Origin: Streptomyces marianii | GTDB taxonomy: Bacteria; Actinomycetota; Actinomycetes; Streptomycetales; Streptomycetaceae | Direction of reading: 5' to 3' | Length of the DNA stretch: 64,000 bases | NCBI RefSeq assembly: GCF_005795905.1 | Contig: NZ_VAWE01000001.1 | Coordinates: 372,001 to 436,000 of the forward strand | Part shown: positions 1 to 64,000 of the stretch, piece by piece | How positions within the stretch are numbered: the stretch's first letter is position 1 | How the letters are laid out: every line of letters begins with the position of its first letter | Translations under genes and position numbers: made by a program | The notes under the pieces: model-generated | What the model saw: the letters and a program-made list of their open reading frames with translations, nothing else | Database searches by the model: none | Told to the model about the DNA's origin: nothing

Positions 1-567
1 CAGTGCGCTGACCGTGCCCGTCCAGACGTGCTTGAGGGCGTCCGCGTCGAGCGGGTCCGTGTTGCCCCCGCGTCCCAGCAGCGCGGCCGTGCCCTCCGCC
101 GCGAGGCCGTCGACGGCCGCCCGGTGCCGCTGCGCGGCCGAGCGGAGCTCCGATCCCGGCGGGAGCGTCCGGTCGTAGAGCACGAACCACGCGTGGCGTT
201 CGTCCTCCAGGGCGCTGAAGAGCGCGGTGAGGACCGCGTGGGCCAGCGGCGTGGCCGAGGACGGCGGGCCGGCGGTGATCGTGTCCTCGATCGCCGTGAG
301 CAGCCGGGCGGCGACACGTTCGAGGCACGCCAGGTAGAGGCCGTCCTTGGAGCCGAAGTAGGTGTAGAGCATCGGTTTGGTGACGCCCACCTGCCGGGCG
401 ATCGCCGCCATGGACGCGCCGGCGTGCCCGCTGCGGCCGAACTCCTCCATCGCCGCGGCCATGATCTGTTCCTCCCGGCGGGCGCGCGGTACGCCCTTCG
501 TGCCCGCGCCGCGCCGGTCGCGCCCCTCGTCGGAACCGGGTGTCGCCGGACCTCTTGCAGTACCCAT
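1..567 (-). CDS. TetR-family transcriptional regulator (3' end cut by window edge)
   Basis: The reverse strand stays open for 189 codons from an ATG at 567 to the window edge, so the C-terminus is missing. After a charged N-terminal tail of about 28 residues comes a typical TetR DNA-binding region (roughly residues 30-75), with a MAAIARQVGVTKPMLYTYFG helix-turn-helix core followed by the start of a ligand-binding helical domain. The protein probably represses itself and the divergent flavoenzyme at 626; the 58-bp gap between them holds a GGTAA-A-TTACC inverted repeat. A TATAGT hexamer (579-574) ends six bases before the ATG, which suggests a leaderless transcript. The ligand is unknown. Confidence 0.9.
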   Translation of the reverse strand, partial: MGTARGPATPGSDEGRDRRGAGTKGVPRARREEQIMAAAMEEFGRSGHAGASMAAIARQVGVTKPMLYTYFGSKDGLYLACLERVAARLLTAIEDTITAGPPSSATPLAHAVLTALFSALEDERHAWFVLYDRTLPPGSELRSAAQRHRAAVDGLAAEGTAALLGRGGNTDPLDADALKHVWTGTVSAL

Positions 568-573
568 GACAGG

Positions 574-612
574 ACTATACGTTGCGGTAAATTACCAAGC
601 AGTAAATTCCTG
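574..612. promoter_or_regulatory. Candidate TetR operator and TetR -10 box
   Basis: In the divergent intergenic gap, GGTAA-A-TTACC (586-596) is a perfect odd palindrome, and a related half, AGTAAATTCC, follows at about 601-610. TATAGT on the reverse strand (579-574) is a good -10 for the TetR gene. The assignment as the operator of the adjacent TetR protein is inferred from position only. Confidence 0.45.
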
Positions 613-625
613 AGAGGGAAGATCG

Positions 626-2275
626 ATGGATCTCCTCAGCCCCTCCTCCTCGTTCGCCGACCCCCACCCCCGTCGCTCCTGGTGGGGATGGGGTGCCGAA
701 GACGAGGCCCTGCCGGACAGCGAGTGCACGGCCCTCGGAGCCCTGGTGCCCGGCGCGGCGGAGACCCCGCTGCCGGTGCCCGGCATCGCCGACCTCGACC
801 TGCCCGCGTCCCGCGTCGCGGCTCCGTCCGCGCTCGGACACCTCATGTCCGACGCGCCGGAGGAACGGGCGGGCCACACGTACGGCAAGGCGTACCGCGA
901 CGTCGTCCGCGCCCTGTACCGCGACCTGCGGCCCGCGCCCGACCTGGTGGCCCGTCCCCGGTCGGAGCGGGAGGTGACGGACGTCCTGGACTGGGCGTCG
1001 GACGCGGACGTGGCCGTCGTTCCCTACGGGGCGGGGAGTTCGGTCGTCGGCGGCGTCGAGTACCGGGCCGGTCTGCACCGGGGCGTCGTGTCGATGGACC
1101 TGACGGGGCTGGACCGGGTGCTGGAGATCGACCGGGTGAGCCGTGCGGCACGGATCCAGGCCGGAGTCCTCGGCCCCGCCCTGGAGGACCGGCTCCGGCC
1201 GCACGGACTGACGTTGCGCCACTTCCCGCAGAGCTTCGAGTTCTCCACGCTCGGCGGCTGGCTGGCCACCCGCGCGGGCGGACACTACGCCACGCTCCAC
1301 ACCCACATCGACGATCTCGTGGAGTCGCTGCGGGTGGTGACGCCCGCTGGCGTGAACGAGTCGCTGAGAGTGCCCGGTTCGGGTGCCGGTCCGTCGCCGG
1401 ACCGCCTGTTCCTGGGCTCCGAGGGCACCCTGGGAGTGATCACCGAGGCATGGATGCGCCTTCAGGACCGCCCCCGGCACAAGGCGTCGGCCACGGTGTT
1501 CTTCGAAGGCTTCGACGCGGCGCTGAGCGCGGTGCGCGCGATCTCCCAGTCCGGGCTGCATCCCGCCAACTGCCGGCTGCTCGACCCGGGTGAGGCGGCC
1601 CTCGCCCAGGTCGCCGACGGCGGCCGGAGCGCGCTCGTCCTCGGAGTCGAAGCAGCCGACCGGCCCGTGGACGGACGGCTCACGGAGCTCGTCGAGCTCG
1701 CCCGGGACCATGGTGGCCTACCGGCTCCCACCGGCGGGGAGGGCGGCGACGCGGCGGCGGGCACCTGGCGGTCCGCGTTCCTGCGCATGCCGTATCTGCG
1801 CGACGCGCTCGCCCGGATGAGCGTGATCAGCGAGACCTTCGAGACCGCGTGCACCTGGGACCGGCTCCCGTTGCTCGTCGACACCGCACGCCGCGCGCTC
1901 GGCGCCACCGTACGGAAGGCGACAGGCGCCGAGGCCATGGTCAACTGCCGTCTGACGCACGTCTATCCGGACGGCGCCGCACCGTACTTCACCGTCATCG
2001 CCGCGGCGCGGCGCGGCAGCGAGGTCGCCGTGTGGGACGACATCAAGGCGGCCGCGATCGAGGTGCTCGGCGATCTCGGCGCGACCGTCACCCACCACCA
2101 CGCCGTCGGACGCGACCATCGCCCCGGCTACGACCGCCAGCGTCCGGAGCCGTTCGCGCTCGCCCTGCGCGCCGCGAAGCAGGTCCTGGACCCGGCGGGG
2201 ATCCTCAACCCCGGCGTTCTGCTCGACCCCGCCGACCGGCCCGGGACGGCGCGGGGAGGAAGCGCACCGGGATGA
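626..2275 (+). CDS. FAD-binding oxidase, alkyldihydroxyacetonephosphate synthase-like
   Basis: This 549-residue flavoenzyme belongs to the vanillyl-alcohol oxidase/AGPS family. Residues about 95-280 form the PP-loop FAD-binding domain (VPYGAGSSVVGGV and FLGSEGTLGVITEA are the FAD-contact motifs). The C-terminal half resembles the AGPS cap domain, with a THHHAVGRDH histidine cluster near residue 489 and a final KQVLDPAGILNPGVLL segment typical of the superfamily. In AGPS the reaction swaps the acyl chain of acyl-DHAP for an alkyl chain to start ether-lipid synthesis. Bacterial relatives are mostly uncharacterised, so the substrate stays open. A GAGGGAA ribosome site precedes the ATG by six bases. 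It is divergent from the TetR gene, which probably controls it. Confidence 0.85.
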   Translation: MDLLSPSSSFADPHPRRSWWGWGAEDEALPDSECTALGALVPGAAETPLPVPGIADLDLPASRVAAPSALGHLMSDAPEERAGHTYGKAYRDVVRALYRDLRPAPDLVARPRSEREVTDVLDWASDADVAVVPYGAGSSVVGGVEYRAGLHRGVVSMDLTGLDRVLEIDRVSRAARIQAGVLGPALEDRLRPHGLTLRHFPQSFEFSTLGGWLATRAGGHYATLHTHIDDLVESLRVVTPAGVNESLRVPGSGAGPSPDRLFLGSEGTLGVITEAWMRLQDRPRHKASATVFFEGFDAALSAVRAISQSGLHPANCRLLDPGEAALAQVADGGRSALVLGVEAADRPVDGRLTELVELARDHGGLPAPTGGEGGDAAAGTWRSAFLRMPYLRDALARMSVISETFETACTWDRLPLLVDTARRALGATVRKATGAEAMVNCRLTHVYPDGAAPYFTVIAAARRGSEVAVWDDIKAAAIEVLGDLGATVTHHHAVGRDHRPGYDRQRPEPFALALRAAKQVLDPAGILNPGVLLDPADRPGTARGGSAPG

Positions 2276-2446
2276 CGGCTCCTCGGCCGGTGCCCCATCG
2301 GCACGCCCGGCGAGGGCGAGAGGGGTCCGCCGGCGCCGGTCCAGGCAGGCGGCCCAGGGCCGACGACGACTGCGGGTACGAGGCCGCTGCGCGAGCCGCA
2401 TGCGGGTGCCACGGTGGCGCGGGGGCCGCGCCGCCGGCCCCTCGGA

Positions 2447-2692
2447 CTACCGCCGCCGCGGGTGGTCGGAGTCCTCCTCGGCGCTCGGCAGATCGCGGTG
2501 CCCGTCGTTCCACGGGTTCGTCCATCCGCACGCCCCGCACGCGTAGCGGCCGTCGAGGCCGGACAGACGCGTACCGCAGCGTTCACAGTCGGTCTCGGTG
2601 ATCTGCAGCGCTCCGTGATGCGCCAGGTCGACGGAAGGCGGTAGTTCCTCGACCTGCGGGGGCCATGCGCGACCACGGGGACGCCTGCTCAT
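2447..2692 (-). CDS. Small zinc-ribbon protein
   Basis: This 81-residue protein starts at the ATG at 2692, with GGAGGT about a dozen bases upstream on the reverse strand. The longer open frame upstream of this ATG is only the translated GGGGCCC repeat and is excluded. The middle carries a four-cysteine knuckle pair, CERCGTRLSG...CGACGW, which should bind one zinc ion; the tail is acidic and then basic. Such small ribbons are common and unassigned in Streptomyces. It is monocistronic and no function is visible beyond probable metal binding. Confidence 0.7.
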   Translation of the reverse strand: MSRRPRGRAWPPQVEELPPSVDLAHHGALQITETDCERCGTRLSGLDGRYACGACGWTNPWNDGHRDLPSAEEDSDHPRRR

Positions 2693-2733
2693 GCGGGGGA
2701 GGTTACCTCCGGGGCCAACGGCCGCCGCGGGCC

Positions 2734-2780
2734 GGGGGCCCGGGGCCCAGGGCCCGGGGCCCGGGGCCCGGGGCCCGGGG
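2734..2780. repeat. GGGGCCC microrepeat
   Basis: About six consecutive copies of a 7-bp CGGGGCC unit lie just upstream of the zinc-ribbon gene. The array can fold on itself on either strand. No function is assigned. Confidence 0.8.
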
Positions 2781-2817
2781 ACGTGCCGGAGATCCGGCCG
2801 CGCCCGAAGCCCGGCAG

Positions 2818-2871
2818 CACCCGGAGCGGGATCGCCCCCGGAATGGGATCGCACCCGGAGCGGGATCGCGC
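2818..2871. repeat. Three imperfect 18-bp tandem repeats
   Basis: Three consecutive units related to CACCCGGAGCGGGATCGC lie between the zinc-ribbon gene and the end of the RCC1 gene. Each unit holds a small inverted repeat. They may be a degenerate array of protein-binding or hairpin elements; this is inference. Confidence 0.5.
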
Positions 2872-2947
2872 CGGTCTCCCCGGGGAGGCCGGCACGGCCA
2901 CGGGGTCCCTGGCACGGCCGTCCGGCCGCCCCGGTGCCGGTGGCTGC

Positions 2948-4240
2948 TCAGCCCGCCAGGCTGTGCTCGCCGCCGGCCGCGATGAGGCCGGCCTTCCCGA
3001 TCGTGGTGGTCACCGCGACGGGAACGCTGCTGTCGGCGGTACCCCCGTTACCGAGCCGGCCCTCTCCGTTCTCGCCCCAGGCGTGAACAACGCTCCCGGG
3101 GCCGGGCTCGTCGCCGGGGTCGTCCTCGCCGCTGCCCGGGAACCCGCCAGGCCAGTCGTCGCAGCGGCAGGACGACGGGCTCGGCAGACCGGCGCCGCCG
3201 CAGCCGCAGGAGGACGTCAGCGCGAGGTTGTGGTCCTCCGTGGTGGAGATGCCCGTCACCCCGCGCAGGCCCCGCACCCGGACGGGGATGGTGCTGCCGT
3301 CGAGGGCGCCGTCGCCCAGCTGCCCGGAGGCGTTGTCCCCCCAGGCCCACACGGTGCCGTCGCCCGCCAGTGCGAGGCTGTGGCCGAGACCTGCCGCGAC
3401 GGCCCTGACCCCGGTGAGTGTCCGGACCTCCACCGGGGTCGTGCTGTCGATGTTGGTGCCGTTGCCCAGCTGCCCGGAGAAGTTGTCGCCCCAGGACAGC
3501 ACCCGGCCGTCCCTGACCACCGCGAGGCTGTGGTTGCCGCCCGCGGCGAGGGCCCTGGCCCGGGTGATGCCCTGCACCTGGACGGGGATGGTGCTGTCGT
3601 CGAGGGCGCCGTTGCCCAGCTGGCCGTTGTCGTTGTCCCCCCACGCCCGGACCGTGCCGTCACGCAGCAGGGCGGCGGCGTGGTTGTCGCCGCCGGCGAG
3701 GGCCTTCACGCCGGAGAGGTTCTGCACCTCGACGGGGAGGGAGCGGTCGGCGAGGGTGCCGTTGCCCAGCTGGCCGTTGTCGTTGTCGCCCCACGCCCGG
3801 ACCGTGCCGTCACGCAGCAGGGCCAGGCTGAAGTCGTCGCCCGCCACGACGGCCTTCACGCCGGTGAGGCCCGGGACCCGGACGGGGACGTTGCTGTCGG
3901 TCTCGGTGCCGTTGCCCAGCTGGCCGTTGTCGTTGTCCCCCCACGCCCACACCGTGCCGTCACGCAGCAGGGCCAGGCTGTGCCCGAAGCCGGCGGCGAG
4001 ACTCCTGATTCCGGTCAGTTCCGGAACGGCGACGGGCACGGTGCTGTCGGCGTTGTCACCGGTGCCGAGTTGGCCGTCCTCGTTGTCGCCCCAGGCCTGC
4101 GCGAACGGCGCGGCGCCACCGCCGAAGGGATCCGCCGCGAAGGCGCCGGGCGTCCAGACCAGCGTCGCTGCCAGCGCGGCGGCCAGCACCGTACGGTTGC
4201 GTCCTGCGGCACCGCGGGCCGGCGGATGCGCTTCACCCAT
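2948..4240 (-). CDS. Secreted RCC1-repeat beta-propeller protein
   Basis: This 430-residue protein begins at the ATG at 4240, preceded by a GAGGGAG ribosome site. The N-terminus has basic residues, a hydrophobic stretch (TVLAAALAATLVW) and an AFA-AD signal-peptidase site near residue 35, so export is expected. The rest consists of about seven RCC1 repeats, each with the AWGDN-x2-GQLGNG signature, which form a seven-bladed propeller. Between blades five and six is a Cys-containing insert (SCGCGGAG... and CRCDDWPGG). Bacterial RCC1 proteins are generally of unknown role, presumably in binding or adhesion outside the cell. The near-identical repeats make internal recombination likely. The gene stands alone. 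Confidence 0.85.
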   Translation of the reverse strand: MGEAHPPARGAAGRNRTVLAAALAATLVWTPGAFAADPFGGGAAPFAQAWGDNEDGQLGTGDNADSTVPVAVPELTGIRSLAAGFGHSLALLRDGTVWAWGDNDNGQLGNGTETDSNVPVRVPGLTGVKAVVAGDDFSLALLRDGTVRAWGDNDNGQLGNGTLADRSLPVEVQNLSGVKALAGGDNHAAALLRDGTVRAWGDNDNGQLGNGALDDSTIPVQVQGITRARALAAGGNHSLAVVRDGRVLSWGDNFSGQLGNGTNIDSTTPVEVRTLTGVRAVAAGLGHSLALAGDGTVWAWGDNASGQLGDGALDGSTIPVRVRGLRGVTGISTTEDHNLALTSSCGCGGAGLPSPSSCRCDDWPGGFPGSGEDDPGDEPGPGSVVHAWGENGEGRLGNGGTADSSVPVAVTTTIGKAGLIAAGGEHSLAG

Positions 4241-4599
4241 GACACTCTCCCTCTCGTCCGGTCCCGCCCCACCGCCTCCCCGGCGGTACGAAATCTGAAG
4301 AAACCAGCCACAGGCATACCAGTCACCCCCGTACCGTCCGGCACGACACGTGCAGAACCCGTCTCCCGGCGCCCGGTCGGGGCGGGCAACCGTCGGCGCG
4401 GGCGTGCGGCGGGCGGCCTCCGGCTCGCGGACACGCGCGCTCGTGGCGGCGGTGGGCACGGACCGCCCGTGCGGGGTGGGGCCGGGCGGGTGGTGCGTTT
4501 AGGCCCGTCGGCCGTGCGCTCGTCCGTGTCGGCGGCGTCCGGTACGGGCCGCTCGCTACGTTCCAGGCACATACACCCCAGAGCTCGAAGGGCACAGCC
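4241..4599. other. Divergent intergenic region without a gene
   Basis: This 359-bp gap separates the RCC1 gene and the metallothionein-like gene. It should hold both promoters. A TACGTT hexamer (4556-4561) could be the -10 for the rightward gene. No coding frame is convincing. Confidence 0.5.
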
Positions 4600-4833
4600 A
4601 TGGCCAAGTGCGAAGTCTGCGGCAACGACTACGAGATGTCGTTCGAGGTGCACGCCGCCGGAGCGGTGCACACGTTCGACAGCATCGAGTGTGCGGCCCA
4701 GCGGATGGCACCGATCTGCGAGAACTGCCAGTGCCGGATCCTCGGCCACGGACTGCAGGCCGACGGGCAGTTCTACTGCTGTGCGCACTGCGCCCGCCAG
4801 AAGGGCGTCGCGGAGCTCGCCGACCACGCCTGA
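4600..4833 (+). CDS. Prokaryotic metallothionein-like Cys-rich metal-binding protein
   Basis: This 77-residue protein has nine cysteines, at positions 4, 7, 31, 40, 43, 45, 60, 61 and 64, arranged as CEVC, a lone Cys, CENCQC and CCAHC. The order and the FYCCAHCA motif recall the prokaryotic metallothionein/TRASH-type zinc fingers common in actinobacteria. It probably binds zinc or another soft metal in the cytoplasm, for storage or as a small regulatory ribbon. A GAAGGG site precedes the ATG. The gene is alone between a secreted protein and a DHFR-family enzyme. Confidence 0.8.
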   Translation: MAKCEVCGNDYEMSFEVHAAGAVHTFDSIECAAQRMAPICENCQCRILGHGLQADGQFYCCAHCARQKGVAELADHA

Positions 4834-5012
4834 GCCGCTCCGCGCGGCCGCGGCGGGAGTTGCGCCGGCGGCGCAAGGACCCGCACGCCGCGCTCCACGC
4901 GTCTACTGTGCTCCGTGTCATACCCGTGGGGCCGAGGGCGTGCGATGACTTTCGGCGCTGCGCACCGTCTCCTTTGAAGCAGTCCGTCGGAGCAGGAAGC
5001 GGAGAGACTCCC

Positions 5013-5609
5013 ATGCGCATCGTGATCACCGAGTTCATCAGCCTGGACGGCGTCGTGCAGGCCCCGGGCGGTCCCGAGGAGGACACCGACGGCGGCTTCG
5101 CGCACGGTGGCTGGTCACACCCGTTCTTCGACCCGGAGACGGTGGGCGGCGCGTTCGACGAGGCGCTCAGGAATGCGGAGGGGCTGCTGTTCGGGCGCCG
5201 CACCTGGCAGACGATGGCCGGCGCGTGGCCGGAGCGGGCCGGAGACCCGTTCGCCGACAGGATGAACGCGCTCCCGAAGTACGTCGTGTCGCAGACGCTC
5301 GGCGAGGACAAGCTGACGTGGCACAACACCAGGTGTATCCCCGGTGACGAGGCCGTCGCCCGGATCCGGGAGCTGCGGGACGCCGAGGGCGGCGATCTGG
5401 TCGTGATGGGCAGCCCGACCCTGGCCCGGACCCTCATCGCCGAGGGACTGGTCGACGAACTCCGGCTGATGATCATGCCGGTACTCCTCGGCGGCGGAAA
5501 GACGATCTTCCCGGGCGACGGCGGCAAGCACTCTCTGGAGCTGGTCTCCACGGTCGCCAGCGGCACCGGTGTGCACGTGTGCGTCTACCGGCCGGCCGCC
5601 GGGGAGTAG
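5013..5609 (+). CDS. Dihydrofolate reductase-family (RibD C-terminal) oxidoreductase
   Basis: This 198-residue protein starts at the ATG at 5013 behind GGAGAG. It follows the RibD C-terminal/DHFR-like fold from end to end: an N-terminal strand (MRIVITEFISLDGVV), a GLLFGRRTWQTM nucleotide-binding segment, a DLVVMGSPTLARTL glycine loop near residue 130, and the LMIMPVLLGGGKTIFP motif near residue 155. Members use NADPH to reduce pterin- or pyrimidine-like substrates. Those standing alone, as here, are not riboflavin enzymes and mostly have no assigned substrate. There is no riboflavin or folate gene nearby. Confidence 0.85.
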   Translation: MRIVITEFISLDGVVQAPGGPEEDTDGGFAHGGWSHPFFDPETVGGAFDEALRNAEGLLFGRRTWQTMAGAWPERAGDPFADRMNALPKYVVSQTLGEDKLTWHNTRCIPGDEAVARIRELRDAEGGDLVVMGSPTLARTLIAEGLVDELRLMIMPVLLGGGKTIFPGDGGKHSLELVSTVASGTGVHVCVYRPAAGE

Positions 5610-5697
5610 GGCGTCCCGGCCGTGCACCGTCCGGTCGGACAGGTCGCCCGGCCCCCCTGGGTCGCCCGGCCCGCCACCGGATCGATCGCGTACCGGC

Positions 5698-5919
5698 CGA
5701 GAGCGGAGGGTCGAGCAGCATGCCGTCGGACCGCACGGGCGACCCGCACCAACTGCGCCCCGCGGACCGTACGGCGATCCGCAGACCGAGGGACCGGGCG
5801 GGCCGCACGGCGGCGGGGACGTCCCGCTCGGAGGCGGCACGGACGATGAGTTCGGGGAACCTCTCGGGTTTCAGGTCGTTCCACACCATCGCGGCGCGCT
5901 TCGTGACCAGCGTCGCCCC
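5698..5919 (-). pseudogene. Fragment of a berberine-bridge-type FAD-linked oxidase
   Basis: On the reverse strand about 74 codons match the N-terminal FAD-binding region of BBE-like oxidases. They read LVTKRAAMVWNDLKPERFPE, then AASERDVPAAVRPARSLGLR and AGRSWCGSP, the region that in intact relatives contains the flavin-linking His (RGGGHNWCG; here the His is Arg). Similarity stops abruptly after LLLDPPLS, there is no matching downstream part, and the reading frame has no convincing start. It looks like a truncated, decaying remnant of a gene of about 450 codons. Confidence 0.6.
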
Positions 5920-5992
5920 GCCGGACGATGGGCCCCTCGACGGCTCCGGCCTGCCTCTGTTCACGCAACGCGGGTTCCAGGACTCGCGCCGG

Positions 5993-6220
5993 GTGCGGCT
6001 GTGTGTCACCCGGGCCGCCCGTGTGCTCATCGACTGGGCCGTCGGGGAACGGGGCATCCACCGCGTCGCATGGTGGGTCCCATCCGGCAACGCACTCAGT
6101 ATCGCGGTGGCCCGGCGACTGGGAATGACCAAGGACGCTGCACTACGCGAGAGTTACCCGTACCGGGGGAAGCGCCACGACATGGAGATCTGGCCCGTGC
6201 TCGCCTCGGAACGGCGAGCG
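5993..6220 (+). pseudogene. C-terminal fragment of a GNAT (RimJ/RimL-type) acetyltransferase
   Basis: The forward strand encodes about 75 residues that match the second half of a GNAT N-acetyltransferase: TRAARVLIDWAVGERGIHRV, then the SGNALSIAVARRLGM acetyl-CoA-side helix, then YPYRGKRHDMEIWPVLASE, the usual C-terminus. The N-terminal half is absent. The frame upstream is instead the antisense of the FAD-oxidase fragment, so this piece has no plausible start. Two unrelated remnants have been joined, which points to an old deletion or rearrangement. Confidence 0.65.
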
Positions 6221-6322
6221 GGGATCGGCCGGTCTCCCGGACGTCGGTGGGATGACATAATCCGAGCAGTGGAGACCGAGCACGGGCGGCGCTACGGCCG
6301 AGAAGGCGGGGGAAAGGCAACG

Positions 6323-6805
6323 GTGGCCTTGTCGACATCATGGCCGCAATGGCGCTCGGATTCCCCGGAGTCGTCCTCCGCCGGGCACCCCTTCCTGCTC
6401 GTCACTCTGCGCATGACCGTCCCAGGCGGCAGGCAGTGGCAGCAGTACCGCTTCGTCGAGAACCAGGATCTGCGTTCCCGGCTCGTTCCCCTTCTCGGCA
6501 CGCTGCCCGTGAGCCACTCGCTGCTGCAGGAACCGCACGGCGGGCAGCCCTGCCGGTTCAGCGACCCGGCCGTACGGCTCTGGCGGGACGACGACGCCGA
6601 CCGCTGGCCCAACACCCTGTACCGGTCGTTCGCCGAGGCGGACGGACCGCGCCGGGGGCTCGGCGAGGTGGCGGTGATGTTGCGGCTGCACAGCCGGAGC
6701 GGCTTCGTCCGGGAGGTCTCCCGCACGATCAACGAGTGCAACGTCCGCGCGGACGGGCTGCTCCTGCGTACCCAGGTGCCGGACGTCCTGACGCCCGACG
6801 GCTGA
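6323..6805 (+). CDS. Conserved-looking hypothetical protein
   Basis: I do not recognise this 160-residue protein. The GTG at 6323 is preceded by a GGGGGAAAGG ribosome-like site; an alternative in-frame GTG at 6269 follows a CATAAT hexamer at 6255-6260. The sequence is soluble and mixed alpha/beta in look, rich in Arg and Leu, with an aromatic QWQQYRFVE segment, DRWPNTLYRSFAEADGPRRG and a VREVSRTINECNVRADGLLL tail. Third-position GC bias supports coding. Its last 77 bases overlap the convergent DUF3040 frame. Confidence 0.5.
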   Translation: MALSTSWPQWRSDSPESSSAGHPFLLVTLRMTVPGGRQWQQYRFVENQDLRSRLVPLLGTLPVSHSLLQEPHGGQPCRFSDPAVRLWRDDDADRWPNTLYRSFAEADGPRRGLGEVAVMLRLHSRSGFVREVSRTINECNVRADGLLLRTQVPDVLTPDG

Positions 6806-7202
6806 CGCTCCGCGGCAGGACCGGCGCGGATCCCTGGCCGAGCGCCCCGAGCCGCGCCGCAGGGAGGCCTCCGCTCGGCGGCGGCCTCACCACGGCCGGC
6901 AGGGGAACAGCCCCGAGCGTCGGAACCCTTTCCGGACCGTGCCCCGGACGCCGGGAGACCAGCAGCACGGCGGTGACCCACACGGCCACCGCGGCCAGCC
7001 CGATGCCGGACGACCCCGTGGCGCCAGCCCACAGGAAGAGCACGCCTGCCGGCGTCGCCGTCGCCCCCACGAGGAGCGCCTCGCGACGGCCGAGTCCCCG
7101 CCGGCCGAGTCCCCGCCGGGCGGGCCGCCCCGCGCGCAGCCCGGCTTCGATCTGGTCCAGCATCGCGATCTCTCGCGCCGACAGCCGCCTCTCCCTCGGC
7201 AC
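6729..7202 (-). CDS. DUF3040 membrane protein
   Basis: The frame from GTG 7202 encodes 157 residues. The N-terminus, RRLSAREIAMLDQIEAGLRA, is the DUF3040 hallmark (a short amphipathic helix seen in many actinobacterial proteins). It is followed by two predicted membrane helices (ALLVGATATPAGVLFLWAG and IGLAAVAVWVTAVLLVS). The Pro/Arg-rich last 70 residues look atypical and overlap the neighbouring convergent gene, so the true protein may once have ended soon after the second helix. Function is unknown. Confidence 0.6.
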   Translation of the reverse strand: MPRERRLSAREIAMLDQIEAGLRAGRPARRGLGRRGLGRREALLVGATATPAGVLFLWAGATGSSGIGLAAVAVWVTAVLLVSRRPGHGPERVPTLGAVPLPAVVRPPPSGGLPAARLGALGQGSAPVLPRSVSRRASGRPAPGYAGAARPRGRCTR

Positions 7203-7473
7203 CCCGCCCCCAGCCTCTGCTGTGTACCCGACCCGGCCCATCCGCACCACGCGTCCGCCCCGGCACGGGGCGTCCCAGTGCGGATGCCCGCTCATCGCTC
7301 CCGTACGCAGGGAATCCGCGTGTCCGGCCCGCAGGCGGCGCGCCCGTGCAGCGCCGTCTCGCCCTTCGGGTCCGGACGAGGGCCGTCACACTCCTCGCCC
7401 GGACACTCTTCGAGCGTACGGCGGACGAGCCCGTCCGGCGGTGCGGCCGGTCCCCGCGGTCGCGCAGAGGGGG
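7203..7473. other. Intergenic stretch, no supported gene
   Basis: Between the DUF3040 start and the small coupled frame I see no convincing gene. A 91-codon reverse frame (7292-7567) has a Cys-containing tail but no ribosome site and is treated as spurious. Confidence 0.4.
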
Positions 7474-7575
7474 TCAGCGCCCCAGTGCCCGGCGCAGTTC
7501 GTCCTTGTTCATCGGGGCGGCACCAGCGGTGGCGCGGCGGGATCGGTACCGCGTCCGGGACGGGCACACGGTCAT
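7474..7575 (-). CDS. Possible 33-residue protein coupled to the aminotransferase
   Basis: A short frame starts with an ATG that overlaps the aminotransferase stop as ATGA (7575-7572) and runs for 33 codons: an Arg-rich first half, then MNKDELRRALGR. The ATGA overlap is the arrangement that joins the upstream two genes of the same operon, so it could be translated by re-initiation. It may equally be the remnant of a longer third gene. Nothing similar is recognised. Confidence 0.25.
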   Translation of the reverse strand: MTVCPSRTRYRSRRATAGAAPMNKDELRRALGR

Positions 7576-8705
7576 CGCCGGGCCCTCATCCACCGGGCGA
7601 ACGCGTCCAGCGCCTCCTCCGCGCCACGGCGGCCGACCCCGATGCGGAAGCGGTCGGTGGGCGTGGCGGTGAGCTCCGAACCGTAGACGCTCGCGGGCAG
7701 CAGCAGGACCCCGGCCTCCTCGAGGAGACCGGTGCAGAACTCCTCGACTCCTCCCGGGCCGAGGTAGCGGGGGTAGGCGACGCAGCCTCCGTCGGGCGCC
7801 CGCCAGTCGAAGTGGCCCGGGAACTCGGCGAAGAAGGCGTCGAAGACGGGCAGGTTGCGCTCGATCAGCGCGCGGTTGCGGGCCAGGATGGTCTCCCTGG
7901 CCCTGAGGGCGATCCTGGCCAGGACCTCGCTGGGGGCGGAGTTGCAGATCGTGGTGTAGTGCTTGGCCCGTTCCAGCCGGGACAGCAGGGCGCGGTCGCG
8001 GCAGGTGATCCAGCCGATCCGCAGACCGGGGAGACCGAGCGTCTTGGAGGTCACGTTCAGCGACAGGGCGTGTTCGGAGAGGTCGGCGGCCTGGGGAAGG
8101 GTGCGGGCGGGGTCGCGTTCGAGGCCGCGGTAGACCTCGTCGCTGAAGAGGTGGATGCCGCGTTCGTCGCACAGCCGCGCCAGGGCGGTGAAGGTTCCGG
8201 CGTCGACGACCTTGCCGGTGGGATTGTTGGGGAAGTTCACCGAGACGACCCGGGTGCGGGGGCGGATGGCGTCCACCACGGCGTCCAGGTCCAGGGCCCA
8301 GTCGCGGTCGGCGTCGAGCGCGACACCGGTGACCTCGCACAGGGCGAGCGGCACCGTCTCGGCCGCCTGGTAGTTGGGGGTGATCACGACGGCGTGGTCG
8401 TCCGGCCCGAGCAGGACGTTCATGGCCAGGTAGAGGGCCTCTTCGGCACCGGCGAAGCACAGCACGTCGTCCGCGTCCGCCCGTTCGTAGGTGGCGGCCA
8501 CGGCCTCGCGCAGGGCCGGGTCGCCGTAGGTCTCGGTGTAGCCGAGATGCAGGTTCTCGAAGGCTGCGCGGTCCTCGTCGTCGGCGAGTGCCAGCAGTTC
8601 GCCGAGAGCCATGCTCTGGGCGTCCGACGCGGTGAGGTGGTGGCGGGCCGCGAACTCCCAGCGGGAGAAGAAGGTTTCGAGTCGGAAGTCGGGCAGCCGG
8701 GTCAT
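7572..8705 (-). CDS. PLP-dependent class I/II aminotransferase
   Basis: This 377-residue fold-type I enzyme resembles the capreomycidine-synthase-like group of aminotransferases. Visible landmarks are YTETYGDPALREAVA (substrate and dimer region), FPNNPTGKVV (the Asn that contacts PLP), SDEVYRGL (the Asp-x-x-Tyr pair) and SLNVTSKTLGLPGLRIGW, whose Lys221 should form the Schiff base. The C-terminal RFRIGVGR supplies the carboxylate-binding Arg. The ATG at 8705 overlaps the TGA of the upstream regulator by four bases, so the two are translated together. Neighbourhood suggests amino acid, possibly D-amino acid or racemised substrate, metabolism under control of that regulator; the substrate is not known. 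Confidence 0.85.
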   Translation of the reverse strand: MTRLPDFRLETFFSRWEFAARHHLTASDAQSMALGELLALADDEDRAAFENLHLGYTETYGDPALREAVAATYERADADDVLCFAGAEEALYLAMNVLLGPDDHAVVITPNYQAAETVPLALCEVTGVALDADRDWALDLDAVVDAIRPRTRVVSVNFPNNPTGKVVDAGTFTALARLCDERGIHLFSDEVYRGLERDPARTLPQAADLSEHALSLNVTSKTLGLPGLRIGWITCRDRALLSRLERAKHYTTICNSAPSEVLARIALRARETILARNRALIERNLPVFDAFFAEFPGHFDWRAPDGGCVAYPRYLGPGGVEEFCTGLLEEAGVLLLPASVYGSELTATPTDRFRIGVGRRGAEEALDAFARWMRARR

Positions 8706-9349
8706 GCGGGGTCCTTCGTACTGGGGGCTCGGTGTTCGGCCAGGAGGTCGTAGACCGTGGAGCGCGACACACGCAGGGCGCCGGCTACGACGGGGACGGC
8801 GCGGCGGACGCCGAACACCTTCGCCTCGTCCAGTCGTCCCAGTACCGTGAGCCGGTCCTGCCGGGTCAGGCGCTCGACCGGGCGGCCGCACTCCCGTACG
8901 TAGGTGCCGACGACGTGCTGGACGCGTTCGGCCCAGTCCTGCTCGAAGAGCGGTTCGGGACGCTCCACGACGGGGGCGCCGAAGGAGCTCAGCAGGGCGG
9001 CGGCCCGCTCCAGCGGGGTGCGGTCGAGATTGACGCAGAGGACGGCCGAGGCATCGCCGTCGGCGCCGCGCAGGACGGCGCTGACCGAGGAGAGCCGGCG
9101 GCCGTCGGCGAGGATCTTCTCGTACGGGCCGAAGACGTCCTGTGCGGCGGGCTCCAGGGCGTCCAGTTCGCCGAGCATCGAAGCGTCGCCGGCCTTGCGG
9201 CCGTCCACGGGGTTCCAGATGGCGAGAACGCTGTCCGTGCGCGGGTCGTGCAGGACCACCTCGGCGTAGGGGCCGAGGAGCCGTGCGACGGCCTGGCACA
9301 CCGCTGACCACGTCCGCACGCGCGGATCCGGTTCCTCCGTCATCTCCAT
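8702..9349 (-). CDS. YheO-like PAS/helix-turn-helix regulator (DauR type)
   Basis: This 215-residue protein starts at the ATG at 9349, with GGGAGG eight bases upstream; an alternative ATG is at 9370. Residues about 15-120 form a YheO-like PAS sensor (PYAEVVLHDPRTDSVLAIWN, SVSAVLRGADGDASAVLCVN). The C-terminus is a helix-turn-helix (RLDEAKVFGVRRAVPVVAGALRVSRSTVYDLL) as in DauR, the regulator of D-arginine catabolism in Pseudomonas. It shares an ATGA junction with the aminotransferase. It probably senses a small amino-acid-derived ligand and controls this operon; that is inference. Confidence 0.8.
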   Translation of the reverse strand: MEMTEEPDPRVRTWSAVCQAVARLLGPYAEVVLHDPRTDSVLAIWNPVDGRKAGDASMLGELDALEPAAQDVFGPYEKILADGRRLSSVSAVLRGADGDASAVLCVNLDRTPLERAAALLSSFGAPVVERPEPLFEQDWAERVQHVVGTYVRECGRPVERLTRQDRLTVLGRLDEAKVFGVRRAVPVVAGALRVSRSTVYDLLAEHRAPSTKDPA

Positions 9350-9410
9350 GGCTGCCGCCTCCCGCTCCATGGCTGTGGCCTCAACGTACGGCCGCGACTC
9401 CCATGCCCGG

Positions 9411-9440
9411 ACTTTACGTCCAGCCCGGACGGATTGTCCA
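9411..9440 (-). promoter_or_regulatory. Probable promoter of the regulator-aminotransferase operon
   Basis: On the reverse strand TGGACA (9440-9435) and TAAAGT (9416-9411) are separated by 18 bases. A GGAC/GTCC inverted repeat lies across the spacer and the -10 box and could be an operator. The predicted 5' leader is about 60 nt. Confidence 0.45.
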
Positions 9441-9718
9441 GACGCGAGCTGCGGGACACTCCGGCTCCCCGGTGTCGCAGGCGGGGGATCCGGAGACGGC
9501 TGCCGGGCCATCGAGCCCGCTCCCCCACCACTCGGCGAGGCGACGCGAGCGGGCGCCGGGACATCGTCGGCGGCCCGGCCGTCCGCGCGCACTATGGTGT
9601 GCTCTGACGGCCCGCCAGACGGCTCCCCCGACGTGACCCACCACGGGGCGCGGCCGCGCGCCGCGGCCAGCGGCCGGCGGCCGTCCGCGCCTCGGGGACG
9701 GGTGCCGGGAGGGCATGG
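9441..9718. other. Divergent intergenic sequence
   Basis: This sequence separates the reverse-strand promoter region from the EamA transporter. It should contain the transporter promoter; no gene or clear motif is visible beyond the ribosome site GGGAGGG at 9707-9713. Confidence 0.4.
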
Positions 9719-10585
9719 ATGCCGGAACTGTTCGCGCTGAGCGCCGCGCTCATGTTCGGTCTCGTGCACTTCTTCAGCGGTCTGCTGGCCAGACGGGCGG
9801 ACAGTTACGCGGTCGCGGCGTTCGGGCAGGTCGGCGGCATCGTCCTGATGCTCGCCGTGGCGGTCGTGATGCCGGTGGCGAGCGTGGAGGCGCCGGTTCT
9901 GACGGCCTCGCACATCACCTCCGGCGCGCTGGGGTGGGGCGTGCTGTCCGGGGTGGGCACCGGCATCGGTGTCGCGTATCTGTACCGGGGACTGGCGGCC
10001 GGCCGGATGAGCGTGGTGGCCCCGCTCAGCGGTGTCGCCGGAGTCGCGCTGCCCGTGCTCGTCGGCGTCGTCGTCCTCGGCGACCGGCCGAGTCCGCTCG
10101 CCTGGCTGGGTGTAGCGGCGGCGGTTCCCGCGCTGTGGCTGGTCTCCCGCAACGACCGCCCCGAGGCCGGGGGAACCGCGGCCGGCGCACGGTTCGGGCT
10201 GCTGTCGGGGATCGGCTTCGCGGTGCAGTTCCTCGCCATCTCCCGAATCGACCCGGCGGCGGGCCTCTGGCCGATCCTGGCCGCCCGAACCGCGGCCACG
10301 CTCACGATCGCCCTCATGGCCCGGGCGGCCCGGGCGACCCTCCGCCTGCCCCGCAGGCTCGTTCTTCCGGCACTGGCGGTCGGCTCGATGGGCGCGGTGG
10401 CCCTGGTGCTCTACCAGGCCGCCACCCTCCACCAGCTGCTGGCCCTGGCGACGGTGCTGGCCTCGCTGTACCCCGCGGTCCCGGTCGTCCTGGCCGTCGT
10501 CTTCCTCCACGAACGCCCCACCACCGGCCAGATCGCGGGGCTGCTGTGCACCGGCGTGGCGGTCATCCTGATCGCCCTGGGCTGA
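9719..10585 (+). CDS. EamA/DMT-family transporter
   Basis: This 288-residue integral membrane protein has about ten hydrophobic helices in two homologous halves, typical of the drug/metabolite transporter superfamily (EamA). Each half ends with the family pattern: PLSGVAGVALPVLVGVVVLGDRPSPLAWLG near residue 105-130, and LASLYPAVPVVLAVVFLHERPTTGQIAG near residue 245. Members export metabolites or amino acids. The ATG at 9719 has GGGAGGG five bases upstream; the ATG four bases earlier is out of frame. It is divergent from the aminotransferase operon, so export of a related compound is possible but unproven. Confidence 0.85.
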   Translation: MPELFALSAALMFGLVHFFSGLLARRADSYAVAAFGQVGGIVLMLAVAVVMPVASVEAPVLTASHITSGALGWGVLSGVGTGIGVAYLYRGLAAGRMSVVAPLSGVAGVALPVLVGVVVLGDRPSPLAWLGVAAAVPALWLVSRNDRPEAGGTAAGARFGLLSGIGFAVQFLAISRIDPAAGLWPILAARTAATLTIALMARAARATLRLPRRLVLPALAVGSMGAVALVLYQAATLHQLLALATVLASLYPAVPVVLAVVFLHERPTTGQIAGLLCTGVAVILIALG

Positions 10586-10997
10586 GTGGAGGTCCGCCTT
10601 CCCGCACACGGCGGCGAGGACGCGACCCCGGTCGCCGGCGCCGGACGAGACCGCTCCCTTCCGCGACGGCCCGCCGGGGGGCGGGGGCGTCGTCGGGCGC
10701 GGGGCCCTGGCGGGCGGGCTTCGATGTCGGCGGGACGCAGCCCTCGACGGAGAGCCGGACCGGAGACGTCAGGCCCGATTGACGGCCACCTCGGCCACCG
10801 TGCCCCGGTCCCCCTCGCACCGCGGCACCTTCCTGCTGCGCCTGCCGTGCACGAAGGGGTGGGAAGCCCTGGAACCCGGCGCCTTCGGCCATGGCGCCCC
10901 GAACCGTCGGTCATGCCGAGCGCGTGTGCGACCGCGGCGTGGACCGGATCGTGCGGCAGTGAACGGGCCAGCCGGCGGGGGCCGTACGTCCGGACCG
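10586..10997. other. Convergent intergenic region, no gene seen
   Basis: This 412-bp gap lies between the 3' ends of the EamA gene and the alpha/beta hydrolase gene. Open frames here lack starts, ribosome sites and family resemblance. Confidence 0.5.
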
Positions 10998-11828
10998 TCA
11001 CGGGCCGTCCTCGGTCACCGGATGCTGGCCGGCGACCTCCTTCCAGAAAGCGTCCACCCGGGCGTTGAACTTCTCGGGGGACTCCTGGAAGGGCTGGTGC
11101 GCCTCGCCGAACAGCATCTCGAAGTCCGCACCCGGAATGGCGTCGGCAACGGCCCGCCCGAACCGCGGGGGTGCGGCGAGGTCGCACTCCCCCGACAGCA
11201 CGAGCGTCGGCGCGGTGATCCCCGGCAGGCGGTCGAGGGTCTCGTGCGCCGCGAAGGCCTCGACCTGGCGCTGGAATGCCTCGGCGGACTGCGGATGGGG
11301 AAAGGCCAGCGTCTCGTCGATGATCCGGTCCACCATGCCGTTCGCGTGGGCGCGCGGGGTGTAGACCCACAGCAGGAACGCCTCGAGCATGGCGCGTTCT
11401 CCCGGTGCCTCGGCGGCGAGCCAGTGCCAGAACCGGGTCATCGAACGGAAGTAGGCGTCCGGCCGCGCCCAGGCGGACACGAGGACGAGGCTGCGTACCC
11501 GGCCCGGGTGGCGCAGTGCCAGCTCCTGGGCGATCAGACTGCCGCCCGAGAAGCCCGCGACGTGGGCGCGCTCCACACCGAGGGACGGCAGCAGCGCCGC
11601 GGCGTCGTCGGCCATCAGCGGAACCGACAGCGGCCCGTCGGGGAGCGGTGTCCGACCGGCTCCGCGGTTGTCGAAGGCGGTGACCCGGTAGCGGTCGGAG
11701 AGTCCGTCGAGCTGGGCCTGCCAGGCCTCGGCGGGATCGCTCAGGCCCGCGACCAGCAGGACGTCGGGACCCTCACCCCGGCGCTCCACCCAGAACCGCG
11801 CACCGTTGGCCTCGACCTGTTCACCCAT
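10998..11828 (-). CDS. Alpha/beta hydrolase
   Basis: This 276-residue alpha/beta-hydrolase-fold enzyme starts at the ATG at 11828, preceded by a very strong GGAGGAGGAGGTG stretch; an upstream ATG at 11849 lies inside that site. Visible parts are the oxyanion region (LLVAGLSDPAEAW), DNRGAGRT, the nucleophile elbow GFSGGS with Ser94, LSGECD (acidic residue region) and the late histidine in EAHQPF. It resembles small-molecule esterases and lactonases such as those related to 3-oxoadipate enol-lactonase, but no pathway genes are near. Confidence 0.85.
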   Translation of the reverse strand: MGEQVEANGARFWVERRGEGPDVLLVAGLSDPAEAWQAQLDGLSDRYRVTAFDNRGAGRTPLPDGPLSVPLMADDAAALLPSLGVERAHVAGFSGGSLIAQELALRHPGRVRSLVLVSAWARPDAYFRSMTRFWHWLAAEAPGERAMLEAFLLWVYTPRAHANGMVDRIIDETLAFPHPQSAEAFQRQVEAFAAHETLDRLPGITAPTLVLSGECDLAAPPRFGRAVADAIPGADFEMLFGEAHQPFQESPEKFNARVDAFWKEVAGQHPVTEDGP

Positions 11829-11963
11829 GAGCGACACCTCCTCCTCCATGGTCGGCGCGTCCGGTGCCCGGTGCCACGCCACCGGCCGCGCCCCCGGGCG
11901 GGGCCGGCACCCGTCCGGGTGCGTGCGGATGCGTCCCGACCGGTCCGGACGGACCCTGGGATC

Positions 11964-12185
11964 ATGGGCACGAACCCGCCTGTGATCGTTCATCCGATCG
12001 AGCCGAGCGGTGGCAGACCGGTGACGATCCGAGGAGAGCCGGTCGGTACCGCGCACGACCTGTTCGACGTGCTGGAGTTCCTCCGCCGCGCGAACCTGCC
12101 GGAAACCGACACGGCGGTCGACGACCCGGAACTGATCGAGTGGAGGGGCGGCGGCCCGCAGTCGTGGGCCGAGTCACCACCGTGA
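11964..12185 (+). CDS. Conserved small Streptomyces protein of unknown function
   Basis: This 73-residue protein starts at the ATG at 11964. It has the pattern of a conserved Streptomyces hypothetical family: PPVIVHP, then GGRPVTIRGEPVGTAHDLFD, then VLEFLRRANL and the closing DDPELIEWRGGGPQSW. The fold looks like a short beta-hairpin followed by a helix. There is no clear ribosome site. It is divergent from the hydrolase by 135 bp. Function is unknown. Confidence 0.7.
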   Translation: MGTNPPVIVHPIEPSGGRPVTIRGEPVGTAHDLFDVLEFLRRANLPETDTAVDDPELIEWRGGGPQSWAESPP

Positions 12186-12326
12186 CGGGAGCCGGGCGCC
12201 CGGTCTGCACCGCCCACCGACCGGGGTCGCGGAGTCCCTCCGCACCGGGGCAGGGGGTAACGCGGCGGTGGGACGGTTCCGGCGGGTCCGGCGGGGGGTC
12301 GCGACTGGCGGCCGGCGCGTCCGTCG

Positions 12327-12521
12327 TCAGCGTCGAAGGGCGAGCTCGGCGCGACCGAAGAGCAGGGCGTATCCGGACGGCAGCGCCGCGAGAACGCGGT
12401 CGAGCAGCCGGGGGCCGGCGAGACCGGCGACGACGTGCAGGACGGAGCCCGCGTCCCAGCGCGCGGTGGCGGGGGTGCCACCCGTTCGGGCCGCGAGGTC
12501 CTTGACGAATTCCCGCCTCAC
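12327..12521 (-). pseudogene. DUF2267 C-terminal domain remnant
   Basis: About 64 codons on the reverse strand match the second half of a DUF2267 protein: REFVKDLAARTGGTPATARW, then VLHVVAGLAGPRLLDRVLAALPSGYALLF. Intact DUF2267 proteins have two such repeats (about 120-200 residues). Here the first is missing, there is no ribosome site before the GTG at 12521, and a strong terminator hairpin sits just upstream. It could be a short relict or a single-domain gene; relict is more likely. Confidence 0.5.
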
Positions 12522-12572
12522 GTGAGTGGGGAAGTGGGGGAAGCTACGGCGTCGGTGCGGTGCCGACGGATT

Positions 12573-12610
12573 TGGAGGAAGGGAGGAGCGGAAACTCCTC
12601 CCTTCCTCCA
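12573..12610 (-). terminator. Perfect 16-bp stem-loop terminator of hsp18
   Basis: TGGAGGAAGGGAGGAG (12573-12588) and its exact reverse complement (12595-12610) flank a six-base loop. The hairpin starts 22 bases beyond the hsp18 stop on the reverse strand and is followed by a short A/T-rich run. It is a strong factor-independent terminator candidate. Confidence 0.85.
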
Positions 12611-12632
12611 CGACCCGCGCGTGGGGCGGGGC

Positions 12633-13067
12633 TCAGCCGGCGATCTGCTTGCGGCCCGGGCGGTCGCCGATGGCGATCTTGCGGGGCTTCGCCCTCTCGG
12701 CGATGGGGATACGCAGGGTCAGCACACCCGCGTCGTAGTCGGCGCTGATGTGCTCGGTGTCGAGCGTGTCGGCGAGTACGAGCTGGCGGGAGAAGACACC
12801 GAGGGGACGCTCCGAGAGCTCCATCTGCACGTCGTCCGCCTTCGCCAGCGGTCGCCGCTCGGCTTTGACCGTCAGCATGTTCCGCTCGACGTCGATGTCG
12901 ATCGCGTCCGGCGTGACACCGGGGAGATCGAGGGCGATCACGTACTCGTCACCCTGGCGATACGCGTCCATCGGCACCGCGGAGGGCCGGGACCAGGTGC
13001 CCGTCGTGCCCAGGAGCTGCTGCGTCAGCCGGTCGAACTCCCGGAAAGGGTCAGTGCGCATCAACAT
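12633..13067 (-). CDS. hsp18: Small heat-shock protein Hsp18 (Hsp20/alpha-crystallin family)
   Basis: This 144-residue protein has a short N-terminal arm (MLMRTDPFREFDRLTQQLLG) and an alpha-crystallin domain at about residues 35-125, with the ALDLPGVTPDAIDIDVERNMLTVKAERR core and the GVLTLRIPIAERAKPRKIAI tail holding the I-x-I/V motif. It acts as an ATP-independent holdase that binds unfolding proteins on heat stress. GGAGGTG precedes the ATG by eight bases. It is divergent from the rheA-like gene, and two RheA-type operators lie in the gap, so repression at normal temperature by RheA is expected. A perfect hairpin terminates it. Confidence 0.92.
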   Translation of the reverse strand: MLMRTDPFREFDRLTQQLLGTTGTWSRPSAVPMDAYRQGDEYVIALDLPGVTPDAIDIDVERNMLTVKAERRPLAKADDVQMELSERPLGVFSRQLVLADTLDTEHISADYDAGVLTLRIPIAERAKPRKIAIGDRPGRKQIAG

Positions 13068-13125
13068 CGTGAAACACCTCCAGTTGGTTCGGGCAGTACC
13101 TGCCAATGCGCTGGAACCTGCTTCC

Positions 13126-13154
13126 GTTGTAGCATGTCGTCGGAACGATGACAA
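13126..13154 (-). promoter_or_regulatory. hsp18 promoter
   Basis: On the reverse strand TTGTCA (13154-13149) and TACAAC (13131-13126) are exactly 17 bases apart, giving a vegetative-type promoter and a leader of about 50 nt. The -35 box overlaps operator O1. On the forward strand TTGTAG (13127-13132) and GACAAT (13150-13155), also 17 apart, could serve rheA back to back. Confidence 0.65.
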
Positions 13155-13180
13155 TCACGGATGTCACCGAAAGGATGACA
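13135..13180. promoter_or_regulatory. Two tandem RheA-type operators
   Basis: O1 is TGTCGTC-N5-GATGACA (13135-13153) and O2 is TGTCACC-N5-GATGACA (13162-13180). Each has one mismatch to TGTCATC-N5-GATGACA, the RheA site described upstream of hsp18 in S. albus. Their centres are 27 bp apart. O1 overlaps the hsp18 -35 box and O2 overlaps the predicted rheA start region. Confidence 0.8.
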
Positions 13181-13202
13181 CTCTGGCCGAGAAGGGAATC
13201 CC

Positions 13203-13874
13203 ATGAGCCCCGTCGACCAACCCGGGAACACAGGAGTGCCGCTCTCCTCCTTCCATGCCGCGGCCGCGGCTCTGGACACCATCCGGGAGGCGGTTCGCAC
13301 CGCCCGGGAGGAGCCTTACGGGTACGCGCCCGGCGCACCCTCGACCGGCGCCGAGGAGGCGCTGGCCGCCCTGCTCCTGCTGCGTCGACTGCGCGACGAA
13401 CTCGCCGAATGGGAGCCGGGGCTGATCGAGACGGCCCGTGAAGCGGGAGCCAGTTGGGCCGACCTCGCCCATCCCCTCGGCGTCGCGAGTCGCCAGGCCG
13501 CCGAGCGCCGGTATCTGCGCGTGCGCCCCGGGGCACCCGGCTCCACCGGCGAGCAGCGCGTCCAGGCCACCCGCGACCACCGGGCGGCGAACCGCACCGT
13601 CAGCGCATGGGCCCGTGGCCACGCGGGCGATCTGCGCCGCCTCGCCGGCCAGATCACCGCTCTCACCGATCTCCCGGCCGACGCGGCCGCCCCGGTGGCG
13701 CGCCTCTCCGGCGCTCTCGCCGCCGACGACGCCGCCGCGCTGATCGCGCCCCTGGCCGGTACGCACTCACACCTGCAGGCCGACCACCCCGGCCTGGCGG
13801 CCCGCGTCGAAACGATCACGCGTCACACGGAACGCCTGCGCGAGGACACGGGCGAGCGACGCCATGGCGGCTGA
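13203..13874 (+). CDS. rheA: RheA-like heat-sensing repressor of hsp18
   Basis: This 223-residue protein is divergent from hsp18, the position RheA occupies in S. albus. Its sequence fits the Streptomyces Hsp18-regulator family: EALAALLLLRRLRDELAEWE (residues 51-70), then an HTH-like segment ASWADLAHPLGVASRQAAERRYLR at about 87-110, then a helical C-terminal region with DDAAALIAPLAGTHSHL. RheA itself is a thermosensor repressor that releases DNA when heated. An AGAAGGGA ribosome site precedes the ATG. The two matching operators between the genes strongly support the call and imply autorepression. Product identity is from family resemblance and context, not from a search. Confidence 0.82.
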   Translation: MSPVDQPGNTGVPLSSFHAAAAALDTIREAVRTAREEPYGYAPGAPSTGAEEALAALLLLRRLRDELAEWEPGLIETAREAGASWADLAHPLGVASRQAAERRYLRVRPGAPGSTGEQRVQATRDHRAANRTVSAWARGHAGDLRRLAGQITALTDLPADAAAPVARLSGALAADDAAALIAPLAGTHSHLQADHPGLAARVETITRHTERLREDTGERRHGG

Positions 13875-13921
13875 CGCCGGCCCCGCACCCGCCCGGACGG
13901 GCCGACGGGACCGGTACCGGG

Positions 13922-14965
13922 TCACCCGCCCGGCCGCTGTCCGCCGGGAGGGACGAAGACCGGGCGGGCCCACGCGGGCGGGTCCGGTGGAGGGCCCGGA
14001 TCCTCCGGGACCTCGGCGAGGCCGGGGACCACCTGCGTCGGAGTGGGAACGGCCCTGTCCGCGACCGGCGTGGCGACCGGGGCCGTCGCGGTGTCACGGA
14101 GGGCCGCGACGAACTCCAGGCAGGAGTCGTAGCGGTCGTCGGGCACCTTGGCCAGGGCCTTCGCCAGAACCTCGTCCGCGCCCGGTGGGATGTCCGGCCG
14201 GCGCTCGGTGAGCGGAGGGGGCTGGTCGTACTGGTGCGCCCACAGCAGTGCGACGTCCTCGTCCCGCTGGAAGGGCGGCCCGCCGGCCAGGGTCTCGTAG
14301 ACGACGCAGGCGAGGCTGTAGAGATCGCACCTGCCGTCGACCGGCCGCCCGGAGATCTGCTCCGGTGCCACGTAGTCGAGCGTGCCGACGAACTCGCCCA
14401 CGGTGGTGAACCCGGTGAGGGAGAGCGACTTCTTCGTCAGCCCGAAGTCCGTGAGATAGACGTGCTCGGGATGGTCGACGTCGGTGCCCTTGGCGACGAG
14501 GACGTTGCCCGGCTTCACGTCCCGGTGCACCAGATCGTGCTCGTGTGCCGCGTCGAGCGCCGAGGCCACCTGGGCGGCGATCCGGACAGCGGTCGCGACG
14601 GGCAGCGGGCCGTCGCGGTCCAGCAGCGCCCGCAGGTCCAGCCCGGCCACGAAGCGCATGGCGATGTACAGGACGCCGTCGGTCTCGCCGGCCTCGAAGA
14701 TCGGCACGATGTGCGGATGGTCGATGGCTGCGGCGACCCGCGACTCGTGGGTGAATCGGCGGCGGAAGGTGTCGTTGCGGGCGAGCTCCGGCGCGAGGAG
14801 TTTGAGCGCCACCGTGCGGTCCAGCCGCAGGTCCTTGGCACAGTAGACCACCGCCATACCACCCCGCCCGATCTCCCGCTCCACCCGGTAGCCGGCGATC
14901 TGGGCGCCGATCAGACCGGACGGCCGGCCCGAGTACAGGCTCATGTCGTCCGACGCCGGCGTCAT
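13922..14965 (-). CDS. Serine/threonine protein kinase
   Basis: This 347-residue Hanks-type kinase contains all core motifs: glycine loop GRGGMAVVY (33-41), Lys55 in VALKLL, HRDVKPGN with Asp149, DFG at 173-175, and VAPEQ near 199-203. The kinase domain spans about residues 25-290, and a Pro-rich tail of about 50 residues follows. No transmembrane helix or PASTA domain is visible, so it looks cytoplasmic, unlike PknB. The start is ATG 14965, with an alternative ATG at 14944; neither has a strong ribosome site. No phosphatase or FHA gene is adjacent. Confidence 0.9.
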   Translation of the reverse strand: MTPASDDMSLYSGRPSGLIGAQIAGYRVEREIGRGGMAVVYCAKDLRLDRTVALKLLAPELARNDTFRRRFTHESRVAAAIDHPHIVPIFEAGETDGVLYIAMRFVAGLDLRALLDRDGPLPVATAVRIAAQVASALDAAHEHDLVHRDVKPGNVLVAKGTDVDHPEHVYLTDFGLTKKSLSLTGFTTVGEFVGTLDYVAPEQISGRPVDGRCDLYSLACVVYETLAGGPPFQRDEDVALLWAHQYDQPPPLTERRPDIPPGADEVLAKALAKVPDDRYDSCLEFVAALRDTATAPVATPVADRAVPTPTQVVPGLAEVPEDPGPPPDPPAWARPVFVPPGGQRPGG

Positions 14966-15528
14966 GGGGAGCCACCGCCGTACTGCCTGCCGCGACGGGG
15001 CGTCGGGTCGGTCAGCCAGAGCACCATGCCTGAATTCTATCGATCGGCCCCCTGCCCCGCCCGGGTCCGTCCCGGCGGCCGCATCGGCGGAAAGCCTTCG
15101 CACGGGGGCTCCGGCGGGGACCGCCCCCTCGAATGGTCCGCGAGCAGCCGCCCGGGCGAACAACGCTCACCGAAGCCCGGTTGACGCCCGGGGCCGCCTC
15201 GGGCCCACTTCCGACCGCCCGGCCGCCGTCCCCGCCCCGGGAGCCGGCCCCGTGGTGTCGCGGAGCGGTGCGACCGAGCGGAGAACGTCGTCTACTCGCC
15301 GGTACAAGTGGCCCAGCCACGGGCCCGGCACGCCCGCCCAGCGCCCCTTGCGCCCGGCTCTCCCCTTCGCCCGGTGCCGACGGCTGGCCGGACTCCATCG
15401 CCATGGCTGCTCCACGGTGAACTTCGGCGCCGGTCCCGGCCGGCACCCGCCGGCACCCGGTGGGCCGTACCGGATCATCGGGACAACACGGTTCGCGAAC
15501 CGCTCCGCACCGCGCACAGGAGGAGACG
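14966..15528. other. Intergenic region with a palindrome near its right end
   Basis: In this 563-bp divergent gap I see no gene. GGTTCGCGAACC (15490-15501) is a perfect 12-bp palindrome about 28 bases before the DUF2071 start, placed where an operator would lie. The half-site order (GTTC...GAAC) is opposite to a LexA box. Confidence 0.5.
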
Positions 15529-16272
15529 TTGCCCGCACCGCCCCGATTGCCCTTCCCACGGGAACTTCCCGCGCTGACCGCCGGGTTGTCCCACCAGACC
15601 TACGTACACTGGCCCTACCCGCCCGACGCGGTACGCCCGCTGCTGCCGTCCGGACTGCGGCCGGACGAGTCCGACGGCCGCGCGTGGGTGAGCCTCGTCG
15701 CCCTCGTGATGAGATCGGTGCACCCGCTGGGACTGGTGCCGCTGCCCAGGGGAACGTTCGCGCAGACCAATCTGCGGACCTACGTCAGAACGCGGGACGG
15801 GCGCAGCGGGGTGTGGTTCCTCTCCCTCGACGCCGACCACCCCCTCATGCCGGCGGCGCGGGCCTTCGGGATCCCGTACCACTGGGCGGACCTGGCCGTC
15901 CGGCGCAGTCCCGACGGGCGCGCCCTCACCTACACCGGCCGGCGCCGGGCCCGGCGCGGACGGAACCGCCCGGCCGTGCCCCCCGGCTACCGGCTGACGG
16001 TCCGTGCAGGGGCACCGGCCCGCACACCGCCGGACCTGGATCGCTGGCTCACCGCCCGGTGGTCGTCCTTCTCGCACCGGGCCGGCGTCCTCTGGGAGAC
16101 GCGCATCGAGCACCCGCCGTGGCGGCTGCGCGGTGCGGAAGTCCTGGAGCTGCGCGAGACGCTGACCGCGCACGCCGGACTCCCCTCCCCCGGGGCCCAC
16201 GCACTGGCGCACATGGCGGAGCCGATGGACCGCGTACGACTGGGTGTGGCCCGGCCGGTCGGCCGTGGCTGA
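15529..16272 (+). CDS. DUF2071 (YqjF-like) protein
   Basis: This 247-residue protein belongs to DUF2071: HQTYVHWPYPPDAVRPLLPSG at the N-terminus, GRAWVSLVALVMRSVHPLG, FAQTNLRTYVR near residue 83, and the GVWFLSLDADHPLMPAARAFG core with GIPYHWADL. The start is TTG 15529, chosen because a near-perfect AGGAGGAG sits just upstream; no ATG or GTG in frame has a comparable site. The family fold resembles acetoacetate decarboxylase-like barrels, but no activity is established. The gene is convergent with the UbiA gene. Confidence 0.8.
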   Translation: MPAPPRLPFPRELPALTAGLSHQTYVHWPYPPDAVRPLLPSGLRPDESDGRAWVSLVALVMRSVHPLGLVPLPRGTFAQTNLRTYVRTRDGRSGVWFLSLDADHPLMPAARAFGIPYHWADLAVRRSPDGRALTYTGRRRARRGRNRPAVPPGYRLTVRAGAPARTPPDLDRWLTARWSSFSHRAGVLWETRIEHPPWRLRGAEVLELRETLTAHAGLPSPGAHALAHMAEPMDRVRLGVARPVGRG

Positions 16273-16327
16273 GGCCGGCGCACGGGCTCTCGGACGGCGG
16301 CGGGTCCTCGGTCGGCGGCGCTGGACC

Positions 16328-17218
16328 TCAGCCGACGGAGGCGGTCAGCAGCACCAGATGCGCCACGTCGGCTGCGGCGATGCCCATGGTGGCGAGGAAC
16401 GGGAGACGGGCGTCGGCGTCACGGACGGGCCGCAGCAGGGCCAGCGCGCAGAGCAGCACGGTCATCGCGAGGACCGCCCAGCCCTGGCGGGTGACCGGTC
16501 CGTCGGGCGCCACCAGCAGGACCAGCGACGAGGCGAGCACCAGCAGGGCCGCGACACATACCGACCGCCGCCGGCCGAGGCGTTGCGGCAGCCCGTGGAC
16601 GCCGGTGCGCAGGTCGTGGTCGATGTCCGGCAGGACGTTGGCGAAGTGCGCGCCCGTGCCGAGCAGTCCGGCGGCCGCCATGAGCCACAGGGGCGGCCAG
16701 GGCCCACCGGGCAGCGCGAGGGTGACGAACGCCGGGAGCAGCCCGAACGCCAACGCGTACGGCAGCCACGACAGAACGGTGCGCTTGAGGCGGAGGTTGT
16801 ACGACCAGGCCGCCGCCACCGCCACCGCATGGACGCACCCGGCCACCGGCCCGCACGCCGCCGACAGGACGACGCACAGGGCCAGGGCCGCGATCGCCGC
16901 TCCGGCCACGACGCCCGGCAGGGCCTCTCCGGTGACCAGCGGCTTGTCCCGGCGGCCGGACGCACGGTCCCGGCCCATGTCGGCCCGGTCGTTGCACCAC
17001 CCGATCGACAGCTGGCCCGCGGCGACCGCGCCCACGGTGAGCGCTCCGCCGGCCGGACCACGTCCTCCCACCGCGGCGGCGAGCGCGGCCGTGAGACCGG
17101 TGACGACTGCCGCCGGCAGCAGGTGACACGCCTTCAGCAGACCGACGGTCGACGGGCGGACGGAGTCGAACGGCGCTGCGTGGGCCCCGTCGGAGACGGT
17201 GGTGGCACTGAACTTCAC
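16328..17218 (-). CDS. UbiA-family prenyltransferase
   Basis: This 296-residue protein has about eight hydrophobic helices and both UbiA signature loops: NDRADMGRD (residues 76-84) and DIDHD (198-202), which bind Mg2+ and prenyl diphosphate. A GRRDKPLVTGE segment follows the first loop as in other members. It should transfer an isoprenoid chain to an aromatic acceptor at the membrane. It is divergent from the type III PKS operon by 76 bp, and the grouping matches the agqABCD cluster of Actinoplanes missouriensis, where AgqD prenylates an alkylquinol. The start is GTG 17218, six bases after a TAGCGT box, so the mRNA is probably leaderless. Confidence 0.85.
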   Translation of the reverse strand: MKFSATTVSDGAHAAPFDSVRPSTVGLLKACHLLPAAVVTGLTAALAAAVGGRGPAGGALTVGAVAAGQLSIGWCNDRADMGRDRASGRRDKPLVTGEALPGVVAGAAIAALALCVVLSAACGPVAGCVHAVAVAAAWSYNLRLKRTVLSWLPYALAFGLLPAFVTLALPGGPWPPLWLMAAAGLLGTGAHFANVLPDIDHDLRTGVHGLPQRLGRRRSVCVAALLVLASSLVLLVAPDGPVTRQGWAVLAMTVLLCALALLRPVRDADARLPFLATMGIAAADVAHLVLLTASVG

Positions 17219-17224
17219 ATCCCC

Positions 17225-17288
17225 ACGCTAGGTCACGACGCGCCCGATGCGACCGTTTCATGACGTTGTGTCAGCAGACTTCTATGTT
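17225..17288. promoter_or_regulatory. Back-to-back -10 boxes for UbiA gene and PKS operon
   Basis: The 76-bp gap has TAGCGT on the reverse strand (17230-17225) and TATGTT on the forward strand (17283-17288). Each hexamer ends six bases before the respective start codon, so both transcripts should begin at or next to the first codon. No shared operator is obvious. Confidence 0.55.
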
Positions 17289-17294
17289 GGGGCG

Positions 17295-18395
17295 ATGACC
17301 CGCGTCCTGGCCGTGAGCGCCGTGTTCCCGCCCCATCGCCACCCGCAGGCGGAGATCGCGGAGGAGCTGGCCCGCCGGCTGCCGCCCGCGGCGGATCCCG
17401 GACTGCTGCGGCGCGTGCACGCGTCCGTCGGGGTCGAGGCCCGGCATCTCGCGCTGCCGCTGGACCGCTACGGCCGCCTCGACGGCTTCGGCCAGTGCAA
17501 CGACATCTATCTGGAGCTGGCGCGGGACCTCGGGACGCGGGCCGTGCGAGCCGCCGTCGACGAGGCGGGAGTCGCCCCCGAGGAGGTCGACGTGATCGTG
17601 TCGACCTCCGTCACGGGCATCGCGGCACCGTCGCTGGACGCCCGCCTGGCCACCGCGGCCGGACTGCGCCCCGACGTACGGCGCGTGCCCCTCTTCGGAC
17701 TCGGCTGCGCCGGGGGCGCGGCGGGCACGGCGCGCCTCCACGACCAGCTCGCCGGCCGCCCCGGGGACGTGGGACTGCTGCTGTCCGTGGAACTCTGCTC
17801 GCTCACCCTGCAGTCCGCGGACACGTCGATGGCCAATCTGGTCTCAGGGGCGCTCTTCGGCGACGGGGCAGCGGCGCTGGTGGCGGTCGGCACCGAACAC
17901 CCCCGGCACGCGGTCCGCCCCGGTGGAGGCACCGGCGGGCACCCGTACGCAGGCCGGCCGGGCCCGGTGGTCGTCGACTGCCGCAGCCGTCTCCACCCGG
18001 GCACGGAACACCTCCTCGGCTGGCACGTCGGCGAGTGGGGCCTCCGGCCCGTGCTCGGCAGCGAACTGCCCGACGTGGTCAGGCTCCACGTGGGTGAGGA
18101 GATCGCGTCCTTCCTCGCCGAGCACGACCTCAAACCGCAGGACGTGGCGGCCTGGGTCTGCCACCCGGGTGGCCCGAAGGTCCTCGACGTGCTCGCCGAC
18201 GTTCTCGGGCTGCCCGAGGAGGCGCTTTCGCCGAGCCGACGGTCGCTCGCCCGGGCCGGGAACCTGTCCTCCGCCTCCGTGCTGCACGTCCTGAGGGACA
18301 CCCTCGTCGACGGCCCGCCCGAACCGGGCGCCCCCGGGCTGATGCTGGCCTTCGGCCCCGGGTTCTCCTCCGAACTCGTCCTGCTGCGCTGGTGA
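17295..18395 (+). CDS. Type III polyketide synthase (alkylresorcinol/alkylpyrone synthase-like)
   Basis: This 366-residue chalcone synthase-superfamily enzyme carries the full catalytic triad: Cys138 (FGLGCAGG), His290 (VCHPGGPKVL) and Asn323 (AGNLSSAS). Such enzymes use acyl-CoA or acyl-ACP starters and malonyl-type extenders to build resorcinols, pyrones or quinols. The next two genes encode an ICMT-like methyltransferase and a flavin hydroxylase, the srsABC order of S. griseus, and the divergent UbiA gene adds the fourth agq-type function. So an alkylresorcinol-type core is the best prediction. The ATG at 17295 is six bases after TATGTT, implying a leaderless mRNA; upstream frame extension is not needed. 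Confidence 0.9.
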   Translation: MTRVLAVSAVFPPHRHPQAEIAEELARRLPPAADPGLLRRVHASVGVEARHLALPLDRYGRLDGFGQCNDIYLELARDLGTRAVRAAVDEAGVAPEEVDVIVSTSVTGIAAPSLDARLATAAGLRPDVRRVPLFGLGCAGGAAGTARLHDQLAGRPGDVGLLLSVELCSLTLQSADTSMANLVSGALFGDGAAALVAVGTEHPRHAVRPGGGTGGHPYAGRPGPVVVDCRSRLHPGTEHLLGWHVGEWGLRPVLGSELPDVVRLHVGEEIASFLAEHDLKPQDVAAWVCHPGGPKVLDVLADVLGLPEEALSPSRRSLARAGNLSSASVLHVLRDTLVDGPPEPGAPGLMLAFGPGFSSELVLLRW

Positions 18396-18402
18396 CGCCC
18401 CG

Positions 18403-18960
18403 ATGAGCACCCACACGCCCACCGTGTTCCTCGTACTCGTCCTGCTGGTCGCCGTGGAACGGCTCGCCGAACTCGTCGTGGCCCGCCGCAACACGGTCTG
18501 GAGCCGAACGCACGGCGGCGTCGAGCACGGCCGCGGCCACTACCCCGCCATGGTCGTCCTGCACACCGTGCTGCTGGCCGGCTGCGCCGTCGAACCCTGG
18601 GCCGCGGACCGCCCCTTCGTGCCCGTGCTCGGCTGGACCATGCTGGCGCTGACCGCCGCGGCCCAGGCGCTGCGCTGGTGGTGCATCGTCACCCTGGGCC
18701 CGCGGTGGAACACCCGCGTCATCGTCGTACCGGGCCTGCCGCTCGTCGCCTCCGGGCCGTACCGGTGGCTCCGGCACCCCAACTACGCCGCGGTCGTGCT
18801 GGAGGGGCTCGCACTGCCCCTGGTGCACACGGCGTGGGTGACGGCCCTGGCGTTCACCGTGCTCAACCTGGCACTGCTCGGGGTCCGCATCCGATGCGAG
18901 GAGTCGGCCCTGACCGGGGTGCCGGGGACCGCCGGCCGTACCGCGAACGCGGTCCGGTGA
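18403..18960 (+). CDS. Isoprenylcysteine carboxyl methyltransferase-like O-methyltransferase
   Basis: This 185-residue protein has four or five membrane helices and ends with the ICMT/PEMT motif: GPYRWLRHPNYAAVVLEGLALPL at about residues 112-134, the SAM-binding region. SrsB and AgqB, its likely counterparts, methylate a phenolic hydroxyl of the polyketide product. The start lies seven bases after the PKS stop, and its stop overlaps the next gene start (GTGA), so the three are one translation-coupled operon. It is shorter than eukaryotic ICMT, as usual for bacterial relatives. Confidence 0.85.
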   Translation: MSTHTPTVFLVLVLLVAVERLAELVVARRNTVWSRTHGGVEHGRGHYPAMVVLHTVLLAGCAVEPWAADRPFVPVLGWTMLALTAAAQALRWWCIVTLGPRWNTRVIVVPGLPLVASGPYRWLRHPNYAAVVLEGLALPLVHTAWVTALAFTVLNLALLGVRIRCEESALTGVPGTAGRTANAVR

Positions 18961-19982
18961 TCGATCTGCTGGTCGCCGGCGGCGGCCCGGCGGGGCTGGC
19001 CACAGCCATCCACGGTGCGCTGGCCGGGTTCGAGGTCGTCGTCGCGGAGCCGCGGCCCACACCGGTCGACAAGGCGTGCGGTGAGGGGCTGATGCCGGGT
19101 GCCGTACGGGCGCTCGCGGGACTCGGGGTCGCCGTCGAAGGGGCTCGGTTCACCGGCATCCGGTACACCGACGGACTCGGCGCCCGCGCGGCGGAGGCGC
19201 GCTTCCGTGCCGGACACGGCCTCGGGGTGCGCCGCACGGATCTTCAGTCGGCGCTCGCGGCGCGCGCCGCGGAGCTGGGTGTGCGGTTCGTGGCACGCCG
19301 ACTCGGCGAAGTGCGCCAGGACGGCCGGCAGGTGACGGCGGACGGGCTGACGGCGCGGTACCTCGTCGCCGCCGACGGGCTGCACTCCCCCGTCCGCCGC
19401 GCCCTCGGACTGGGCGCGCGGCCCGCTTCCGCCCGGGCGGCGCGCTACGGGCTGCGCCGCCACTACGCCGTCGCCCCGTGGAGCGACCTGGTCGAGGTCC
19501 ACTGGGCGGAACGCTCCGAGGCGTATGTGACGCCCCTCGCCGCCGGACTCGTCGGTGTCGCCGTGCTCACCGCCGACCGCGCCCCGTTCGACGCCCAGCT
19601 GGCACGCTTCCCGGCCCTGGGCGAGCGGCTGTGCTCGGCCGCGGCGACCCCGGTGCGCGGTGCCGGGCCGCTGCGCCAGGACGTGCGTACACGGGTGGCC
19701 GGCCGGGTGCTGCTCGTGGGGGACGCCGCGGGTTACGTCGACGCGCTCACCGGCGAGGGGCTGACGCTCGCACTGACCGCGGCCGGTGAACTGGTCCGCT
19801 GTGTACGGTCGGGCCGGCCCCGGGAGTACGAGCGCGCCTGGCGGCGGCTGTCCCGCCCGTACCGGCTGCTGACCGGGTGTCTGCTGCGCGCCCGTGAGAA
19901 TCCGTACCTCGCTCCTCGGGTCGTGCCGCTCGCGGCCCGGCTGCCGCGCGTGTTCCGGGAGGGCGTCAACCTCCTGGCCTGA
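18957..19982 (+). CDS. FAD-dependent monooxygenase (SrsC/AgqC-like hydroxylase)
   Basis: This 341-residue class A flavoprotein has the Rossmann motif DLLVAGGGPAGLATAIH at the N-terminus, a DG-like motif (YLVAADGLHSPVRRAL) near residue 135, and GDAAGYVDALTGEGL near residue 250 for FAD ribose binding. In the srs and agq clusters the equivalent enzyme hydroxylates the aromatic ring to give a hydroquinone. The chosen start is GTG 18957, which overlaps the methyltransferase stop by four bases. Length and CGEGLMPGAV resemble geranylgeranyl-reductase/hydroxylase-type members, so reduction of a prenyl chain is an alternative activity. Confidence 0.85.
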   Translation: MIDLLVAGGGPAGLATAIHGALAGFEVVVAEPRPTPVDKACGEGLMPGAVRALAGLGVAVEGARFTGIRYTDGLGARAAEARFRAGHGLGVRRTDLQSALAARAAELGVRFVARRLGEVRQDGRQVTADGLTARYLVAADGLHSPVRRALGLGARPASARAARYGLRRHYAVAPWSDLVEVHWAERSEAYVTPLAAGLVGVAVLTADRAPFDAQLARFPALGERLCSAAATPVRGAGPLRQDVRTRVAGRVLLVGDAAGYVDALTGEGLTLALTAAGELVRCVRSGRPREYERAWRRLSRPYRLLTGCLLRARENPYLAPRVVPLAARLPRVFREGVNLLA

Positions 19983-20064
19983 CGCGGCCGGAGCACCCGG
20001 TGCCCCGGCATCCGGCCCGAGGACCCGACGACCTGGCGGCCCGGGGACGTCTCGCAGCGGCCGC

Positions 20065-20925
20065 TCACCCGGTGTGCGCGGTGTGCACGACCGCCACCGG
20101 GCAGGCCGCGGTGTGGAGGACCTCGGAACTCACCGAGCCCAGCAGCAGCCTGCGCAGTCCGGAACGGCCGTGGGAGCCGACGACCAGGAGGACCGCCCCA
20201 CGCGAGGACTCCGCCAGCAGGGTCGCCGCACGGAGCCGTTCCGCGTGCAGCCTCACCGGCACCCCCGGGTAACGGTCACGGCGCTTGTCCGCCTCCTCTT
20301 GCAGGGCCGCCCGGACCGCCTCGTCGAGGACGTCGAAGTCGGGTGCGGCCATCCCGGGCCCGGTCGGGGTCTCGCCGAGGTGGAAGCTGCCGTGCACGAG
20401 TTCGAGGCTCGCCCCGCGCAGCGCGGCCTCGGCGAAGGCGGCGTCCAGGGCGTGCGACGAGATGCCGGAGGTGTCGGCGACGTCCACCCCGGCCACGACG
20501 CGCTTCTCCGGGTCCGGTGGTGTGTCACCAGGTCGGACGACGATGACGGGGCCTGCGGCGTGGGTGGCGACCTGCCAGCTCACGGAGCCGAGCGGAAGAC
20601 GGGCGAAGCCACCGCTGCCCCGGTGGCCGACGACCGTCCAAGACGCCCGCGCGGACCGCTCCACCAGCACGGCGGAGGCACGGCCGGTGACCGCCTCCGC
20701 CGTCACTGCCACGCCGGGGAACTCGGTGCGGACCAGCCTCTCCAGGGGCGCCACGGCCTCGGCGCCCGGGACCGGGGTGCCGTGGTGCTCGGCGACGTGC
20801 AGGAGGTGGAGCGGCACCTCGTGCAGGTCGGCCTGTTCGGCGGCGCAGCGCACCACGTACTCCTGACCGCCCTCGTCGACGCCGGCCAGTACCGGCCCCC
20901 TCGCTGACGTGGTGTCGTCCACCAT
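20065..20925 (-). CDS. Two-domain universal stress protein (UspA family)
   Basis: This 286-residue protein consists of two tandem Usp domains. Each carries the ATP-binding G-x2-G-x9-G-S/T pattern: GHRGSGGFARLPLGSVSWQV near residue 115, and GSHGRSGLRRLLLGSVSSEV near residue 260, followed by the usual PVIVV or PVAVV strand. Such tandem Usp proteins in Streptomyces bind ATP and respond to stress or hypoxia. The start is ATG 20925 with AGGGAG upstream. It is convergent with the PKS operon and appears monocistronic. Confidence 0.88.
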   Translation of the reverse strand: MVDDTTSARGPVLAGVDEGGQEYVVRCAAEQADLHEVPLHLLHVAEHHGTPVPGAEAVAPLERLVRTEFPGVAVTAEAVTGRASAVLVERSARASWTVVGHRGSGGFARLPLGSVSWQVATHAAGPVIVVRPGDTPPDPEKRVVAGVDVADTSGISSHALDAAFAEAALRGASLELVHGSFHLGETPTGPGMAAPDFDVLDEAVRAALQEEADKRRDRYPGVPVRLHAERLRAATLLAESSRGAVLLVVGSHGRSGLRRLLLGSVSSEVLHTAACPVAVVHTAHTG

Positions 20926-21799
20926 GAGTGCTCCCTGCTCCGGTCTCCGCGGTCTCGCTCCAGGGTGCGTCCGCGCGGGCGGCGGCGCAGCACGCGTTTC
21001 CACCACCCGGCCCAGTCCGGGCGGGATCCCGAGGGACGGCGGTGTCAGGAGTGGACGGGCGGACAGCCGTCCCGTCCGAGGAGGCCGTCGGGATGTTCTC
21101 CGGGGGGCAGCGTGGGAACGGGTCTGCCCGCGAGGTGGGCACGGGCTTGGGCGAGGTCGTAGATCAGGAGGCGCTGCGAGGAAAGAGGCTTGGCTGGCCG
21201 GTGGCGGAGGGCGGGGGCGTCGGGTCGCCGCCACGTGGCGACGGGGACGCGGTCCTGCTCGGCGATGTCGGCTCATTGAGCACAGGCCGGTTGCGGGAGA
21301 TCACCGTGGGGTTCACCGTGGGGTTCCTCGAGCGGCTGGCGGGTCGCGGGCGGGGCCTTGTAGCCTGGTGGCACTTCTCACGCTGGCGTTCCGCCGGCAC
21401 GGATGTTGGTCAAGAGCCGGCGGTGTGCCGGGGCACTCCGAGTGAGTGGCTCTCCGCCGGCCCTTTCATCAGTTCCTTCGTCCGTCTGCGGACTTCGCAC
21501 GGACTGCGGAGCCTGACTACCTTGACGCCCGATCGGCTGTCTCGGACACCTGTGGTACTCGCGGACGGCGGTGCGTCGGGGGCAGGTCCCGACATCCTCA
21601 AACCGCACAGGGGGCTTCCTCACCAACCGAGGCCTGCCCGCGCGCGCCGTCAGCACCCCCGCCGCGCCCGCACCGCACCGCACCGCCCACGAGCGGGAGC
21701 CGGGCGAGACCACCCCGACCGTGCGACATCCCGTGAGTTCCTCTGAGCCCCGCTGAGTGCTTGCCCCGGTGGCCAGGGTGTTCTGTCTCCTTGGGGTGT
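20926..21799. other. Degenerate non-coding region
   Basis: About 0.9 kb with no supported gene and GC content that falls visibly below the neighbours around 21.4-21.6 kb. It contains a 12-bp tandem duplication (ACCGTGGGGTTC twice, about 21303-21327). Next to the broken integrase it is best read as decayed mobile-element DNA. Confidence 0.45.
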
Positions 21800-22227
21800 T
21801 CTTGGAGCTGGTGACGTAGTACCTCCGGCAGCGCCGGGTCGTCGATCGCGGTGACGGGGAAGACGGGCGGCTTGGCGCCCCGCCGGGCGGGTCCGGTCGG
21901 CGCCGGTTAGCCGGCGAGCATCCAACCCCACGTCATCAGCGAGATCCGGTAGATCCGGGCGGAGGACTTCGCGATGCCCGCACCGGTGAGGTACCGCTCG
22001 ACCGCCGCGGTGTACGACGACGGCGGGGCGGACAGGGGCACCACCCGGGCGTGCGGCAGCCGGAGCACGCCCCTGCTCCCGAGTTCGGTCACCGGTTCGA
22101 TCGTCACACCCACCCTGCCCTTCCGGCACTGCCGCAGTAAATGCGTACACCTCGCTCTGGCGGCCGGAATCGTCGGCCGCAGGTCGCGGTGGTCACGGTA
22201 GGGGCTCTGCCGCAGTAAATCCGGCAT
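21800..22227 (-). pseudogene. Tyrosine recombinase/integrase N-terminal remnant with in-frame stop
   Basis: The reverse strand from ATG 22227 encodes a tail and then SSYTAAVERYLTGAGIAKSS and RIYRISLMTWGWML, the N-terminal SAM-like core-binding region of actinobacterial integrases. A TAA (21909-21907) interrupts it. The same frame then continues with PTGPARRGAKPPVFPVTAID and DPALPEVL, which fits the expected continuation, before similarity is lost. No catalytic Arg/His/Tyr domain remains. It is a dead integrase fragment, a sign of past integration here. Confidence 0.6.
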
Positions 22228-22238
22228 CTACTGCGGCA
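22127..22238. repeat. TTTACTGCGGCA direct and inverted repeats
   Basis: ATTTACTGCGGCAG occurs twice in the same orientation on the reverse strand (about 22127-22141 and 22207-22220). A third, inverted copy (TACTGCGGCA on the forward strand, about 22229-22238) forms a TGCCGCAGTA-N11-TACTGCGGCA hairpin with the second. The copies span the start of the integrase remnant. They may be recombinase arm or core sites. Confidence 0.5.
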
Positions 22239-22440
22239 TCACCCCGACGATCCATCAGGCGCCGGAAGTCTGACAAGCAGACCTCGCGGAGATCGGCCAG
22301 TCGGATCGAAGGCAACGCGCTGATCGCCCGGTTCTGGGCGCGGCGGGCCGCGTGGCTTGACTCGCCACTGGCAGACCTCACGCATGACCGGGCCGCTTCC
22401 TGCGCTGACTCCGATCCAGAGGCTGGTGCTGACGGGTGAT
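22239..22440. other. Intergenic debris upstream of the integrase remnant
   Basis: No gene is supported between the repeat cluster and the 3' end of the ABC permease gene. A reverse frame with SIRLADLREVCLSDFRRLMD is open but has no start or recognised family. Confidence 0.35.
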
Positions 22441-24750
22441 CTACTCGGTGTGCAGCACCGAGGCGATGGTCATCCGGGCCGCCGACCGGGCCGGGACCAG
22501 GGCGCCGAGGACTGCGATCGCCACACCCGCCAGGAGCATCGCGGCCAGCTGCGGCGCGTGCCACACGTCCTTCATGTACTCGGGGAAGTCGACCACCCCG
22601 ACATGGCCTACGACGAGGCGGTGCGCCACGATCCCGAGCGGGATGCCGAGCAGCCCGCCGACCGCGCCCAGCCCGGCGACCGAGGTCACCGTCAGCACCA
22701 CCACCTGCCGGGGGGTCATCCCGATCGACTTGAGCATGCCCAGGTCCCGGCGCCGCTCACGGGTGTTCAGCAGAACGGTGTTGAAGACACCGAGCGACGC
22801 GACGAGCGTCAGCAGCACCGTGAAGACCGTAGAGAAGGTGATGACGGTGGCGGTGCCGGCGTTGCCGGAGTCCATCACCGACGCGTGCAGGCCCGGGTCG
22901 AGCGCCGTGACCGCCTCGGCGTAGGCGCGCGCGTCGGCGCCTGGGGCGAGCCGCACCGTGTACTCGGTGGCGTGGGCGTCCGGTGCGAGTTGGGCGAGGG
23001 TCTCCCTGGTGGCCTCCAGGGCCCGGGCGTTGCCCTCGATGAGCTGACCCACGACGGTCGCGGTGATCTTCCTGCCGTTCAGCTCCAGCGTGACCCGGTC
23101 ACCGAGCTTCAGCCCGCGCTGGGTCAGGAACGCCGGACCGGCCACGATCTCGCCCGCCGCGGCCGGCGCCCGGCCCCTGACGATGGTGTTCTCGTACAAG
23201 GAATCGTCGCCGCGGTAGAAGTCGGCGAAGACGGGCTGGGTCTGCCCGGTCATGTTCACCTGGGACAGCGCGCGGGCCCGTACCCCCTGCGCATCCGGCA
23301 GGGACCGCAGCCTTTTCTCGATCTGCAGGTCATTGAGCCGGGGCGGGGTCCGGTCGTTGCCCGACCCCCCAGTCGTCACGTGGATCCTGGCGCCTCCGTC
23401 CTCCCGCCCGACATTGCCGTACGCCACCATGGTGCTGGTCAGTCCGGTCGACAGGGTCACCGTGGTGACCCCGAGGACTATGGCCGCCAGGGTCAGCAGG
23501 GTGCGGCTGGGGCGGGCGAACGGCTGGCCGAGGCCCAGACTGACCGGGCGCGGCAGCCGGGTGGCACCGAGCATCCGCTGGACGCGCAGCCCGCGCCCGG
23601 TTCGCGGCGCGTCGCCCGCGCTGATCGCCCGTGCGGCGGGCAGCCGGTGGGCGCGCAGGGCGGGGACCAGCGCGGCCAGCAGGACGAGGACAGGCATGCC
23701 CACGAGGCAGGCCACGGACACCCACGGGCTGATGCCGCCGACCGAGGCCCGGCCCACGTCGATGCCGGTGAACGCGACCTTCAGGATCGGCCCGGCCAGC
23801 GCGTTGCCGGCCAGAGTGCCCAGCACGCTGCCCGCCACCGCCGGCACGGAAAGCATCGTCAGGTAGACGGCGACGACCTGGTTCGGGGTGAAGCCCAGGG
23901 CCTTGAGCACCCCGATGTGCCGGTACCCGGAGACGACCGCCCCGCTGACCACGTTGCCGACGATCAGGGTGGAGACGAGCACGCCGAGGATGCCGAAGAG
24001 CGTCATGAACGGGAGGTAGGAGTCGGCCAGCGCGGAGAAGGCCTGCTTGAGGGTGAGGTAGGTCTGTGCGCCGGTCAGCGAATCCTTGGGCAGTCCCGTG
24101 GTGGCCCGTGCCAGCGAGGCGCTCAGCTGGGCCTCCGTCGAGGAGTCCGTGAAGCGGTACAGCATCTGGGCGGAGGTCGGGTGCAGTGCGGCCATCTGCT
24201 CGGGCGAGACCCAGGCGCTCGCCGACTTGCTCATGCTGGTGGCGAATCCGACGACGGCCAGCGTCGCTCCGCCGGGGGTCTCCAGCCTGGTGCCGAGGAG
24301 CGCCGTGCCGGGGGAGCCCTGGGCGGACCAGTTGACGACGATCTCGCCGGGTGCGGTGGCCCAGTGGCCCTCAAGGAGTTCGATCTGGTCCACGGGGCCC
24401 GCCGGATCGGCGCGGCCCACCACGGTGAGGGTGCCGCCCGCCATCCAGAGCCAGTCCTTGGGGATGTCGACGACTGTCTGCTCGAACGGTCCGGCCGCGG
24501 CCTCCACCCCGGGCTGCCGGGCAGTCCGTGCCAACTGCTCCTGCGAGACCTTCGTGGTGTCGAAGGTCGCCGCCGTATGAGCACCGCGCTGTTCGGCGTA
24601 GGCCTTGTCGAAGGGGCCCGAGGCGGCGCTCAGCAGCGCCAGAGCGAGCAGGACGGTCGTGGTGGAGCAGAGCACGACGAGCCCGATGACGAAGGTCTGG
24701 AGCCGACGGCGCTTCACGGCCGCGCGCGAGGCTCTCCATACGGCGCTCAC
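22441..24750 (-). CDS. ABC transporter permease, FtsX/MacB type
   Basis: This 769-residue membrane protein has an N-terminal helix (LQTFVIGLVVLCSTTTVLLAL), an extracytoplasmic domain, three helices ending the first FtsX domain (about residues 240-360), a second extracytoplasmic domain (about 440-640), and a final FtsX domain with three helices (about 655-760). This is the eight-to-ten-helix layout of Streptomyces ABC exporters linked to antibiotic or lipid stress. GTG 24750 overlaps the ATPase stop (GTGA). It works with the ATPase at 24747-25457. The divergent two-component system probably controls it, as in BceAB-like modules; the substrate is unknown. Confidence 0.9.
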   Translation of the reverse strand: MSAVWRASRAAVKRRRLQTFVIGLVVLCSTTTVLLALALLSAASGPFDKAYAEQRGAHTAATFDTTKVSQEQLARTARQPGVEAAAGPFEQTVVDIPKDWLWMAGGTLTVVGRADPAGPVDQIELLEGHWATAPGEIVVNWSAQGSPGTALLGTRLETPGGATLAVVGFATSMSKSASAWVSPEQMAALHPTSAQMLYRFTDSSTEAQLSASLARATTGLPKDSLTGAQTYLTLKQAFSALADSYLPFMTLFGILGVLVSTLIVGNVVSGAVVSGYRHIGVLKALGFTPNQVVAVYLTMLSVPAVAGSVLGTLAGNALAGPILKVAFTGIDVGRASVGGISPWVSVACLVGMPVLVLLAALVPALRAHRLPAARAISAGDAPRTGRGLRVQRMLGATRLPRPVSLGLGQPFARPSRTLLTLAAIVLGVTTVTLSTGLTSTMVAYGNVGREDGGARIHVTTGGSGNDRTPPRLNDLQIEKRLRSLPDAQGVRARALSQVNMTGQTQPVFADFYRGDDSLYENTIVRGRAPAAAGEIVAGPAFLTQRGLKLGDRVTLELNGRKITATVVGQLIEGNARALEATRETLAQLAPDAHATEYTVRLAPGADARAYAEAVTALDPGLHASVMDSGNAGTATVITFSTVFTVLLTLVASLGVFNTVLLNTRERRRDLGMLKSIGMTPRQVVVLTVTSVAGLGAVGGLLGIPLGIVAHRLVVGHVGVVDFPEYMKDVWHAPQLAAMLLAGVAIAVLGALVPARSAARMTIASVLHTE

Positions 24751-25457
24751 GCGGTCGCCTCCAGCATGCTCTCGCGGGCGATCCGGCCGTCGGCGACTTC
24801 GATCAGCCGGCTGGCGCAGCGGGTGGCCAGCTGCGGGTCGTGGGTGACGATCAACAGGGTCTGGCCGATCTGGTTGAGGTCGATCAGCAGATCCATCACC
24901 TGCTCGCCCGACCGGCTGTCGAGGGCGCCGGTCGGCTCGTCGGCAAGCAGCAGGGCCGGGCGGTTCATCAACGCCCGTGCGACGGCGACGCGTTGCCGCT
25001 CGCCACCGCTCAGCGTCGCCGGATAGTTGTTCCGGCGCTCGGCGACACCGAGTTCGTCCAGGAGCTCCAGGGCACGGCGGCGTGCCTGCCGGGCCGGGGT
25101 GCCGGTCAGCTGCGCGGCCAGCGCCACATTGTCCAGGACAGGCAGATCGTCGATGAGGTTGAAGAACTGGAAGATCATGCCGACGTTCCGCCGCCGGAAC
25201 AGCGCCAAGCCGGTCTCGTTCAGTTTCCCGAGGTCATGACCATGCACCTCGACGGTGCCCGAGGTCGGCCGGTCCAGGCCGGCCACCATGTTGAGCAAGG
25301 TGGACTTGCCGCAGCCGGAGGGGCCCATCACGGCGACCGCGTCCCCCGCCCTGATATCCAGTGACAGGCCGTTCAGGGCCTTCGCGTCGCCGTACTCCTT
25401 GTGCACGCCTTCCAGCCGCACCACCACTTGCCGGGCACTGTCGTGATCAGTTGTCAT
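24747..25457 (-). CDS. ABC transporter ATP-binding protein (LolD/MacB type)
   Basis: This 236-residue ATPase has Walker A GPSGCGKST (about 43-51), a Q-loop in FQFFNLIDDLPVLDNV, signature LSGGERQRVAVARAL (about 149) and Walker B LLLADEPTGALD (about 168-179) followed by the H-loop VTHD. The FFNLID motif after the Q-loop is typical of MacB/LolD exporters that pair with FtsX permeases. It is the first gene of a two-gene operon with the permease and diverges from the sensor kinase. Confidence 0.93.
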   Translation of the reverse strand: MTTDHDSARQVVVRLEGVHKEYGDAKALNGLSLDIRAGDAVAVMGPSGCGKSTLLNMVAGLDRPTSGTVEVHGHDLGKLNETGLALFRRRNVGMIFQFFNLIDDLPVLDNVALAAQLTGTPARQARRRALELLDELGVAERRNNYPATLSGGERQRVAVARALMNRPALLLADEPTGALDSRSGEQVMDLLIDLNQIGQTLLIVTHDPQLATRCASRLIEVADGRIARESMLEATA

Positions 25458-25500
25458 GGTTCGAACTTAGGACGGAGTCCGCGGACGGGGCGTCACCCTC

Positions 25501-25553
25501 CGGATGCATCCGTCCGGGCAGGTCATCCCGGGGATGTACGGAGCTGCATCCGG
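25501..25553. promoter_or_regulatory. Palindromes between ABC operon and two-component system
   Basis: CGGATGCATCCG (25501-25512) is a perfect 12-bp palindrome, CATCCC-G-GGGATG (25524-25536) a perfect 13-bp odd palindrome, and GCATCCGGG follows at about 25545-25553. All share GCATCC/CATCCC halves. They are likely binding sites of the adjacent LuxR-type response regulator. Confidence 0.5.
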
Positions 25554-25559
25554 GGGCTG

Positions 25560-26435
25560 ATGTGGGGCGCGTCGTGCAGCTGCGAAGATGTTCCGGTGTG
25601 GGGATCTGGCACGATGTGGCTGGTCATAGCCCTGGCGGCGGCAGTTGGCGCCGCCGGGTGTCTGTGTGTTGCGGCGGTCCGGGCGCGGCGGCTTCACCAG
25701 GCGGCCATTGCGGAGCGCGGCTGGCTGCTGGAGCGGGAGCGCGAGAGCGCGGCGCGGACCGCGGTCGACGCGGAGCGGGCCAGGATCGCCACTGAGCTCC
25801 ACGACATCGTCAGCCACAACGTGAGCCTCATGGTGGTCCAGGCCGGGGCCGCCCGCGAGGTGCTGGCCACGATGCCCGAGGAGGCCGCGGCGGCGATGAG
25901 GGCCGTCGAGACCGCCGGGCGGAACACGATGACCGAGCTGCGGCACCTGCTCGGCCTGCTCGCGCCCGCGCAGAACGGCGACGACGAGTCCTACGGTATG
26001 GACCTGTCACCGCAGCCGAGCTTGGGCCGGCTCAGCCCGCTGATCGACCGGATCGTCTTTGCCGGCCTGCCCGTGGAGATGCGCATCTCGGGTGAGCCGC
26101 GTCCGCTGCCGACCGGGATCGATGTCACCGCCTACCGGATCATCCAGGAGGCCCTCACCAATGCCCTCAAGCACGGGGACGGGGCGAAAGCCGAGGTGAC
26201 GGTGCGATACGCGGACCACTACCTGCGAGTTGAGGTGCTGAACAGCGGACCGAGCGTCCTGTCGGGCAGCCGGCCCGCGCGGAGAGAGCCGGCCCAGGGC
26301 CAGGCGGACGGAACGCGACGCGGGTTGCTCGGCCTGCGGGAGCGGGTCGCCGTCTACGGCGGCGACCTGGACGCTCGCCGCCGCCTCGGCGGCGGCTACC
26401 GCGTCCGCGCCCGGATCCCGCTGGACCGGCTATGA
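25560..26435 (+). CDS. Two-component sensor histidine kinase (NarL/DesK type)
   Basis: The protein has one visible N-terminal membrane helix (MWLVIALAAAVGAAGCLCVAAV), then a HisKA_3 dimerisation domain with the phosphorylated His in ERARIATELHDIVSHNVSLM (His81 from this start). It ends with an HATPase domain (N-box YRIIQEALTNALKHG, G-box RRGLLGLRERVAVYGG). The extracellular sensor part is almost absent, as in intramembrane-sensing kinases linked to ABC exporters. I chose ATG 25560, with GGGGG five bases upstream; GTG 25596 and ATG 25614 are alternatives. Its stop overlaps the response regulator start (ATGA). Confidence 0.85.
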   Translation: MWGASCSCEDVPVWGSGTMWLVIALAAAVGAAGCLCVAAVRARRLHQAAIAERGWLLERERESAARTAVDAERARIATELHDIVSHNVSLMVVQAGAAREVLATMPEEAAAAMRAVETAGRNTMTELRHLLGLLAPAQNGDDESYGMDLSPQPSLGRLSPLIDRIVFAGLPVEMRISGEPRPLPTGIDVTAYRIIQEALTNALKHGDGAKAEVTVRYADHYLRVEVLNSGPSVLSGSRPARREPAQGQADGTRRGLLGLRERVAVYGGDLDARRRLGGGYRVRARIPLDRL

Positions 26436-27157
26436 CGCCGTACACCGAATCCGCCCCTCGCGTCGTGATCGCCGACGACCAGGAGCTGGTCCGCACCGGC
26501 TTCCGCCTGATCCTGACCGCCCGCGGCATCGACGTGGTGGGCGAAGCCGGCGACGGAGCCGAGGCCGTGGCCGCCGTGCGAAGGCTGCGGCCCGACGTCG
26601 TACTGATGGACATCCGGATGCCTGCCATGGACGGCCTGGAAGCCGCCCGCCGCATACTCGCGCAGGCCCCGGACTGCCGGGTGATCATGCTGACCACCTT
26701 CGACCTCGACCACTACGTCTACGCCGCCCTCGCCGCCGGAGCCAGCGGATTCCTGCTCAAGGACGTCACCCCCGCGCATCTGACCGCCGCCGTACGCCTG
26801 GTCGACACCGGTGACGCTCTGCTCGCACCCTCGATCACCCGCCGCTTGGTGGAGCGTTTCGCCTCCAGCGCCCCCAGAACCGGTTCGGGCCTCGTAACCC
26901 CGGCCGTCCACCGCGACCTGGCCGCACTGACGCCGCGAGAGCGGGAGGTGCTGACGCTCATGGGTCGGGGTCTTTCCAATTCCGAACTGGCGCAGCATCT
27001 GACGATCAGTGAGGCGACAGTGAAGACCCACGTGGCCCGGATCTTCGCCAAGCTGACCCTGCGCGACCGGGCCCAGGCTGTCGTCCTCGCCTACGAGACA
27101 GGACTTGTCTCACCGGGCGAGTCCGCTGACACCGCCAAGCCGTGGGGGCGAAATTGA
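26432..27157 (+). CDS. NarL/LuxR-family response regulator
   Basis: This 241-residue regulator has a receiver domain with the acidic pair in VVIADDQELV, phospho-acceptor Asp60 in VVLMDIRMP, and LKD with the conserved Lys. Its C-terminal LuxR-type helix-turn-helix reads LTPREREVLTLMGRGLSNSE and then LTISEATVKTHVARIFAKL. It is translated with the upstream kinase by an ATGA overlap. It probably activates the divergent ABC exporter operon through the palindromes at 25501-25553. Confidence 0.92.
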   Translation: MTPYTESAPRVVIADDQELVRTGFRLILTARGIDVVGEAGDGAEAVAAVRRLRPDVVLMDIRMPAMDGLEAARRILAQAPDCRVIMLTTFDLDHYVYAALAAGASGFLLKDVTPAHLTAAVRLVDTGDALLAPSITRRLVERFASSAPRTGSGLVTPAVHRDLAALTPREREVLTLMGRGLSNSELAQHLTISEATVKTHVARIFAKLTLRDRAQAVVLAYETGLVSPGESADTAKPWGRN

Positions 27158-27199
27158 GCGTCGCGCGGTGCCCCGAGGGAAGCGCGCGGGCGGCGGTGG

Positions 27200-28144
27200 C
27201 TACGAGGTCTCCACGCGCCGCTCGGCACGGGCGTTGATCTTGTGAACCAGGGCAACCAGTAGCTCAACCGGCGCGTCCGTGATCTCCGCCTGCCGGGAGG
27301 AGCACAACGCGGCCAGCAGCGTGACCCGCACGTCCTCGCTCGTGTCGCGGAAGTCGGAGGGGTACATCTTGATCGCCCGCGCCCTCCACGCGGCCACCAT
27401 CTTCTCCGAGCAGTCCGCGAACAGCCCCTCGGGCAGGCCGAGCCTGCGCACGTCGTTCAGCTTCGTGATCTCGGTCAGCAGCGAGTCCAGCCCGACCGCG
27501 CCCGGGTCCCGCTTCAGTGAGGCGAGCAGCGCGGTGCCGTCGTCGTTGCCTTCGGCCACCAGCGTCAGCAGCCGGCCGACGCACACCTCGCCGAGACGTT
27601 CGACGGTCCGCGCGCAGAACGCCCGCTCCCACCGGTTGCGTGCCGCCACCAGGACCTTCTCGACGCGCGTGCGGCCGGGCGGTTCGATGCGCTCGACACG
27701 GCACTGCACCAACAGGGCCTCCCGCTGCCGGTCCTCGACCAGCTCGACCGGGCAGACCTCCGTCGCCATCCACTCTGTCAGCCGTTCCTCATCCGCCAGC
27801 GTCGACGGCCGGAACCCCAGTGCCTCGCGGATCTGCTTCCGGTGCCGCTTCGCGCCCGCCAGGTCATACTTCCCGAGCTCGGCCGCCGGCACCTTGACCA
27901 GTCCGGCGACGTACGCGACAGCGGGCTGCGGAAACTCCTCGATGAACTCCGGGAACCGACCCTCGATCTCGAAGAACTTGAGCATCAGGCAGAATCCGAG
28001 CCGGGTCGGGCCAGACTTGTTCGCTACCAGGTCCCAGTCGCCATCCACCAGCGTCCAGCACGCCACTGCGTCTTCCGGCGACCACTCCCGTCGCACACCC
28101 GCCCCTTGTCGTCGGCCCTTCGGGCGCTCACCCGGTCGGCTCAA
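27200..28144 (-). pseudogene. Truncated Tn3-family transposase (N-terminal DUF4158 part)
   Basis: The 314 codons match only the N-terminal region of Tn3-family TnpA proteins, which are about 1000 residues: RREWSPEDAVACWTLVDGDW, SGPTRLGFCLMLKFFEIEGR, YVAGLVKVPAAELGKY and so on to VHKINARAERRVE, where the frame ends after two more codons. The entire DDE catalytic part is gone. Possible starts are TTG 28144 or GTG 28096. No 38-bp Tn3 terminal repeat or resolvase is visible. It is a dead fragment. Confidence 0.8.
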
Positions 28145-28270
28145 CGAAGTCCCTTGGCCCCAGGAAACGGCCTCCGGAACCTACCGGCGGGTTACTTGTT
28201 CCCTGGTGTCCGAGCTAGGACTACCGGGCCGACACCGTGACCTCCCGCAACAACCTGGCTTCCGACGCAA

Positions 28271-28302
28271 GGCGGCCCCACCCTCGTGGGGGCGGGGCCG
28301 CC
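28271..28302. terminator. GC hairpin, possible orphan terminator
   Basis: GGCGGCCCC (28271-28279) pairs with GGGGCCGCC (28294-28302); CCC and GGG add three inner pairs. No gene ends next to it on either strand, so it may be left from a gene lost when the transposase fragment arrived. Confidence 0.5.
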
Positions 28303-28869
28303 GCGACCGTCGTCGCCTACCGCGGCAGGATCCGCTCGGCCACCGCCGGTCGGTGGGTGGTCGTCGCGGGGTCCGGTGGCGGCCGCGCAGCCGTCACCGG
28401 CGGGCCGGAGACACCAGGATCACGTCGTACCGGGACCGGGCAACGAAGGCGGTGGTGCGGCAGCGCACGTCCGGCCTCCCCTCAGTCGGTCCAACTCCTG
28501 GTGGTGCGCGCCACGTTGACGTGGCGGCGGGTGAGCCGAGTGTAGAGAGCCACAGGAGGCGGGCGCCCGGGATTTTCCATGCCCGGGCCCCGGGGACCGC
28601 GTCCGCGGCGTCGGGAAGGGCGCTGGGCGCACCCGGCTCCGTTCCGGCTGCGGAACGGGACGGAACGCGCATCCGGGCCCGGGCGGAGCCGGCTCCGCCC
28701 GGGCTGCGGGCGTGCCGTCCGTCCCCGGCTCACGTCGTGGTCGCCCCTCCCCGGCGCAGACCGCCGGTCACCGGTGCCGCCGCGGATCCGCCCACTCGGC
28801 GGCACACCGCTCCCCTGTCCGTGCGGCGTGCGCCGACCGCCGGAAGACCATGGCACCTCGGGGGCCCGG

Positions 28870-28881
28870 TAGCGTGGAGGG
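28870..28881 (+). promoter_or_regulatory. -10 box of a probably leaderless udgB transcript
   Basis: TAGCGT (28870-28875) ends six bases before the ATG at 28882. The six bases GGAGGG look like a ribosome site but abut the start codon, too close to work as one, so leaderless initiation is more likely. Confidence 0.5.
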
Positions 28882-29673
28882 ATGGAGCGACCGCTCGACC
28901 GAGGCAGCGGCCCCGGTGCCGACGACCCGGCGTTCCCGGCCCGCCACGCGCCTCGCTGCACCCGTCTGGACGAGCTGGACGAGCTCGTCGCACGGTGCCG
29001 GGCGTGTCCCCGGCTCGTCGCCTGGCGCGAGGAGGTGGCCCGGGTCAGGCGCGCCTCGTTCCAGGACTGGGAGTACTGGGGGCGCCCGGTCCCCGGATTC
29101 GGTCCCGCGGACGCGTCCCTGGCCGTGGTCGGTCTCGCCCCGGCCGCGCACGGGGCGAACCGCACCGGACGGATGTTCACCGGCGACGCGACCGGTGACT
29201 TCCTCTTCGCCGCCCTGCACGAGATCGGCCTCGCGTCGCAGCCCACGTCGCGGCACACCGGCGACGGGCTGGCGCTGCGCGGTGTACGGCTGACCGCCCC
29301 CGTGCACTGCGCCCCTCCGGAGAACCGGCCGACGGCGGACGAGCTCCGTGCGTGCCGTCCCTGGCTGTCGGCCGAGCTGGGTCTGCTGGCTCCCCGGCTC
29401 CGTGCGGTGGTCGCGCTCGGCGGCTTCGGCTGGCGGGCCCTGCTCGCGGCGATCCGCGAAACCGGGCGGCCGCTACCGCGGCCGCGTCCCGTCTTCGGCC
29501 ACGGAGTTCACGTCGTCCTGCCGGCGGTCGACGGTCTTGCGCATCCGCTGCACCTGCTGGGCAGCTACCACCCGAGTCAGCGCAACACCTTCACCGGCCG
29601 GCTCACCTTCCCGATGCTCGTGGGAGTGCTGCGCCGGGCTGCCGAACTGGCGGATCTGCCGGACGTGCGCTGA
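28882..29673 (+). CDS. udgB: Family 5 uracil-DNA glycosylase (UdgB)
   Basis: This 263-residue protein has the four cysteines of the 4Fe-4S cluster found in families 4 and 5: Cys39 and Cys42 (CRACPRL), Cys143 (VHCAPPENRP) and Cys158 (RACRPWL). The active-site motif is GLAPAAHGANRTGRMFTGD and the second motif GSYHPSQRNTFTGRL. These match UdgB, which removes uracil, hypoxanthine and other deaminated bases from double-stranded DNA and suits a GC-rich genome prone to cytosine deamination. The gene is alone; a TAGCGT box sits directly upstream. Confidence 0.92.
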   Translation: MERPLDRGSGPGADDPAFPARHAPRCTRLDELDELVARCRACPRLVAWREEVARVRRASFQDWEYWGRPVPGFGPADASLAVVGLAPAAHGANRTGRMFTGDATGDFLFAALHEIGLASQPTSRHTGDGLALRGVRLTAPVHCAPPENRPTADELRACRPWLSAELGLLAPRLRAVVALGGFGWRALLAAIRETGRPLPRPRPVFGHGVHVVLPAVDGLAHPLHLLGSYHPSQRNTFTGRLTFPMLVGVLRRAAELADLPDVR

Positions 29674-29710
29674 GTCCGATCGCGCATCACGCCCGGCGTC
29701 GGGACGTGCC

Positions 29711-29881
29711 CGTCGGCGATTCCCGCCGGTCGAGGGAGACGCAGCGCGCCTCGGCGCCGAACTGGCCCGCGCCTCGGGCCCGCTGGTGGAGGCGGCGGAC
29801 CGGATCCTGGCCCGACTGCTGCCCGGACCGCCGCACGACGACACGGTGCTGGTCCGCGCCCGCGTCGGACGGGCCGGCTGA
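29711..29881 (+). pseudogene. C-terminal fragment of a SpoIIE/PP2C-type phosphatase
   Basis: About 55 codons end in ARASGPLVEAADRILARLLPG followed by PPHDDTVLVRARVGRAG. The HDDTVLVRARV motif is the last metal-binding strand of SpoIIE-like serine phosphatases that end Streptomyces PAS/GAF sensor proteins. Nothing of the domain upstream is present, and the segment has no start. It is a small relict directly after udgB. Confidence 0.5.
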
Positions 29882-30042
29882 CCGGGCGGCCCACCGGCGC
29901 CCTCACCTCGACGACTTACCCGCGGAAACACCTTTCCCAGCCCGTCGCGCTGATCCACCATGGGCATTTGTTACCGGCAAGTGAACCGGCGCCCCCCTGC
30001 GGGGCGGGTCGGCCATGCCTCGGGGGACGAGGAGACGCAAGG

Positions 30043-31839
30043 GTGCCAGAGCTCCACAACGCACGTCCGCTGCGCGCACAGGGGCAGCAGGACGACTCCG
30101 CCCTGTCGGACGCGGAGCTCGGGGAGCGGATCCGGTCCGGTGCCCCGCGCGCCCATCCGGCGATCCAGGAGCTCAAGCGCCGGCACCTGCCCGCGGTCCT
30201 CGCCTACGCCCGGCTCTGCGGCCGGAACCAGACCGCCGGCAACCAGCTGGCCGCCGAGGCACTGCGGCTGGCCTCGGAGGAGGCCGGCCGCGGCATCGAG
30301 CCGCGCGGGCACTGGCGCCACCATCTGCTGGTGCTCGTCCGGCGCGTGGGCACGGACTGGGCCCGCGGCGGCCGCCGGGACAGGCTCTCGGCCGACTTCG
30401 CCGCCTGGATCGACCAGACCGACGCCGCCGGGACCGGTGCGGTCCCGGCGGCGGGGACGTCCGCAGCCACCGTCTCCGGCCGGCAGGCGGCCGGCGCCGC
30501 GCCCGAGGTCTCCGCCGCCGTGCTCACCGCCTTCTGTCGGCTGCCGGCCCTGACCCGGGGAGCGCTCTGGTACACCGTGGTGGACCAGGAGCCGGACTCC
30601 ACGGCCGCCGGGTATCTGGGCGTCCGCGCCGATCTCGTCCCCGATCTGCGGCTCCGGGCGCCGGAGTCCATGCGCCGGGCCTTTCTCCAGGCGTTTCTGG
30701 AACGGGGCGACAAGCGGTGCCTGGGCTACCGCAGGATCATCGAGGCGGCGGCCCGGACCGTGGACCGGAGGCGGAGCGAGGATCTGACGCTGCATCTGGC
30801 CGAGTGCCCGCGCTGCACCCGGGCGGTCGCCGAGCTGACCCGGATGACCGACAACCCCCGGATGGTCTTCGCCGAGCATCTGCTGGGCTGGGGCGGCGCC
30901 GAGTACACCGCACGTCTGCCGGTGTCCGGAACGCAGGGGGTGGTGTCCGTGGTGCCCGGGGCGGTGCCCGCCGCCGGCATGCCAGGGCCCGGGTCCGACC
31001 AGGGCCCGCCAGGGCCCGCGCCGGCACCGGGCAGCGGGCCGGCGTTCGCGGCCGGCCAGACGACGGCGTCGGCCCCCGGGCGTCCCCCGCAGCCGCCCGC
31101 CGGCGCGGCGCCGGGGTGGCGCACGCGCCTTCCCTCCCGGACCGTCATGCTGATCGCCGCCGCCGTCGTGGTCCTGGGCTCCGCCGCCACGGGGACCGCC
31201 CTGGTGGCCTCGTCCGGGGACTCCGGCGGGTCGCGCGAGCCGGCGGCGTCGGCACCCACGGCGGAGGGCGCGTTCCCCACCGCCGCGGCTCCGCCGCCGG
31301 TCCCGACCCTGTCGACGAGCCCCAGCGCCCCGCCCGCGGCACGGCCCACGCCTTCTCCGACGCGCACACCGCCCCCGGCCGAACCCCCGGCACCCGCGCC
31401 GACGGGGAGCGCGGTGCCGATTCCGGCGCCGATCGTCCCCGGAGCGGGCTACCACCCGGTGGTCAACGCGGGCACGGGTCTGTGTCTCGACGTCGAGGAC
31501 GGGGTGATGGCCAACCGGACCGACGTCATCACGACCGAGTGCAACGGCGCCACGACCCAGCGGTGGCGGCTCGAGCCGAACGGCCTGCTGCGCAACAGCG
31601 GGGATCCCGGCTTCTGCCTCGACTCTCGCGGGGACACCGACCGCGGCGCCGGGATCTGGTCGTGCTCGTCCGCCGACGGCCGCAACGGCCTCAATCTGCT
31701 GTTCGACGTCGACGGCGCGGGAGTGGTCAGCCCGCGGATCGACCCGGACTTCGCCCTCGAACCCCACGATGGTTCCCTGGGGTTCGACGGGCTGGACGGC
31801 GACGCAGACCAGCGGTGGAACGCCGGCACGTCACGGTAG
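30043..31839 (+). CDS. Sigma-factor-like, zinc-finger, membrane-anchored ricin-lectin protein
   Basis: This 598-residue protein starts at GTG 30043 with GAGGAG about ten bases upstream. Residues about 20-110 resemble sigma-70 region 2 (LSDAELGERIRSG, HLPAVLAYARLCG, AEALRLASEE), and about 160-220 looks like a degenerate region 4. Cys254 and Cys257 (HLAECPRCTRAVAEL) form an anti-sigma-type zinc-finger half. One membrane helix (about 367-390, VMLIAAAVVVLGSAATGTALV) is followed by a long Pro/Ala/Ser linker. A C-terminal ricin-type trefoil covers about 469-596 (NAGTGLCLDVEDG, QRWRL). The lectin part should lie outside the cell and the sigma-like part inside. The architecture occurs in Streptomyces with unknown function. 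Confidence 0.75.
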   Translation: MPELHNARPLRAQGQQDDSALSDAELGERIRSGAPRAHPAIQELKRRHLPAVLAYARLCGRNQTAGNQLAAEALRLASEEAGRGIEPRGHWRHHLLVLVRRVGTDWARGGRRDRLSADFAAWIDQTDAAGTGAVPAAGTSAATVSGRQAAGAAPEVSAAVLTAFCRLPALTRGALWYTVVDQEPDSTAAGYLGVRADLVPDLRLRAPESMRRAFLQAFLERGDKRCLGYRRIIEAAARTVDRRRSEDLTLHLAECPRCTRAVAELTRMTDNPRMVFAEHLLGWGGAEYTARLPVSGTQGVVSVVPGAVPAAGMPGPGSDQGPPGPAPAPGSGPAFAAGQTTASAPGRPPQPPAGAAPGWRTRLPSRTVMLIAAAVVVLGSAATGTALVASSGDSGGSREPAASAPTAEGAFPTAAAPPPVPTLSTSPSAPPAARPTPSPTRTPPPAEPPAPAPTGSAVPIPAPIVPGAGYHPVVNAGTGLCLDVEDGVMANRTDVITTECNGATTQRWRLEPNGLLRNSGDPGFCLDSRGDTDRGAGIWSCSSADGRNGLNLLFDVDGAGVVSPRIDPDFALEPHDGSLGFDGLDGDADQRWNAGTSR

Positions 31840-32151
31840 GCGGGTCGCGGAGCATCCGCTCAGGCCGTGCGGACCCTCAGGGTGCCCGTGGCTCCGTGGC
31901 CCCGCCGAGGCCGCCGACGGCGGCCGTGCGGTCGTCACCCGGCTCCGCCCAGGCCAGGCTCCGTCCGGAGCCGGAGCCTTTCGGTCCTCCCCTCGGCGGC
32001 CGAGGTGGCGGTTCTTCAGGGGCCCCGCCCCGTCCGACGGGTGACGGCCATTCGGCCGTGTGCGGTTGCAGGCCCGGTGGCCCCGACGTCGTATCGGGAC
32101 GAACGCTCCTGACGCAGACGACGCCCGGTGCCGCGGCGGCAAAGGATGACC
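31840..32151. other. Intergenic, no gene seen
   Basis: This 312-bp gap between two forward genes presumably carries the promoter of the secreted hydrolase. AAAGG at 32141-32145 is its ribosome site. Nothing else is recognised. Confidence 0.45.
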
Positions 32152-33825
32152 ATGCACATACCCCGATCCCCCGCCGGCCGCGGGCGCTTCGCCGCGGTCG
32201 CCGTCGCGGCCACGATCTGCGCCTGCGTGCTGAGTGCCCCTGCCCCCGCCCCGGTCGGCGCCCCTGCCCCCGCCCGTTCCCCCGTCCCGGGGCCGGCCGA
32301 CGGGCCGGCCCCGGCGGACGCGGCTCCGGCCCTCGTCTGGAGCCCCTGCGCCGAGGCCCCCGGCTTCGACTGCGCCACAGCGAAGGCACCGCTCGACTAT
32401 CGACGGCCCGCGGGGCGAGCGGTGGATCTCGCCGTCATCAGACACCGGGCGACGGGCCCCGCACCGCGCCTCGGCACCCTCTTCTTCAACCCCGGAGGCC
32501 CCGGCGGAGCGGGCACCCAGGCCCTGCCCCAGTGGTACGAGCTCTTCCCCGAGGAACTCCGGCAGCGCTTCGACATCGCCAGCTGGGACCCCCGCGGGGT
32601 CGGCGGGAGCACCGCGGTCCACTGTTTCCCCACCGCCGACGAGGCGTACGAGTGGCTGGAGCGCATACCCTTCGGGTTCCCCGTCGGCGAGAGCGAGACG
32701 GAGGCCTGGGTCGACGCCTACTCCGACCTCGGCCGGCTCTGCGAGCAGCGCGACCCGGAGTTGCTGCGGCACGTCTCCACCACCGACACGGCACGCGACC
32801 TGGACCGGCTCCGGCAGTCCGTGGGAGACGAGAAGCTCAGCTTCCTCGGGGTGTCGTACGGAACGTTCCTCGGTGCCACGTACGCCAATCTCTTCCCCGA
32901 CAAGGTCCGGGCGATGGTCCTGGACAGCAACATCGACCCGCGGGCCTGGGTGGACGGGGCCGCCGGTGCGAACCCGCGGCTGACGACGTTCCTTCGGGAG
33001 GACGTCGACCTGGGGTCGGCCGCGACCCTGCGTCAGTTCCTCGACCACTGCGGGCGCACCGGTGCCGACCGTTGCGCCTTCTCCGCCGGGAGCCCAGAGG
33101 CGACCCGTGCGAAATTCGAACGGCTTATGACGCGCCTCCAGGAGCGCGCGCAGGGGTCGTGGACGTACGCCAGGACCGTCACCACGGTGCTCAGCGGCCT
33201 CTACGCCATCGACCCCGGCTGGTACGACCTGGCCTGGACGCTGGAGGACCTCTGGGCGTGGCGGCCCCCGCAGGAACCCGTCGCGCCGGAGGGCCCGTTG
33301 CCGTACCCGGCGTTCGAACAGATCGAGGCGATCCGGTGTTCCGAGAGCCCCAATCCGCGCGATCCACGGCGGTTCCCCGAACTGGCGGAGTTCAGCTACG
33401 GCCGCGCCGGTGACCTCGGCCGGGCCGTCGCCTGGGCGAGCGAGCCGTGTGCCACCTGGCCGGCGACGGCCGCCTCCCGTTACGCGGGCCCGTGGAACCG
33501 TCCCACGGCGAACCCCGTGCTCGTGGTGAACACCGTGTACGACCCTGCGACCCCGTACCAGGGCGCGCTCGCGATGACCCGGCAGCTCGCCAGCGCACGC
33601 CTGCTGACCGTCGAGGGGTACGGGCACTCGTCCGTCGTCAACCCGAGTCTGTGCGTGGACGACCACGAGCGCCGCTACCTCGTCGACGGCGTCCTCCCTC
33701 CGGCGGGGACCGTATGCCGGCAGGACGTGCGTCCGTTCAGCGAGTCACGCCCCCGGGGCGGCGTCGGCACCGGCGGTGGCGGAACGGCCGGCGGCACGAG
33801 GGCGGTCGCGCCCGGCGGGAACTGA
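32152..33825 (+). CDS. Secreted alpha/beta hydrolase, tripeptidyl-aminopeptidase-like
   Basis: This 557-residue protein starts at ATG 32152 (an ATG six bases earlier is too close to AAAGG). An N-terminal signal sequence (GRFAAVAVAATICACVLSAPA) and a Pro/Ala linker precede a peptidase S33-type domain. Its triad is visible as Ser235 (GVSYGT), Asp464 (VYDPATP) and His492 (GYGHSS), with the family motif FFNPGGPGGAGT near residue 115 for the oxyanion hole. It resembles the SlpD/SlpE and tripeptidyl aminopeptidases of Streptomyces, which trim peptides outside the cell. The C-terminus is Gly/Pro-rich. Confidence 0.88.
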   Translation: MHIPRSPAGRGRFAAVAVAATICACVLSAPAPAPVGAPAPARSPVPGPADGPAPADAAPALVWSPCAEAPGFDCATAKAPLDYRRPAGRAVDLAVIRHRATGPAPRLGTLFFNPGGPGGAGTQALPQWYELFPEELRQRFDIASWDPRGVGGSTAVHCFPTADEAYEWLERIPFGFPVGESETEAWVDAYSDLGRLCEQRDPELLRHVSTTDTARDLDRLRQSVGDEKLSFLGVSYGTFLGATYANLFPDKVRAMVLDSNIDPRAWVDGAAGANPRLTTFLREDVDLGSAATLRQFLDHCGRTGADRCAFSAGSPEATRAKFERLMTRLQERAQGSWTYARTVTTVLSGLYAIDPGWYDLAWTLEDLWAWRPPQEPVAPEGPLPYPAFEQIEAIRCSESPNPRDPRRFPELAEFSYGRAGDLGRAVAWASEPCATWPATAASRYAGPWNRPTANPVLVVNTVYDPATPYQGALAMTRQLASARLLTVEGYGHSSVVNPSLCVDDHERRYLVDGVLPPAGTVCRQDVRPFSESRPRGGVGTGGGGTAGGTRAVAPGGN

Positions 33826-33939
33826 GTTGACGGGCCGTGGGCCGGGCGGCTTCCATCGACCTGCTCCGGCCCCACGGCCCGGAGCCCGCCGCCCTCGCGA
33901 CCCGCGCTGCGGTCGGGGCGTCTGCGAGGAGAGGAAGGC

Positions 33940-34863
33940 ATGACCGTCAGGACGACGCGGGACGGAACGACGCGGATCGACGAGACGCTGGTACGACGGC
34001 TCCTGCACCGGCAGTTCCCGCAGTGGGCGGGCATGCCCGTCACCGCGGTGCCCTCCGCCGGCACGGCCAACGCCATGTTCCGCCTCGGACGGGACATGGT
34101 CGTGCGGCTGCCCTGCACCCCGGGGTCCGCCGACGACGTGGACAAGGAGCACCGGTGGCTCCCGCGGCTCGCCCCGAACCTCCCCACGGCCGTGCCGGCA
34201 CCCCTCGGCAAGGGCGTGCCGGGCGGCGGATTCCCGTGGCCGTGGTCGGTCTACGGCTGGCTGGACGGCGAGAACCCGGTGCCCGGCCGGCTCGCCGCGC
34301 CGCTGCCGCTCGCCGGGGACCTGGCGGGCTTCGTCGCCGCGCTGCACCGGATCGACCCGGCGGACGCGCCCGCCTCGTACCGAGCGGAACCGCTCTCCGC
34401 ACGGGACGCCGACACCCGCGCCGCGATCGGGGCCCTGGAGGGGATCGTCGACGCGGGCGCGGCGGTCGCAGCGTGGGAGGCATCGCTGCGGGCCCCCGGC
34501 CGGGACGGACCGCGCGTCTGGGTCCACGCGGATCTCCAGCCGGGGAATCTGTTGCTCGTGGGGGGACGTCTCGGCGCCGTCATCGACTTCGGCTGCCTGG
34601 GGCTGGGCGATCCGGCGGTCGATCTGATCGTGGCGTGGTACGTCCTGACCGCCGAAGCGCGCCGCCCGTTCCGCGCGGCTCTGGGCGTCGACGAGGCGGC
34701 GTGGACGAGGGGGCGGGGATGGGCGCTGTCGATCGCGCTGATGGAGCTGCGGCACTACCGGGACACGAATCCGAGGATGGCGGCCATCGCCCGGCACGTC
34801 GTCCGCGAGGTCGTCACGGACCACGGGGCACGACGGCCGGACGGGCGGGAGCCGGACGGGTAG
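33940..34863 (+). CDS. Aminoglycoside phosphotransferase (APH)-family kinase
   Basis: This 307-residue protein has the APH fold: SAGTANAMFRLGRDMVVRLPC as nucleotide loop and lysine-equivalent strand, the Brenner-type catalytic loop VHADLQPGNLL with Asp198, and VIDFGCLGLGD with metal-binding Asp216. This subgroup, with Arg in the VVRLP strand, is widespread and usually annotated as putative antibiotic or small-molecule kinase; no resistance spectrum can be inferred. GAGAGGAAGG lies before the ATG. A perfect hairpin 110 bp downstream should end its transcript. Confidence 0.87.
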   Translation: MTVRTTRDGTTRIDETLVRRLLHRQFPQWAGMPVTAVPSAGTANAMFRLGRDMVVRLPCTPGSADDVDKEHRWLPRLAPNLPTAVPAPLGKGVPGGGFPWPWSVYGWLDGENPVPGRLAAPLPLAGDLAGFVAALHRIDPADAPASYRAEPLSARDADTRAAIGALEGIVDAGAAVAAWEASLRAPGRDGPRVWVHADLQPGNLLLVGGRLGAVIDFGCLGLGDPAVDLIVAWYVLTAEARRPFRAALGVDEAAWTRGRGWALSIALMELRHYRDTNPRMAAIARHVVREVVTDHGARRPDGREPDG

Positions 34864-34915
34864 CGCCCCGGGCGGGAACCGCGCCTTCCGGCAGTGGCCC
34901 GGACGGGGGCCGGAA

Positions 34916-35006
34916 CCTCCCGTCCGGTCCGTTCGGATCCGGACGGAACGGGAGGGCCGGAGTCAGCACACTCGAGGCGGGCCGGGCCGGGGCCCGGCCC
35001 GCCTCG
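34916..35006 (+). terminator. Hairpins downstream of the APH gene
   Basis: A perfect 14-bp stem with a six-base loop (CGAGGCGGGCCGGG at 34973-34986, complement at 34993-35006) follows an imperfect hairpin (CCTCCCG at 34916-34922 with CGGGAGG at 34949-34955). Together they form a likely terminator for the kinase gene. Confidence 0.7.
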
Positions 35007-35220
35007 GGTGGACGGCACAGCGGCCGCGTCCGGGCGTCTCGGTGAGGCCGCGGCGGTGGGCCGGTGCCGCGACCGGCGATGGCCGCCCGTCGAGGGGGCG
35101 TCCGGTGCGTGCGACCGCAGGGAGGCCGGAAGCCTTGTGGCGAAGCTGCCGGGGCTTCCGGCCCGCGCTGCGAGGGACGCGTGCCGGACGGCGACGGCGC
35201 AGGCCCGCCGGGGAGACGCG

Positions 35221-35620
35221 CTAGCGGCGCGTCAGGCAAGGTTCGCCCGTCAAGGAGCGGCGTCCGGTGCACGGGGCCTCCCCCGGCCCTCGGGGCCGAT
35301 GGGGTGGGGTCTCCCCAGGCCCTCCCGGGCCGATGGGGTGGGGTCTCCCCAGGCCCTCCCGGGCCGAGGGGGTGGGGTCTCCCCAGGCCCTCCCGGGCCG
35401 AGGGGGTGGGGTCTCCCCAGGCCCTCCCGGGCCGAGGGGGTGGGGTCTCCCCAGGCCCTCCGGCCGAGGGGGTGGGGTCTGCCCAGGCCCTCCGGCCGAG
35501 GGGAAGAACGCAAGGCCCCGGATCGACCCCGTAGTGGGCCTACTCGGTTGATCCGGCAACGCCGCGAGTCGCCGTGCCGGGCGCCGCGACGGGGCGAACG
35601 TCGCCTGACGCGGCACGTAG
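35221..35620. mobile_element. MITE-like element A with internal minisatellite
   Basis: The element is about 400 bp. Its ends are imperfect inverted repeats with the core GCGTCAGGC(A/G)A(G/C)GTTCGCCC (left at about 35228-35248, right at about 35593-35613), and it begins with CTA and ends with TAG. It has no coding potential. Its inside is homologous to element B in reverse orientation (for instance GGCGTCCGGTGCACGGGG, and GAGGGGAAGAACGCAAGG against GAGGGGAAGATCGCAAGG). It differs by carrying six and a half copies of a 34-bp unit where B has one. Confidence 0.65.
35293..35511. repeat. 34-bp minisatellite, about 6.5 copies
   Basis: The unit begins GGGCCGATGGGGTGGGGTCT and ends CCCCAGGCCCTCCC; copies start at 35293, 35327, 35361, 35395, 35429 and, shortened, at 35462, with a partial copy at 35494. 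Copies 1-2 read CCGATGGGG and later ones CCGAGGGGG. Each unit contains GGGGTCTCCCC, able to form a small hairpin. There are no unique spacers, so this is not a CRISPR array. Confidence 0.9.
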
Positions 35621-35828
35621 GGCGTGTTGCGCAAGTCCCTCCTGGCCCGCGACGCCTGGCACGCACGCTCGCTGCGTTGTCGGAGTCATCCAAGTACGTC
35701 CAGTACGAGGATGATCCTCCGCCTTGCGATCTTCCCCTCGGCCCGGAGGGCCTGGGGAGACCCCATGCACCAGACGCCGCAGGCCCCGGCCCTACGGGCG
35801 GACGGAGCTACTTACGCAACACGCCCTA
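35618..35828. mobile_element. MITE-like element B with 19-bp terminal inverted repeats
   Basis: The element is 211 bp. The left end is TAGGGCGTGTTGCGCAAGT (35618-35636) and the right end (35810-35828) is its reverse complement with one mismatch. TA lies at both outer ends, consistent with a TA target duplication. There is no coding capacity. It lies in inverted orientation to the homologous element A, to which it is directly joined. The right end supplies the stop codon of the lamin-tail gene. Confidence 0.75.
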
Positions 35829-36434
35829 GCGGCGCGGGAAGCCGCGTCCCCAGGACTCGAAGTCGACGACGCGGCCGCGGCCGTCGCGCAGCGTGGCCGT
35901 GTCCCGGCTGTCCCAGATGTGGTTCCGGCGGCCCTGGTAGACGTCGTGGCGGGTGTCGAAGCCGCGGCCCGTGTGGACACGGACGCTGGAACGGGCGGGC
36001 AGGCGCAGGTCGTCGAAGCGGTAGCGGTTGCCGTCGCTGTCCGACAGGGTCCATCCGTCGAGGTCGACGGCGCGGCGGCCGTTGTTCGTCACCTCGACCC
36101 ACTCCGCGTTCAGGCTGCGGTTGGAGCGGAAGTCACGGCGCGGGCCGTTGTGCTGGACCTGGCCGATGGCGACCGGGGAACGCCGGTCCCGGCCGAACCG
36201 GTCACCGCCGAACCGGTCACCGCGCCGGTCACCGCCGAACCGGTCACCGTCGAATCTGTCGCGGTCGAAGCGGTTCCGGTCGTCGTGGTGGCGGCTGTGG
36301 CCGGCGTGACGGTCGCGCCCGTCGCGGCGGTCGTGCCCGTTGTCCGCGGAAGCCGGCACGGCCATCGCGCCGACGATCGCGCCGGACGCCAGGGCCGCCG
36401 CCACGAGACGACGGACGTTGCGGGAAGCAGACAT
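35826..36434 (-). CDS. Secreted lamin-tail-domain (LTD) protein
   Basis: This 202-residue protein starts at ATG 36434 with GAAGGG upstream. It has a signal peptide (NVRRLVAAALASGAIVGAMAVPASA, cleavage near residue 31), a His/Arg/Asp-rich low-complexity part (about 32-85, with RFDRDRFDGDRFGGDR repeats), and an LTD beta-sandwich at about 88-200 (LNAEWVEVTNNGRRAVDLDG, GRRNHIWDSRDTATLRD). LTD proteins in Streptomyces are exported and possibly bind DNA or cell-surface material. The TAG stop lies inside the terminal repeat of element B, so the original C-terminus may have been altered. Confidence 0.85.
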   Translation of the reverse strand: MSASRNVRRLVAAALASGAIVGAMAVPASADNGHDRRDGRDRHAGHSRHHDDRNRFDRDRFDGDRFGGDRRGDRFGGDRFGRDRRSPVAIGQVQHNGPRRDFRSNRSLNAEWVEVTNNGRRAVDLDGWTLSDSDGNRYRFDDLRLPARSSVRVHTGRGFDTRHDVYQGRRNHIWDSRDTATLRDGRGRVVDFESWGRGFPRR

Positions 36435-36870
36435 GTGGATGCCCTTCACTTCAGTGCCCACCCGGCCTGCGGGGCCGGCGGGCGGACCATGCTCTCGGCC
36501 TGTGCCGAGGTCGCACACACTCGCCGGACAGAAACTCCCGTAAGCTCCCAAACCACCCTGTGTTACGAAATGCGGATATTTCCGTAACTCTCGGCTGCAT
36601 ACGGCATGAACCACGGCGACATGAGCCGACAAACCCTCTGCACCGTACAGCGACCCGTACAAGCATCAACAACAAGCGGTTGCCGCCCTCGCTCGCCACC
36701 CCGTACGCCACCCCACCCACCGGGCGGCACGGACGCGGCGGCGTGTAACAGACCACGTCCGCGGGCCGGGCGCTCCGGACCGCCCGGCCCGCGGTCCCGC
36801 TCGCTGGTCGAGTCCGACGGGCGGTGGCACCCTGAGAGGGGATCGGGCCCGAGGAGATACGGGAGGGCCG
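36435..36870. other. Divergent regulatory region
   Basis: This 436-bp gap between the lamin-tail and GCS2-like genes has no gene. TTACGAAAT (36563-36571) and ATTTCCGTAA (about 36578-36587) form an A/T-rich inverted repeat, unusual for this genome and a likely regulatory site. Confidence 0.5.
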
Positions 36871-38349
36871 ATGGGACGAGACGTCCCGGCGCTGGTGTTC
36901 ACCCGTGACGACCGCCGTCGGTACCGGAACAAGATGCAGGACTGTCTCGACACCTTCGCACTGATGCTGAGCGAGTCACGGTTCGAGTCGGAGCGGCCGC
37001 AGGTCGGCCTGGAGATCGAGCTGAACCTCGTGGACGGCGCGGCCGAACCGGCGATGCGGAGCACCGACGTGCTCGAGGCGATCGCCGATCCCGCCTGGTC
37101 CAGCGAGCTGGGCCGGTTCAACCTGGAGATCAACATCCCACCGCGCCGGCTGACCGCCGGCGGCCCCGACGCCTGGGAGCAGGAGATCAGGGACGCGCTC
37201 AACCACGCCGAGGACCGGGCCGCGCAGGTCGGTGCGCACCTCGCGATGGTGGGGATCCTGCCGACGCTGCGACAGAAGGACGTGGGCGAGGCGGCACTGT
37301 CCGAGAACCCGCGCTACCGGCTGCTGAACGAGCAGGTGTTCGCCGCCCGCGGGGAGGACCTGCGGATCGTCGTGGACGGTGTGGACCGGCTGCAGACCTA
37401 CGCGGACACGATCACACCAGAGGCCGCCTGCACGAGCACCCAGTTCCACCTGCAGGTCTCGCCCGACGAGTTCGCGGGGTACTGGAACGCGGCGCAGGCC
37501 GTCGCGGGCGTGCAGATCGCCCTGGCCGCGAACTCCCCCTTCCTGTTCGGCAAGGAGCTGTGGCGCGAGACCCGTATCCCGCTCTTCGAGCAGGCGACCG
37601 ACACCCGCCCCGAGGAGATCAAGGTGCAGGGCGTGCGGCCGCGGGTGTGGTTCGGCGAGCGCTGGATCACGAGCGTCTTCGACCTCTTCGAGGAGAACCT
37701 GCGCTACTTCCCCGCGCTGCTGCCCCTGTGCGACGACCAGGACCCGGGGGAGACCCTGGAGGGCGGCGACATCCCGGAACTCGCCGAACTCACGCTGCAC
37801 AACGGGACGATCTACCGCTGGAACCGCCCGGTGTACGCGGTGGCCAACGACCGGCCCCACCTCCGGGTCGAGAACCGGGTACTGCCCGCCGGGCCGACGG
37901 TCGCCGACGTCCTGGCCAACGGCGCGTTCTACTACGGGCTCACCCGCGCGCTGGTCGAGGAGGAGCGCCCGGTGTGGTCGCGCATGTCGTTCTCGGCCGC
38001 CGAGGACAATCTGCACACGGCCGCCCGCCACGGGATCGACGCCCGGCTGTACTGGCCGGGCATGGGGGAGGTACCGGTCGCCGAACTGGTGCTGCGGCGA
38101 CTGCTGCCGCTGGCGCACCGGGGTCTGGAGCTGTCCGGCATGGACGCGCAGTGGCGGGAGCCCCTGCTGGGGATCATCGAGCAGCGCTGCGTCACGGGCC
38201 GCAACGGCGCGGTCTGGCAGGCGGAGATGTTCCACCACATCGACAGCACCACCCATATGACCCGCCACGAGGCACTCCGGCGGATGACGAGGCAGTACAT
38301 CGACTACATGCACCTCAACGCGCCCGCGCACACCTGGCCGGTCGACTGA
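36871..38349 (+). CDS. Glutamate-cysteine ligase (GCS2)-family protein
   Basis: This 492-residue protein belongs to the GCS2 family (PF04107-like) by the N-terminal RPQVGLEIELNLVDG and FNLEINIPPRR metal/glutamate-binding strands, the central TSTQFHLQVSPDEFAGYWNA segment, and the RVENRVLPAGPTVADVLANG region. Family members ligate glutamate to an amino acid or amine with ATP. Streptomyces use mycothiol rather than glutathione, so the product is uncertain. GGGAGG lies about nine bases before the ATG. It appears monocistronic. Confidence 0.85.
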   Translation: MGRDVPALVFTRDDRRRYRNKMQDCLDTFALMLSESRFESERPQVGLEIELNLVDGAAEPAMRSTDVLEAIADPAWSSELGRFNLEINIPPRRLTAGGPDAWEQEIRDALNHAEDRAAQVGAHLAMVGILPTLRQKDVGEAALSENPRYRLLNEQVFAARGEDLRIVVDGVDRLQTYADTITPEAACTSTQFHLQVSPDEFAGYWNAAQAVAGVQIALAANSPFLFGKELWRETRIPLFEQATDTRPEEIKVQGVRPRVWFGERWITSVFDLFEENLRYFPALLPLCDDQDPGETLEGGDIPELAELTLHNGTIYRWNRPVYAVANDRPHLRVENRVLPAGPTVADVLANGAFYYGLTRALVEEERPVWSRMSFSAAEDNLHTAARHGIDARLYWPGMGEVPVAELVLRRLLPLAHRGLELSGMDAQWREPLLGIIEQRCVTGRNGAVWQAEMFHHIDSTTHMTRHEALRRMTRQYIDYMHLNAPAHTWPVD

Positions 38350-38397
38350 GCACCGTCGCGCGTACGGGGCGGCCGCGAAGGGGCGGCACGGACGGGC

Positions 38398-38450
38398 GGC
38401 GCACGGAGGGACGGCGCACGGAGGGACGGCGCACGGAGGGACGGCGCGGG
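38398..38450. repeat. 15-bp tandem repeat, 3.5 copies
   Basis: GGCGCACGGAGGGAC is repeated perfectly at 38398, 38413 and 38428 with a partial fourth copy, between the GCS2-like gene and the sortase gene. Confidence 0.9.
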
Positions 38451-38538
38451 AACAGACGATCGGTTACCGTCGTGGGGACGGCCGCGGTCCAGCAGCACCG
38501 CGGCCCGCCGCGTCCCCGCCACGGATCCGAATGCCCCC

Positions 38539-39300
38539 ATGCACGCTTCCCGCGCCGTTCCCACCGCTCTCGCCGGAGCCCTCGTCGCCGTGCTGGCAGC
38601 CTGTTCCCCCGCGGCCGGCGGTGCCCGGACGTCCGACAAGCCCGCGGCCGCCCCGGGGGCCTCGCCCGCCGCGGCCGAGGCCCCGAGGTCACGCCCGTCG
38701 GCCTCCGCCCCGCCGGCAACGTCCTTCGCCCCCGCGTCCACCCCGTCCCCGAGCGGGACGCCGGAGCCGCCGGGCAGCGCACGCACCCGGCCGGCCACGC
38801 TGAGCATCCCGTCGATCGGCCTGGCGGACCTGCGCGTCGTCCCGTACGAGGGGACCACCGACGACTGGCCGGGAACGCGCATCCAGGACCGCGGGGTGGC
38901 CGCCAGCCCGTACGGTGAGCGGGGCGGGGCCGGGCCGGGAGAGGTCGGCAACTACCTCGTCACCGCGCACCGGCTGTCCGCCGGCGGGCCCCTGCGGGAC
39001 CTGCCGTCCCTGGGGGTGGGCGAATCGGTCCTGGTGGCCTCGGGAGGCAAGATCTACAAGTACCGGATCACCGAGCACCGGACGACGTCCTTCCGGTCCG
39101 CCCGGTCACTGGCCGAGCAGCGGGCCGCCGTGCCCGGCTTCCCCGGCAGGACCGCCACACAGCCGATGATCACGATCTCCACCTGCGCCACCCCGGAGGA
39201 CAACGCGGAGGGGAACTTCTGGCGCGACGACCGGAACAACCCGGAGCACCGGATCGACCGGGTCGGCGTAATCGCGGACGTGCACGACACCACGGGCTGA
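38539..39300 (+). CDS. Class F sortase (probable lipoprotein)
   Basis: This 253-residue protein has an N-terminal signal ending in LAAC (Cys22), a lipobox, then an Ala/Pro/Ser linker to about residue 85 and a sortase domain. Catalytic residues are visible: His144 in VTAHR, Cys216 in TISTCAT, and an Arg near residue 235 in EHRID. Class F enzymes are the actinobacterial sortases, and they attach surface proteins to peptidoglycan or process them. No LPxTG-type substrate gene is in the window. No ribosome site is clear. The gene stands alone. Confidence 0.88.
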   Translation: MHASRAVPTALAGALVAVLAACSPAAGGARTSDKPAAAPGASPAAAEAPRSRPSASAPPATSFAPASTPSPSGTPEPPGSARTRPATLSIPSIGLADLRVVPYEGTTDDWPGTRIQDRGVAASPYGERGGAGPGEVGNYLVTAHRLSAGGPLRDLPSLGVGESVLVASGGKIYKYRITEHRTTSFRSARSLAEQRAAVPGFPGRTATQPMITISTCATPEDNAEGNFWRDDRNNPEHRIDRVGVIADVHDTTG

Positions 39301-39344
39301 CCGGCCGGAGCGGGCCGCGGACGCCGTCAAGCTGCTCGGTCGCG

Positions 39345-39356
39345 GGGCGTGTTGCG
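39345..39356. repeat. Solo copy of the element B end (GGGCGTGTTGCG)
   Basis: The 12 bases identical to the terminal repeat of element B recur here, 12 bp upstream of the probable promoter of the molybdenum hydroxylase operon, without a partner end. It may be a relict of another element copy, or chance. Confidence 0.35.
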
Positions 39357-39367
39357 TCGATCTAGAG

Positions 39368-39397
39368 TTGGACATACCAGACAAAACCATCTGGTAT
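39368..39397 (+). promoter_or_regulatory. Promoter and operator of the cox/xdh operon
   Basis: TTGGAC (39368-39373) and TGGTAT (39392-39397) are 18 bases apart. A perfect inverted repeat, ATACCAGA (39374-39381), eight-base spacer, TCTGGTAT (39390-39397), covers the spacer and the -10 box. A dimeric repressor bound here would block polymerase. The regulator is not identified in the window. Confidence 0.65.
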
Positions 39398-39423
39398 CCC
39401 CTGCCCGGTCCCTGGGAGGGCCG

Positions 39424-39903
39424 ATGAACCGTATCTCGGTGACCGTGGACGGCGTTGCCTACCAGGACGACGTGGAACCGCGTCTGCTGCTGGTCCACTA
39501 CCTGCGGGACCGCCTGGGACTGACCGGCACCCCCGTCGGCTGCGACACCGGCAGCTGCGGCGCGTGCACCGTCGAGCTCGACGGGCGCAGCGTCAAGAGC
39601 TGCTCGGTGCTCACGGTGCAGGCCGACGGAGGCGAGGTGACCACCGTGCAGGGGCTCGGCACCCCCACCGGGGGCCTCGACTCCCTCCAGCGGGCCTTCC
39701 ACGAGAAGCACGCGCTCCAGTGCGGCTACTGCACACCCGGGATGATCATGGCGGCCCGGGAACTGCTGAGGGACAATCCGGACCCCACTCCCGACGAGGT
39801 CCGCCACGCCCTCGAGGGCAACCTCTGCCGGTGCACGGGCTACCAGAACATCGTCCACGCGGTGCTGGCGGCCGCCCGCCACGAGCAGGAGGCCACCACA
39901 TGA
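39424..39903 (+). CDS. coxS: Molybdenum hydroxylase small subunit, two [2Fe-2S] clusters
   Basis: This 159-residue protein has the plant-type ferredoxin cluster (GCDTGSCGACTVELDG and SVKSC) and the C-terminal helical cluster domain (QCGYCTPGMIMAARELL and EGNLCRCTGYQNIVHAV). Electrons pass through both clusters from molybdenum to FAD. Length and order match CoxS/XDH small subunits. ATG 39424 is preceded by GGGAGGG. Its TGA overlaps the large-subunit ATG by four bases. Confidence 0.93.
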   Translation: MNRISVTVDGVAYQDDVEPRLLLVHYLRDRLGLTGTPVGCDTGSCGACTVELDGRSVKSCSVLTVQADGGEVTTVQGLGTPTGGLDSLQRAFHEKHALQCGYCTPGMIMAARELLRDNPDPTPDEVRHALEGNLCRCTGYQNIVHAVLAAARHEQEATT

Positions 39904-42362
39904 CCGCGCAGCCCGCGGACCGGACGCAGCGGGAGGTCGGCCGCCCCCGGGCCCGCAAGGAGGACGCGCACCTGGTCACCGGTCAGACCACCTGGACCGA
40001 CAACATCAGCGTGCCCGGCATGCTCCACATGGCCGTGCTCCGCAGTCCCATGGCCCATGCCCGGATCGACCGGGTGGACGTGTCCCCCGCCCTGGAGCGG
40101 CCCGGTGTCGTCGCGGCGTTCAGCGGACGCGACCTCGCCGACGGTCTCGCCTCGATGCCGTGCGTGTGGCCGGTGACCGAGGACATCGTGATGCCCGACC
40201 ACCCGCCGGTCGCCGTGGACGAGGTGCGCTACGCGGGTGACCCGGTCGCCGTGGTGATCGCCCGTGACCGCTACGCGGCGGCCGACGCGCTCGAGGCGGT
40301 GGACGTCGACTACACCCCGCTCGAACCGGTGCTCGACCTGGAGGCGGCGCTCGCGGAGGGCGCACCACTCGTGCACGCGGACAAGGGCACGAACCGGTGC
40401 TACGTCTGGCCGCTGACGACCGGTGAGGACTGGGACTCCGCGCGGGCCCGGGCGGACGTGGTGGTCTCCCGTCGGTTCCTCCAGCAGCGGCTCATCCCCA
40501 ACGCGATGGAACCGCGCGCCGTGGTCGTCATGCCGATCGCCGCGTCCGGCGAGTACACCATGTACTCCGCCACCCAGATCCCCCACATCGTGCGGGTGCT
40601 GATGGCCATGGTCACCGGCATCCCCGAGCAGAAGCTGCGGGTGATCGCCCCGGACGTGGGCGGCGGCTTCGGCTCCAAGCTCCAGGTGTACGCGGAGGAG
40701 GCGGTCGCCCTCGCCGTGGCGCGCACGCTCGGCCGTCCGGTGAAGTGGACCGAGTCGCGCTCCGAGGGCTATCTCGCCACCCACCACGGCCGGGGCCAGA
40801 TCCAGGACGTCCAGATCGCGGCGACGCGCGAGGGGAAGCTACTCGGGCTGAAGGTCGACCTGCTCGCCGACCTCGGCGCGTACCTGATGCTGATCACACC
40901 GGGGACCCCGCTGCTCGGCGCGTTCATGTACCCGGCGATCTACAAGATGGACGCCTACGCCTTCACCTGCACCGGCGTCTTCACCACGCGGACACCCACC
41001 GACGCCTACCGGGGCGCGGGCCGCCCGGAGGCGACGTTCGCGATCGAGCGCATGATGGACGAACTCGCGGCGGAGCTGGGGATGGACCCGCTGGAGCTGC
41101 GCCGGCTCAACTGGATCGGCCACGACGAGTTCCCGTACACCTCGATCGCCGGGCTCACCTACGACAGCGGCGACTACGAGGCGGCGACGGAGAAGGCGCT
41201 GGCGCTGTTCGGCTACGAGGGGATGCGGGCCGAGCAGCAGGAGCGGGTGCGGCGCGGCGACCCGGTGCGCCTCGGCATCGGCATCTCGACGTACACCGAG
41301 ATGTGCGGGGTCGCGCCGAGCCGGGTGCTGAGGGACCTGCGGTACGCGGCCGGCGGCTGGGAGACGGCGAACGTCCGCATGCTGCCGACGGGCAAGGTCG
41401 AGGTCGTCACGGGCACGAGCCCGCACGGTCAGGGCCATGTGACGTCCTGGAGCCAGATCGCGGCCGACGTGCTGGGGGTGCCGTTCGAGGACGTCGAGGT
41501 CGTGCACGGCGACACCCGGGCGGCGCCCCAGGGCATGGACACCTACGGCTCGCGCTCCCTCGTGGTCGGTGGCACGGCGGTGCACGAGGCGGCGCAGAAG
41601 GTCGTGGAGAAGGCACGGAAGATCGCGGCGCATCTGCTGGAGGCCAGCGAGGACGACCTCGACTTCGCGGAGGGCGTGTTCTCGGTGAAGGGCTCCCCGG
41701 ACGCGCGGCGGACGATCCAGGAGATCGCGTTCGAGGCGTTCTCCTCGCACGACCTGCCCGAGGGCATGGAGCCGACGATCCACGCCGACCACGTCGTGGA
41801 CCCCGACAACTTCTCCTACCCGCACGGCACGCACCTCTGCGCCGTGGACGTCGACACGGAGACGGGCCACACCCGGATCCGCTCCTATGTGTGCGTCGAC
41901 GATGTAGGCCGGGTGGTCAACCCGGTGATCGTCGAGGGCCAGGTGCACGGCGGCCTCGCCCAGGGCATCGGCCAGGCGCTCTACGAGGAGGCCGTGTACG
42001 ACGCCGAAGGGAACCTGACGTCCGGGACGATGGCGGACTATCTGGTGCCCTCGGCGGCCGACCTGCCCGAGTTCACGACCGAGCGCACCGAGACACCGGC
42101 CACCACCAACCCGCTGGGTGTGAAGGGCGTCGGGGAGGCGGGGACGATCGCCTCCACACCGGCGGTCGTCAACGCCATCGTGGACGCGCTGCGCCCCCTC
42201 GGGGTGACGGACGTGCCGATGCCGTGCACCCCCGAGCGGGTGTGGCGGGCCATCCGGCAGGCCCGGGGTGAGGAAGGCGCCGTGCCCGCCGGGGGACGGC
42301 CGGAGGGCACGGCACCGACGACGGGCCAGGCGCCCGCCCCGGGCGAGGAGGGGTTGGCATGA
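39900..42362 (+). CDS. coxL: Molybdopterin-binding large subunit, form II CO dehydrogenase/xanthine dehydrogenase family
   Basis: This 820-residue subunit binds the molybdenum cofactor. The active-site loop reads AYRGAGR at residues 369-375, the form II signature, instead of AYRCSFR of true form I CO dehydrogenase; the selenylated copper-binding Cys is therefore absent. Gln-rich cofactor contacts (GGGFGSKLQVYAEE) and the catalytic Glu746 in GVGEAGT are present. Form II enzymes may oxidise CO weakly or other substrates such as purines, aldehydes or aromatic heterocycles. It is the second gene of a seven-gene operon with ATGA overlaps on both sides. Confidence 0.9.
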   Translation: MTAQPADRTQREVGRPRARKEDAHLVTGQTTWTDNISVPGMLHMAVLRSPMAHARIDRVDVSPALERPGVVAAFSGRDLADGLASMPCVWPVTEDIVMPDHPPVAVDEVRYAGDPVAVVIARDRYAAADALEAVDVDYTPLEPVLDLEAALAEGAPLVHADKGTNRCYVWPLTTGEDWDSARARADVVVSRRFLQQRLIPNAMEPRAVVVMPIAASGEYTMYSATQIPHIVRVLMAMVTGIPEQKLRVIAPDVGGGFGSKLQVYAEEAVALAVARTLGRPVKWTESRSEGYLATHHGRGQIQDVQIAATREGKLLGLKVDLLADLGAYLMLITPGTPLLGAFMYPAIYKMDAYAFTCTGVFTTRTPTDAYRGAGRPEATFAIERMMDELAAELGMDPLELRRLNWIGHDEFPYTSIAGLTYDSGDYEAATEKALALFGYEGMRAEQQERVRRGDPVRLGIGISTYTEMCGVAPSRVLRDLRYAAGGWETANVRMLPTGKVEVVTGTSPHGQGHVTSWSQIAADVLGVPFEDVEVVHGDTRAAPQGMDTYGSRSLVVGGTAVHEAAQKVVEKARKIAAHLLEASEDDLDFAEGVFSVKGSPDARRTIQEIAFEAFSSHDLPEGMEPTIHADHVVDPDNFSYPHGTHLCAVDVDTETGHTRIRSYVCVDDVGRVVNPVIVEGQVHGGLAQGIGQALYEEAVYDAEGNLTSGTMADYLVPSAADLPEFTTERTETPATTNPLGVKGVGEAGTIASTPAVVNAIVDALRPLGVTDVPMPCTPERVWRAIRQARGEEGAVPAGGRPEGTAPTTGQAPAPGEEGLA

Positions 42363-43213
42363 TCCCCGCGGCGTTCGACTACAGGCGGCCGGAGTCGGTG
42401 GACGAGGCCGTGACCGCGCTGGCCGACGGCGGTGAGGAAGCGAAGGTCCTCGCCGGCGGCCAGAGCCTGCTCCCGATGCTGCGGCTGCGGCTCGCCTTCC
42501 CCGAACTGCTGGTGGACGTGGGCAGGATCGACGAACTGCGGGGGGTCCACGAGGAGGCGGACACCCTCGTCATCGGCGCCATGACCACGCATCACGACGT
42601 GCTGGCCGACCCGCTGGTGCGGCGGCACGCGGGCCTGCTCGCCGCGGCGACGGAGACGGTCGCCGACCCCGCCGTGCGCAACCGGGGGACACTGGGCGGC
42701 TCCCTCGCCCACGCGGACCCGGCCGCGGACCTGCCCGCGGTCGTCCTCGCGCTCGACGGCGAACTGGTCGCCGCCGGCCCCCGGGGCCGGCGCACCATCG
42801 CGGCACGCGACTTCTTCACCGACTACCTGCAGTCCGCGCTGGGCCCCGACGAGCTGCTGGTGGAGGTACGGCTCCCGAAGTCCGGGGACTGGGGATTCCG
42901 GTACGAGAAGTTCCACCGGACCGCGCAGGCGTGGGCGGCGGTCGGCGTCGCGGTCCTGGTCCGCTCGGACGGCGGGCGGATCGCAGAAGCCCGGATCGGG
43001 CTCACCAACATGGGGCCGACCCCGCTGCGGGCCGCCGCCGCCGAGGCGGCGCTCGCGGGAGCGGAGGGCCCCGAGGAGGTGGCACGTGCCGCGGAGGCCG
43101 CGGCCGAGGGCACCAGCCCCTCGACGGACCTGTGGGGTTCGTCCGAGTACCGCGAGCACATGGCCCGGGTACTCACCCGGCGGGCGGTGCTCGCCGCGGC
43201 CGGGCCGTCGTGA
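42359..43213 (+). CDS. coxM: Molybdenum hydroxylase FAD-binding medium subunit
   Basis: This 284-residue subunit has the FAD-binding motifs of the CoxM family: KVLAGGQSLLPMLRLR near residue 30, and TVADPAVRNRGTLGGSLAHADPAADLP near residue 100-126. The C-terminal CO_deh_flav_C domain starts about residue 180. It passes electrons from the iron-sulfur subunit to the final acceptor. ATG 42359 overlaps the coxL stop by four bases. Confidence 0.92.
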   Translation: MIPAAFDYRRPESVDEAVTALADGGEEAKVLAGGQSLLPMLRLRLAFPELLVDVGRIDELRGVHEEADTLVIGAMTTHHDVLADPLVRRHAGLLAAATETVADPAVRNRGTLGGSLAHADPAADLPAVVLALDGELVAAGPRGRRTIAARDFFTDYLQSALGPDELLVEVRLPKSGDWGFRYEKFHRTAQAWAAVGVAVLVRSDGGRIAEARIGLTNMGPTPLRAAAAEAALAGAEGPEEVARAAEAAAEGTSPSTDLWGSSEYREHMARVLTRRAVLAAAGPS

Positions 43214-43229
43214 CGGGTGTGCGGCACCG

Positions 43230-44192
43230 ATGAGCGAGACGGCGACCGGGTCCGCGGGGGAGGCCGGCGACGGCGGGGCACGACGGGCCGCCGGAGCAAC
43301 CGCCGTCCTTCCCCAGGGGCCGGACGAGGTGCGGCGGCGGCTGGAGGACGTCGGCTACCTCGTGGACGAGGGCCTCGCCACCGCCTGCTTCCTGGCGCTG
43401 AGGCTGCACCGCCCGGTGTTCTGCGAGGGTGACGCGGGCGTGGGAAAGACGTCGCTCGCCGGTGCGCTCGCCAGGATGCTGGAAGCGCCGCTGATCCGGT
43501 TGCAGTGCTATGAGGGGATCGACGCCTCGCAGGCCCTGTACGACTGGGACTTCCCGCGGCAACTGCTGCACCTGCGCGCGGCGGAGGCGGCCGGGGTCAC
43601 CGACGTGGACCGGCTGGAGGCGGAACTGTACGACCGCTGTTTCCTCGTCGAACGGCCGCTGCTGCAGGCGCTGCGGACCCAGCCCTCGGTACTGCTCGTC
43701 GACGAGGTGGACCGGGCGGACGACGAGTTCGAGGCGTTCCTCCTGGAGCTGCTGTCGGAGTACTCGGTCACCGTTCCCGAACTGGGCACGCTGCGCGCCG
43801 AAACCCCTCCCGTGGTGGTGCTGACGTCGAACCGGACCCGAGAGGTGCACGACGCTCTCAAGCGGCGCTGTCTGTACCACTGGTTCGACCACCCCGCCTT
43901 CGCCCGGGAGCTGGCGATCGTCCGCAGCCGGCTGCCGGCGGTGTCGGCCAGACTGGCCGAGCAGGTCACCGCCCTCGTCCAGGCCCTGCGGTCGGAGGAA
44001 CTGGTGAAACCGCCGGGAGTGGCCGAGACGATCGACTGGGCCGAGGCGCTGGACGCACTGGGTGCCACGGAGCTGGACGCGGAGCTGGCCGTGGCGACGC
44101 TCGGCTCGGTGCTGAAGTACCGCGAGGACACGGAGCGGGCCCGATCCATGGACCTGTCCGCGATCCTCGCCCTGCGGGCTACGGGGGCGTGA
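43230..44192 (+). CDS. coxD: CoxD-type MoxR AAA+ ATPase
   Basis: This 320-residue AAA+ protein has Walker A GDAGVGKTS (Lys73), Walker B VLLVDEVDRADDEFEAFLLE, sensor-1 VVVLTSNRTREVHDALKRRC and an arginine finger in that segment. CoxD of Oligotropha matures the CO dehydrogenase active site with ATP; here the form II enzyme lacks the copper site, so a general unfoldase or metal-insertion role with CoxE is more likely. It starts 16 bp after coxM, and its stop overlaps the coxE start. Confidence 0.88.
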   Translation: MSETATGSAGEAGDGGARRAAGATAVLPQGPDEVRRRLEDVGYLVDEGLATACFLALRLHRPVFCEGDAGVGKTSLAGALARMLEAPLIRLQCYEGIDASQALYDWDFPRQLLHLRAAEAAGVTDVDRLEAELYDRCFLVERPLLQALRTQPSVLLVDEVDRADDEFEAFLLELLSEYSVTVPELGTLRAETPPVVVLTSNRTREVHDALKRRCLYHWFDHPAFARELAIVRSRLPAVSARLAEQVTALVQALRSEELVKPPGVAETIDWAEALDALGATELDAELAVATLGSVLKYREDTERARSMDLSAILALRATGA

Positions 44193-45349
44193 GGAGGATG
44201 GCGGCGGTGGACGGCGGTACCGCGGTGCTGGTGGGATTCGCGCGCGCGCTGCGCGCCGCGGGACTGGACGCCGGGCCGGACCGGGTGCAGACGTTCCTGC
44301 GGGCACTCGACGTCCTGGGGCCGCGGCGGCGGAACGACGTGTACTGGGCGGGGAGGCTCACGCTGTGCGGCGGCCAGGACGACCTCGACCGCTACGACCG
44401 CGTGTTCGGCGTCTACTTCGGGCCGCGCGACCGCCCCCCGGCGCCACGCGCCCGGCCGCTGCCGCCCGGGGCCCCTCCGCCGCGGCTCGCCGTACGGGAG
44501 ACGGACCGCATCCCCCGCGGAGGCAGCGGGGAGGAGGACCGGCGGCCGGGCGCGGCGGCGGCCCTCGCCAGTCCGGTGGACGTGCTGCGGCATCGCGATG
44601 TCGCCGCGCTGACGGCCGCCGAACGCGAGCAGGTGCGGCGGCTGCTGGCCGCGTTCGCGCTGCGGGGCGAGCCGCGTCGCTCCGCGCGGCTGCGCCCGGC
44701 GCGGCGGGGTGTCGTCGACCCCCGGCGGACGGTGCGGGAGTGGCTGCGCCGCGGCGGGGAGCCGGCCCGGCTGCGCCGGCGGGCGCGTGCCGAACGACCC
44801 CGCCGGGTGGTGCTGCTGGTGGACGTGAGCGGGTCGATGGCCCCGTACGCGGACGCGTTGCTGCGGTTCGCGCACGCCGCGGCGCACGGCGGGCCCGCGG
44901 CGTCGAGGGCGGCCACGGAGGTGTTCACGATCGGCACCCGGCTGACGCGGGTGACCGCCGCGCTGGGGCACCGAGACCCGGACACCGCGCTGGCGGCGGT
45001 CGCCGCCGCCGTCCCCGACTGGCGCGGAGGCACCCGGCTCGGCGAGATGCTGAGGGCCTTCCTCGACCGGTGGGGCCAGCGCGGGATGGCGCGGGGCGCC
45101 GTCGTCGTGGTGCTGTCCGACGGCTGGGAGCGCGGCGATCCGGCCCTCCTCGCCGCCCAGATGCGGCGGCTGCACCGGCTGGCGCACCGGGTCGTGTGGG
45201 CCAATCCGCGCAAGGCCCGGCCCGGTTACGCGCCGTTGGCGGCCGGGATGGCGGCGGCCCTGCCCAGCGTCGACGCGTTCGTCGAGGGACACAGTCTGGC
45301 GGCGCTGGAGCACCTCGCCGCGGTGGTGAGAGGAGCCGAGGATGCGTGA
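44189..45349 (+). CDS. coxE: CoxE-type VWA-domain protein
   Basis: This 386-residue protein contains a von Willebrand A domain in its second half with the MIDAS motif DVSGSM (Asp212), VVVLSDGWERGDP near residue 310, and a Pro/Arg-rich middle. CoxE partners the CoxD ATPase in cofactor maturation, as MoxR-VWA pairs do elsewhere. The start is taken as GTG 44189, which overlaps the coxD TGA (GTGA). ATG 44198 is possible, but the GAGGAGG site would touch it. Confidence 0.85.
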   Translation: MRRMAAVDGGTAVLVGFARALRAAGLDAGPDRVQTFLRALDVLGPRRRNDVYWAGRLTLCGGQDDLDRYDRVFGVYFGPRDRPPAPRARPLPPGAPPPRLAVRETDRIPRGGSGEEDRRPGAAAALASPVDVLRHRDVAALTAAEREQVRRLLAAFALRGEPRRSARLRPARRGVVDPRRTVREWLRRGGEPARLRRRARAERPRRVVLLVDVSGSMAPYADALLRFAHAAAHGGPAASRAATEVFTIGTRLTRVTAALGHRDPDTALAAVAAAVPDWRGGTRLGEMLRAFLDRWGQRGMARGAVVVVLSDGWERGDPALLAAQMRRLHRLAHRVVWANPRKARPGYAPLAAGMAAALPSVDAFVEGHSLAALEHLAAVVRGAEDA

Positions 45350-46502
45350 GATCCTGCCCGCCCTGAGCCGCTGGTACGCCCGGGGCGAGCCGTTCGGACT
45401 GGCCACGGTCGTGTCGGTGAGCCGCAGCGCGCCGCGCGGGCCCGGCGCGGCGATGGCCGTCGGCCCGGACGACGAGGTCGTGGGCAGTGTGTCCGGCGGT
45501 TGTGTGGAGGGCGCGGTCTTCGAGATGGCGCAGGAGGTCCTCGCCGACGGTGCGGCGCGGCTGCACACCTTCGGGTACAGCGACGAGGACGCGTTCGCGG
45601 TCGGGCTGACCTGCGGTGGTGAGATCACGCTGCTGGTGCGGGCCGTCTCGCCGGGCACCGACGCGGTGTTCGGGGCGGTGGCCGACTCGGTCGCAGCGCA
45701 CCGTCCGGTCACGGTCGCGACCGTGACCGACGGCCCCGCAGCGCGCGGCGCCACCCTGGCGGTGTGGGCGGACGAGGTGGCCGGGTCGCTCGGCTCCGAG
45801 GGGCTGGACGCCGCCGTCGTGGCCGACGCGCGCGGCGGGCTGGCGCAGGGCTCGACCGGTGTGCGGCACTACGGGCCGCGTGGACAGCGCCGCGAGGACG
45901 ACGTCGCGGTCTTCCTGCACTCGTTCGCTCCGCCGCCGAGGATGCTGGTGTTCGGGGCCATCGACTACGCGGCCGCCGTCGCCAGGATCGGTGACTTCCT
46001 CGGCTACCGGGTGACGGTGTGCGACGCGCGTCCGGTGTTCGCCACGCCAAAGCGGTTCCCGGAGGGCGTCGAGGTCGTCGTGGACTGGCCGCACCGCTAT
46101 CTGGACCGGACCGAGACCGATGGGCGCACGGTCATCTGCGTACTGACGCATGATCCGAAGTTCGACGTGCCACTGCTGGAGCAGGCCCTGCGCCGGCCGG
46201 CGGCGTACATCGGCGCCATGGGCAGCCGCCGCACCCACGACGACCGCGCCAAGCGGCTGCACGAGGCCGGGCTCGGCGAGGGGCAACTGGCCCGGCTGCG
46301 CTCGCCGGTGGGCCTTGACCTGGGGGCCCGTACTCCCGAGGAGGTCGCCGTGTCCGTGGCGGCGGAGATCGTGGCACTGCGGTGGGGTGGGAGCGGCGCG
46401 CCGCTGACGGAGACGGCCGGCGCGATCCATCCGGCCGGGCCGGTTCCCGGAGGCGGCGCGACGCGGGCGGGATCCGCCGGTGATGACGAGGAACGGAGCT
46501 GA
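45342..46502 (+). CDS. XdhC/CoxF-type molybdenum cofactor chaperone
   Basis: This 386-residue protein has the XdhC N-terminal domain (LATVVSVSRSAPRGPGAAMAV and GSVSGGCVEGAVF with the conserved Cys) and a C-terminal NAD-like Rossmann domain (MLVFGAIDYAAAVARIGDFLG, IGAMGSRRTHDDR). XdhC binds and sulfurates the molybdenum cofactor and inserts it into the large subunit. It starts inside the end of coxE (8-bp overlap), and coxG follows after two bases. The final 40 residues are Gly/Pro-rich and non-conserved. Confidence 0.9.
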   Translation: MREILPALSRWYARGEPFGLATVVSVSRSAPRGPGAAMAVGPDDEVVGSVSGGCVEGAVFEMAQEVLADGAARLHTFGYSDEDAFAVGLTCGGEITLLVRAVSPGTDAVFGAVADSVAAHRPVTVATVTDGPAARGATLAVWADEVAGSLGSEGLDAAVVADARGGLAQGSTGVRHYGPRGQRREDDVAVFLHSFAPPPRMLVFGAIDYAAAVARIGDFLGYRVTVCDARPVFATPKRFPEGVEVVVDWPHRYLDRTETDGRTVICVLTHDPKFDVPLLEQALRRPAAYIGAMGSRRTHDDRAKRLHEAGLGEGQLARLRSPVGLDLGARTPEEVAVSVAAEIVALRWGGSGAPLTETAGAIHPAGPVPGGGATRAGSAGDDEERS

Positions 46503-46504
46503 GC

Positions 46505-47245
46505 ATGGAACTGCGGCACGAGTTCACCGTCCCGGTACCGGTCGAGGAGGCGTGGCGGACGCTTCTCGACATCGAGCGGGTGGCGCCCTGCCTGCCGGGC
46601 ACGACCGTCCAGGAGTTCGACGGCGAGAAGGTCACCGGCACCGTGAAGGTGAAAGTGGGCCCGGTCACGCTGACGTACCGGGGCACCGCCGTCTTCGAGG
46701 AGAAGGACGAGGCGGCACATCGGATGGTGCTGAAGGCGAACGGCAAGGAGCTGCGGGGGCAGGGTACGGCACGGGCGACCGTCACGGCCGGGCTCACCGC
46801 GTCGGACGAGGGAACGGCCGTGTCCGTGCGCACCGACTTCGCCGTGACCGGGCGGCCTGCCCAGATCGGGCGGGGCGTGATGGCCGAGGTGGGCGACAGG
46901 CTGGTGGGCCGGTTCGCGGACTGCCTGTCCGAGCAGCTCGCCGGGGCGCCCCGCGCGGACGCCGGGGCTGGCACGGCGGCCGGAGCGGGGGCGGCCGCGG
47001 CCGGGCCCGCGGTGCCGGGAGCCGGGGAGCCGCCCGCACCTGCCTCGGCCGCGGCGGAGCCCGGCGGCCCGGCCGTGCCCGGGGCGCGTGCGGAGGCAGG
47101 GCCGACCGAAGCCGCCGAGCCCATCGATCTCCTGCGGACCGCGGGCCTGCCGGTCACCAGGAGGATCGTCCCGGTGGCGCTGGCTGCGGGGGCGGCCGCC
47201 GCAGCGGTGGCCGTGGCCGTCCGGTGCCGGCGCCGGCGGTGCTGA
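46505..47245 (+). CDS. coxG: CoxG-like SRPBCC membrane-anchor protein
   Basis: Residues 1-150 of this 246-residue protein form the SRPBCC/CoxG domain (ELRHEFTVPVPVEEAWRTLL, DIERVAPCLPGTTV, AEVGDRLVGRFADCLSEQL). An Ala/Pro-rich linker and a single C-terminal membrane helix (RIVPVALAAGAAAAAVAVAV, followed by a basic tail) come next. CoxG tethers the dehydrogenase to the membrane and can bring quinone to it, linking oxidation to the respiratory chain. It is the last gene of the operon and stops three bases short of the convergent methyltransferase gene. Confidence 0.88.
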   Translation: MELRHEFTVPVPVEEAWRTLLDIERVAPCLPGTTVQEFDGEKVTGTVKVKVGPVTLTYRGTAVFEEKDEAAHRMVLKANGKELRGQGTARATVTAGLTASDEGTAVSVRTDFAVTGRPAQIGRGVMAEVGDRLVGRFADCLSEQLAGAPRADAGAGTAAGAGAAAAGPAVPGAGEPPAPASAAAEPGGPAVPGARAEAGPTEAAEPIDLLRTAGLPVTRRIVPVALAAGAAAAAVAVAVRCRRRRC

Positions 47246-47248
47246 CCG

Positions 47249-48139
47249 TCAGTCCGTGCGGGTCGCGAGCAGGGCGAGGAGCAGCGGGATCCGGGGCGAG
47301 CCGTCGGGCAGCCGCCACCAGCCGCCGGGTGTGCGCACCATCTCCGGCCAGCGCGGCCAGGGGAGTTCGTCGCTTTCCCGCAGCCTGGTGATCCCGAAGC
47401 CGGCCCCGGTGAGGGCGTTGACGATCTCGTCGATCCCGTGCATCCACTCGAAGCTCTCGGTCGTCCCCCGCACGGCCGGCCCGTCGGTGTACGTGTACGT
47501 CGAGTCCCGGCGGATCGCGCCGCGTCCGCCCAGGTAGTCGTGGCGCAGCAGGAGTGCGGAGCCCTCACCCGGCGCGGGCTTGGGGCCGAGGGAGCCCAGC
47601 AGCGGGTGGAACTCGACGAGGTACAGCCGGCCGCCGGGACGCAGCAGTGCGGCGGCCGTGGCGGCCCAGCGGTCGAGGTCCGGCAGATAGCACAGCGCGC
47701 CCTTGCCGGTGTAGACGACGTCGAACCGCCGTTGGGTGCCGAGCGCTTCGGCCGCGTCGTAGACGTTGGCCTGGACGTAGTCGACCGCAAGACCTGCGTC
47801 GGAGGCGAGGCGGCGGGCCGCGGCGACCGACGCCCCGGAGATGTCGAGCCCGGTGGTGCGGGCACCGCGCCGGGCGAAGGCGAGCGTCTCGGTGCCGAGA
47901 TGGCACTGCAGGTGCAGCACGTCACGGCCGCTCAGATCGCCGAGATCCGCCCATTCGAAGTCGCCGAACCAGCGGTCGGGGTCGGCGTCCCGCTGCCCAT
48001 TCCCCGTGAGCCCGTAGAACGCGCTGGCCAGGTGCACGGGGGTGCGGGCGTCCCAGTTGGCTTCGTTGGTCCGCATCATCCGCCGCAGGGCGGGGTCCAG
48101 GGGTGCGTCGTGTTCGGCTGCTTCGGTCACGGGGACCAT
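47249..48139 (-). CDS. SAM-dependent methyltransferase
   Basis: This 296-residue class I methyltransferase contains motif I VLHLQCHLGTETLAFARRGA with motif II TGLDIS, FDVVYTGKGALCYLPDL (motif IV) and LLRPGGRLYLVEFHP (motif V). It resembles the Methyltransf_11/25 group. The start is taken at ATG 48139; ATG 48220 would add a tail read through the divergent promoter. The divergent XRE-cupin regulator may control it. The substrate is unknown. Confidence 0.85.
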   Translation of the reverse strand: MVPVTEAAEHDAPLDPALRRMMRTNEANWDARTPVHLASAFYGLTGNGQRDADPDRWFGDFEWADLGDLSGRDVLHLQCHLGTETLAFARRGARTTGLDISGASVAAARRLASDAGLAVDYVQANVYDAAEALGTQRRFDVVYTGKGALCYLPDLDRWAATAAALLRPGGRLYLVEFHPLLGSLGPKPAPGEGSALLLRHDYLGGRGAIRRDSTYTYTDGPAVRGTTESFEWMHGIDEIVNALTGAGFGITRLRESDELPWPRWPEMVRTPGGWWRLPDGSPRIPLLLALLATRTD

Positions 48140-48200
48140 CCAACCGTCCGCGGCCGCCCCGACGGGCACGCCCGGGCGGCCTTTTCCGGACAGTCTCCAC

Positions 48201-48236
48201 TTGACGAATCCGTTTGCCATGGCGGCAAATGGATCC
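48201..48236 (+). promoter_or_regulatory. Promoter with operator of the XRE-cupin gene
   Basis: TTGACG (48201-48206) and GCAAAT (48225-48230) are 18 bases apart. An inverted repeat TTTGCC-N5-GGCAAA (48213-48229) lies between and partly over the -10 box. The -10 ends six bases before ATG 48237, so transcription should begin at the start codon. The repeat is the expected site of an autoregulating XRE dimer. Confidence 0.65.
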
Positions 48237-48830
48237 ATGGCGGAGAACGATTTCGACGAGGTGCTCACGGCCGTGGGACCGCGTCTGCGGGCCCTGCGGC
48301 AGGCGCGCGGCAGCACGCTGGCCCAGATCGCCGAGACTACCGGGATCTCGCTGAGCACCCTGTCACGACTGGAGTCCGGCGGGCGGAAGCCCACGCTCGA
48401 ACTGCTGCTGCCGCTGGCCCAGGCGTACGGCGTGCCGCTGGACGAGTTGGTCGGCGCCCCCGCCGTCGGTGACGTGCGCATCCGGCAGCGCCCGTTCACC
48501 CGGAACGGGCAGACGTACGTGCCGCTGACGCGGTACCTCGGAGGTATGCACGCCTACAAGCACATCGTGCCACCGCGGACGAAGGACAAGAGCGCGCGCC
48601 CCGAGCAGAAGGTGCACGAGGGCTACGAATGGCTCTATGTGCTCACCGGACGGCTGTGGGTGGCACTCGGCGAGCACGACCTCGTGCTCGGCGCGGGCGA
48701 GGCCGCGGAGTTCGACACCCGCACGCCGCACGGCTTCGCCAACGCCGGGGACCGGCCCGTGGAGTTCCTGTCGCTGTTCGGGCCGCAGGGAGAGCGGATG
48801 CACGTACGGGCACGCCCGGCCCCGGGCTGA
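48237..48830 (+). CDS. XRE-family regulator with cupin sensor domain
   Basis: This 197-residue protein joins an N-terminal XRE helix-turn-helix (RLRALRQARGSTLAQIAETT, GISLSTLSRLESGGRKPTLE, residues 16-56) to a C-terminal cupin (about 110-190, EQKVHEGYEWLYVLTGRLWV and FDTRTPHGFANAG, with metal-binding His and Glu). Such regulators bind a small molecule in the cupin and repress a neighbouring catabolic operon and themselves. ATG 48237 is chosen over 48219 because it lies at the predicted transcription start. It could control the divergent methyltransferase. Confidence 0.88.
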   Translation: MAENDFDEVLTAVGPRLRALRQARGSTLAQIAETTGISLSTLSRLESGGRKPTLELLLPLAQAYGVPLDELVGAPAVGDVRIRQRPFTRNGQTYVPLTRYLGGMHAYKHIVPPRTKDKSARPEQKVHEGYEWLYVLTGRLWVALGEHDLVLGAGEAAEFDTRTPHGFANAGDRPVEFLSLFGPQGERMHVRARPAPG

Positions 48831-48837
48831 TCCGCCC

Positions 48838-48909
48838 GTCAGGGCCGTCAGGGCCGTCAGGGCCGTCAGGGCCGTCAGGGCCGTCAGGGCCGTCAGGGCC
48901 GTCAGGGGA
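48838..48909. repeat. 9-bp tandem repeat, eight copies
   Basis: GTCAGGGCC is repeated seven times perfectly (48838-48900) and an eighth copy has two changes at its end. It begins eight bases after the XRE-cupin stop. Confidence 0.95.
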
Positions 48910-49368
48910 GGGTCGAGTCCCCCATCCGCCGTCGACCCTGACTGCTCCCCCGGTCGTCGCCGACGCATACTCCGCACTCAGGTGGACCGTCGGGTTGGCG
49001 AACCTCGGGTGGATGGATCAGCCGGCACGGCAGCGACCGGGGGCGGTGCGGGGCGCACGGGCTCGCGCTGCGCGGATCCGGCAGATGCCGGGCGAGGGCC
49101 AAGCTCTCCTCGGTTGAGTTCTCGCGGTATTCCGTTGCGCGAACAGTCCGGCATGGGTTCTGCTGGACGGCCACGACCGGTCGTTCTTCAAGAGCAGCGC
49201 GGAGACAGACGGCTTCCTGGCCGCTCGGGGGATCACCGTGACACGGGAGGACCGGGAGGAGACGGTGCGCGCACGAGGCGCGCACGGGAATCAGCGTCGG
49301 GCAGCCGTGTGTTGCCCGGGGCTCGGCTGACCGCCGGGCCCGCAACGGGCGAGGAGAAGGGTGCCGGA
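48910..49368. other. Intergenic region with a possible gene remnant
   Basis: No intact gene is seen. From about 49154 the forward strand reads WVLLDGHDRSFFKSSAETDG followed by FLAARGITVTREDREETVRA, which looks like real protein sequence but has no start codon and runs into poor sequence. It is best treated as a short relict. Confidence 0.35.
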
Positions 49369-50025
49369 ATGCTGGGAGTGGAGAATCTGCCGACCTATGC
49401 CGTGGGGGCGGTGCTGATCATTCTGCTGCCGGGGCCGAGCTCTCTGTTCACCCTGTCGGTCGCCGCACGGCTGGGGGTCAGGGCGGGCTGTCGCGCCGCG
49501 GCGGGGGTGTTCCTGGGCGAGACCCTGCTCATGGTGGCGACGGCCGCCGGGCTCGCTTCGCTGCTGCAGACCAACGCACTGCTGTTCGCCATCGTGAAGT
49601 ACGCCGGCGCCGGCTACCTGACATGGATCGCGGTCGGCATGATCCGGGCGGCGTGGGCGATGTGGCGGCGCCGCAACGAGCAGACCGAGGAGACTGCCGC
49701 GGCCGCCCCGGACCCGTCGACGGGCGGAAGGCTGTTCCGGCGCTCGTTGGTGATCACCGTCCTGAACCCGAAGGCGATCTTGTTCTTCATCTCGTTCTTC
49801 GTGCAGTTCGTCGATCCCCGGTACCCGTACCCGGGGCTGTCCTTCGCGCTACTCGCGCTCGTCTACCAGGTCATCAGCATCGCGTACGTGACCGCGTTGA
49901 TCCTCGGCGGTACGTACCTCGCCACGCAGTTCCGCCGCCGCCGGAAGCTGTCAGCGGGCCTCACGACGGGGGCTGGCGCGCTGTTCCTCGGTTTCGCGGC
50001 GAAGCTGGCCACGACGAGCAACTGA
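49369..50025 (+). CDS. leuE: LysE/RhtB-family amino acid exporter (leucine efflux LeuE-like)
   Basis: This 218-residue protein has six membrane helices and the LysE motif near the start (AVGAVLIILLPGPSSLFTLSVAARLGVRAG), followed by YAGAGYLTWIAVGMIRAAW and VLNPKAILFFISFFVQFVDP. The MLGVENLPTY start matches LeuE proteins, which export leucine and related amino acids. GAGGAGAAGG lies eight bases before the ATG. It appears monocistronic. Confidence 0.88.
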   Translation: MLGVENLPTYAVGAVLIILLPGPSSLFTLSVAARLGVRAGCRAAAGVFLGETLLMVATAAGLASLLQTNALLFAIVKYAGAGYLTWIAVGMIRAAWAMWRRRNEQTEETAAAAPDPSTGGRLFRRSLVITVLNPKAILFFISFFVQFVDPRYPYPGLSFALLALVYQVISIAYVTALILGGTYLATQFRRRRKLSAGLTTGAGALFLGFAAKLATTSN

Positions 50026-50121
50026 GCGTGGCCCCGGTGCCCGTACGCCCTGGCCGCTGCACTCGGCGGCCCGGGCGCAGCGGGCAGGCGAGGGCACCCG
50101 GCCTCTTGCGAGGTGCACGGC

Positions 50122-50213
50122 TTCACGGTTCGTCGTGTTCACGGTTCGTCGTGTTCCGGTTCGTCGTGTTCCGGTTCGTCGTGTTCCGGTTCGTCGTGTT
50201 CCGGTTCGTCGTG
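50122..50213. repeat. 15/16-bp tandem repeat, six copies
   Basis: Two copies of TTCACGGTTCGTCGTG (50122, 50138) are followed by four perfect copies of TTCCGGTTCGTCGTG (50154-50213). Read on the reverse strand the 15-bp units encode HDEPE repeats. Confidence 0.95.
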
Positions 50214-50363
50214 CGGCGAGTCCAGGCCGGAACAAGTCCAGGTCCACGGGTCTCGGACCAGGCGTACCGCACCGACCTGCTCGATCGTGACGCGGGCCGG
50301 CCACGACGAACCCCCGCCGCCCATCTCGTCCTCTGAATCGCGGCCGCCCAAGGCCAAGGCCAT
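50139..50363 (-). CDS. Possible small protein with HDEPE pentapeptide repeats
   Basis: A 74-codon reverse frame begins at ATG 50363, four bases after the stop of the DUF2993 gene. It reads an N-terminal part (SSWPARVTIEQVGAVRLVRD, then WTWTCSGLDSP) and then repeats HDEPE until the 16-bp repeat variant brings a TGA into frame. The first 50 codons have reasonable third-position GC; there is no ribosome site, so coupling to the upstream gene would be needed. It could be spurious. Confidence 0.35.
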   Translation of the reverse strand: MALALGGRDSEDEMGGGGSSWPARVTIEQVGAVRLVRDPWTWTCSGLDSPHDEPEHDEPEHDEPEHDEPEHDEP

Positions 50364-50367
50364 GAGG

Positions 50368-51744
50368 TTAGGGGCTGATCACCGCATCGCGCCCCGCACC
50401 GGCCTCGACGGCTGAGGGCACGCCGGAGGCGGCGGACGGGGCCGGGCTCTCGCGGTCTCCGCCGGTGGGGCGGCCGTGGCCGGGGCCGGCATCGGGCCGG
50501 GAGGCCGGAGGGCGGCCGGCGGAATGCCTGCCGAAGGTCAGACCGGTCCCCGTCAGGTCGGCCCGGATGCCCTCGCGTTCCACGGCGATGTCCTCGAGCC
50601 GGATGTCGCCGGCCGTCGTCCTCGGCAGTTCGAACGACAGCGAGAGCCGGTCGGAGAGCTGCGGTGGCCGGAGTTTCAGCAGGGCGCCGACCAGCCGGGG
50701 ATCGATACCGGCCTTCTCCAGCAGCCAGGGATGGTCGACGACGACATCGACGAGGTTGACCTTCATCAGCCGCTGGAGGAAGCGCGGCGTTCCGGTGAGC
50801 CGGCTGAGTTCCTTCTCGCTGCGCAGCGCGCGTTCGATCTGGGACTCGGGAAGCCCCAGCCGCTTCACTACGGCCGGCAGGGCCAGCAGGGCCCTGACGC
50901 GGGCGGCCTCACGGCTGATGCGCGCTGCGGCCTCGCGGTGGAGGCGCAGGCCGGAGTGCCCGGGGTCCTTCCCCGGCCGGTAGCTGAACAGCCCGGGAAC
51001 GTCGAGCCGCATGCCTTCGACGGTGGTCGACACGGCCCGCTGCCCGTCCCGCTCGATGCGGGCCTCCGCCCGGACCGTGATCTCCCTGCCGGCCACGGGC
51101 AGCGACCCGGCTATGTGGACCCCGCCCGGACCTGCACTGGTGAACTTCACCCGGGAGGCGCCGAGTTCACGGTTCAGGTCGTCGAAGGAGAGCAGGACGT
51201 CGCCGTCCATGCGGTCGACGACGGCGCCCCGCAGGGAACTCGGCAGATCGCCGACGATCCGGACGTCGCGCGCGGTGGCGTGGACCTCTGCGAGAGAGAC
51301 CTTGTCGGCGGCCACGTCTGGCAGGGTGACGTCGACGCGGTCGATCCGCTGTCCGAGCACCTGGGTGAGGAAGGGGAAGCCGGCGATGTCGACGCCCGGG
51401 CGCGCGCCGAGACCGAGCGAGTCGCGGATCTTCTCCTCGGCCTTGTCCTCGGCGTAGGCGAGGGCCAGCCGGTCACCGGCGCAGAGGAGCGTGGCGCACA
51501 CGACGGCGCCGACGGTGAGCTTCAGCGCCACCGGAAGTGCTCCGAACCGGCTCCTGCCGCGATGGTTGGGCGGCGACCATTCGCCGGGGGTCTCGTCCGA
51601 CGGGATGCCGCGAGCGGGGGCACCACCGTGCGCGCGGGCCGTGGGATCACCGAGTTCGGCGAACTCCGGCTCCGGGTCGGCCAGTTGGGCAAGCTCCTCA
51701 TACGGATTGCGGGAATGCGCGGTCATGCGTGTGGGGGGTCGCAT
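50368..51744 (-). CDS. DUF2993 (LmeA-like) lipid-binding membrane protein
   Basis: This 458-residue protein has a cytoplasmic Pro-rich start of about 70 residues, one membrane helix (LPVALKLTVGAVVCATLLCAG) and a large extracytoplasmic DUF2993 region (about 95-420): GLGARPGVDIAGFPFLTQVL, RIDRVDVTLPDV, and LSFDDLNRELG are the family marks. LmeA of mycobacteria binds phospholipids and supports lipomannan growth, so a role in envelope lipid handling is likely. ATG 51744 is used; ATG 51726 is possible. The gene stands alone apart from the small frame after it. Confidence 0.82.
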   Translation of the reverse strand: MRPPTRMTAHSRNPYEELAQLADPEPEFAELGDPTARAHGGAPARGIPSDETPGEWSPPNHRGRSRFGALPVALKLTVGAVVCATLLCAGDRLALAYAEDKAEEKIRDSLGLGARPGVDIAGFPFLTQVLGQRIDRVDVTLPDVAADKVSLAEVHATARDVRIVGDLPSSLRGAVVDRMDGDVLLSFDDLNRELGASRVKFTSAGPGGVHIAGSLPVAGREITVRAEARIERDGQRAVSTTVEGMRLDVPGLFSYRPGKDPGHSGLRLHREAAARISREAARVRALLALPAVVKRLGLPESQIERALRSEKELSRLTGTPRFLQRLMKVNLVDVVVDHPWLLEKAGIDPRLVGALLKLRPPQLSDRLSLSFELPRTTAGDIRLEDIAVEREGIRADLTGTGLTFGRHSAGRPPASRPDAGPGHGRPTGGDRESPAPSAASGVPSAVEAGAGRDAVISP

Positions 51745-52031
51745 CGACTCATCCCATCACGATCACCACCCTCGAACGCAAGTCCGGCCACCGTGGACCG
51801 CACCACAGTCCCCGGCCTCAGGCGCCCTTCCCCGGACGCGGACGGCGTCGGATCTCGGGTACGGCTCCCGGTGCCGGAGACCGTTCGAGGAACGGAGCCA
51901 CGGGGAGAGCCGGGGCCGCAGGCCCGATCGGCTTTCGACGGAATTTCGAGGAACGCTCCAAGATGGTTTATCGTTCACATAGGCGTGGTCGCAGACCGCA
52001 CCATCGGTGACGGTGCGCCCACCCCGTGAAC
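51745..52031. other. Intergenic, no gene seen
   Basis: The sequence upstream of the DUF2993 gene is GC-poorer around 51945-51990 and includes a likely promoter region. No coding frame is supported. Confidence 0.4.
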
Positions 52032-52065
52032 GGCCCCGGCCGGCATCCCCCGACCGGCCGGGGCC
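52032..52065 (-). terminator. Perfect 12-bp hairpin downstream of DNA ligase
   Basis: GGCCCCGGCCGG (52032-52043) and CCGGCCGGGGCC (52054-52065) are exact complements with a ten-base loop. It lies about 50 bp past the ligase stop. Confidence 0.75.
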
Positions 52066-52116
52066 ATCTCCTCCTCGACGCGCCTCCCCCTGCTCCCGGT
52101 AGCACGTCTCAGCGCG

Positions 52117-53673
52117 TCAGCCCTCCGACGGAAGCACCACGGGCGTGGCCGCCAGGACGTCCTCGATCGCGGCGGCCTCCGCCGCCGGCTTGTCGGGACG
52201 GTGGCGCAGGACGCGGGCGAATCGCAGCGCGACGCCGGCGGGATAGCGCGAAGACCGCTGCAGACCGTCGTAGGCGATCTCGACGACGAGTTCGGGCCGG
52301 ACCCGCACCTCGGAGCCGTCGTCCTCCACCGCCAGCTCCCGCAGCCACTCCGTCTGCCAGCGGAGCATCTCGTCGGTGAGCCCCTTGAACGTCTTGCCGA
52401 GCATCACGAGCCCCCCATCGGCGCCCCGTGCCGCCAGATGAAGGTTGGACAGCAGTCCGGTGCGGCGGCCGTGGCCCCACTCGGCGGCCAGCACGACCAG
52501 GTCGAGCGTGTGCACGGGCTTCACCTTGAGCCAGGAGCGGCCGCGGCGCCCCGCCACATAGGGCGCGTCGAGCCCCTTGACCATGACGCCCTCGTGGCCG
52601 CGGTCGAGCGTGGCGGCGAGGAAGCCCTCGGCACCTTCGAGCTGGGCGGGGGACGCGGGGTCCTCGACGACGTACCGCCGGACCCGCATGGCCTCGGGAA
52701 CCAGCGCGGCCAGCTCCGCATGGCGCTCGCGCCCGGGCAGATCGAGGACGTCCCTGCCCTCGGCGGCGAGGATGTCGAAGAAGACGGGTGACAGCGGAAC
52801 CGCCGCGGTGGCGGCGGCCACGTCCGTGCGGGAACCGACGCGGGAGGCGGTGTCCTGGAAGGGCAGCGGCCTGCCCGCCGGGTCGAGTGCGATCACCTCG
52901 CCGTCGAGGATGAAGCGGTCCCCCGGCAGCTCCCGCACCGTCTCCACCACGTCGGGCAGTCGGGCGGTGATGTCGTCGAGCGACCGCGTGTGGATACGCA
53001 CCTCCCCGGCCGAGCGATGGACCTGGATACGGACCCCGTCGAGCTTCTCCTCCACGGAGCAGGCGCCCAGAGCCCGGACCGCGTCGGGCACCGACGCCGA
53101 GGTGTGGGCGAGCATGGGCTGTACGGGATGTCCCACACGGAGCCGGAAGGACGAGAGCGCCGTCGGCCCCTCCCCCAGTACCGCCTCGGCCACCCGGGGA
53201 AGTGAACCGTCGAGCATCACCGCCCGCCGGACCTCCCCCGCCGGTGCGCCTACCGCCTTGGCGACGCCCTCGAGTGCCACCGCGTCGAGGGCGCCCTGAC
53301 GCACCTCGCCCGTCAGCAGCCTCAACAGGAACTCCTGTTCGGGCGGGGTCGCTGCGGCCATGAGACCAGCGACGAGCCGTCTGCGCTCCGCCTGGGCACC
53401 CGGCCCCGCGACGCCGGCGAGTGCCGAGAACGCAGCGTCGGTCTCCTCGACGGTCAGGACGGGCTCCCCGGCCGGCTCGGGCCGGTGGCCGAGGACGCTC
53501 CAGCCGACGCCGAGCCGCCCCTGAGGAAGCCGTCCGGCCAGATAGGAGATGACGAGCCCGGCCTCCTGCGGCCGGGCGTCGCGGAACAGGGACGCCAGGG
53601 CTTCGATCTTCCGGGTGCGTGACGGCTCGGCAGCGATCTGCCGGGACACATCGGCGAGGCGGGCCAGCAGCAT
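52117..53673 (-). CDS. ATP-dependent DNA ligase
   Basis: This 518-residue ligase has an N-terminal DNA-binding domain (about 1-180), then the nucleotidyltransferase domain with motif I EEKLDGVRIQ, where Lys210 takes the AMP. DGEVIALDPAGRPLPF is motif III, GHEGVMVKGLDAPY motif IV, and SWLKVKPVHTLDL motif V. An OB-fold C-terminus follows. Length and domain order match archaeal-type LigB of Streptomyces and mycobacteria, which acts beside the essential NAD-dependent LigA, probably in repair. The start is ATG 53673; no clear ribosome site. Confidence 0.92.
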   Translation of the reverse strand: MLLARLADVSRQIAAEPSRTRKIEALASLFRDARPQEAGLVISYLAGRLPQGRLGVGWSVLGHRPEPAGEPVLTVEETDAAFSALAGVAGPGAQAERRRLVAGLMAAATPPEQEFLLRLLTGEVRQGALDAVALEGVAKAVGAPAGEVRRAVMLDGSLPRVAEAVLGEGPTALSSFRLRVGHPVQPMLAHTSASVPDAVRALGACSVEEKLDGVRIQVHRSAGEVRIHTRSLDDITARLPDVVETVRELPGDRFILDGEVIALDPAGRPLPFQDTASRVGSRTDVAAATAAVPLSPVFFDILAAEGRDVLDLPGRERHAELAALVPEAMRVRRYVVEDPASPAQLEGAEGFLAATLDRGHEGVMVKGLDAPYVAGRRGRSWLKVKPVHTLDLVVLAAEWGHGRRTGLLSNLHLAARGADGGLVMLGKTFKGLTDEMLRWQTEWLRELAVEDDGSEVRVRPELVVEIAYDGLQRSSRYPAGVALRFARVLRHRPDKPAAEAAAIEDVLAATPVVLPSEG

Positions 53674-54241
53674 GCGGCCATCGTGCCCGCCTCGGCCCCG
53701 GTCCGCACACCGGTGATCCCGGCCGGGGCCGGTGCGACCGGGACGGCGGGCGAAGTCGGCCTCGATCGGGCGACCGGGCCGAGTGGGCGCGGTACGCCAC
53801 CGGCAAGCACGCGAACCCGAGCGCTCGTGCGGGCCGGACGAGCCCGGATCAGGGGCGGGGCCGCGCCTGCGCGGTCCTGGGGTTCCGGGGTTCCGGGGTT
53901 CCGGGGTTCCGGGGTTCTGCGGTCTGGACCGCTCGGGCGGGGCGCACGACCGGCGCAGGGACGCACCGGGCACGACGGGACTCCGGGCGGACGCTGCCCC
54001 TTGCGGCACGAGCCTCCTCCCCGTCAACCAACACCCGGTCGCCGCACCCGGTGGGCGTGCACGGCCGCGTCCGCCCACCGCGTGCGCTCCCAGCCGCCAC
54101 ACCGCCGCCACTCGCTCGCCCCCGGGAACCACGGGGAAGTTCCGGAAGGTTCCCTCTTCGCCGCTTGGATACCTCCCATCCTTCGCCCAACTCCCCTACT
54201 CTGCCGTGGATTTGCTTCACTTCCCACACAGGCAGGGGACC
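53674..54241. other. Divergent intergenic region, no gene
   Basis: This 568-bp gap between the ligase and phospholipase genes includes a five-copy 8-bp repeat (53879-53918). Long open frames through it are artefacts of base composition. Confidence 0.5.
53879..53918. repeat. 8-bp tandem repeat, five copies
   Basis: GGGGTTCC is repeated four times and a fifth copy ends in T instead of C. No function is assigned. Confidence 0.9.
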
Positions 54242-55327
54242 ATGAGGAAGCTCTCGCGCATGACATCGGCATCAGTCGCCGCCGCCGCACTGGGGGTGGC
54301 CCTCGTACCGGCACAGGCACCCGCGGTGGCCGCGGCGGGCACCGAGGTGACGGCACCGGCGTACTCGTCGACGACCTCGGTCGGCGTCCACAACGCGTAC
54401 GAGAAGTCGAAGTACCCCTATTTCGCCGACGCCTTGGACTCGGGTGCGGGAATGCTCGAAATCGACGTCTGGACCAATGTGTTCGGCAGATCCTTCCGGG
54501 TGGCCCACGACAATCCGGTGGGCAACGACAACAACTGTGTGAACGCCTCGACTGCCGCCGAGCTGCGCACCAAGTCCCGCAACAGGGATCTCAGCGGCTG
54601 CCTCTCCGACATCCGCGCCTGGCACGAGGCGAACCCCGGACACCGACCCATCCTGCTCAAGGTCGAGATGAAGGACGGTTTCCAGAACAAGTACGGCCGG
54701 GGCCCCGCCGCGCTGGACGCTCTGCTCACCGCCAGGCTCGGTGACGCGCTGTACCGGCCCGCCGAGCTGGCCGCGGGTCACCCGGACCTGGACACCGCCG
54801 TACGCGCGCGTGGCTGGCCCTCCCGCAGCGACCTCGCGGGGAAGTTCATCGTCGAACTCATCCCCGGCACGGTCGAGCAGGGGAACCCGTTCGACACACT
54901 GTGGACGGACCGGGAGTACGCCACCCATCTGCGGAACCTCGCCTCGGCCGGCCGGCTGCCCGAGGCCTCGGCCTTCCCCGCCGTACTCGGTGCGCAGGCC
55001 GGCGACCCGCGCGGCCGTTACTCGGACGCCTCCCTCCGCCCGTGGTTCGTCGTCTTCGACGGCGGCGCCTCCCTCTACGCGGGCGGCTCGATAGACACCG
55101 CGTGGTACGACCGGAACCACTATCTCGTCCTCATGACGAGCGCCCACAGCGTGCCGCCCGCGATCGACAGCACCAGCCCTACGGAGGCACAGGCCCGCGA
55201 CCGCGTCGCTCTGCTGGCCGGCAGGCACGCGAGCGTGGTGTCGTCGGACTGGCACACTCTGCCCTCGGTCCTGTCGAGCGTCGTGCCCCGTGGTACCTCC
55301 GGCGGCACCCACCGGTCACAGCGGTAG
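54242..55327 (+). CDS. Secreted Ca2+-dependent PI-specific phospholipase C-like protein
   Basis: This 361-residue protein starts at ATG 54242 after CAGGGGAC. A signal peptide (MTSASVAAAALGVALVPAQAPAVAAA, cut near residue 32) precedes a PI-PLC X-type barrel: VGVHNAYEKSKYPYFADALD with the first catalytic His, GMLEIDVWTN with the metal ligands, RVAHDNPVGNDNNC with the second His, and RPILLKVEMKDGF. It fits the bacterial PLC-C1 family that cleaves inositol phospholipids or related head groups outside the cell. It is monocistronic. Confidence 0.85.
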   Translation: MRKLSRMTSASVAAAALGVALVPAQAPAVAAAGTEVTAPAYSSTTSVGVHNAYEKSKYPYFADALDSGAGMLEIDVWTNVFGRSFRVAHDNPVGNDNNCVNASTAAELRTKSRNRDLSGCLSDIRAWHEANPGHRPILLKVEMKDGFQNKYGRGPAALDALLTARLGDALYRPAELAAGHPDLDTAVRARGWPSRSDLAGKFIVELIPGTVEQGNPFDTLWTDREYATHLRNLASAGRLPEASAFPAVLGAQAGDPRGRYSDASLRPWFVVFDGGASLYAGGSIDTAWYDRNHYLVLMTSAHSVPPAIDSTSPTEAQARDRVALLAGRHASVVSSDWHTLPSVLSSVVPRGTSGGTHRSQR

Positions 55328-55500
55328 GCGGGGACACCGACGGTCCTCCCCCCGGAGCAGACCGTTCGTGGCAGCCTTCAGCCGGCGTGCGACGGGACGG
55401 CCCGGCATCGCGGCGTCGTCCGGGCGGGTGCCCGAGGGCTGCCGGCCCGGTGGCACCGGCTCAGGGCCTCCCCGTCCCCGCCCGACGGGAGAGGGAGACT

Positions 55501-55529
55501 CCGGTCGGCCCCGGTCCGGGGCCGACCGG
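55501..55529. terminator. Bidirectional hairpin terminator
   Basis: CCGGTCGGCCCC (55501-55512) and GGGGCCGACCGG (55518-55529) are exact complements with a five-base loop. It lies between the convergent phospholipase and roadblock genes and could end both. Confidence 0.8.
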
Positions 55530-55583
55530 AGGGCGAACCCCGCACAGGTGCCAGGCGCGGCGCAGGGCCTTGAGATGCAAGCC

Positions 55584-55997
55584 TCAGAAGTCCGAGACCG
55601 TGATCCGACCCGGCTGCCGCGCGGCCACCGCCAGGTGTTCCCCCACCCGGTTCACCAGCAGCGTCATCTCGTAGGCGACCTGGCCGACGTCGGCCTCCGC
55701 GGCGCTGAGCACGCACAGGCAACTGCCGTCGCCCGCGGCGGTGACGAAAAGCATCGCGTCGTCGAACTCCACCATGGTCTGCCTCGCCCGGCCCGCGCGG
55801 AAGTGCCTGCCCGAGCCGCGCGCGAGACTGTGCAGTCCGGAGGAGACGGCGGCGAGGTGCTCCGCGTCCTCCCGGGCGAGTCCCGTGCTCGCCCCGGTCA
55901 CCAGGCCGTCGTTGGACAGCACGAGCGCGTGCCGTATGTACGAGACCCTCTTGGTCAGGTCGTCCAGGAGCCAGTCGAGCCCCTTGTCCGCTGCCAT
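55584..55997 (-). CDS. cvnB: Roadblock/LC7-domain protein (CvnB-like)
   Basis: This 137-residue roadblock protein starts at ATG 55997 after GGGGAGGAA. LDWLLDDLTKRVSYIRHALV, LSNDGLVTGASTGLAREDAE and MLFVTAAGDGSCLCVLSAAE are typical of CvnB, the second member of Streptomyces conservons (CvnA kinase-like, CvnB roadblock, CvnC DUF742, CvnD GTPase). It is expected to regulate the CvnD-type GTPase. CvnA and CvnC are missing here, and a divergent PPOX gene separates it from the GTPase gene. Confidence 0.85.
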   Translation of the reverse strand: MAADKGLDWLLDDLTKRVSYIRHALVLSNDGLVTGASTGLAREDAEHLAAVSSGLHSLARGSGRHFRAGRARQTMVEFDDAMLFVTAAGDGSCLCVLSAAEADVGQVAYEMTLLVNRVGEHLAVAARQPGRITVSDF

Positions 55998-56146
55998 GGC
56001 GTTCCTCCCCGTTCGTGTGTTCGCGTTCCCCCGCGTCGCCGGTAAGCCTCGCGCACTGTCCCCGTCCCGGCAAGGAGTCATCACGGGCGCACGGCAGCGG
56101 AGAGTTGGCTTTCCCTCACCACGGGTCGCGTCCGAGGATGGTTCCC

Positions 56147-56575
56147 ATGGCGAGAAAGATGTCTCAGGACGAATGGCGGGCGTTCGTGTCCCAGGGCACG
56201 CGCACCGCGAAGCTGTCGACCGTCAGCGCGGACGGCGGCCCGCACATCGCACCGGTCTGGTTCCTCCTCGACGGTGACGACGTGGTCTTCAACACCGGGA
56301 AGGAGACGGTGAAGGGCCGGAACCTGACCCGCGACGGCAGGGTCGCCCTCTGTGTGGAGGACGACCGTCCGCCGTTCTCCTTCGTGGTCGTCCAGGGCCG
56401 TGCGGAACTGGGCGAGGACCCTGAGCAGTTGCGGCACTGGGCCACCCGGATCGCCGCACGCTACATGGGCGAGGAACGCGCCGAGGAGTACGGTGCGCGC
56501 AACGGGGTTCCCGGAGAACTGCTGGTCCGGGTACGTGTCGAGAAGGTCCGGGCCGTGGCGGACGTCGCCGGCTGA
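56147..56575 (+). CDS. PPOX-class, probably F420-dependent, oxidoreductase
   Basis: This 142-residue split-barrel flavin/deazaflavin enzyme reads TRTAKLSTVSADGGPHIAPV at the N-terminus, then WFLLDGDDVVFNTGKETVKG, NLTRDGRVALCVEDDRPPF and ARYMGEERAEEY. This is the F420-binding PPOX family typical of actinobacteria, which reduces biliverdin-like or other conjugated compounds. GAGGA lies nine bases before ATG 56147; ATG 56159 is possible. It sits between two conservon-type genes on the opposite strand. Confidence 0.88.
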   Translation: MARKMSQDEWRAFVSQGTRTAKLSTVSADGGPHIAPVWFLLDGDDVVFNTGKETVKGRNLTRDGRVALCVEDDRPPFSFVVVQGRAELGEDPEQLRHWATRIAARYMGEERAEEYGARNGVPGELLVRVRVEKVRAVADVAG

Positions 56576-56641
56576 CGACGTCTCACCCGACCGAGCCCGC
56601 CCACGGGCCCGCGGTCTCCACCGCCCGAACCCGCGCCTTCC

Positions 56642-57247
56642 TCACCCCACCGAGTCGAGCAGCCGGGCGGTGTGCATCCGCCCGGCGTACTCGACCAGCC
56701 GGACCAGCACCTCCTTCCCCGAATCACGGTCGCGCGCGTCGCACAGCACGACCGGCGTCCCCCGGTCGAGGTCCAGCGCGCGGGAGACCTCGTGCGCCCC
56801 GTAGGTCCGCGCGCCCGGGAAGCAGTTGACGGCGACGACGAACGGGATGCGCCGGTGCTCGAAGTAGTCGACGGCCGGGAAGCTGTCCTCGAGGCGACGG
56901 GTGTCCGCGAGGACCACCGCGCCGAGCGCGCCCTGCGAGAGCTCGTCCCACAGGAACCAGAAGCGGTCCTGACCGGGTGTGCCGAAGAGATAGAGGGACA
57001 GTCCCGAGCGGATCGTGATGCGCCCGAAGTCCATGGCGACGGTGGTGGTCGTCTTCTGGTCGACTCCGCCGGTGTCGTCGACGCTCTCGCCCGCCTCACT
57101 GAGCCGTTCCTCGGTGCGCAGTGGCCGGATTTCACTGACCGCTCCGACGAGGGTCGTCTTGCCGACGCCGAACCCGCCGGCGACCAGTATTTTCAGCGCG
57201 AGAGCGGCGGCGTCTCCGCCGATGCCGCCAGAGAGCTCGGGGGCCAT
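56642..57247 (-). CDS. cvnD: Conservon GTP/ATP-binding protein (CvnD-like)
   Basis: This 201-residue small GTPase-like protein has P-loop KILVAGGFGVGKTTLVGAVS (about 18-37), TTTTVAMDFGRI (switch I), FGTPGQDRFWFLWD (switch II) and VVAVNCFPGA in place of NKxD. This is the CvnD pattern. It probably works with roadblock protein partners such as the nearby CvnB-like protein in signalling that affects development or metabolism. It starts with ATG 57247. Confidence 0.9.
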   Translation of the reverse strand: MAPELSGGIGGDAAALALKILVAGGFGVGKTTLVGAVSEIRPLRTEERLSEAGESVDDTGGVDQKTTTTVAMDFGRITIRSGLSLYLFGTPGQDRFWFLWDELSQGALGAVVLADTRRLEDSFPAVDYFEHRRIPFVVAVNCFPGARTYGAHEVSRALDLDRGTPVVLCDARDRDSGKEVLVRLVEYAGRMHTARLLDSVG

Positions 57248-57635
57248 CGATCACTTCTCTCAGTGGGTGTGCGCCGACAAGTGGCAGGAGAAACCCCAGG
57301 CCACGGTCGTTCCGGCCGCCTCGGGGAAGGCCGGCCGGGAGGGCCGACGCCAGCACATCTGTTCTGCGAACGTGAGCAGTATGGCAATCGGAACCACAGG
57401 TGGGGCGCGTGGATCGCTTTTTGCGCGATGTGACCGCTCCAGACCGAGAAGGTGTCCGAATCCATGCGGATTTCGTGTGGCCGCGACAGTTCGACGGGTG
57501 GAGGCTGGTTGTACGGACGCTATGGCGACGACGTTCTCCGACGACGCCGGCGGCGGCGTTTGGCACCGCCCCGGCAGGGCACCCGGAACGTCCCGTCCGT
57601 CGCATGCCCTACTTCCCCACGGGAGGCGATTCGCC
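57248..57635. other. Divergent intergenic region, no gene
   Basis: This 388-bp region should contain promoters for the GTPase gene and the NADH dehydrogenase gene. GGGAGG at 57621-57626 is the ribosome site of the latter. No other feature is recognised. Confidence 0.45.
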
Positions 57636-59108
57636 GTGCAGGCCGACGACATCCGGGCCCCTCACGTGCAGGCCCCGCACACCACGCCCCGGCCGGGCCG
57701 GTCACGGCCACAGGCGGACGGCGTGACCAGGATCGTCATCGTCGGGGCCGGGTTCGCCGGCCACCGTACGGCCCGTGCTCTGTCCCGTTCCCTGGCCAGG
57801 GAACGGGTCGAGATCGTTCTGCTCAATCCCACCGACTACTTTCTGTATCTCCCCCTGCTGCCCCAGGTGGCCGCCGGGATCCTGGAGCCGCGGAGGGTCA
57901 CCGTCTCCCTCGTGCACACCCTCCCGCGGGTGCGGCTCGTGCTGGGCGAGGCGACGCGGGTCGACCTCGCCGGGCGCCGCCTGCACTACACGGACCCGGA
58001 GGGCTCGCCCGGGGAGCTCGCGTACGACCGGCTCGTGCTCGCCGTCGGCAGCGTCAACAAGCTGCTGCCCGTCCCCGGCGTGAGCGAGTACGCGCACGGC
58101 TTCCGCGGACTGCCCGAAGCGCTCTACCTCCGCGACCACGTCGTCCGGCAGGTCGAGATGGCGGGCGCGGCGCCGCACGCCGACGAGTGCGCGGCGCGCT
58201 GCACCTTCGTCGTGGTCGGCGCCGGATACACGGGCACCGAGGTGGCGGCGCAGGGCAAGATCTTCACGGACGAGCTGCACGCCCAGATGTCACGGCCGAA
58301 GGAACCGTTCGGCCCGGCCTGGCGCTCTCCGGACACCCGGCCGCGGTGGCTGCTCCTCGACATCGCGCCCCGGGTGCTCCCCGAACTCGACCGGCGGCTG
58401 TCCGAGACCGCGGACCGGGTGCTCCGCGCCCGGGGCGTGGAGGTGCGCACCGGTACCTCCATCAAGGAGGCGACGCCGGACGGGGTGCTGCTGGACGACG
58501 GCGAGTTCGTCCCGACCCGGACCCTGGTGTGGTGCGTCGGTGTGCGGCCCGATCCGCTCGTGGCCGACGTCGGGCTGCCCGTCGACCGCGGCAGGCTGCG
58601 GGTGACGGCCGAGCTGAACGTGCCCGGGCACCCCGACGTGTTCGCCTGCGGGGACGCCGCCGCCGTACCGGATCTGACCCGCCCGCTGCCGGGCGGCGAC
58701 GGCGCGGACGACGGGAACGGAACCGGCTACGAACTGACCCCGATGACCGCGCAGCACGCCACGCGGCAGGGCGATGTGGCGGCCGGCAACGTCGCGGCGT
58801 CGCTCGGATACGGCACCGCACGCGCCTACCGCCACCACGACCTGGGTTTCGCCGTCGACCTGGGCGGTGTCCAGGCGGCGGCGAACCCCCTCGGCGTCCC
58901 GCTGTCCGGACCGCTCGCGGGCGCGGTGACCCGCGGCTACCACCTGGCGGCGATGCCGGGCAACCGGGTACGGGTGGCCGCCGACTGGCTACTGGACGCC
59001 GCGCTGCCGCGCCAGGCGGTGCAGCTCGGCCTCGTCAGCTCCTGGTCGGTGCCGCTCGACACCTCGTCGCCCGAGCTGGCCCGGCTGCCCGGCCGGAACC
59101 GGAAGTGA
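57636..59108 (+). CDS. ndh: Type II NADH:quinone oxidoreductase (NDH-2)
   Basis: The GTG start at 57636 lies nine bases after GGGAGG and gives 490 residues. FAD is bound by RIVIVGAGFAGHRTARAL (near 32) and FACGDAAAVPD (near 335), and NADH by CTFVVVGAGYTGTEVAAQGK (near 190). LNPTDYFLYLPLLPQVAAGI and YELTPMTAQHATRQGDVAA are NDH-2 marks. The enzyme passes electrons from NADH to menaquinone without pumping protons. The last 50 residues contain the amphipathic membrane-binding part. It precedes the transketolase gene by 54 bp and may share its transcript. Confidence 0.9.
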   Translation: MQADDIRAPHVQAPHTTPRPGRSRPQADGVTRIVIVGAGFAGHRTARALSRSLARERVEIVLLNPTDYFLYLPLLPQVAAGILEPRRVTVSLVHTLPRVRLVLGEATRVDLAGRRLHYTDPEGSPGELAYDRLVLAVGSVNKLLPVPGVSEYAHGFRGLPEALYLRDHVVRQVEMAGAAPHADECAARCTFVVVGAGYTGTEVAAQGKIFTDELHAQMSRPKEPFGPAWRSPDTRPRWLLLDIAPRVLPELDRRLSETADRVLRARGVEVRTGTSIKEATPDGVLLDDGEFVPTRTLVWCVGVRPDPLVADVGLPVDRGRLRVTAELNVPGHPDVFACGDAAAVPDLTRPLPGGDGADDGNGTGYELTPMTAQHATRQGDVAAGNVAASLGYGTARAYRHHDLGFAVDLGGVQAAANPLGVPLSGPLAGAVTRGYHLAAMPGNRVRVAADWLLDAALPRQAVQLGLVSSWSVPLDTSSPELARLPGRNRK

Positions 59109-59162
59109 CGGCCTCACGACGGCACCCGAACCGGTCAACGGACCGCCTGTGAACGGAGTGAC

Positions 59163-61007
59163 ATGCGTAACGAAGAACTGACGGAACTGGCCCGGCAGTT
59201 GAGGGTGGATTCCGTACGGGCGGCCGATGCCGCGGGCTCGGGACATCCGACGTCCTCGATGTCGGCGGCGGATCTCGCCGCCGTGCTCCTCGCCCACCAT
59301 CTGCGCTACGACTTCGCCGCCCCGGAGAACCCGGCCAACGACCGGCTGGTCTTCTCCAAGGGCCACGCCTCGCCGCTGCTGTACTCGCTCTACAAGGCAG
59401 CGGGCGCGATCGACGACGAGGAACTGCTGACGTTCCGCAAGCGGGGCAGCCGTCTCGAGGGCCATCCGACGCCGCGGCTGCCCTGGGTGGACGTCGCAAC
59501 GGGCTCGCTCGGCCAAGGGCTGCCGGTCGGGGTGGGGATGGCCCTCGGCGGCAAGTACCTCGACCGCCTCCCGTACCGGGTCTGGGTGCTCTCCGGGGAC
59601 AGCGAGATGGCGGAGGGCTCCGTCTGGGAGGCCGTCGAACACGCCGCCTTCGAGAAACTGGCCAATCTGAAGCTGATCATCGACGTCAACCGGCTCGGGC
59701 AACGCGGGCCGACCCGCCATCAGCACGACCTCGACGCCTACGCGCGGCGGCTCAGGGCGTTCGGCTGGCACACCGTCGAGGTCGACGGCCATGACGTCGC
59801 TGCCGTCGACAAGGCCCTCACCGAGGCGGTCGAGGTGGACGAACGGCCGACGGCCGTCATCGCCGCCACCCGCAAGGGCCGCGGCGTCGCCGCCGTCGAG
59901 GACCGGGAGGGCAAGCACGGCAAGCCGCTTCCCGACGCGGAGGCGGCGATCGAGGAACTCGGCGGCCCGCGGTTCGTCACGGTCCGGGTCCAGCCGCCGC
60001 CCGCGGCGGGCGCCCGGCGCGACCGGGACCTGGGACCGCTGGAACTCCCCCGGTTCGAGACCGGCACGGAGGAAGCCACCCGTACCGCCTACGGGCGCGC
60101 CCTGGCGGCGCTGGGTTCTGCGCGCGGCGACGTCGTCGCGCTCGACGCCGAGGTCGGGGACTCCACGCGCACGGAGTACTTCGGGAAGGAACACCCCGAC
60201 CGGTACCTGGAGTTCTACATCGCCGAGCAGCAGCTCGTGGCCGGGGCGGTCGGCCTGCAGACGTGCGGCTGGGTGCCGTACGCCTCGACGTTCGCCGCGT
60301 TTCTGACCCGCGCCCACGACTTCGTCCGCATGGCCGCGGTGAGCCGTGCCGGCATCAATCTCGTCGGCTCGCACGCCGGCGTGTCGATCGGCGAGGACGG
60401 GCCCTCGCAGATGGGCCTCGAGGATCTGGCGATGCTCCGGTCCGTCCACGGGTCGACGGTGCTGTACCCGTGCGACGCCAACCAGACGGCGCGGCTGGTG
60501 GCGGCCATGGCGGATCTCGACGGGGTCCGCTACCTGCGCACCAGCCGAGGCGAGACGCCCGTCATCTACGGTCCCGACGAGGAGTTCCCGATCGGGGGCA
60601 GCAAGGTGCTGCGCGGCGGCGTGGGCGACAAGGCGACGATCGTCGCCGCGGGCGTGACGGTGCACGAGGCCCTGCGCGCGGCGGACGCGCTCGCGGCGGA
60701 CGGCATTCCGGTCCGGGTCGTCGACCTGTACTCGGTGAAACCCGTGGACGTGGACACGCTCAACGATGCCGCCGGCGCCACAGGCTGCGTCCTCACGGTG
60801 GAGGACCACCGGCCTGAGGGCGGGATCGGCGACGCGGTCGCGGAGGCGTTCTCGGACGGGCGTCCCGCGCCCAGGCTCGCCCGCCTCGCCGTACGCGACA
60901 TGCCCCTCTCCGCGACGCCGGAGGAGCAGCTGCACGCCGCCGGGATCGACGCGGAGTCCATCGCGGCGGCCGTGAAGCTGCTCGTGGAGAGGATCGTCGC
61001 CCACTGA
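59163..61007 (+). CDS. tkt: Transketolase
   Basis: At 614 residues this is the shorter transketolase type (as in animals and archaea) rather than the 660-700 residue TktA. It has GSGHPTSSMSAADLAAVLLA, FSKGHASPLLYSLYKAAGAI, the thiamine-diphosphate loop SGDSEMAEGSVWEA...LIIDVN (GDS instead of GDG), the pyrimidine-binding YLEFYIAEQQLVAGAVGLQ with its Glu near residue 350, and a C-terminal transketolase domain (VVDLYSVKPVDVDTL). It transfers two-carbon units in the pentose phosphate pathway. The ATG at 59163 follows GAACGGAG. Confidence 0.93.
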   Translation: MRNEELTELARQLRVDSVRAADAAGSGHPTSSMSAADLAAVLLAHHLRYDFAAPENPANDRLVFSKGHASPLLYSLYKAAGAIDDEELLTFRKRGSRLEGHPTPRLPWVDVATGSLGQGLPVGVGMALGGKYLDRLPYRVWVLSGDSEMAEGSVWEAVEHAAFEKLANLKLIIDVNRLGQRGPTRHQHDLDAYARRLRAFGWHTVEVDGHDVAAVDKALTEAVEVDERPTAVIAATRKGRGVAAVEDREGKHGKPLPDAEAAIEELGGPRFVTVRVQPPPAAGARRDRDLGPLELPRFETGTEEATRTAYGRALAALGSARGDVVALDAEVGDSTRTEYFGKEHPDRYLEFYIAEQQLVAGAVGLQTCGWVPYASTFAAFLTRAHDFVRMAAVSRAGINLVGSHAGVSIGEDGPSQMGLEDLAMLRSVHGSTVLYPCDANQTARLVAAMADLDGVRYLRTSRGETPVIYGPDEEFPIGGSKVLRGGVGDKATIVAAGVTVHEALRAADALAADGIPVRVVDLYSVKPVDVDTLNDAAGATGCVLTVEDHRPEGGIGDAVAEAFSDGRPAPRLARLAVRDMPLSATPEEQLHAAGIDAESIAAAVKLLVERIVAH

Positions 61008-61250
61008 GATGGGCCGGAGCGCTGCGACGCGGCAGTTCACTGGGCCCGGCGCGCCGCCGGCCGGACGGACTGCGCCGCGACGGGTCCGTCGGGGGAGCGC
61101 CCGCGTGTCCGCGACCCCGGGGGGCCGACGGGCGGCACCGCCACGGCAACGGCCGTGCGCCGGCGGCCGGTACACCGGCTCCTGCGGCGAGTCCACGTCC
61201 GGGCGCGTCCACCGTCGGCACTCGTCGCGCGGCCACCGCGAGGAGTTGTC

Positions 61251-62186
61251 GTGAACCGGGAGCACGGCGAGCGCGGGCACCGCTCGGACCGCAGGACCCG
61301 GCTGACCGTTCTCGTCGCGCTCGCCGCGAACCTCCTCATCGCGGCGGCCAAGACCGTCGGCGGTCTCCTGGCGTCGTCGCCCGCGCTGCTGTCGGAAGCG
61401 GCGCACTCGGTGGCCGACAGCCTCAACGAGATCTTCCTCCTCGCCGCCCTGCGCCGCAGCCGCCGGCCGGCCGACCGCCGGCACCCGTTCGGCTACGGCA
61501 AGGAGCGCTGGTTCTGGTCCCTGCTCGCGGCCGTCGGCATCTTCGTCATGGGCGGCTGTTTCTCGTTCTTCCAGACGTTCGAGGCACTGCGCGAGGGCGA
61601 CCGGCCGGTGTCGGCCGGACACTACGCGGCAGGGCTCGCCGTGCTCGGCGTCGCGCTGCTCGCCGAGGGGACATCGCTCGTCCGCGCGCTCTACCAGTAC
61701 CGCAGGGAGGGGGACGAGGCCCGGGACCCCGCGCACCGCACCGTGATCGCGGAGGACAGCGCCGCCGTGGTCGGGGTGCTGTTCGCCATGGCCGGCATGG
61801 GACTGCACCTGATCACCGGCAGGGTCGCGTGGGAGGCGGCGGCGTCCCTCGCGATCGGCCTGCTGCTGGTGTACGTCGCGTACCGGCTGGGGCGCGAGGC
61901 GCGGGACTTCCTCATCGGTGTCGCCGTCGACCCCGGCATGCGCCGCGCCGTCCGCGCCATGCTGGACGAGCAGCCGGAGATCGACAACGTGGCGGCCCTG
62001 CTGACGATGCGTCTGGGGGTCGACTCCGTGCTCCTCGCCGCCAGGGTCGATCTGGCGCCGGGGCTGGACAGCGAGGAGGTCGAACTCGTGAGCGAGAGGA
62101 TCAAGGCGGCGGTCCTGGACCGCTGGCCGGAGGCGGACCAGGTCTTCCTCGACATCACGGAGGCGCCTCCGCACCCCGGCCGCTGA
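61251..62186 (+). CDS. Cation diffusion facilitator (CDF) transporter
   Basis: This 311-residue protein starts at GTG 61251 after GAGGAG. It has six helices; the first two hold the metal site region ALLSEAAHSVADSLNEIFLL (H/D pattern), and the motif RHPFGYGKERWFWSLLAA follows. A further site in helix 5 reads EDSAAVVGVLFAMAG. A cytoplasmic C-terminal domain of about 95 residues follows. CDF proteins exchange Zn2+, Mn2+ or Fe2+ for protons. This subgroup, with DRRHPFGYGKE, is close to FieF/MMT1-like members; metal choice is not predictable. It is 243 bp after tkt. Confidence 0.88.
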   Translation: MNREHGERGHRSDRRTRLTVLVALAANLLIAAAKTVGGLLASSPALLSEAAHSVADSLNEIFLLAALRRSRRPADRRHPFGYGKERWFWSLLAAVGIFVMGGCFSFFQTFEALREGDRPVSAGHYAAGLAVLGVALLAEGTSLVRALYQYRREGDEARDPAHRTVIAEDSAAVVGVLFAMAGMGLHLITGRVAWEAAASLAIGLLLVYVAYRLGREARDFLIGVAVDPGMRRAVRAMLDEQPEIDNVAALLTMRLGVDSVLLAARVDLAPGLDSEEVELVSERIKAAVLDRWPEADQVFLDITEAPPHPGR

Positions 62187-62362
62187 ACCGGCGGGCGGCG
62201 CTCGCCGCGCGTGGTGGAAGCACGGTCGGGAGCCGCTGGTCCGGCGGCGGAACCCGGCGGCGATGCCGGGCAGGCGGACCCCGCCGGGCGAGCAGTGGGC
62301 CGGTCGCCCCGGACGCAAGCAGGGCGAGGGCCGAACGGAGGCAGGGCGCGGGCCGGACTCGA

Positions 62363-62385
62363 TTGTCATACCCCTTCGCTACGGT
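62363..62385 (+). promoter_or_regulatory. PafBC-type (RecA-NDp-like) promoter candidate
   Basis: TTGTCATAC, eight bases, then TACGGT (62380-62385) fits the spacing of the mycobacterial DNA-damage promoter TTGTCRGTG-N8-TANNNT, with the last three bases of the upstream box different. The -10 ends six bases before ATG 62392, so the transcript is probably leaderless. Confidence 0.45.
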
Positions 62386-62391
62386 GCGGGC

Positions 62392-63090
62392 ATGGTGAAC
62401 TTCGTATTGGTGGCGGGCGCTTGGCTCGGTGCGTGGGCGTGGGACGACGTCGTACCGGAGCTGCGTGCGGGCGGTCACGGCGTACGTCCGGTGACGTTGT
62501 CCGGCCTCGCGGAGAAGAGCGGTGTGCCGGCGGGCCAGCAGACCCACGTCCAGGACATCGTCGACGCGATCGAGCGGCACGACCTGCGGGATGTCGTGCT
62601 CGTCGGACACAGCTACTCGGGGATACCCGTCGGTCAGGCCGCCGAGCGGATCGGCGACCGGCTGCGGCGCGTGGTCTTCGTCGACTCGAACGTCCCGGTG
62701 GACGGCGAGTCGTTCGTGTCCTCATGGCCCGACGGCCGGGCGACGGTCGAGGCCTCGATAGCCGCGACCGGTGGCTTCTGGGCACCGCTGACCGCGGCCG
62801 ACTGCACCGGGCAGGGGCTCGGTGACGAGCAGGCGGGGCGGCTCGTCGCAGGCGCGACTCCGCATCCCGGCGCGACGCTGACCGAACCGGCGGTGCTCGG
62901 GCGGGCGCTCGGCGAGCTGCCGGCGACGTACGTCAAGTGCCTGCTCGACGGGGAGGAACCGGGCCCCGATGTGGCCGAACTGCTGCGCGGCGAGCACTGG
63001 CGGCTGGTCGAGCTGGACACCGGGCACTGGCCGATGTTCTCCCGACCGCGCGAGCTGGCCCAGGTGCTCCTCGACGCAGCGGGCACATAG
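62392..63090 (+). CDS. Alpha/beta hydrolase (esterase/salicylate-esterase-like)
   Basis: This 232-residue alpha/beta hydrolase begins FVLVAGAWLGAWAWDDVVPE, has nucleophile elbow VGHSYSG (Ser near residue 70), an Asp region CLLDGEEPGPD and the late His in DTGHWPMFSRPREL. The layout matches the short plant-type methyl-esterase/hydroxynitrile-lyase group of bacterial hydrolases. ATG 62392 is favoured over upstream frame extension because a -10 box lies six bases before it. The substrate is unknown. Confidence 0.87.
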   Translation: MVNFVLVAGAWLGAWAWDDVVPELRAGGHGVRPVTLSGLAEKSGVPAGQQTHVQDIVDAIERHDLRDVVLVGHSYSGIPVGQAAERIGDRLRRVVFVDSNVPVDGESFVSSWPDGRATVEASIAATGGFWAPLTAADCTGQGLGDEQAGRLVAGATPHPGATLTEPAVLGRALGELPATYVKCLLDGEEPGPDVAELLRGEHWRLVELDTGHWPMFSRPRELAQVLLDAAGT

Positions 63091-63254
63091 GACCCACGGC
63101 CGGGCGTCCAGGGTCCGACGAACCGCGCTCCCGCGTCGGAATCGGCGCGGGTGGCCCGCGCGGGCACGGCCTCGGGTCCCGGGACGGGCCGGGCGGGGGG
63201 TCCTGCGTGCCCTCCGGCGCGGGTCGTCCGCACCCGGACGGTCCGCGGGCCCGT

Positions 63255-64000
63255 TCAGGCTGTCCAGTGTGCGGGACGGTGGAGTCCGGACGGCAGCCGC
63301 GTCGCCGCGTCTCCCCTCGCCTGCTGGAGCTGCGGCTGGGTGAGGAAGATGCTGCCGGTGAGGTCGGCACCCGAGAGGTCGGTGTCCCTGAGGTCGGCGC
63401 CGAGGAGATCGGCCAGACGCAGATCGGCTCCGCCGAGGTCGGCGGCGATCAGGCAGGCGCCGCGCAGATCCGCGCCGTGGAGGTCGGCGCCCGCGAGCCC
63501 GGCCCCCAGGAGGTCAGCGCCCCTGCGGTTCTTCCCCCGGCCCGGCTCGGCCCCGGCCCTCGCCAGCGCGCTCGCCCCGAGCAGCAGTTCGCCCGTACGG
63601 CCGCGCAGCGCGGCGACGTCGGTGCCGAGCAGTTCCTCGGCGTCCCACAGTGTCACCGCCTCGATCTCATCGCGGAGGGCACGTGCGGCCGGGTGCACCG
63701 GACGGGCGGCCGGCAGCGCCAGAGCAGCGGTCAGGTACCACAGCAGTTCGTGCAGTTGGCGCATCACGGGGAAGACGTCGAACATCTGCCGGGCGCTGCC
63801 CGGGGCCGATCGCCAGCTCCGTCCCTCGAACGTCACCTGGGAGACCTTCTGGCCCGCGCCGAAGCAGTCGTACACGGTGCAGCCGGGGAATCCGCTGTCC
63901 CGGAGCCGGGTGTGGATGCCGCAGCGGAAATCGTCGCGAAGGTTGCCGCAGGGCCGGCCCGCGGGTTTGTCGACGGCGAAGTCGGCCGAGGCGGAGAAGG
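63255..64000 (-). CDS. Pentapeptide-repeat protein (5' end cut by window edge)
   Basis: The reverse frame is open from the right edge to the TGA at 63255, so the N-terminus is missing. The visible part starts FSASADFAVDKPAGRPCGNL, then CGIHTRLRDSGFPGCTVYDC, a helical middle, and then about 16 A(D/N)LxX pentapeptide units (residues about 155-225: GADLLGAGLAGADLHGADLR and following) forming a quadrilateral beta-helix. This matches a conserved Streptomyces family that joins a Cys-containing N-terminal domain to pentapeptide repeats. Function is unknown. Confidence 0.85.
   Translation of the reverse strand, partial: FSASADFAVDKPAGRPCGNLRDDFRCGIHTRLRDSGFPGCTVYDCFGAGQKVSQVTFEGRSWRSAPGSARQMFDVFPVMRQLHELLWYLTAALALPAARPVHPAARALRDEIEAVTLWDAEELLGTDVAALRGRTGELLLGASALARAGAEPGRGKNRRGADLLGAGLAGADLHGADLRGACLIAADLGGADLRLADLLGADLRDTDLSGADLTGSIFLTQPQLQQARGDAATRLPSGLHRPAHWTA

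What the first reader, a model, noticed from the sequence alone, without database searches (positions are those of the whole stretch)
16328..19982. Compact cluster for a prenylated, methylated phenolic or quinone lipid
Seen: UbiA prenyltransferase (both Asp motifs) divergent from a type III PKS with intact Cys138-His290-Asn323, an ICMT-like methyltransferase and an FAD hydroxylase, the last two joined by a GTGA overlap. Known: srsABC of S. griseus makes alkylresorcinols and their quinones, and agqABCD of Actinoplanes missouriensis adds a UbiA step to give prenylated methoxyhydroquinones. Inference: this cluster makes a related meroterpenoid lipid whose acyl starter and prenyl length are not predictable here. 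The FAD enzyme also resembles prenyl reductases, so a reduced prenyl chain is possible.
Basis: partly seen in the sequence, partly recalled or inferred. Interest (0 to 1): 0.8.

Follow-up and report, generated by a model that had tools for sequence, protein, structure and literature searches.

The report
Four-gene quinone-lipid cluster with prenyltransferase
This Streptomyces DNA carries the known three-gene set for making a quinone lipid plus a fourth, facing gene for attaching a prenyl chain; the fourth gene sits beside nearly every Streptomyces copy of the set that was checked, and the papers read here say little about it.

Summary
A UbiA gene faces a type III PKS, an ICMT-type methyltransferase and an FAD enzyme, with the catalytic residues and the GTGA overlap as described. 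The three-gene operon is srs/pkq type: 58.6, 72.8 and 62.1% identical to the Streptomyces griseus locus that I read as srsABC. The agq cluster of Actinoplanes missouriensis shares only the UbiA enzyme (AgqD, 48%). Its PKS is 34% identical, and its methyltransferase and oxidase belong to other families. The window is therefore an srs operon plus an AgqD-type prenyltransferase.

This is not rare. UbiA stood beside 111 of 114 Streptomyces loci with PKS, ICMT and FAD, and 0 of 13 loci without FAD. S. griseus has it, and a published primer places it very probably beside sco7671. UbiA diverges in step with the PKS and keeps both Asp motifs. The one mycobacterial-type locus with the full trio lacks it. 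Main texts on the three-gene quinone operon that I could search do not name it; one other paper notes it.

Most likely mechanism: alkylresorcylic core, methylation, hydroxylation to an alkyl-methoxyhydroquinone, then prenylation by UbiA. The last step is inferred from AgqD; no chemistry was tested. Verdict: a new member of a known kind, with a neglected fourth enzyme.

The parts
16328..17218 (-). UbiA-type membrane prenyltransferase (AgqD-like), 296 aa
   Evidence: PF01040 89.3 bits; 48% identical to AgqD over 216 aa, 53% to S. griseus UbiA over 210 aa; Asp motifs kept throughout the family; UbiA fold, best PDB hits 4od5, 4tq3, 7bpu
17219..17294 (.). 76-bp divergent intergenic region, candidate shared promoter; CTATG box on the PKS side, CACGCTA box on the UbiA side
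   Evidence: CTATG in 23 of 25, CACGCTA in 20 of 25 and CGCGCCCG in 18 of 25 loci of the window's clade; relatedness alone explains part of this; no sigma-70 consensus hit; role inferred
17295..18395 (+). Type III polyketide synthase, 366 aa (SrsA/PkqA/Pks11 group); Cys138-His290-Asn323
   Evidence: Best PDB hit Pks11, 352.5 bits; 58.6% identical to the S. griseus PKS; trees. An upstream in-frame ATG at 17247 is less likely (alignment)
18403..18960 (+). ICMT-type membrane methyltransferase, 185 aa (SrsB-like)
   Evidence: PF04140 99.6 bits; 72.8% identical to S. griseus over 162 aa
18957..19982 (+). FAD-dependent aromatic hydroxylase, 341 aa (SrsC-like), GTGA overlap with the ICMT gene
   Evidence: PF01494 58.7 bits; 62.1% identical to S. 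griseus over 338 aa; PHBH/halogenase fold, pLDDT 84.4

Best explanation
This is an srs/pkq-type phenolic-lipid operon with an AgqD-type prenyltransferase facing it. The PKS extends a long acyl starter to an alkylresorcylic/alkylresorcinol core. The ICMT-type enzyme O-methylates it. The FAD enzyme hydroxylates it to an alkyl-methoxyhydroquinone, which can oxidise to the quinone. The membrane UbiA enzyme then attaches a short prenyl group, probably O-linked, to the hydroquinone. Shown here: gene content, intact catalytic motifs, orthology to the S. griseus locus, homology of UbiA to AgqD, conserved linkage and co-divergence. Inferred: every chemical step in this organism, the prenyl donor, and the O- rather than C-linkage.
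For: Trio identities to S. griseus of 58.6, 72.8 and 62.1%. UbiA present in 111 of 114 Streptomyces loci with PKS, ICMT and FAD and in 0 of 13 without FAD; two of the three exceptions (L090, L144) are cut by a contig end just upstream. Named set: 51 of 53 Streptomyces loci, both exceptions with under 250 bases upstream (counted from the printed table). PKS-UbiA distance correlation 0.845, against 0.860 for PKS-FAD and at most 0.112 in any shuffle (n=150). Asp motifs kept wherever letters are present, bar one residue in one sequence. AgqD, 48% identical, is reported to O-prenylate alkyl-methoxyhydroquinone (PMC3227686, passage), which is what the srs/pkq chemistry would supply. The same UbiA family sits beside two unrelated methyltransferase/oxidase pairs (srs and agq), which points to their shared intermediate as its substrate. 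Streptomyces MNU77 makes 5-methoxy-2-methyl-3-alkyl quinones and hydroquinones and has a homologous operon (PMC9927152, sections 8 and 9).
Against: No product has been measured. MNU77 spores were reported to hold unprenylated quinones (the section says nothing of a search for prenylated masses, and whether MNU77 has the UbiA gene was not checked). Other loci with the trio do without UbiA: 8 of the 47 trio-bearing loci in the second set and, among Streptomyces, L146; so prenylation is not needed for the quinone. The FAD/UbiA association rests on few independent evolutionary events: of 4 independent pairs, UbiA goes the same way in about 2, the other way in none, and does not differ in about 2; median p 0.5. 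The window's PKS clade carries Trp248 (25 of 25 against 0 of 125 elsewhere), so its product may differ from SrsA's.
Confidence: 0.66

Rival explanations
1. The three-gene operon makes an unprenylated polyketide quinone electron carrier, as in mycobacteria, and the neighbouring UbiA acts on something else or only under other conditions.
For: Unprenylated quinones are the reported MNU77 products (PMC9927152, section 9). A locus of a mycobacterial-type genome (L178, so called because its genus code holds an 79% relative of Pks11), Alpinimonas (L249), two alphaproteobacteria (L252, L257) and one Micromonosporaceae locus (L297) have PKS, ICMT and FAD without UbiA.
Against: In Streptomyces UbiA is linked as tightly as the other genes and diverges with them; its nearest studied homologue, AgqD, works in a type III PKS pathway.
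Confidence: 0.22
2. The PKS makes mainly methylated alkyl-alpha-pyrones (Pks11-like); ICMT methylates the pyrone, and the cluster's product is a pyrone lipid.
For: Best solved structure is Pks11, named an alpha-pyrone synthase, and Pks11 falls inside the same PKS family. ICMT without FAD occurs in 7 of 127 loci.
Against: The window PKS is closer to the S. griseus PKS (60.7% on the alignment) than to Pks11 (50.0%). A conserved hydroxylase has no evident role on a pyrone. The Trp243 site, which I take to be the one used in PMC9927152 to argue for resorcinol, is Trp here but also in Pks11, so it does not decide.
Confidence: 0.08
3. The FAD enzyme reduces the prenyl chain (geranylgeranyl-reductase type) instead of hydroxylating the ring, giving a dihydro-prenyl lipid as in agq.
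Confidence: 0.07

Closest known systems
srsABC of Streptomyces griseus (alkylresorcinol/alkylquinone operon); read here in strain NCTC13033 as L246
   Same: Same gene order PKS-ICMT-FAD with 58.6, 72.8 and 62.1% identity, and the same divergent UbiA next to it (53%).
   Different: Described as three genes in the passages I could read. The window's PKS is in a separate Streptomyces clade with Trp248.
pkqABC polyketide-quinone operon of Mycobacterium smegmatis and Streptomyces sp. MNU77
   Same: Homologous PKS, methyltransferase and oxidoreductase by description (PMC9927152, passages and sections 8-9); same PKS family as Pks11 and its close relatives.
   Different: The one mycobacterial-type locus with PKS, ICMT and FAD read here (L178) has no UbiA within its 8 kb. 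The M. smegmatis and MNU77 loci themselves were not read.
agqABCD of Actinoplanes missouriensis (alkyl-O-dihydrogeranyl-methoxyhydroquinones)
   Same: UbiA enzyme AgqD is the same family as the window's (48%); the predicted acceptor, an alkyl-methoxyhydroquinone, is the same.
   Different: PKS only 34% identical, methyltransferase class I instead of ICMT, oxidase acyl-CoA-dehydrogenase-like instead of FAD class A.
los cluster of Micromonospora endolithica (loseolamycins)
   Same: UbiA, a methyltransferase and a type III PKS are neighbours (PMC7587189, gene table passage).
   Different: Its third neighbour is annotated acyl-CoA dehydrogenase, so agq-like. Only losA was given a new promoter there, and the products described are alkylresorcinols without prenyl (part 1 of 4 of the text).
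sco7669-7671 of Streptomyces coelicolor
   Different: The S. coelicolor sequence itself was not fetched; no product is known (PMC4573997, passages).

Membership tests
srs/pkq phenolic-lipid (polyketide quinone) operon | SrsA-group type III PKS with intact Cys-His-Asn | tested here: met
   58.6% identity to S. griseus PKS; one family in the tree; triad kept in 150 of 150
srs/pkq phenolic-lipid (polyketide quinone) operon | ICMT-type methyltransferase directly downstream | tested here: met
   PF04140, 72.8% identity
srs/pkq phenolic-lipid (polyketide quinone) operon | FAD-dependent hydroxylase of the SrsC type | tested here: met
   62.1% identity, GTGA overlap
srs/pkq phenolic-lipid (polyketide quinone) operon | Product is an alkylresorcinol-derived quinone | not testable with these tools
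   Needs chemistry
agq prenylated methoxyhydroquinone cluster | AgqD-type UbiA prenyltransferase | tested here: met
   48% identity over 216 aa; both Asp motifs; HMM from window-type UbiA hits AgqD at 2.4e-78
agq prenylated methoxyhydroquinone cluster | AgqA-type PKS | tested here: not met
   34.3% identity; AgqA's best solved relative is Pks18, the window's is Pks11
agq prenylated methoxyhydroquinone cluster | Class I SAM methyltransferase and acyl-CoA-dehydrogenase-type oxidase | tested here: not met
   PF08241 and PF02770 in L293; PF04140 and PF01494 in the window
THN synthase (RppA) | PKS groups with THN synthase | tested here: not met
   145.5 bits to 1u0m (THN synthase by recall; PDB name is putative polyketide synthase) against 352.5 to Pks11; 1u0m was set as outgroup, so that tree alone does not test it
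Housekeeping UbiA enzymes (COX10/CtaB, MqnP and others) | UbiA groups with the genome's own housekeeping UbiA proteins | tested here: not met
   At most 36% identity over short stretches to the 5 other UbiA proteins of this genome that pass the Pfam cut-off; tree places the window with AgqD and PKS-linked UbiA; the outgroup branches are long; names CtaB and MqnP are my reading
Geranylgeranyl reductase family (FAD enzyme) | Passes the TIGR02032 cut-off | tested here: not met
   103.3 bits against 158.8
Geranylgeranyl reductase family (FAD enzyme) | Fold closer to reductases than to hydroxylases | tested here: inconclusive

The most novel reading that the evidence does not exclude
The natural end product of srs/pkq operons in Streptomyces is not the plain polyketide quinone but a prenylated one: UbiA caps the hydroquinone, perhaps as a redox-locked or storage form of the spore electron carrier. 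The three-gene reading of this widespread Streptomyces system would then be incomplete.
Probability: 0.42. Interest if true: 0.7.

Novelty: new member of a known kind. Interest (0 to 1): 0.42.

Why it matters
Polyketide quinones have been proposed as a second respiratory carrier in dormant Streptomyces and mycobacteria (PMC9927152, abstract). If a conserved prenyltransferase belongs to the Streptomyces pathway, then the compounds measured so far may be intermediates and the true end product unknown. The srs and agq families would be two routes, with non-homologous methyltransferases and oxidases, that converge on the same prenylation step. One gene deletion in a laboratory Streptomyces with lipid mass spectrometry tests it.

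Tried and rejected
Rejected: (1) The window is an agq cluster. Only UbiA matches. (2) THN synthase or housekeeping UbiA. (3) A larger cluster. Of 20 refetched relatives, DUF2071 is found in 3 (in one of them on the other side of the block), USP in 2, the kinase in 1 and a transporter relative in 1, while the four genes are found in 20. (4) A reduced prenyl chain through the FAD enzyme; not excluded, but unsupported. (5) A sigma-70 or terminator consensus: none found.

Led nowhere: no PDB sequence match for UbiA or ICMT at 1e-3. The plasmid search gave 89 records, the best a Streptomyces at 55.6%. The first attempt to reach Micromonosporaceae went to the wrong family: f19 proved to be Jiangella-like. 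The Awakawa 2011, Funabashi 2008 and Anand 2015 papers are not held, so what they say of the neighbouring UbiA is unknown.

Against my reading: the phylogenetically independent test of FAD-UbiA linkage is not significant; the plain Fisher test (2.9e-15) ignores relatedness. In the tree the AgqA and 1u0m branches are long and their join is unsafe. The agq locus rests on one contig length that I recall, and only 5 of 44 first-look candidates of that genome were scored, so it may hold other PKS genes. Rows not counted: one search matches weaker than about 6e-68 (a second PKS family near 38% identity) were not fetched. Of the matches listed, 30 came as loci and 25 more were fetched; the rest were not.
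Full report
What is there. The window holds four intact genes in the order UbiA (16328-17218, minus), PKS (17295-18395, plus), ICMT-type methyltransferase (18403-18960, plus) and FAD enzyme (18957-19982, plus). UbiA and PKS face away from each other across 76 bases; the last two overlap by GTGA. Pfam names all four. PKS Cys138, His290 and Asn323 are kept in 150 of 150 four-gene loci. None of the four genes has a TTA codon, and third-position GC is 88-94%. The genome is 9.01 Mb. The nearest UbiA relatives are Streptomyces proteins (94% in Streptomyces sp. NPDC049887, 88% in S. wuyuanensis).

Limits of the cluster. In 20 of 20 refetched relatives (19 of the window's PKS clade, 1 of its sister) the four genes stay together. 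The window's flanking genes (DUF2071 protein, kinase, universal stress protein) are seen in three, one and two of them. Both outer neighbours converge on the block, so I take it as four genes.

Which family. Among solved structures the PKS is nearest to Pks11 (352.5 bits), then CylI (177.6) and the putative PKS 1u0m (145.5), which I take from memory to be a THN synthase. The one scan of named genomes brought in Streptomyces griseus NCTC13033 (L246). I take its locus to be srsABC, because its gene content matches the published description; the strain is not the published NBRC 13350. Window identities to it are 58.6% (PKS), 72.8% (ICMT), 62.1% (FAD) and 53.3% over 210 residues (UbiA). In the tree the PKS lies in one large family with the S. 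griseus PKS and Pks11. In one search (FastTree) it lies in a separate Streptomyces clade of 25 rows (local support 100). That clade has Trp at position 248 in 25 of 25 rows, against 0 of 125 other four-gene loci.

Comparison with agq. A Micromonosporaceae genome whose single contig is 8,773,466 bases long matches the Actinoplanes missouriensis length that I recall. One PKS match is listed for it at E up to 1e-12, with 5 of 44 first-look candidates scored. Around that PKS lie an acyl-CoA-dehydrogenase-type protein, a class I methyltransferase and a UbiA protein. This is the same set as in the gene table of the los cluster of Micromonospora endolithica (PMC7587189, passage). The window's UbiA is 48% identical to this AgqD over 216 residues, and the S. 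griseus UbiA 51% over 219. The PKS proteins are 34% identical and AgqA's best solved relative is Pks18. So agq and srs-type clusters share the prenyltransferase family but not the methyltransferase or oxidase. AgqD is reported to O-prenylate alkyl-methoxyhydroquinone (PMC3227686, passage; PMC4044012, passage on O-prenylation of a small polyketide). Hydroquinones of that kind are the pathway intermediates reported for MNU77 (PMC9927152, section 9).

How general. Of 295 Streptomyces genomes, 198 had a PKS match at 1e-40. I examined 127 loci, the window included, down to about 6e-68. 111 have UbiA, ICMT and FAD; 3 have ICMT and FAD without UbiA; 7 have ICMT alone; 6 have none. Of the three without UbiA, L090 and L144 are cut by a contig end just upstream; L146 is a true exception within its 8 kb. 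UbiA was never seen without FAD (0 of 13). UbiA is on the opposite strand in 101 of 111. In the named scan (77 loci) 51 of 53 Streptomyces loci have UbiA, and the other two (L200, L247) have under 250 bases upstream (counted from the printed table, the species filed as Kitasatospora papulosa included). Of the other 24 loci of that scan, 5 have UbiA. In the second set (50 loci, some of them Streptomyces from the class search), 39 have all four genes, 8 have ICMT and FAD without UbiA, 1 has ICMT alone and 2 have none. L178 (mycobacterial-type by its kinship to Pks11), Alpinimonas, two alphaproteobacteria and one Micromonosporaceae locus have PKS, ICMT and FAD without UbiA. The acidobacterial and planctomycete relatives show no UbiA either.

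S. coelicolor by an indirect route. In all 7 it lies inside UbiA and, on the other strand, encodes part of SIGWCND, the first Asp motif. So the gene that faces sco7671 is very probably the same UbiA; the sequence itself was not fetched.

What papers say. PMC9927152 (abstract, sections 8 and 9, passages) describes the Streptomyces operon as three genes; its main text holds neither 'UbiA' nor 'prenyl'. The main text of PMC4573997 (passages) holds no 'prenyl', but its Fig. 1, which I cannot see, draws the flanking genes with putative functions. PMC8779670 (passages) notes a UbiA gene beside an srs-like set in Gephyromycinifex, within an angucycline proposal. PMC7093587 (passages) lists, in the table rows shown, agq-like clusters in two sponge Streptomyces and alkylresorcinol clusters in two others; one of the latter, ADI96-02, also has UbiA (L215). 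The searches (listings) brought up no other paper that I found to treat the link; most listed papers, the two among them, were not opened. The original Awakawa, Funabashi and Anand papers are not held, so I cannot say that they do not mention it.

Mechanism. Steps 1-3 (acyl starter plus malonyl or methylmalonyl units to an alkylresorcylic core; O-methylation by the ICMT enzyme; ring hydroxylation by the FAD enzyme) rest on orthology to srs/pkq and on published chemistry. Step 4 (prenylation) rests on homology to AgqD, on conserved linkage and on the shared acceptor. Donor length, O- or C-linkage and any reduction of the chain are open. The FAD enzyme scores below the GG-reductase cut-off. By fold halogenases match best, and hydroxylases and a GG-reductase-like protein about equally.

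Promoter region. In the window's clade a CTATG box lies within 22 bases of the PKS start in 23 of 25 loci, and CACGCTA lies on the UbiA side in 20 of 25. The boxes look like two -10 elements close to both start codons, which would mean short or absent leaders and a shared control region. Close relatedness weakens the count, and no experiment supports it.

Verdict. The window is an ordinary member of a widespread Streptomyces four-gene set. The interest lies in the set: a conserved prenyltransferase that the three-gene texts seen here leave out.

Noticed in passing
window 17219-17294: Candidate mirror-image -10 boxes (CTATGTTGGGGCGATG towards the PKS, CTAGCGTGGGGATGTG towards UbiA) close to both start codons, suggesting nearly leaderless divergent transcripts; boxes recur in 23 and 20 of 25 clade loci.
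   Followed up: partly
window 17295-18395, residue 248: Trp248 in the PKS marks the window's clade (25 of 25) and is absent from 125 other four-gene PKS proteins; it lies five residues after Trp243, which I take to be the site discussed for resorcinol formation.
   Followed up: partly
L135, L141, L149, L150, L151, L152, L155: Streptomyces loci with the PKS and ICMT methyltransferase but neither FAD nor UbiA: possibly methylated-pyrone pathways.
   Followed up: no
L131 (1264-3495): A Streptomyces locus with UbiA on the same strand as the PKS has a second, weaker FAD-family reading frame upstream.
   Followed up: no
L252, L257: Alphaproteobacterial relatives carry the PKS with ICMT downstream and the FAD gene upstream, without UbiA.
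   Followed up: no
window 15460-16272 and 20065-21276: Convergent neighbours, a DUF2071 protein and a two-domain universal stress protein, are not part of the block.
   Followed up: yes
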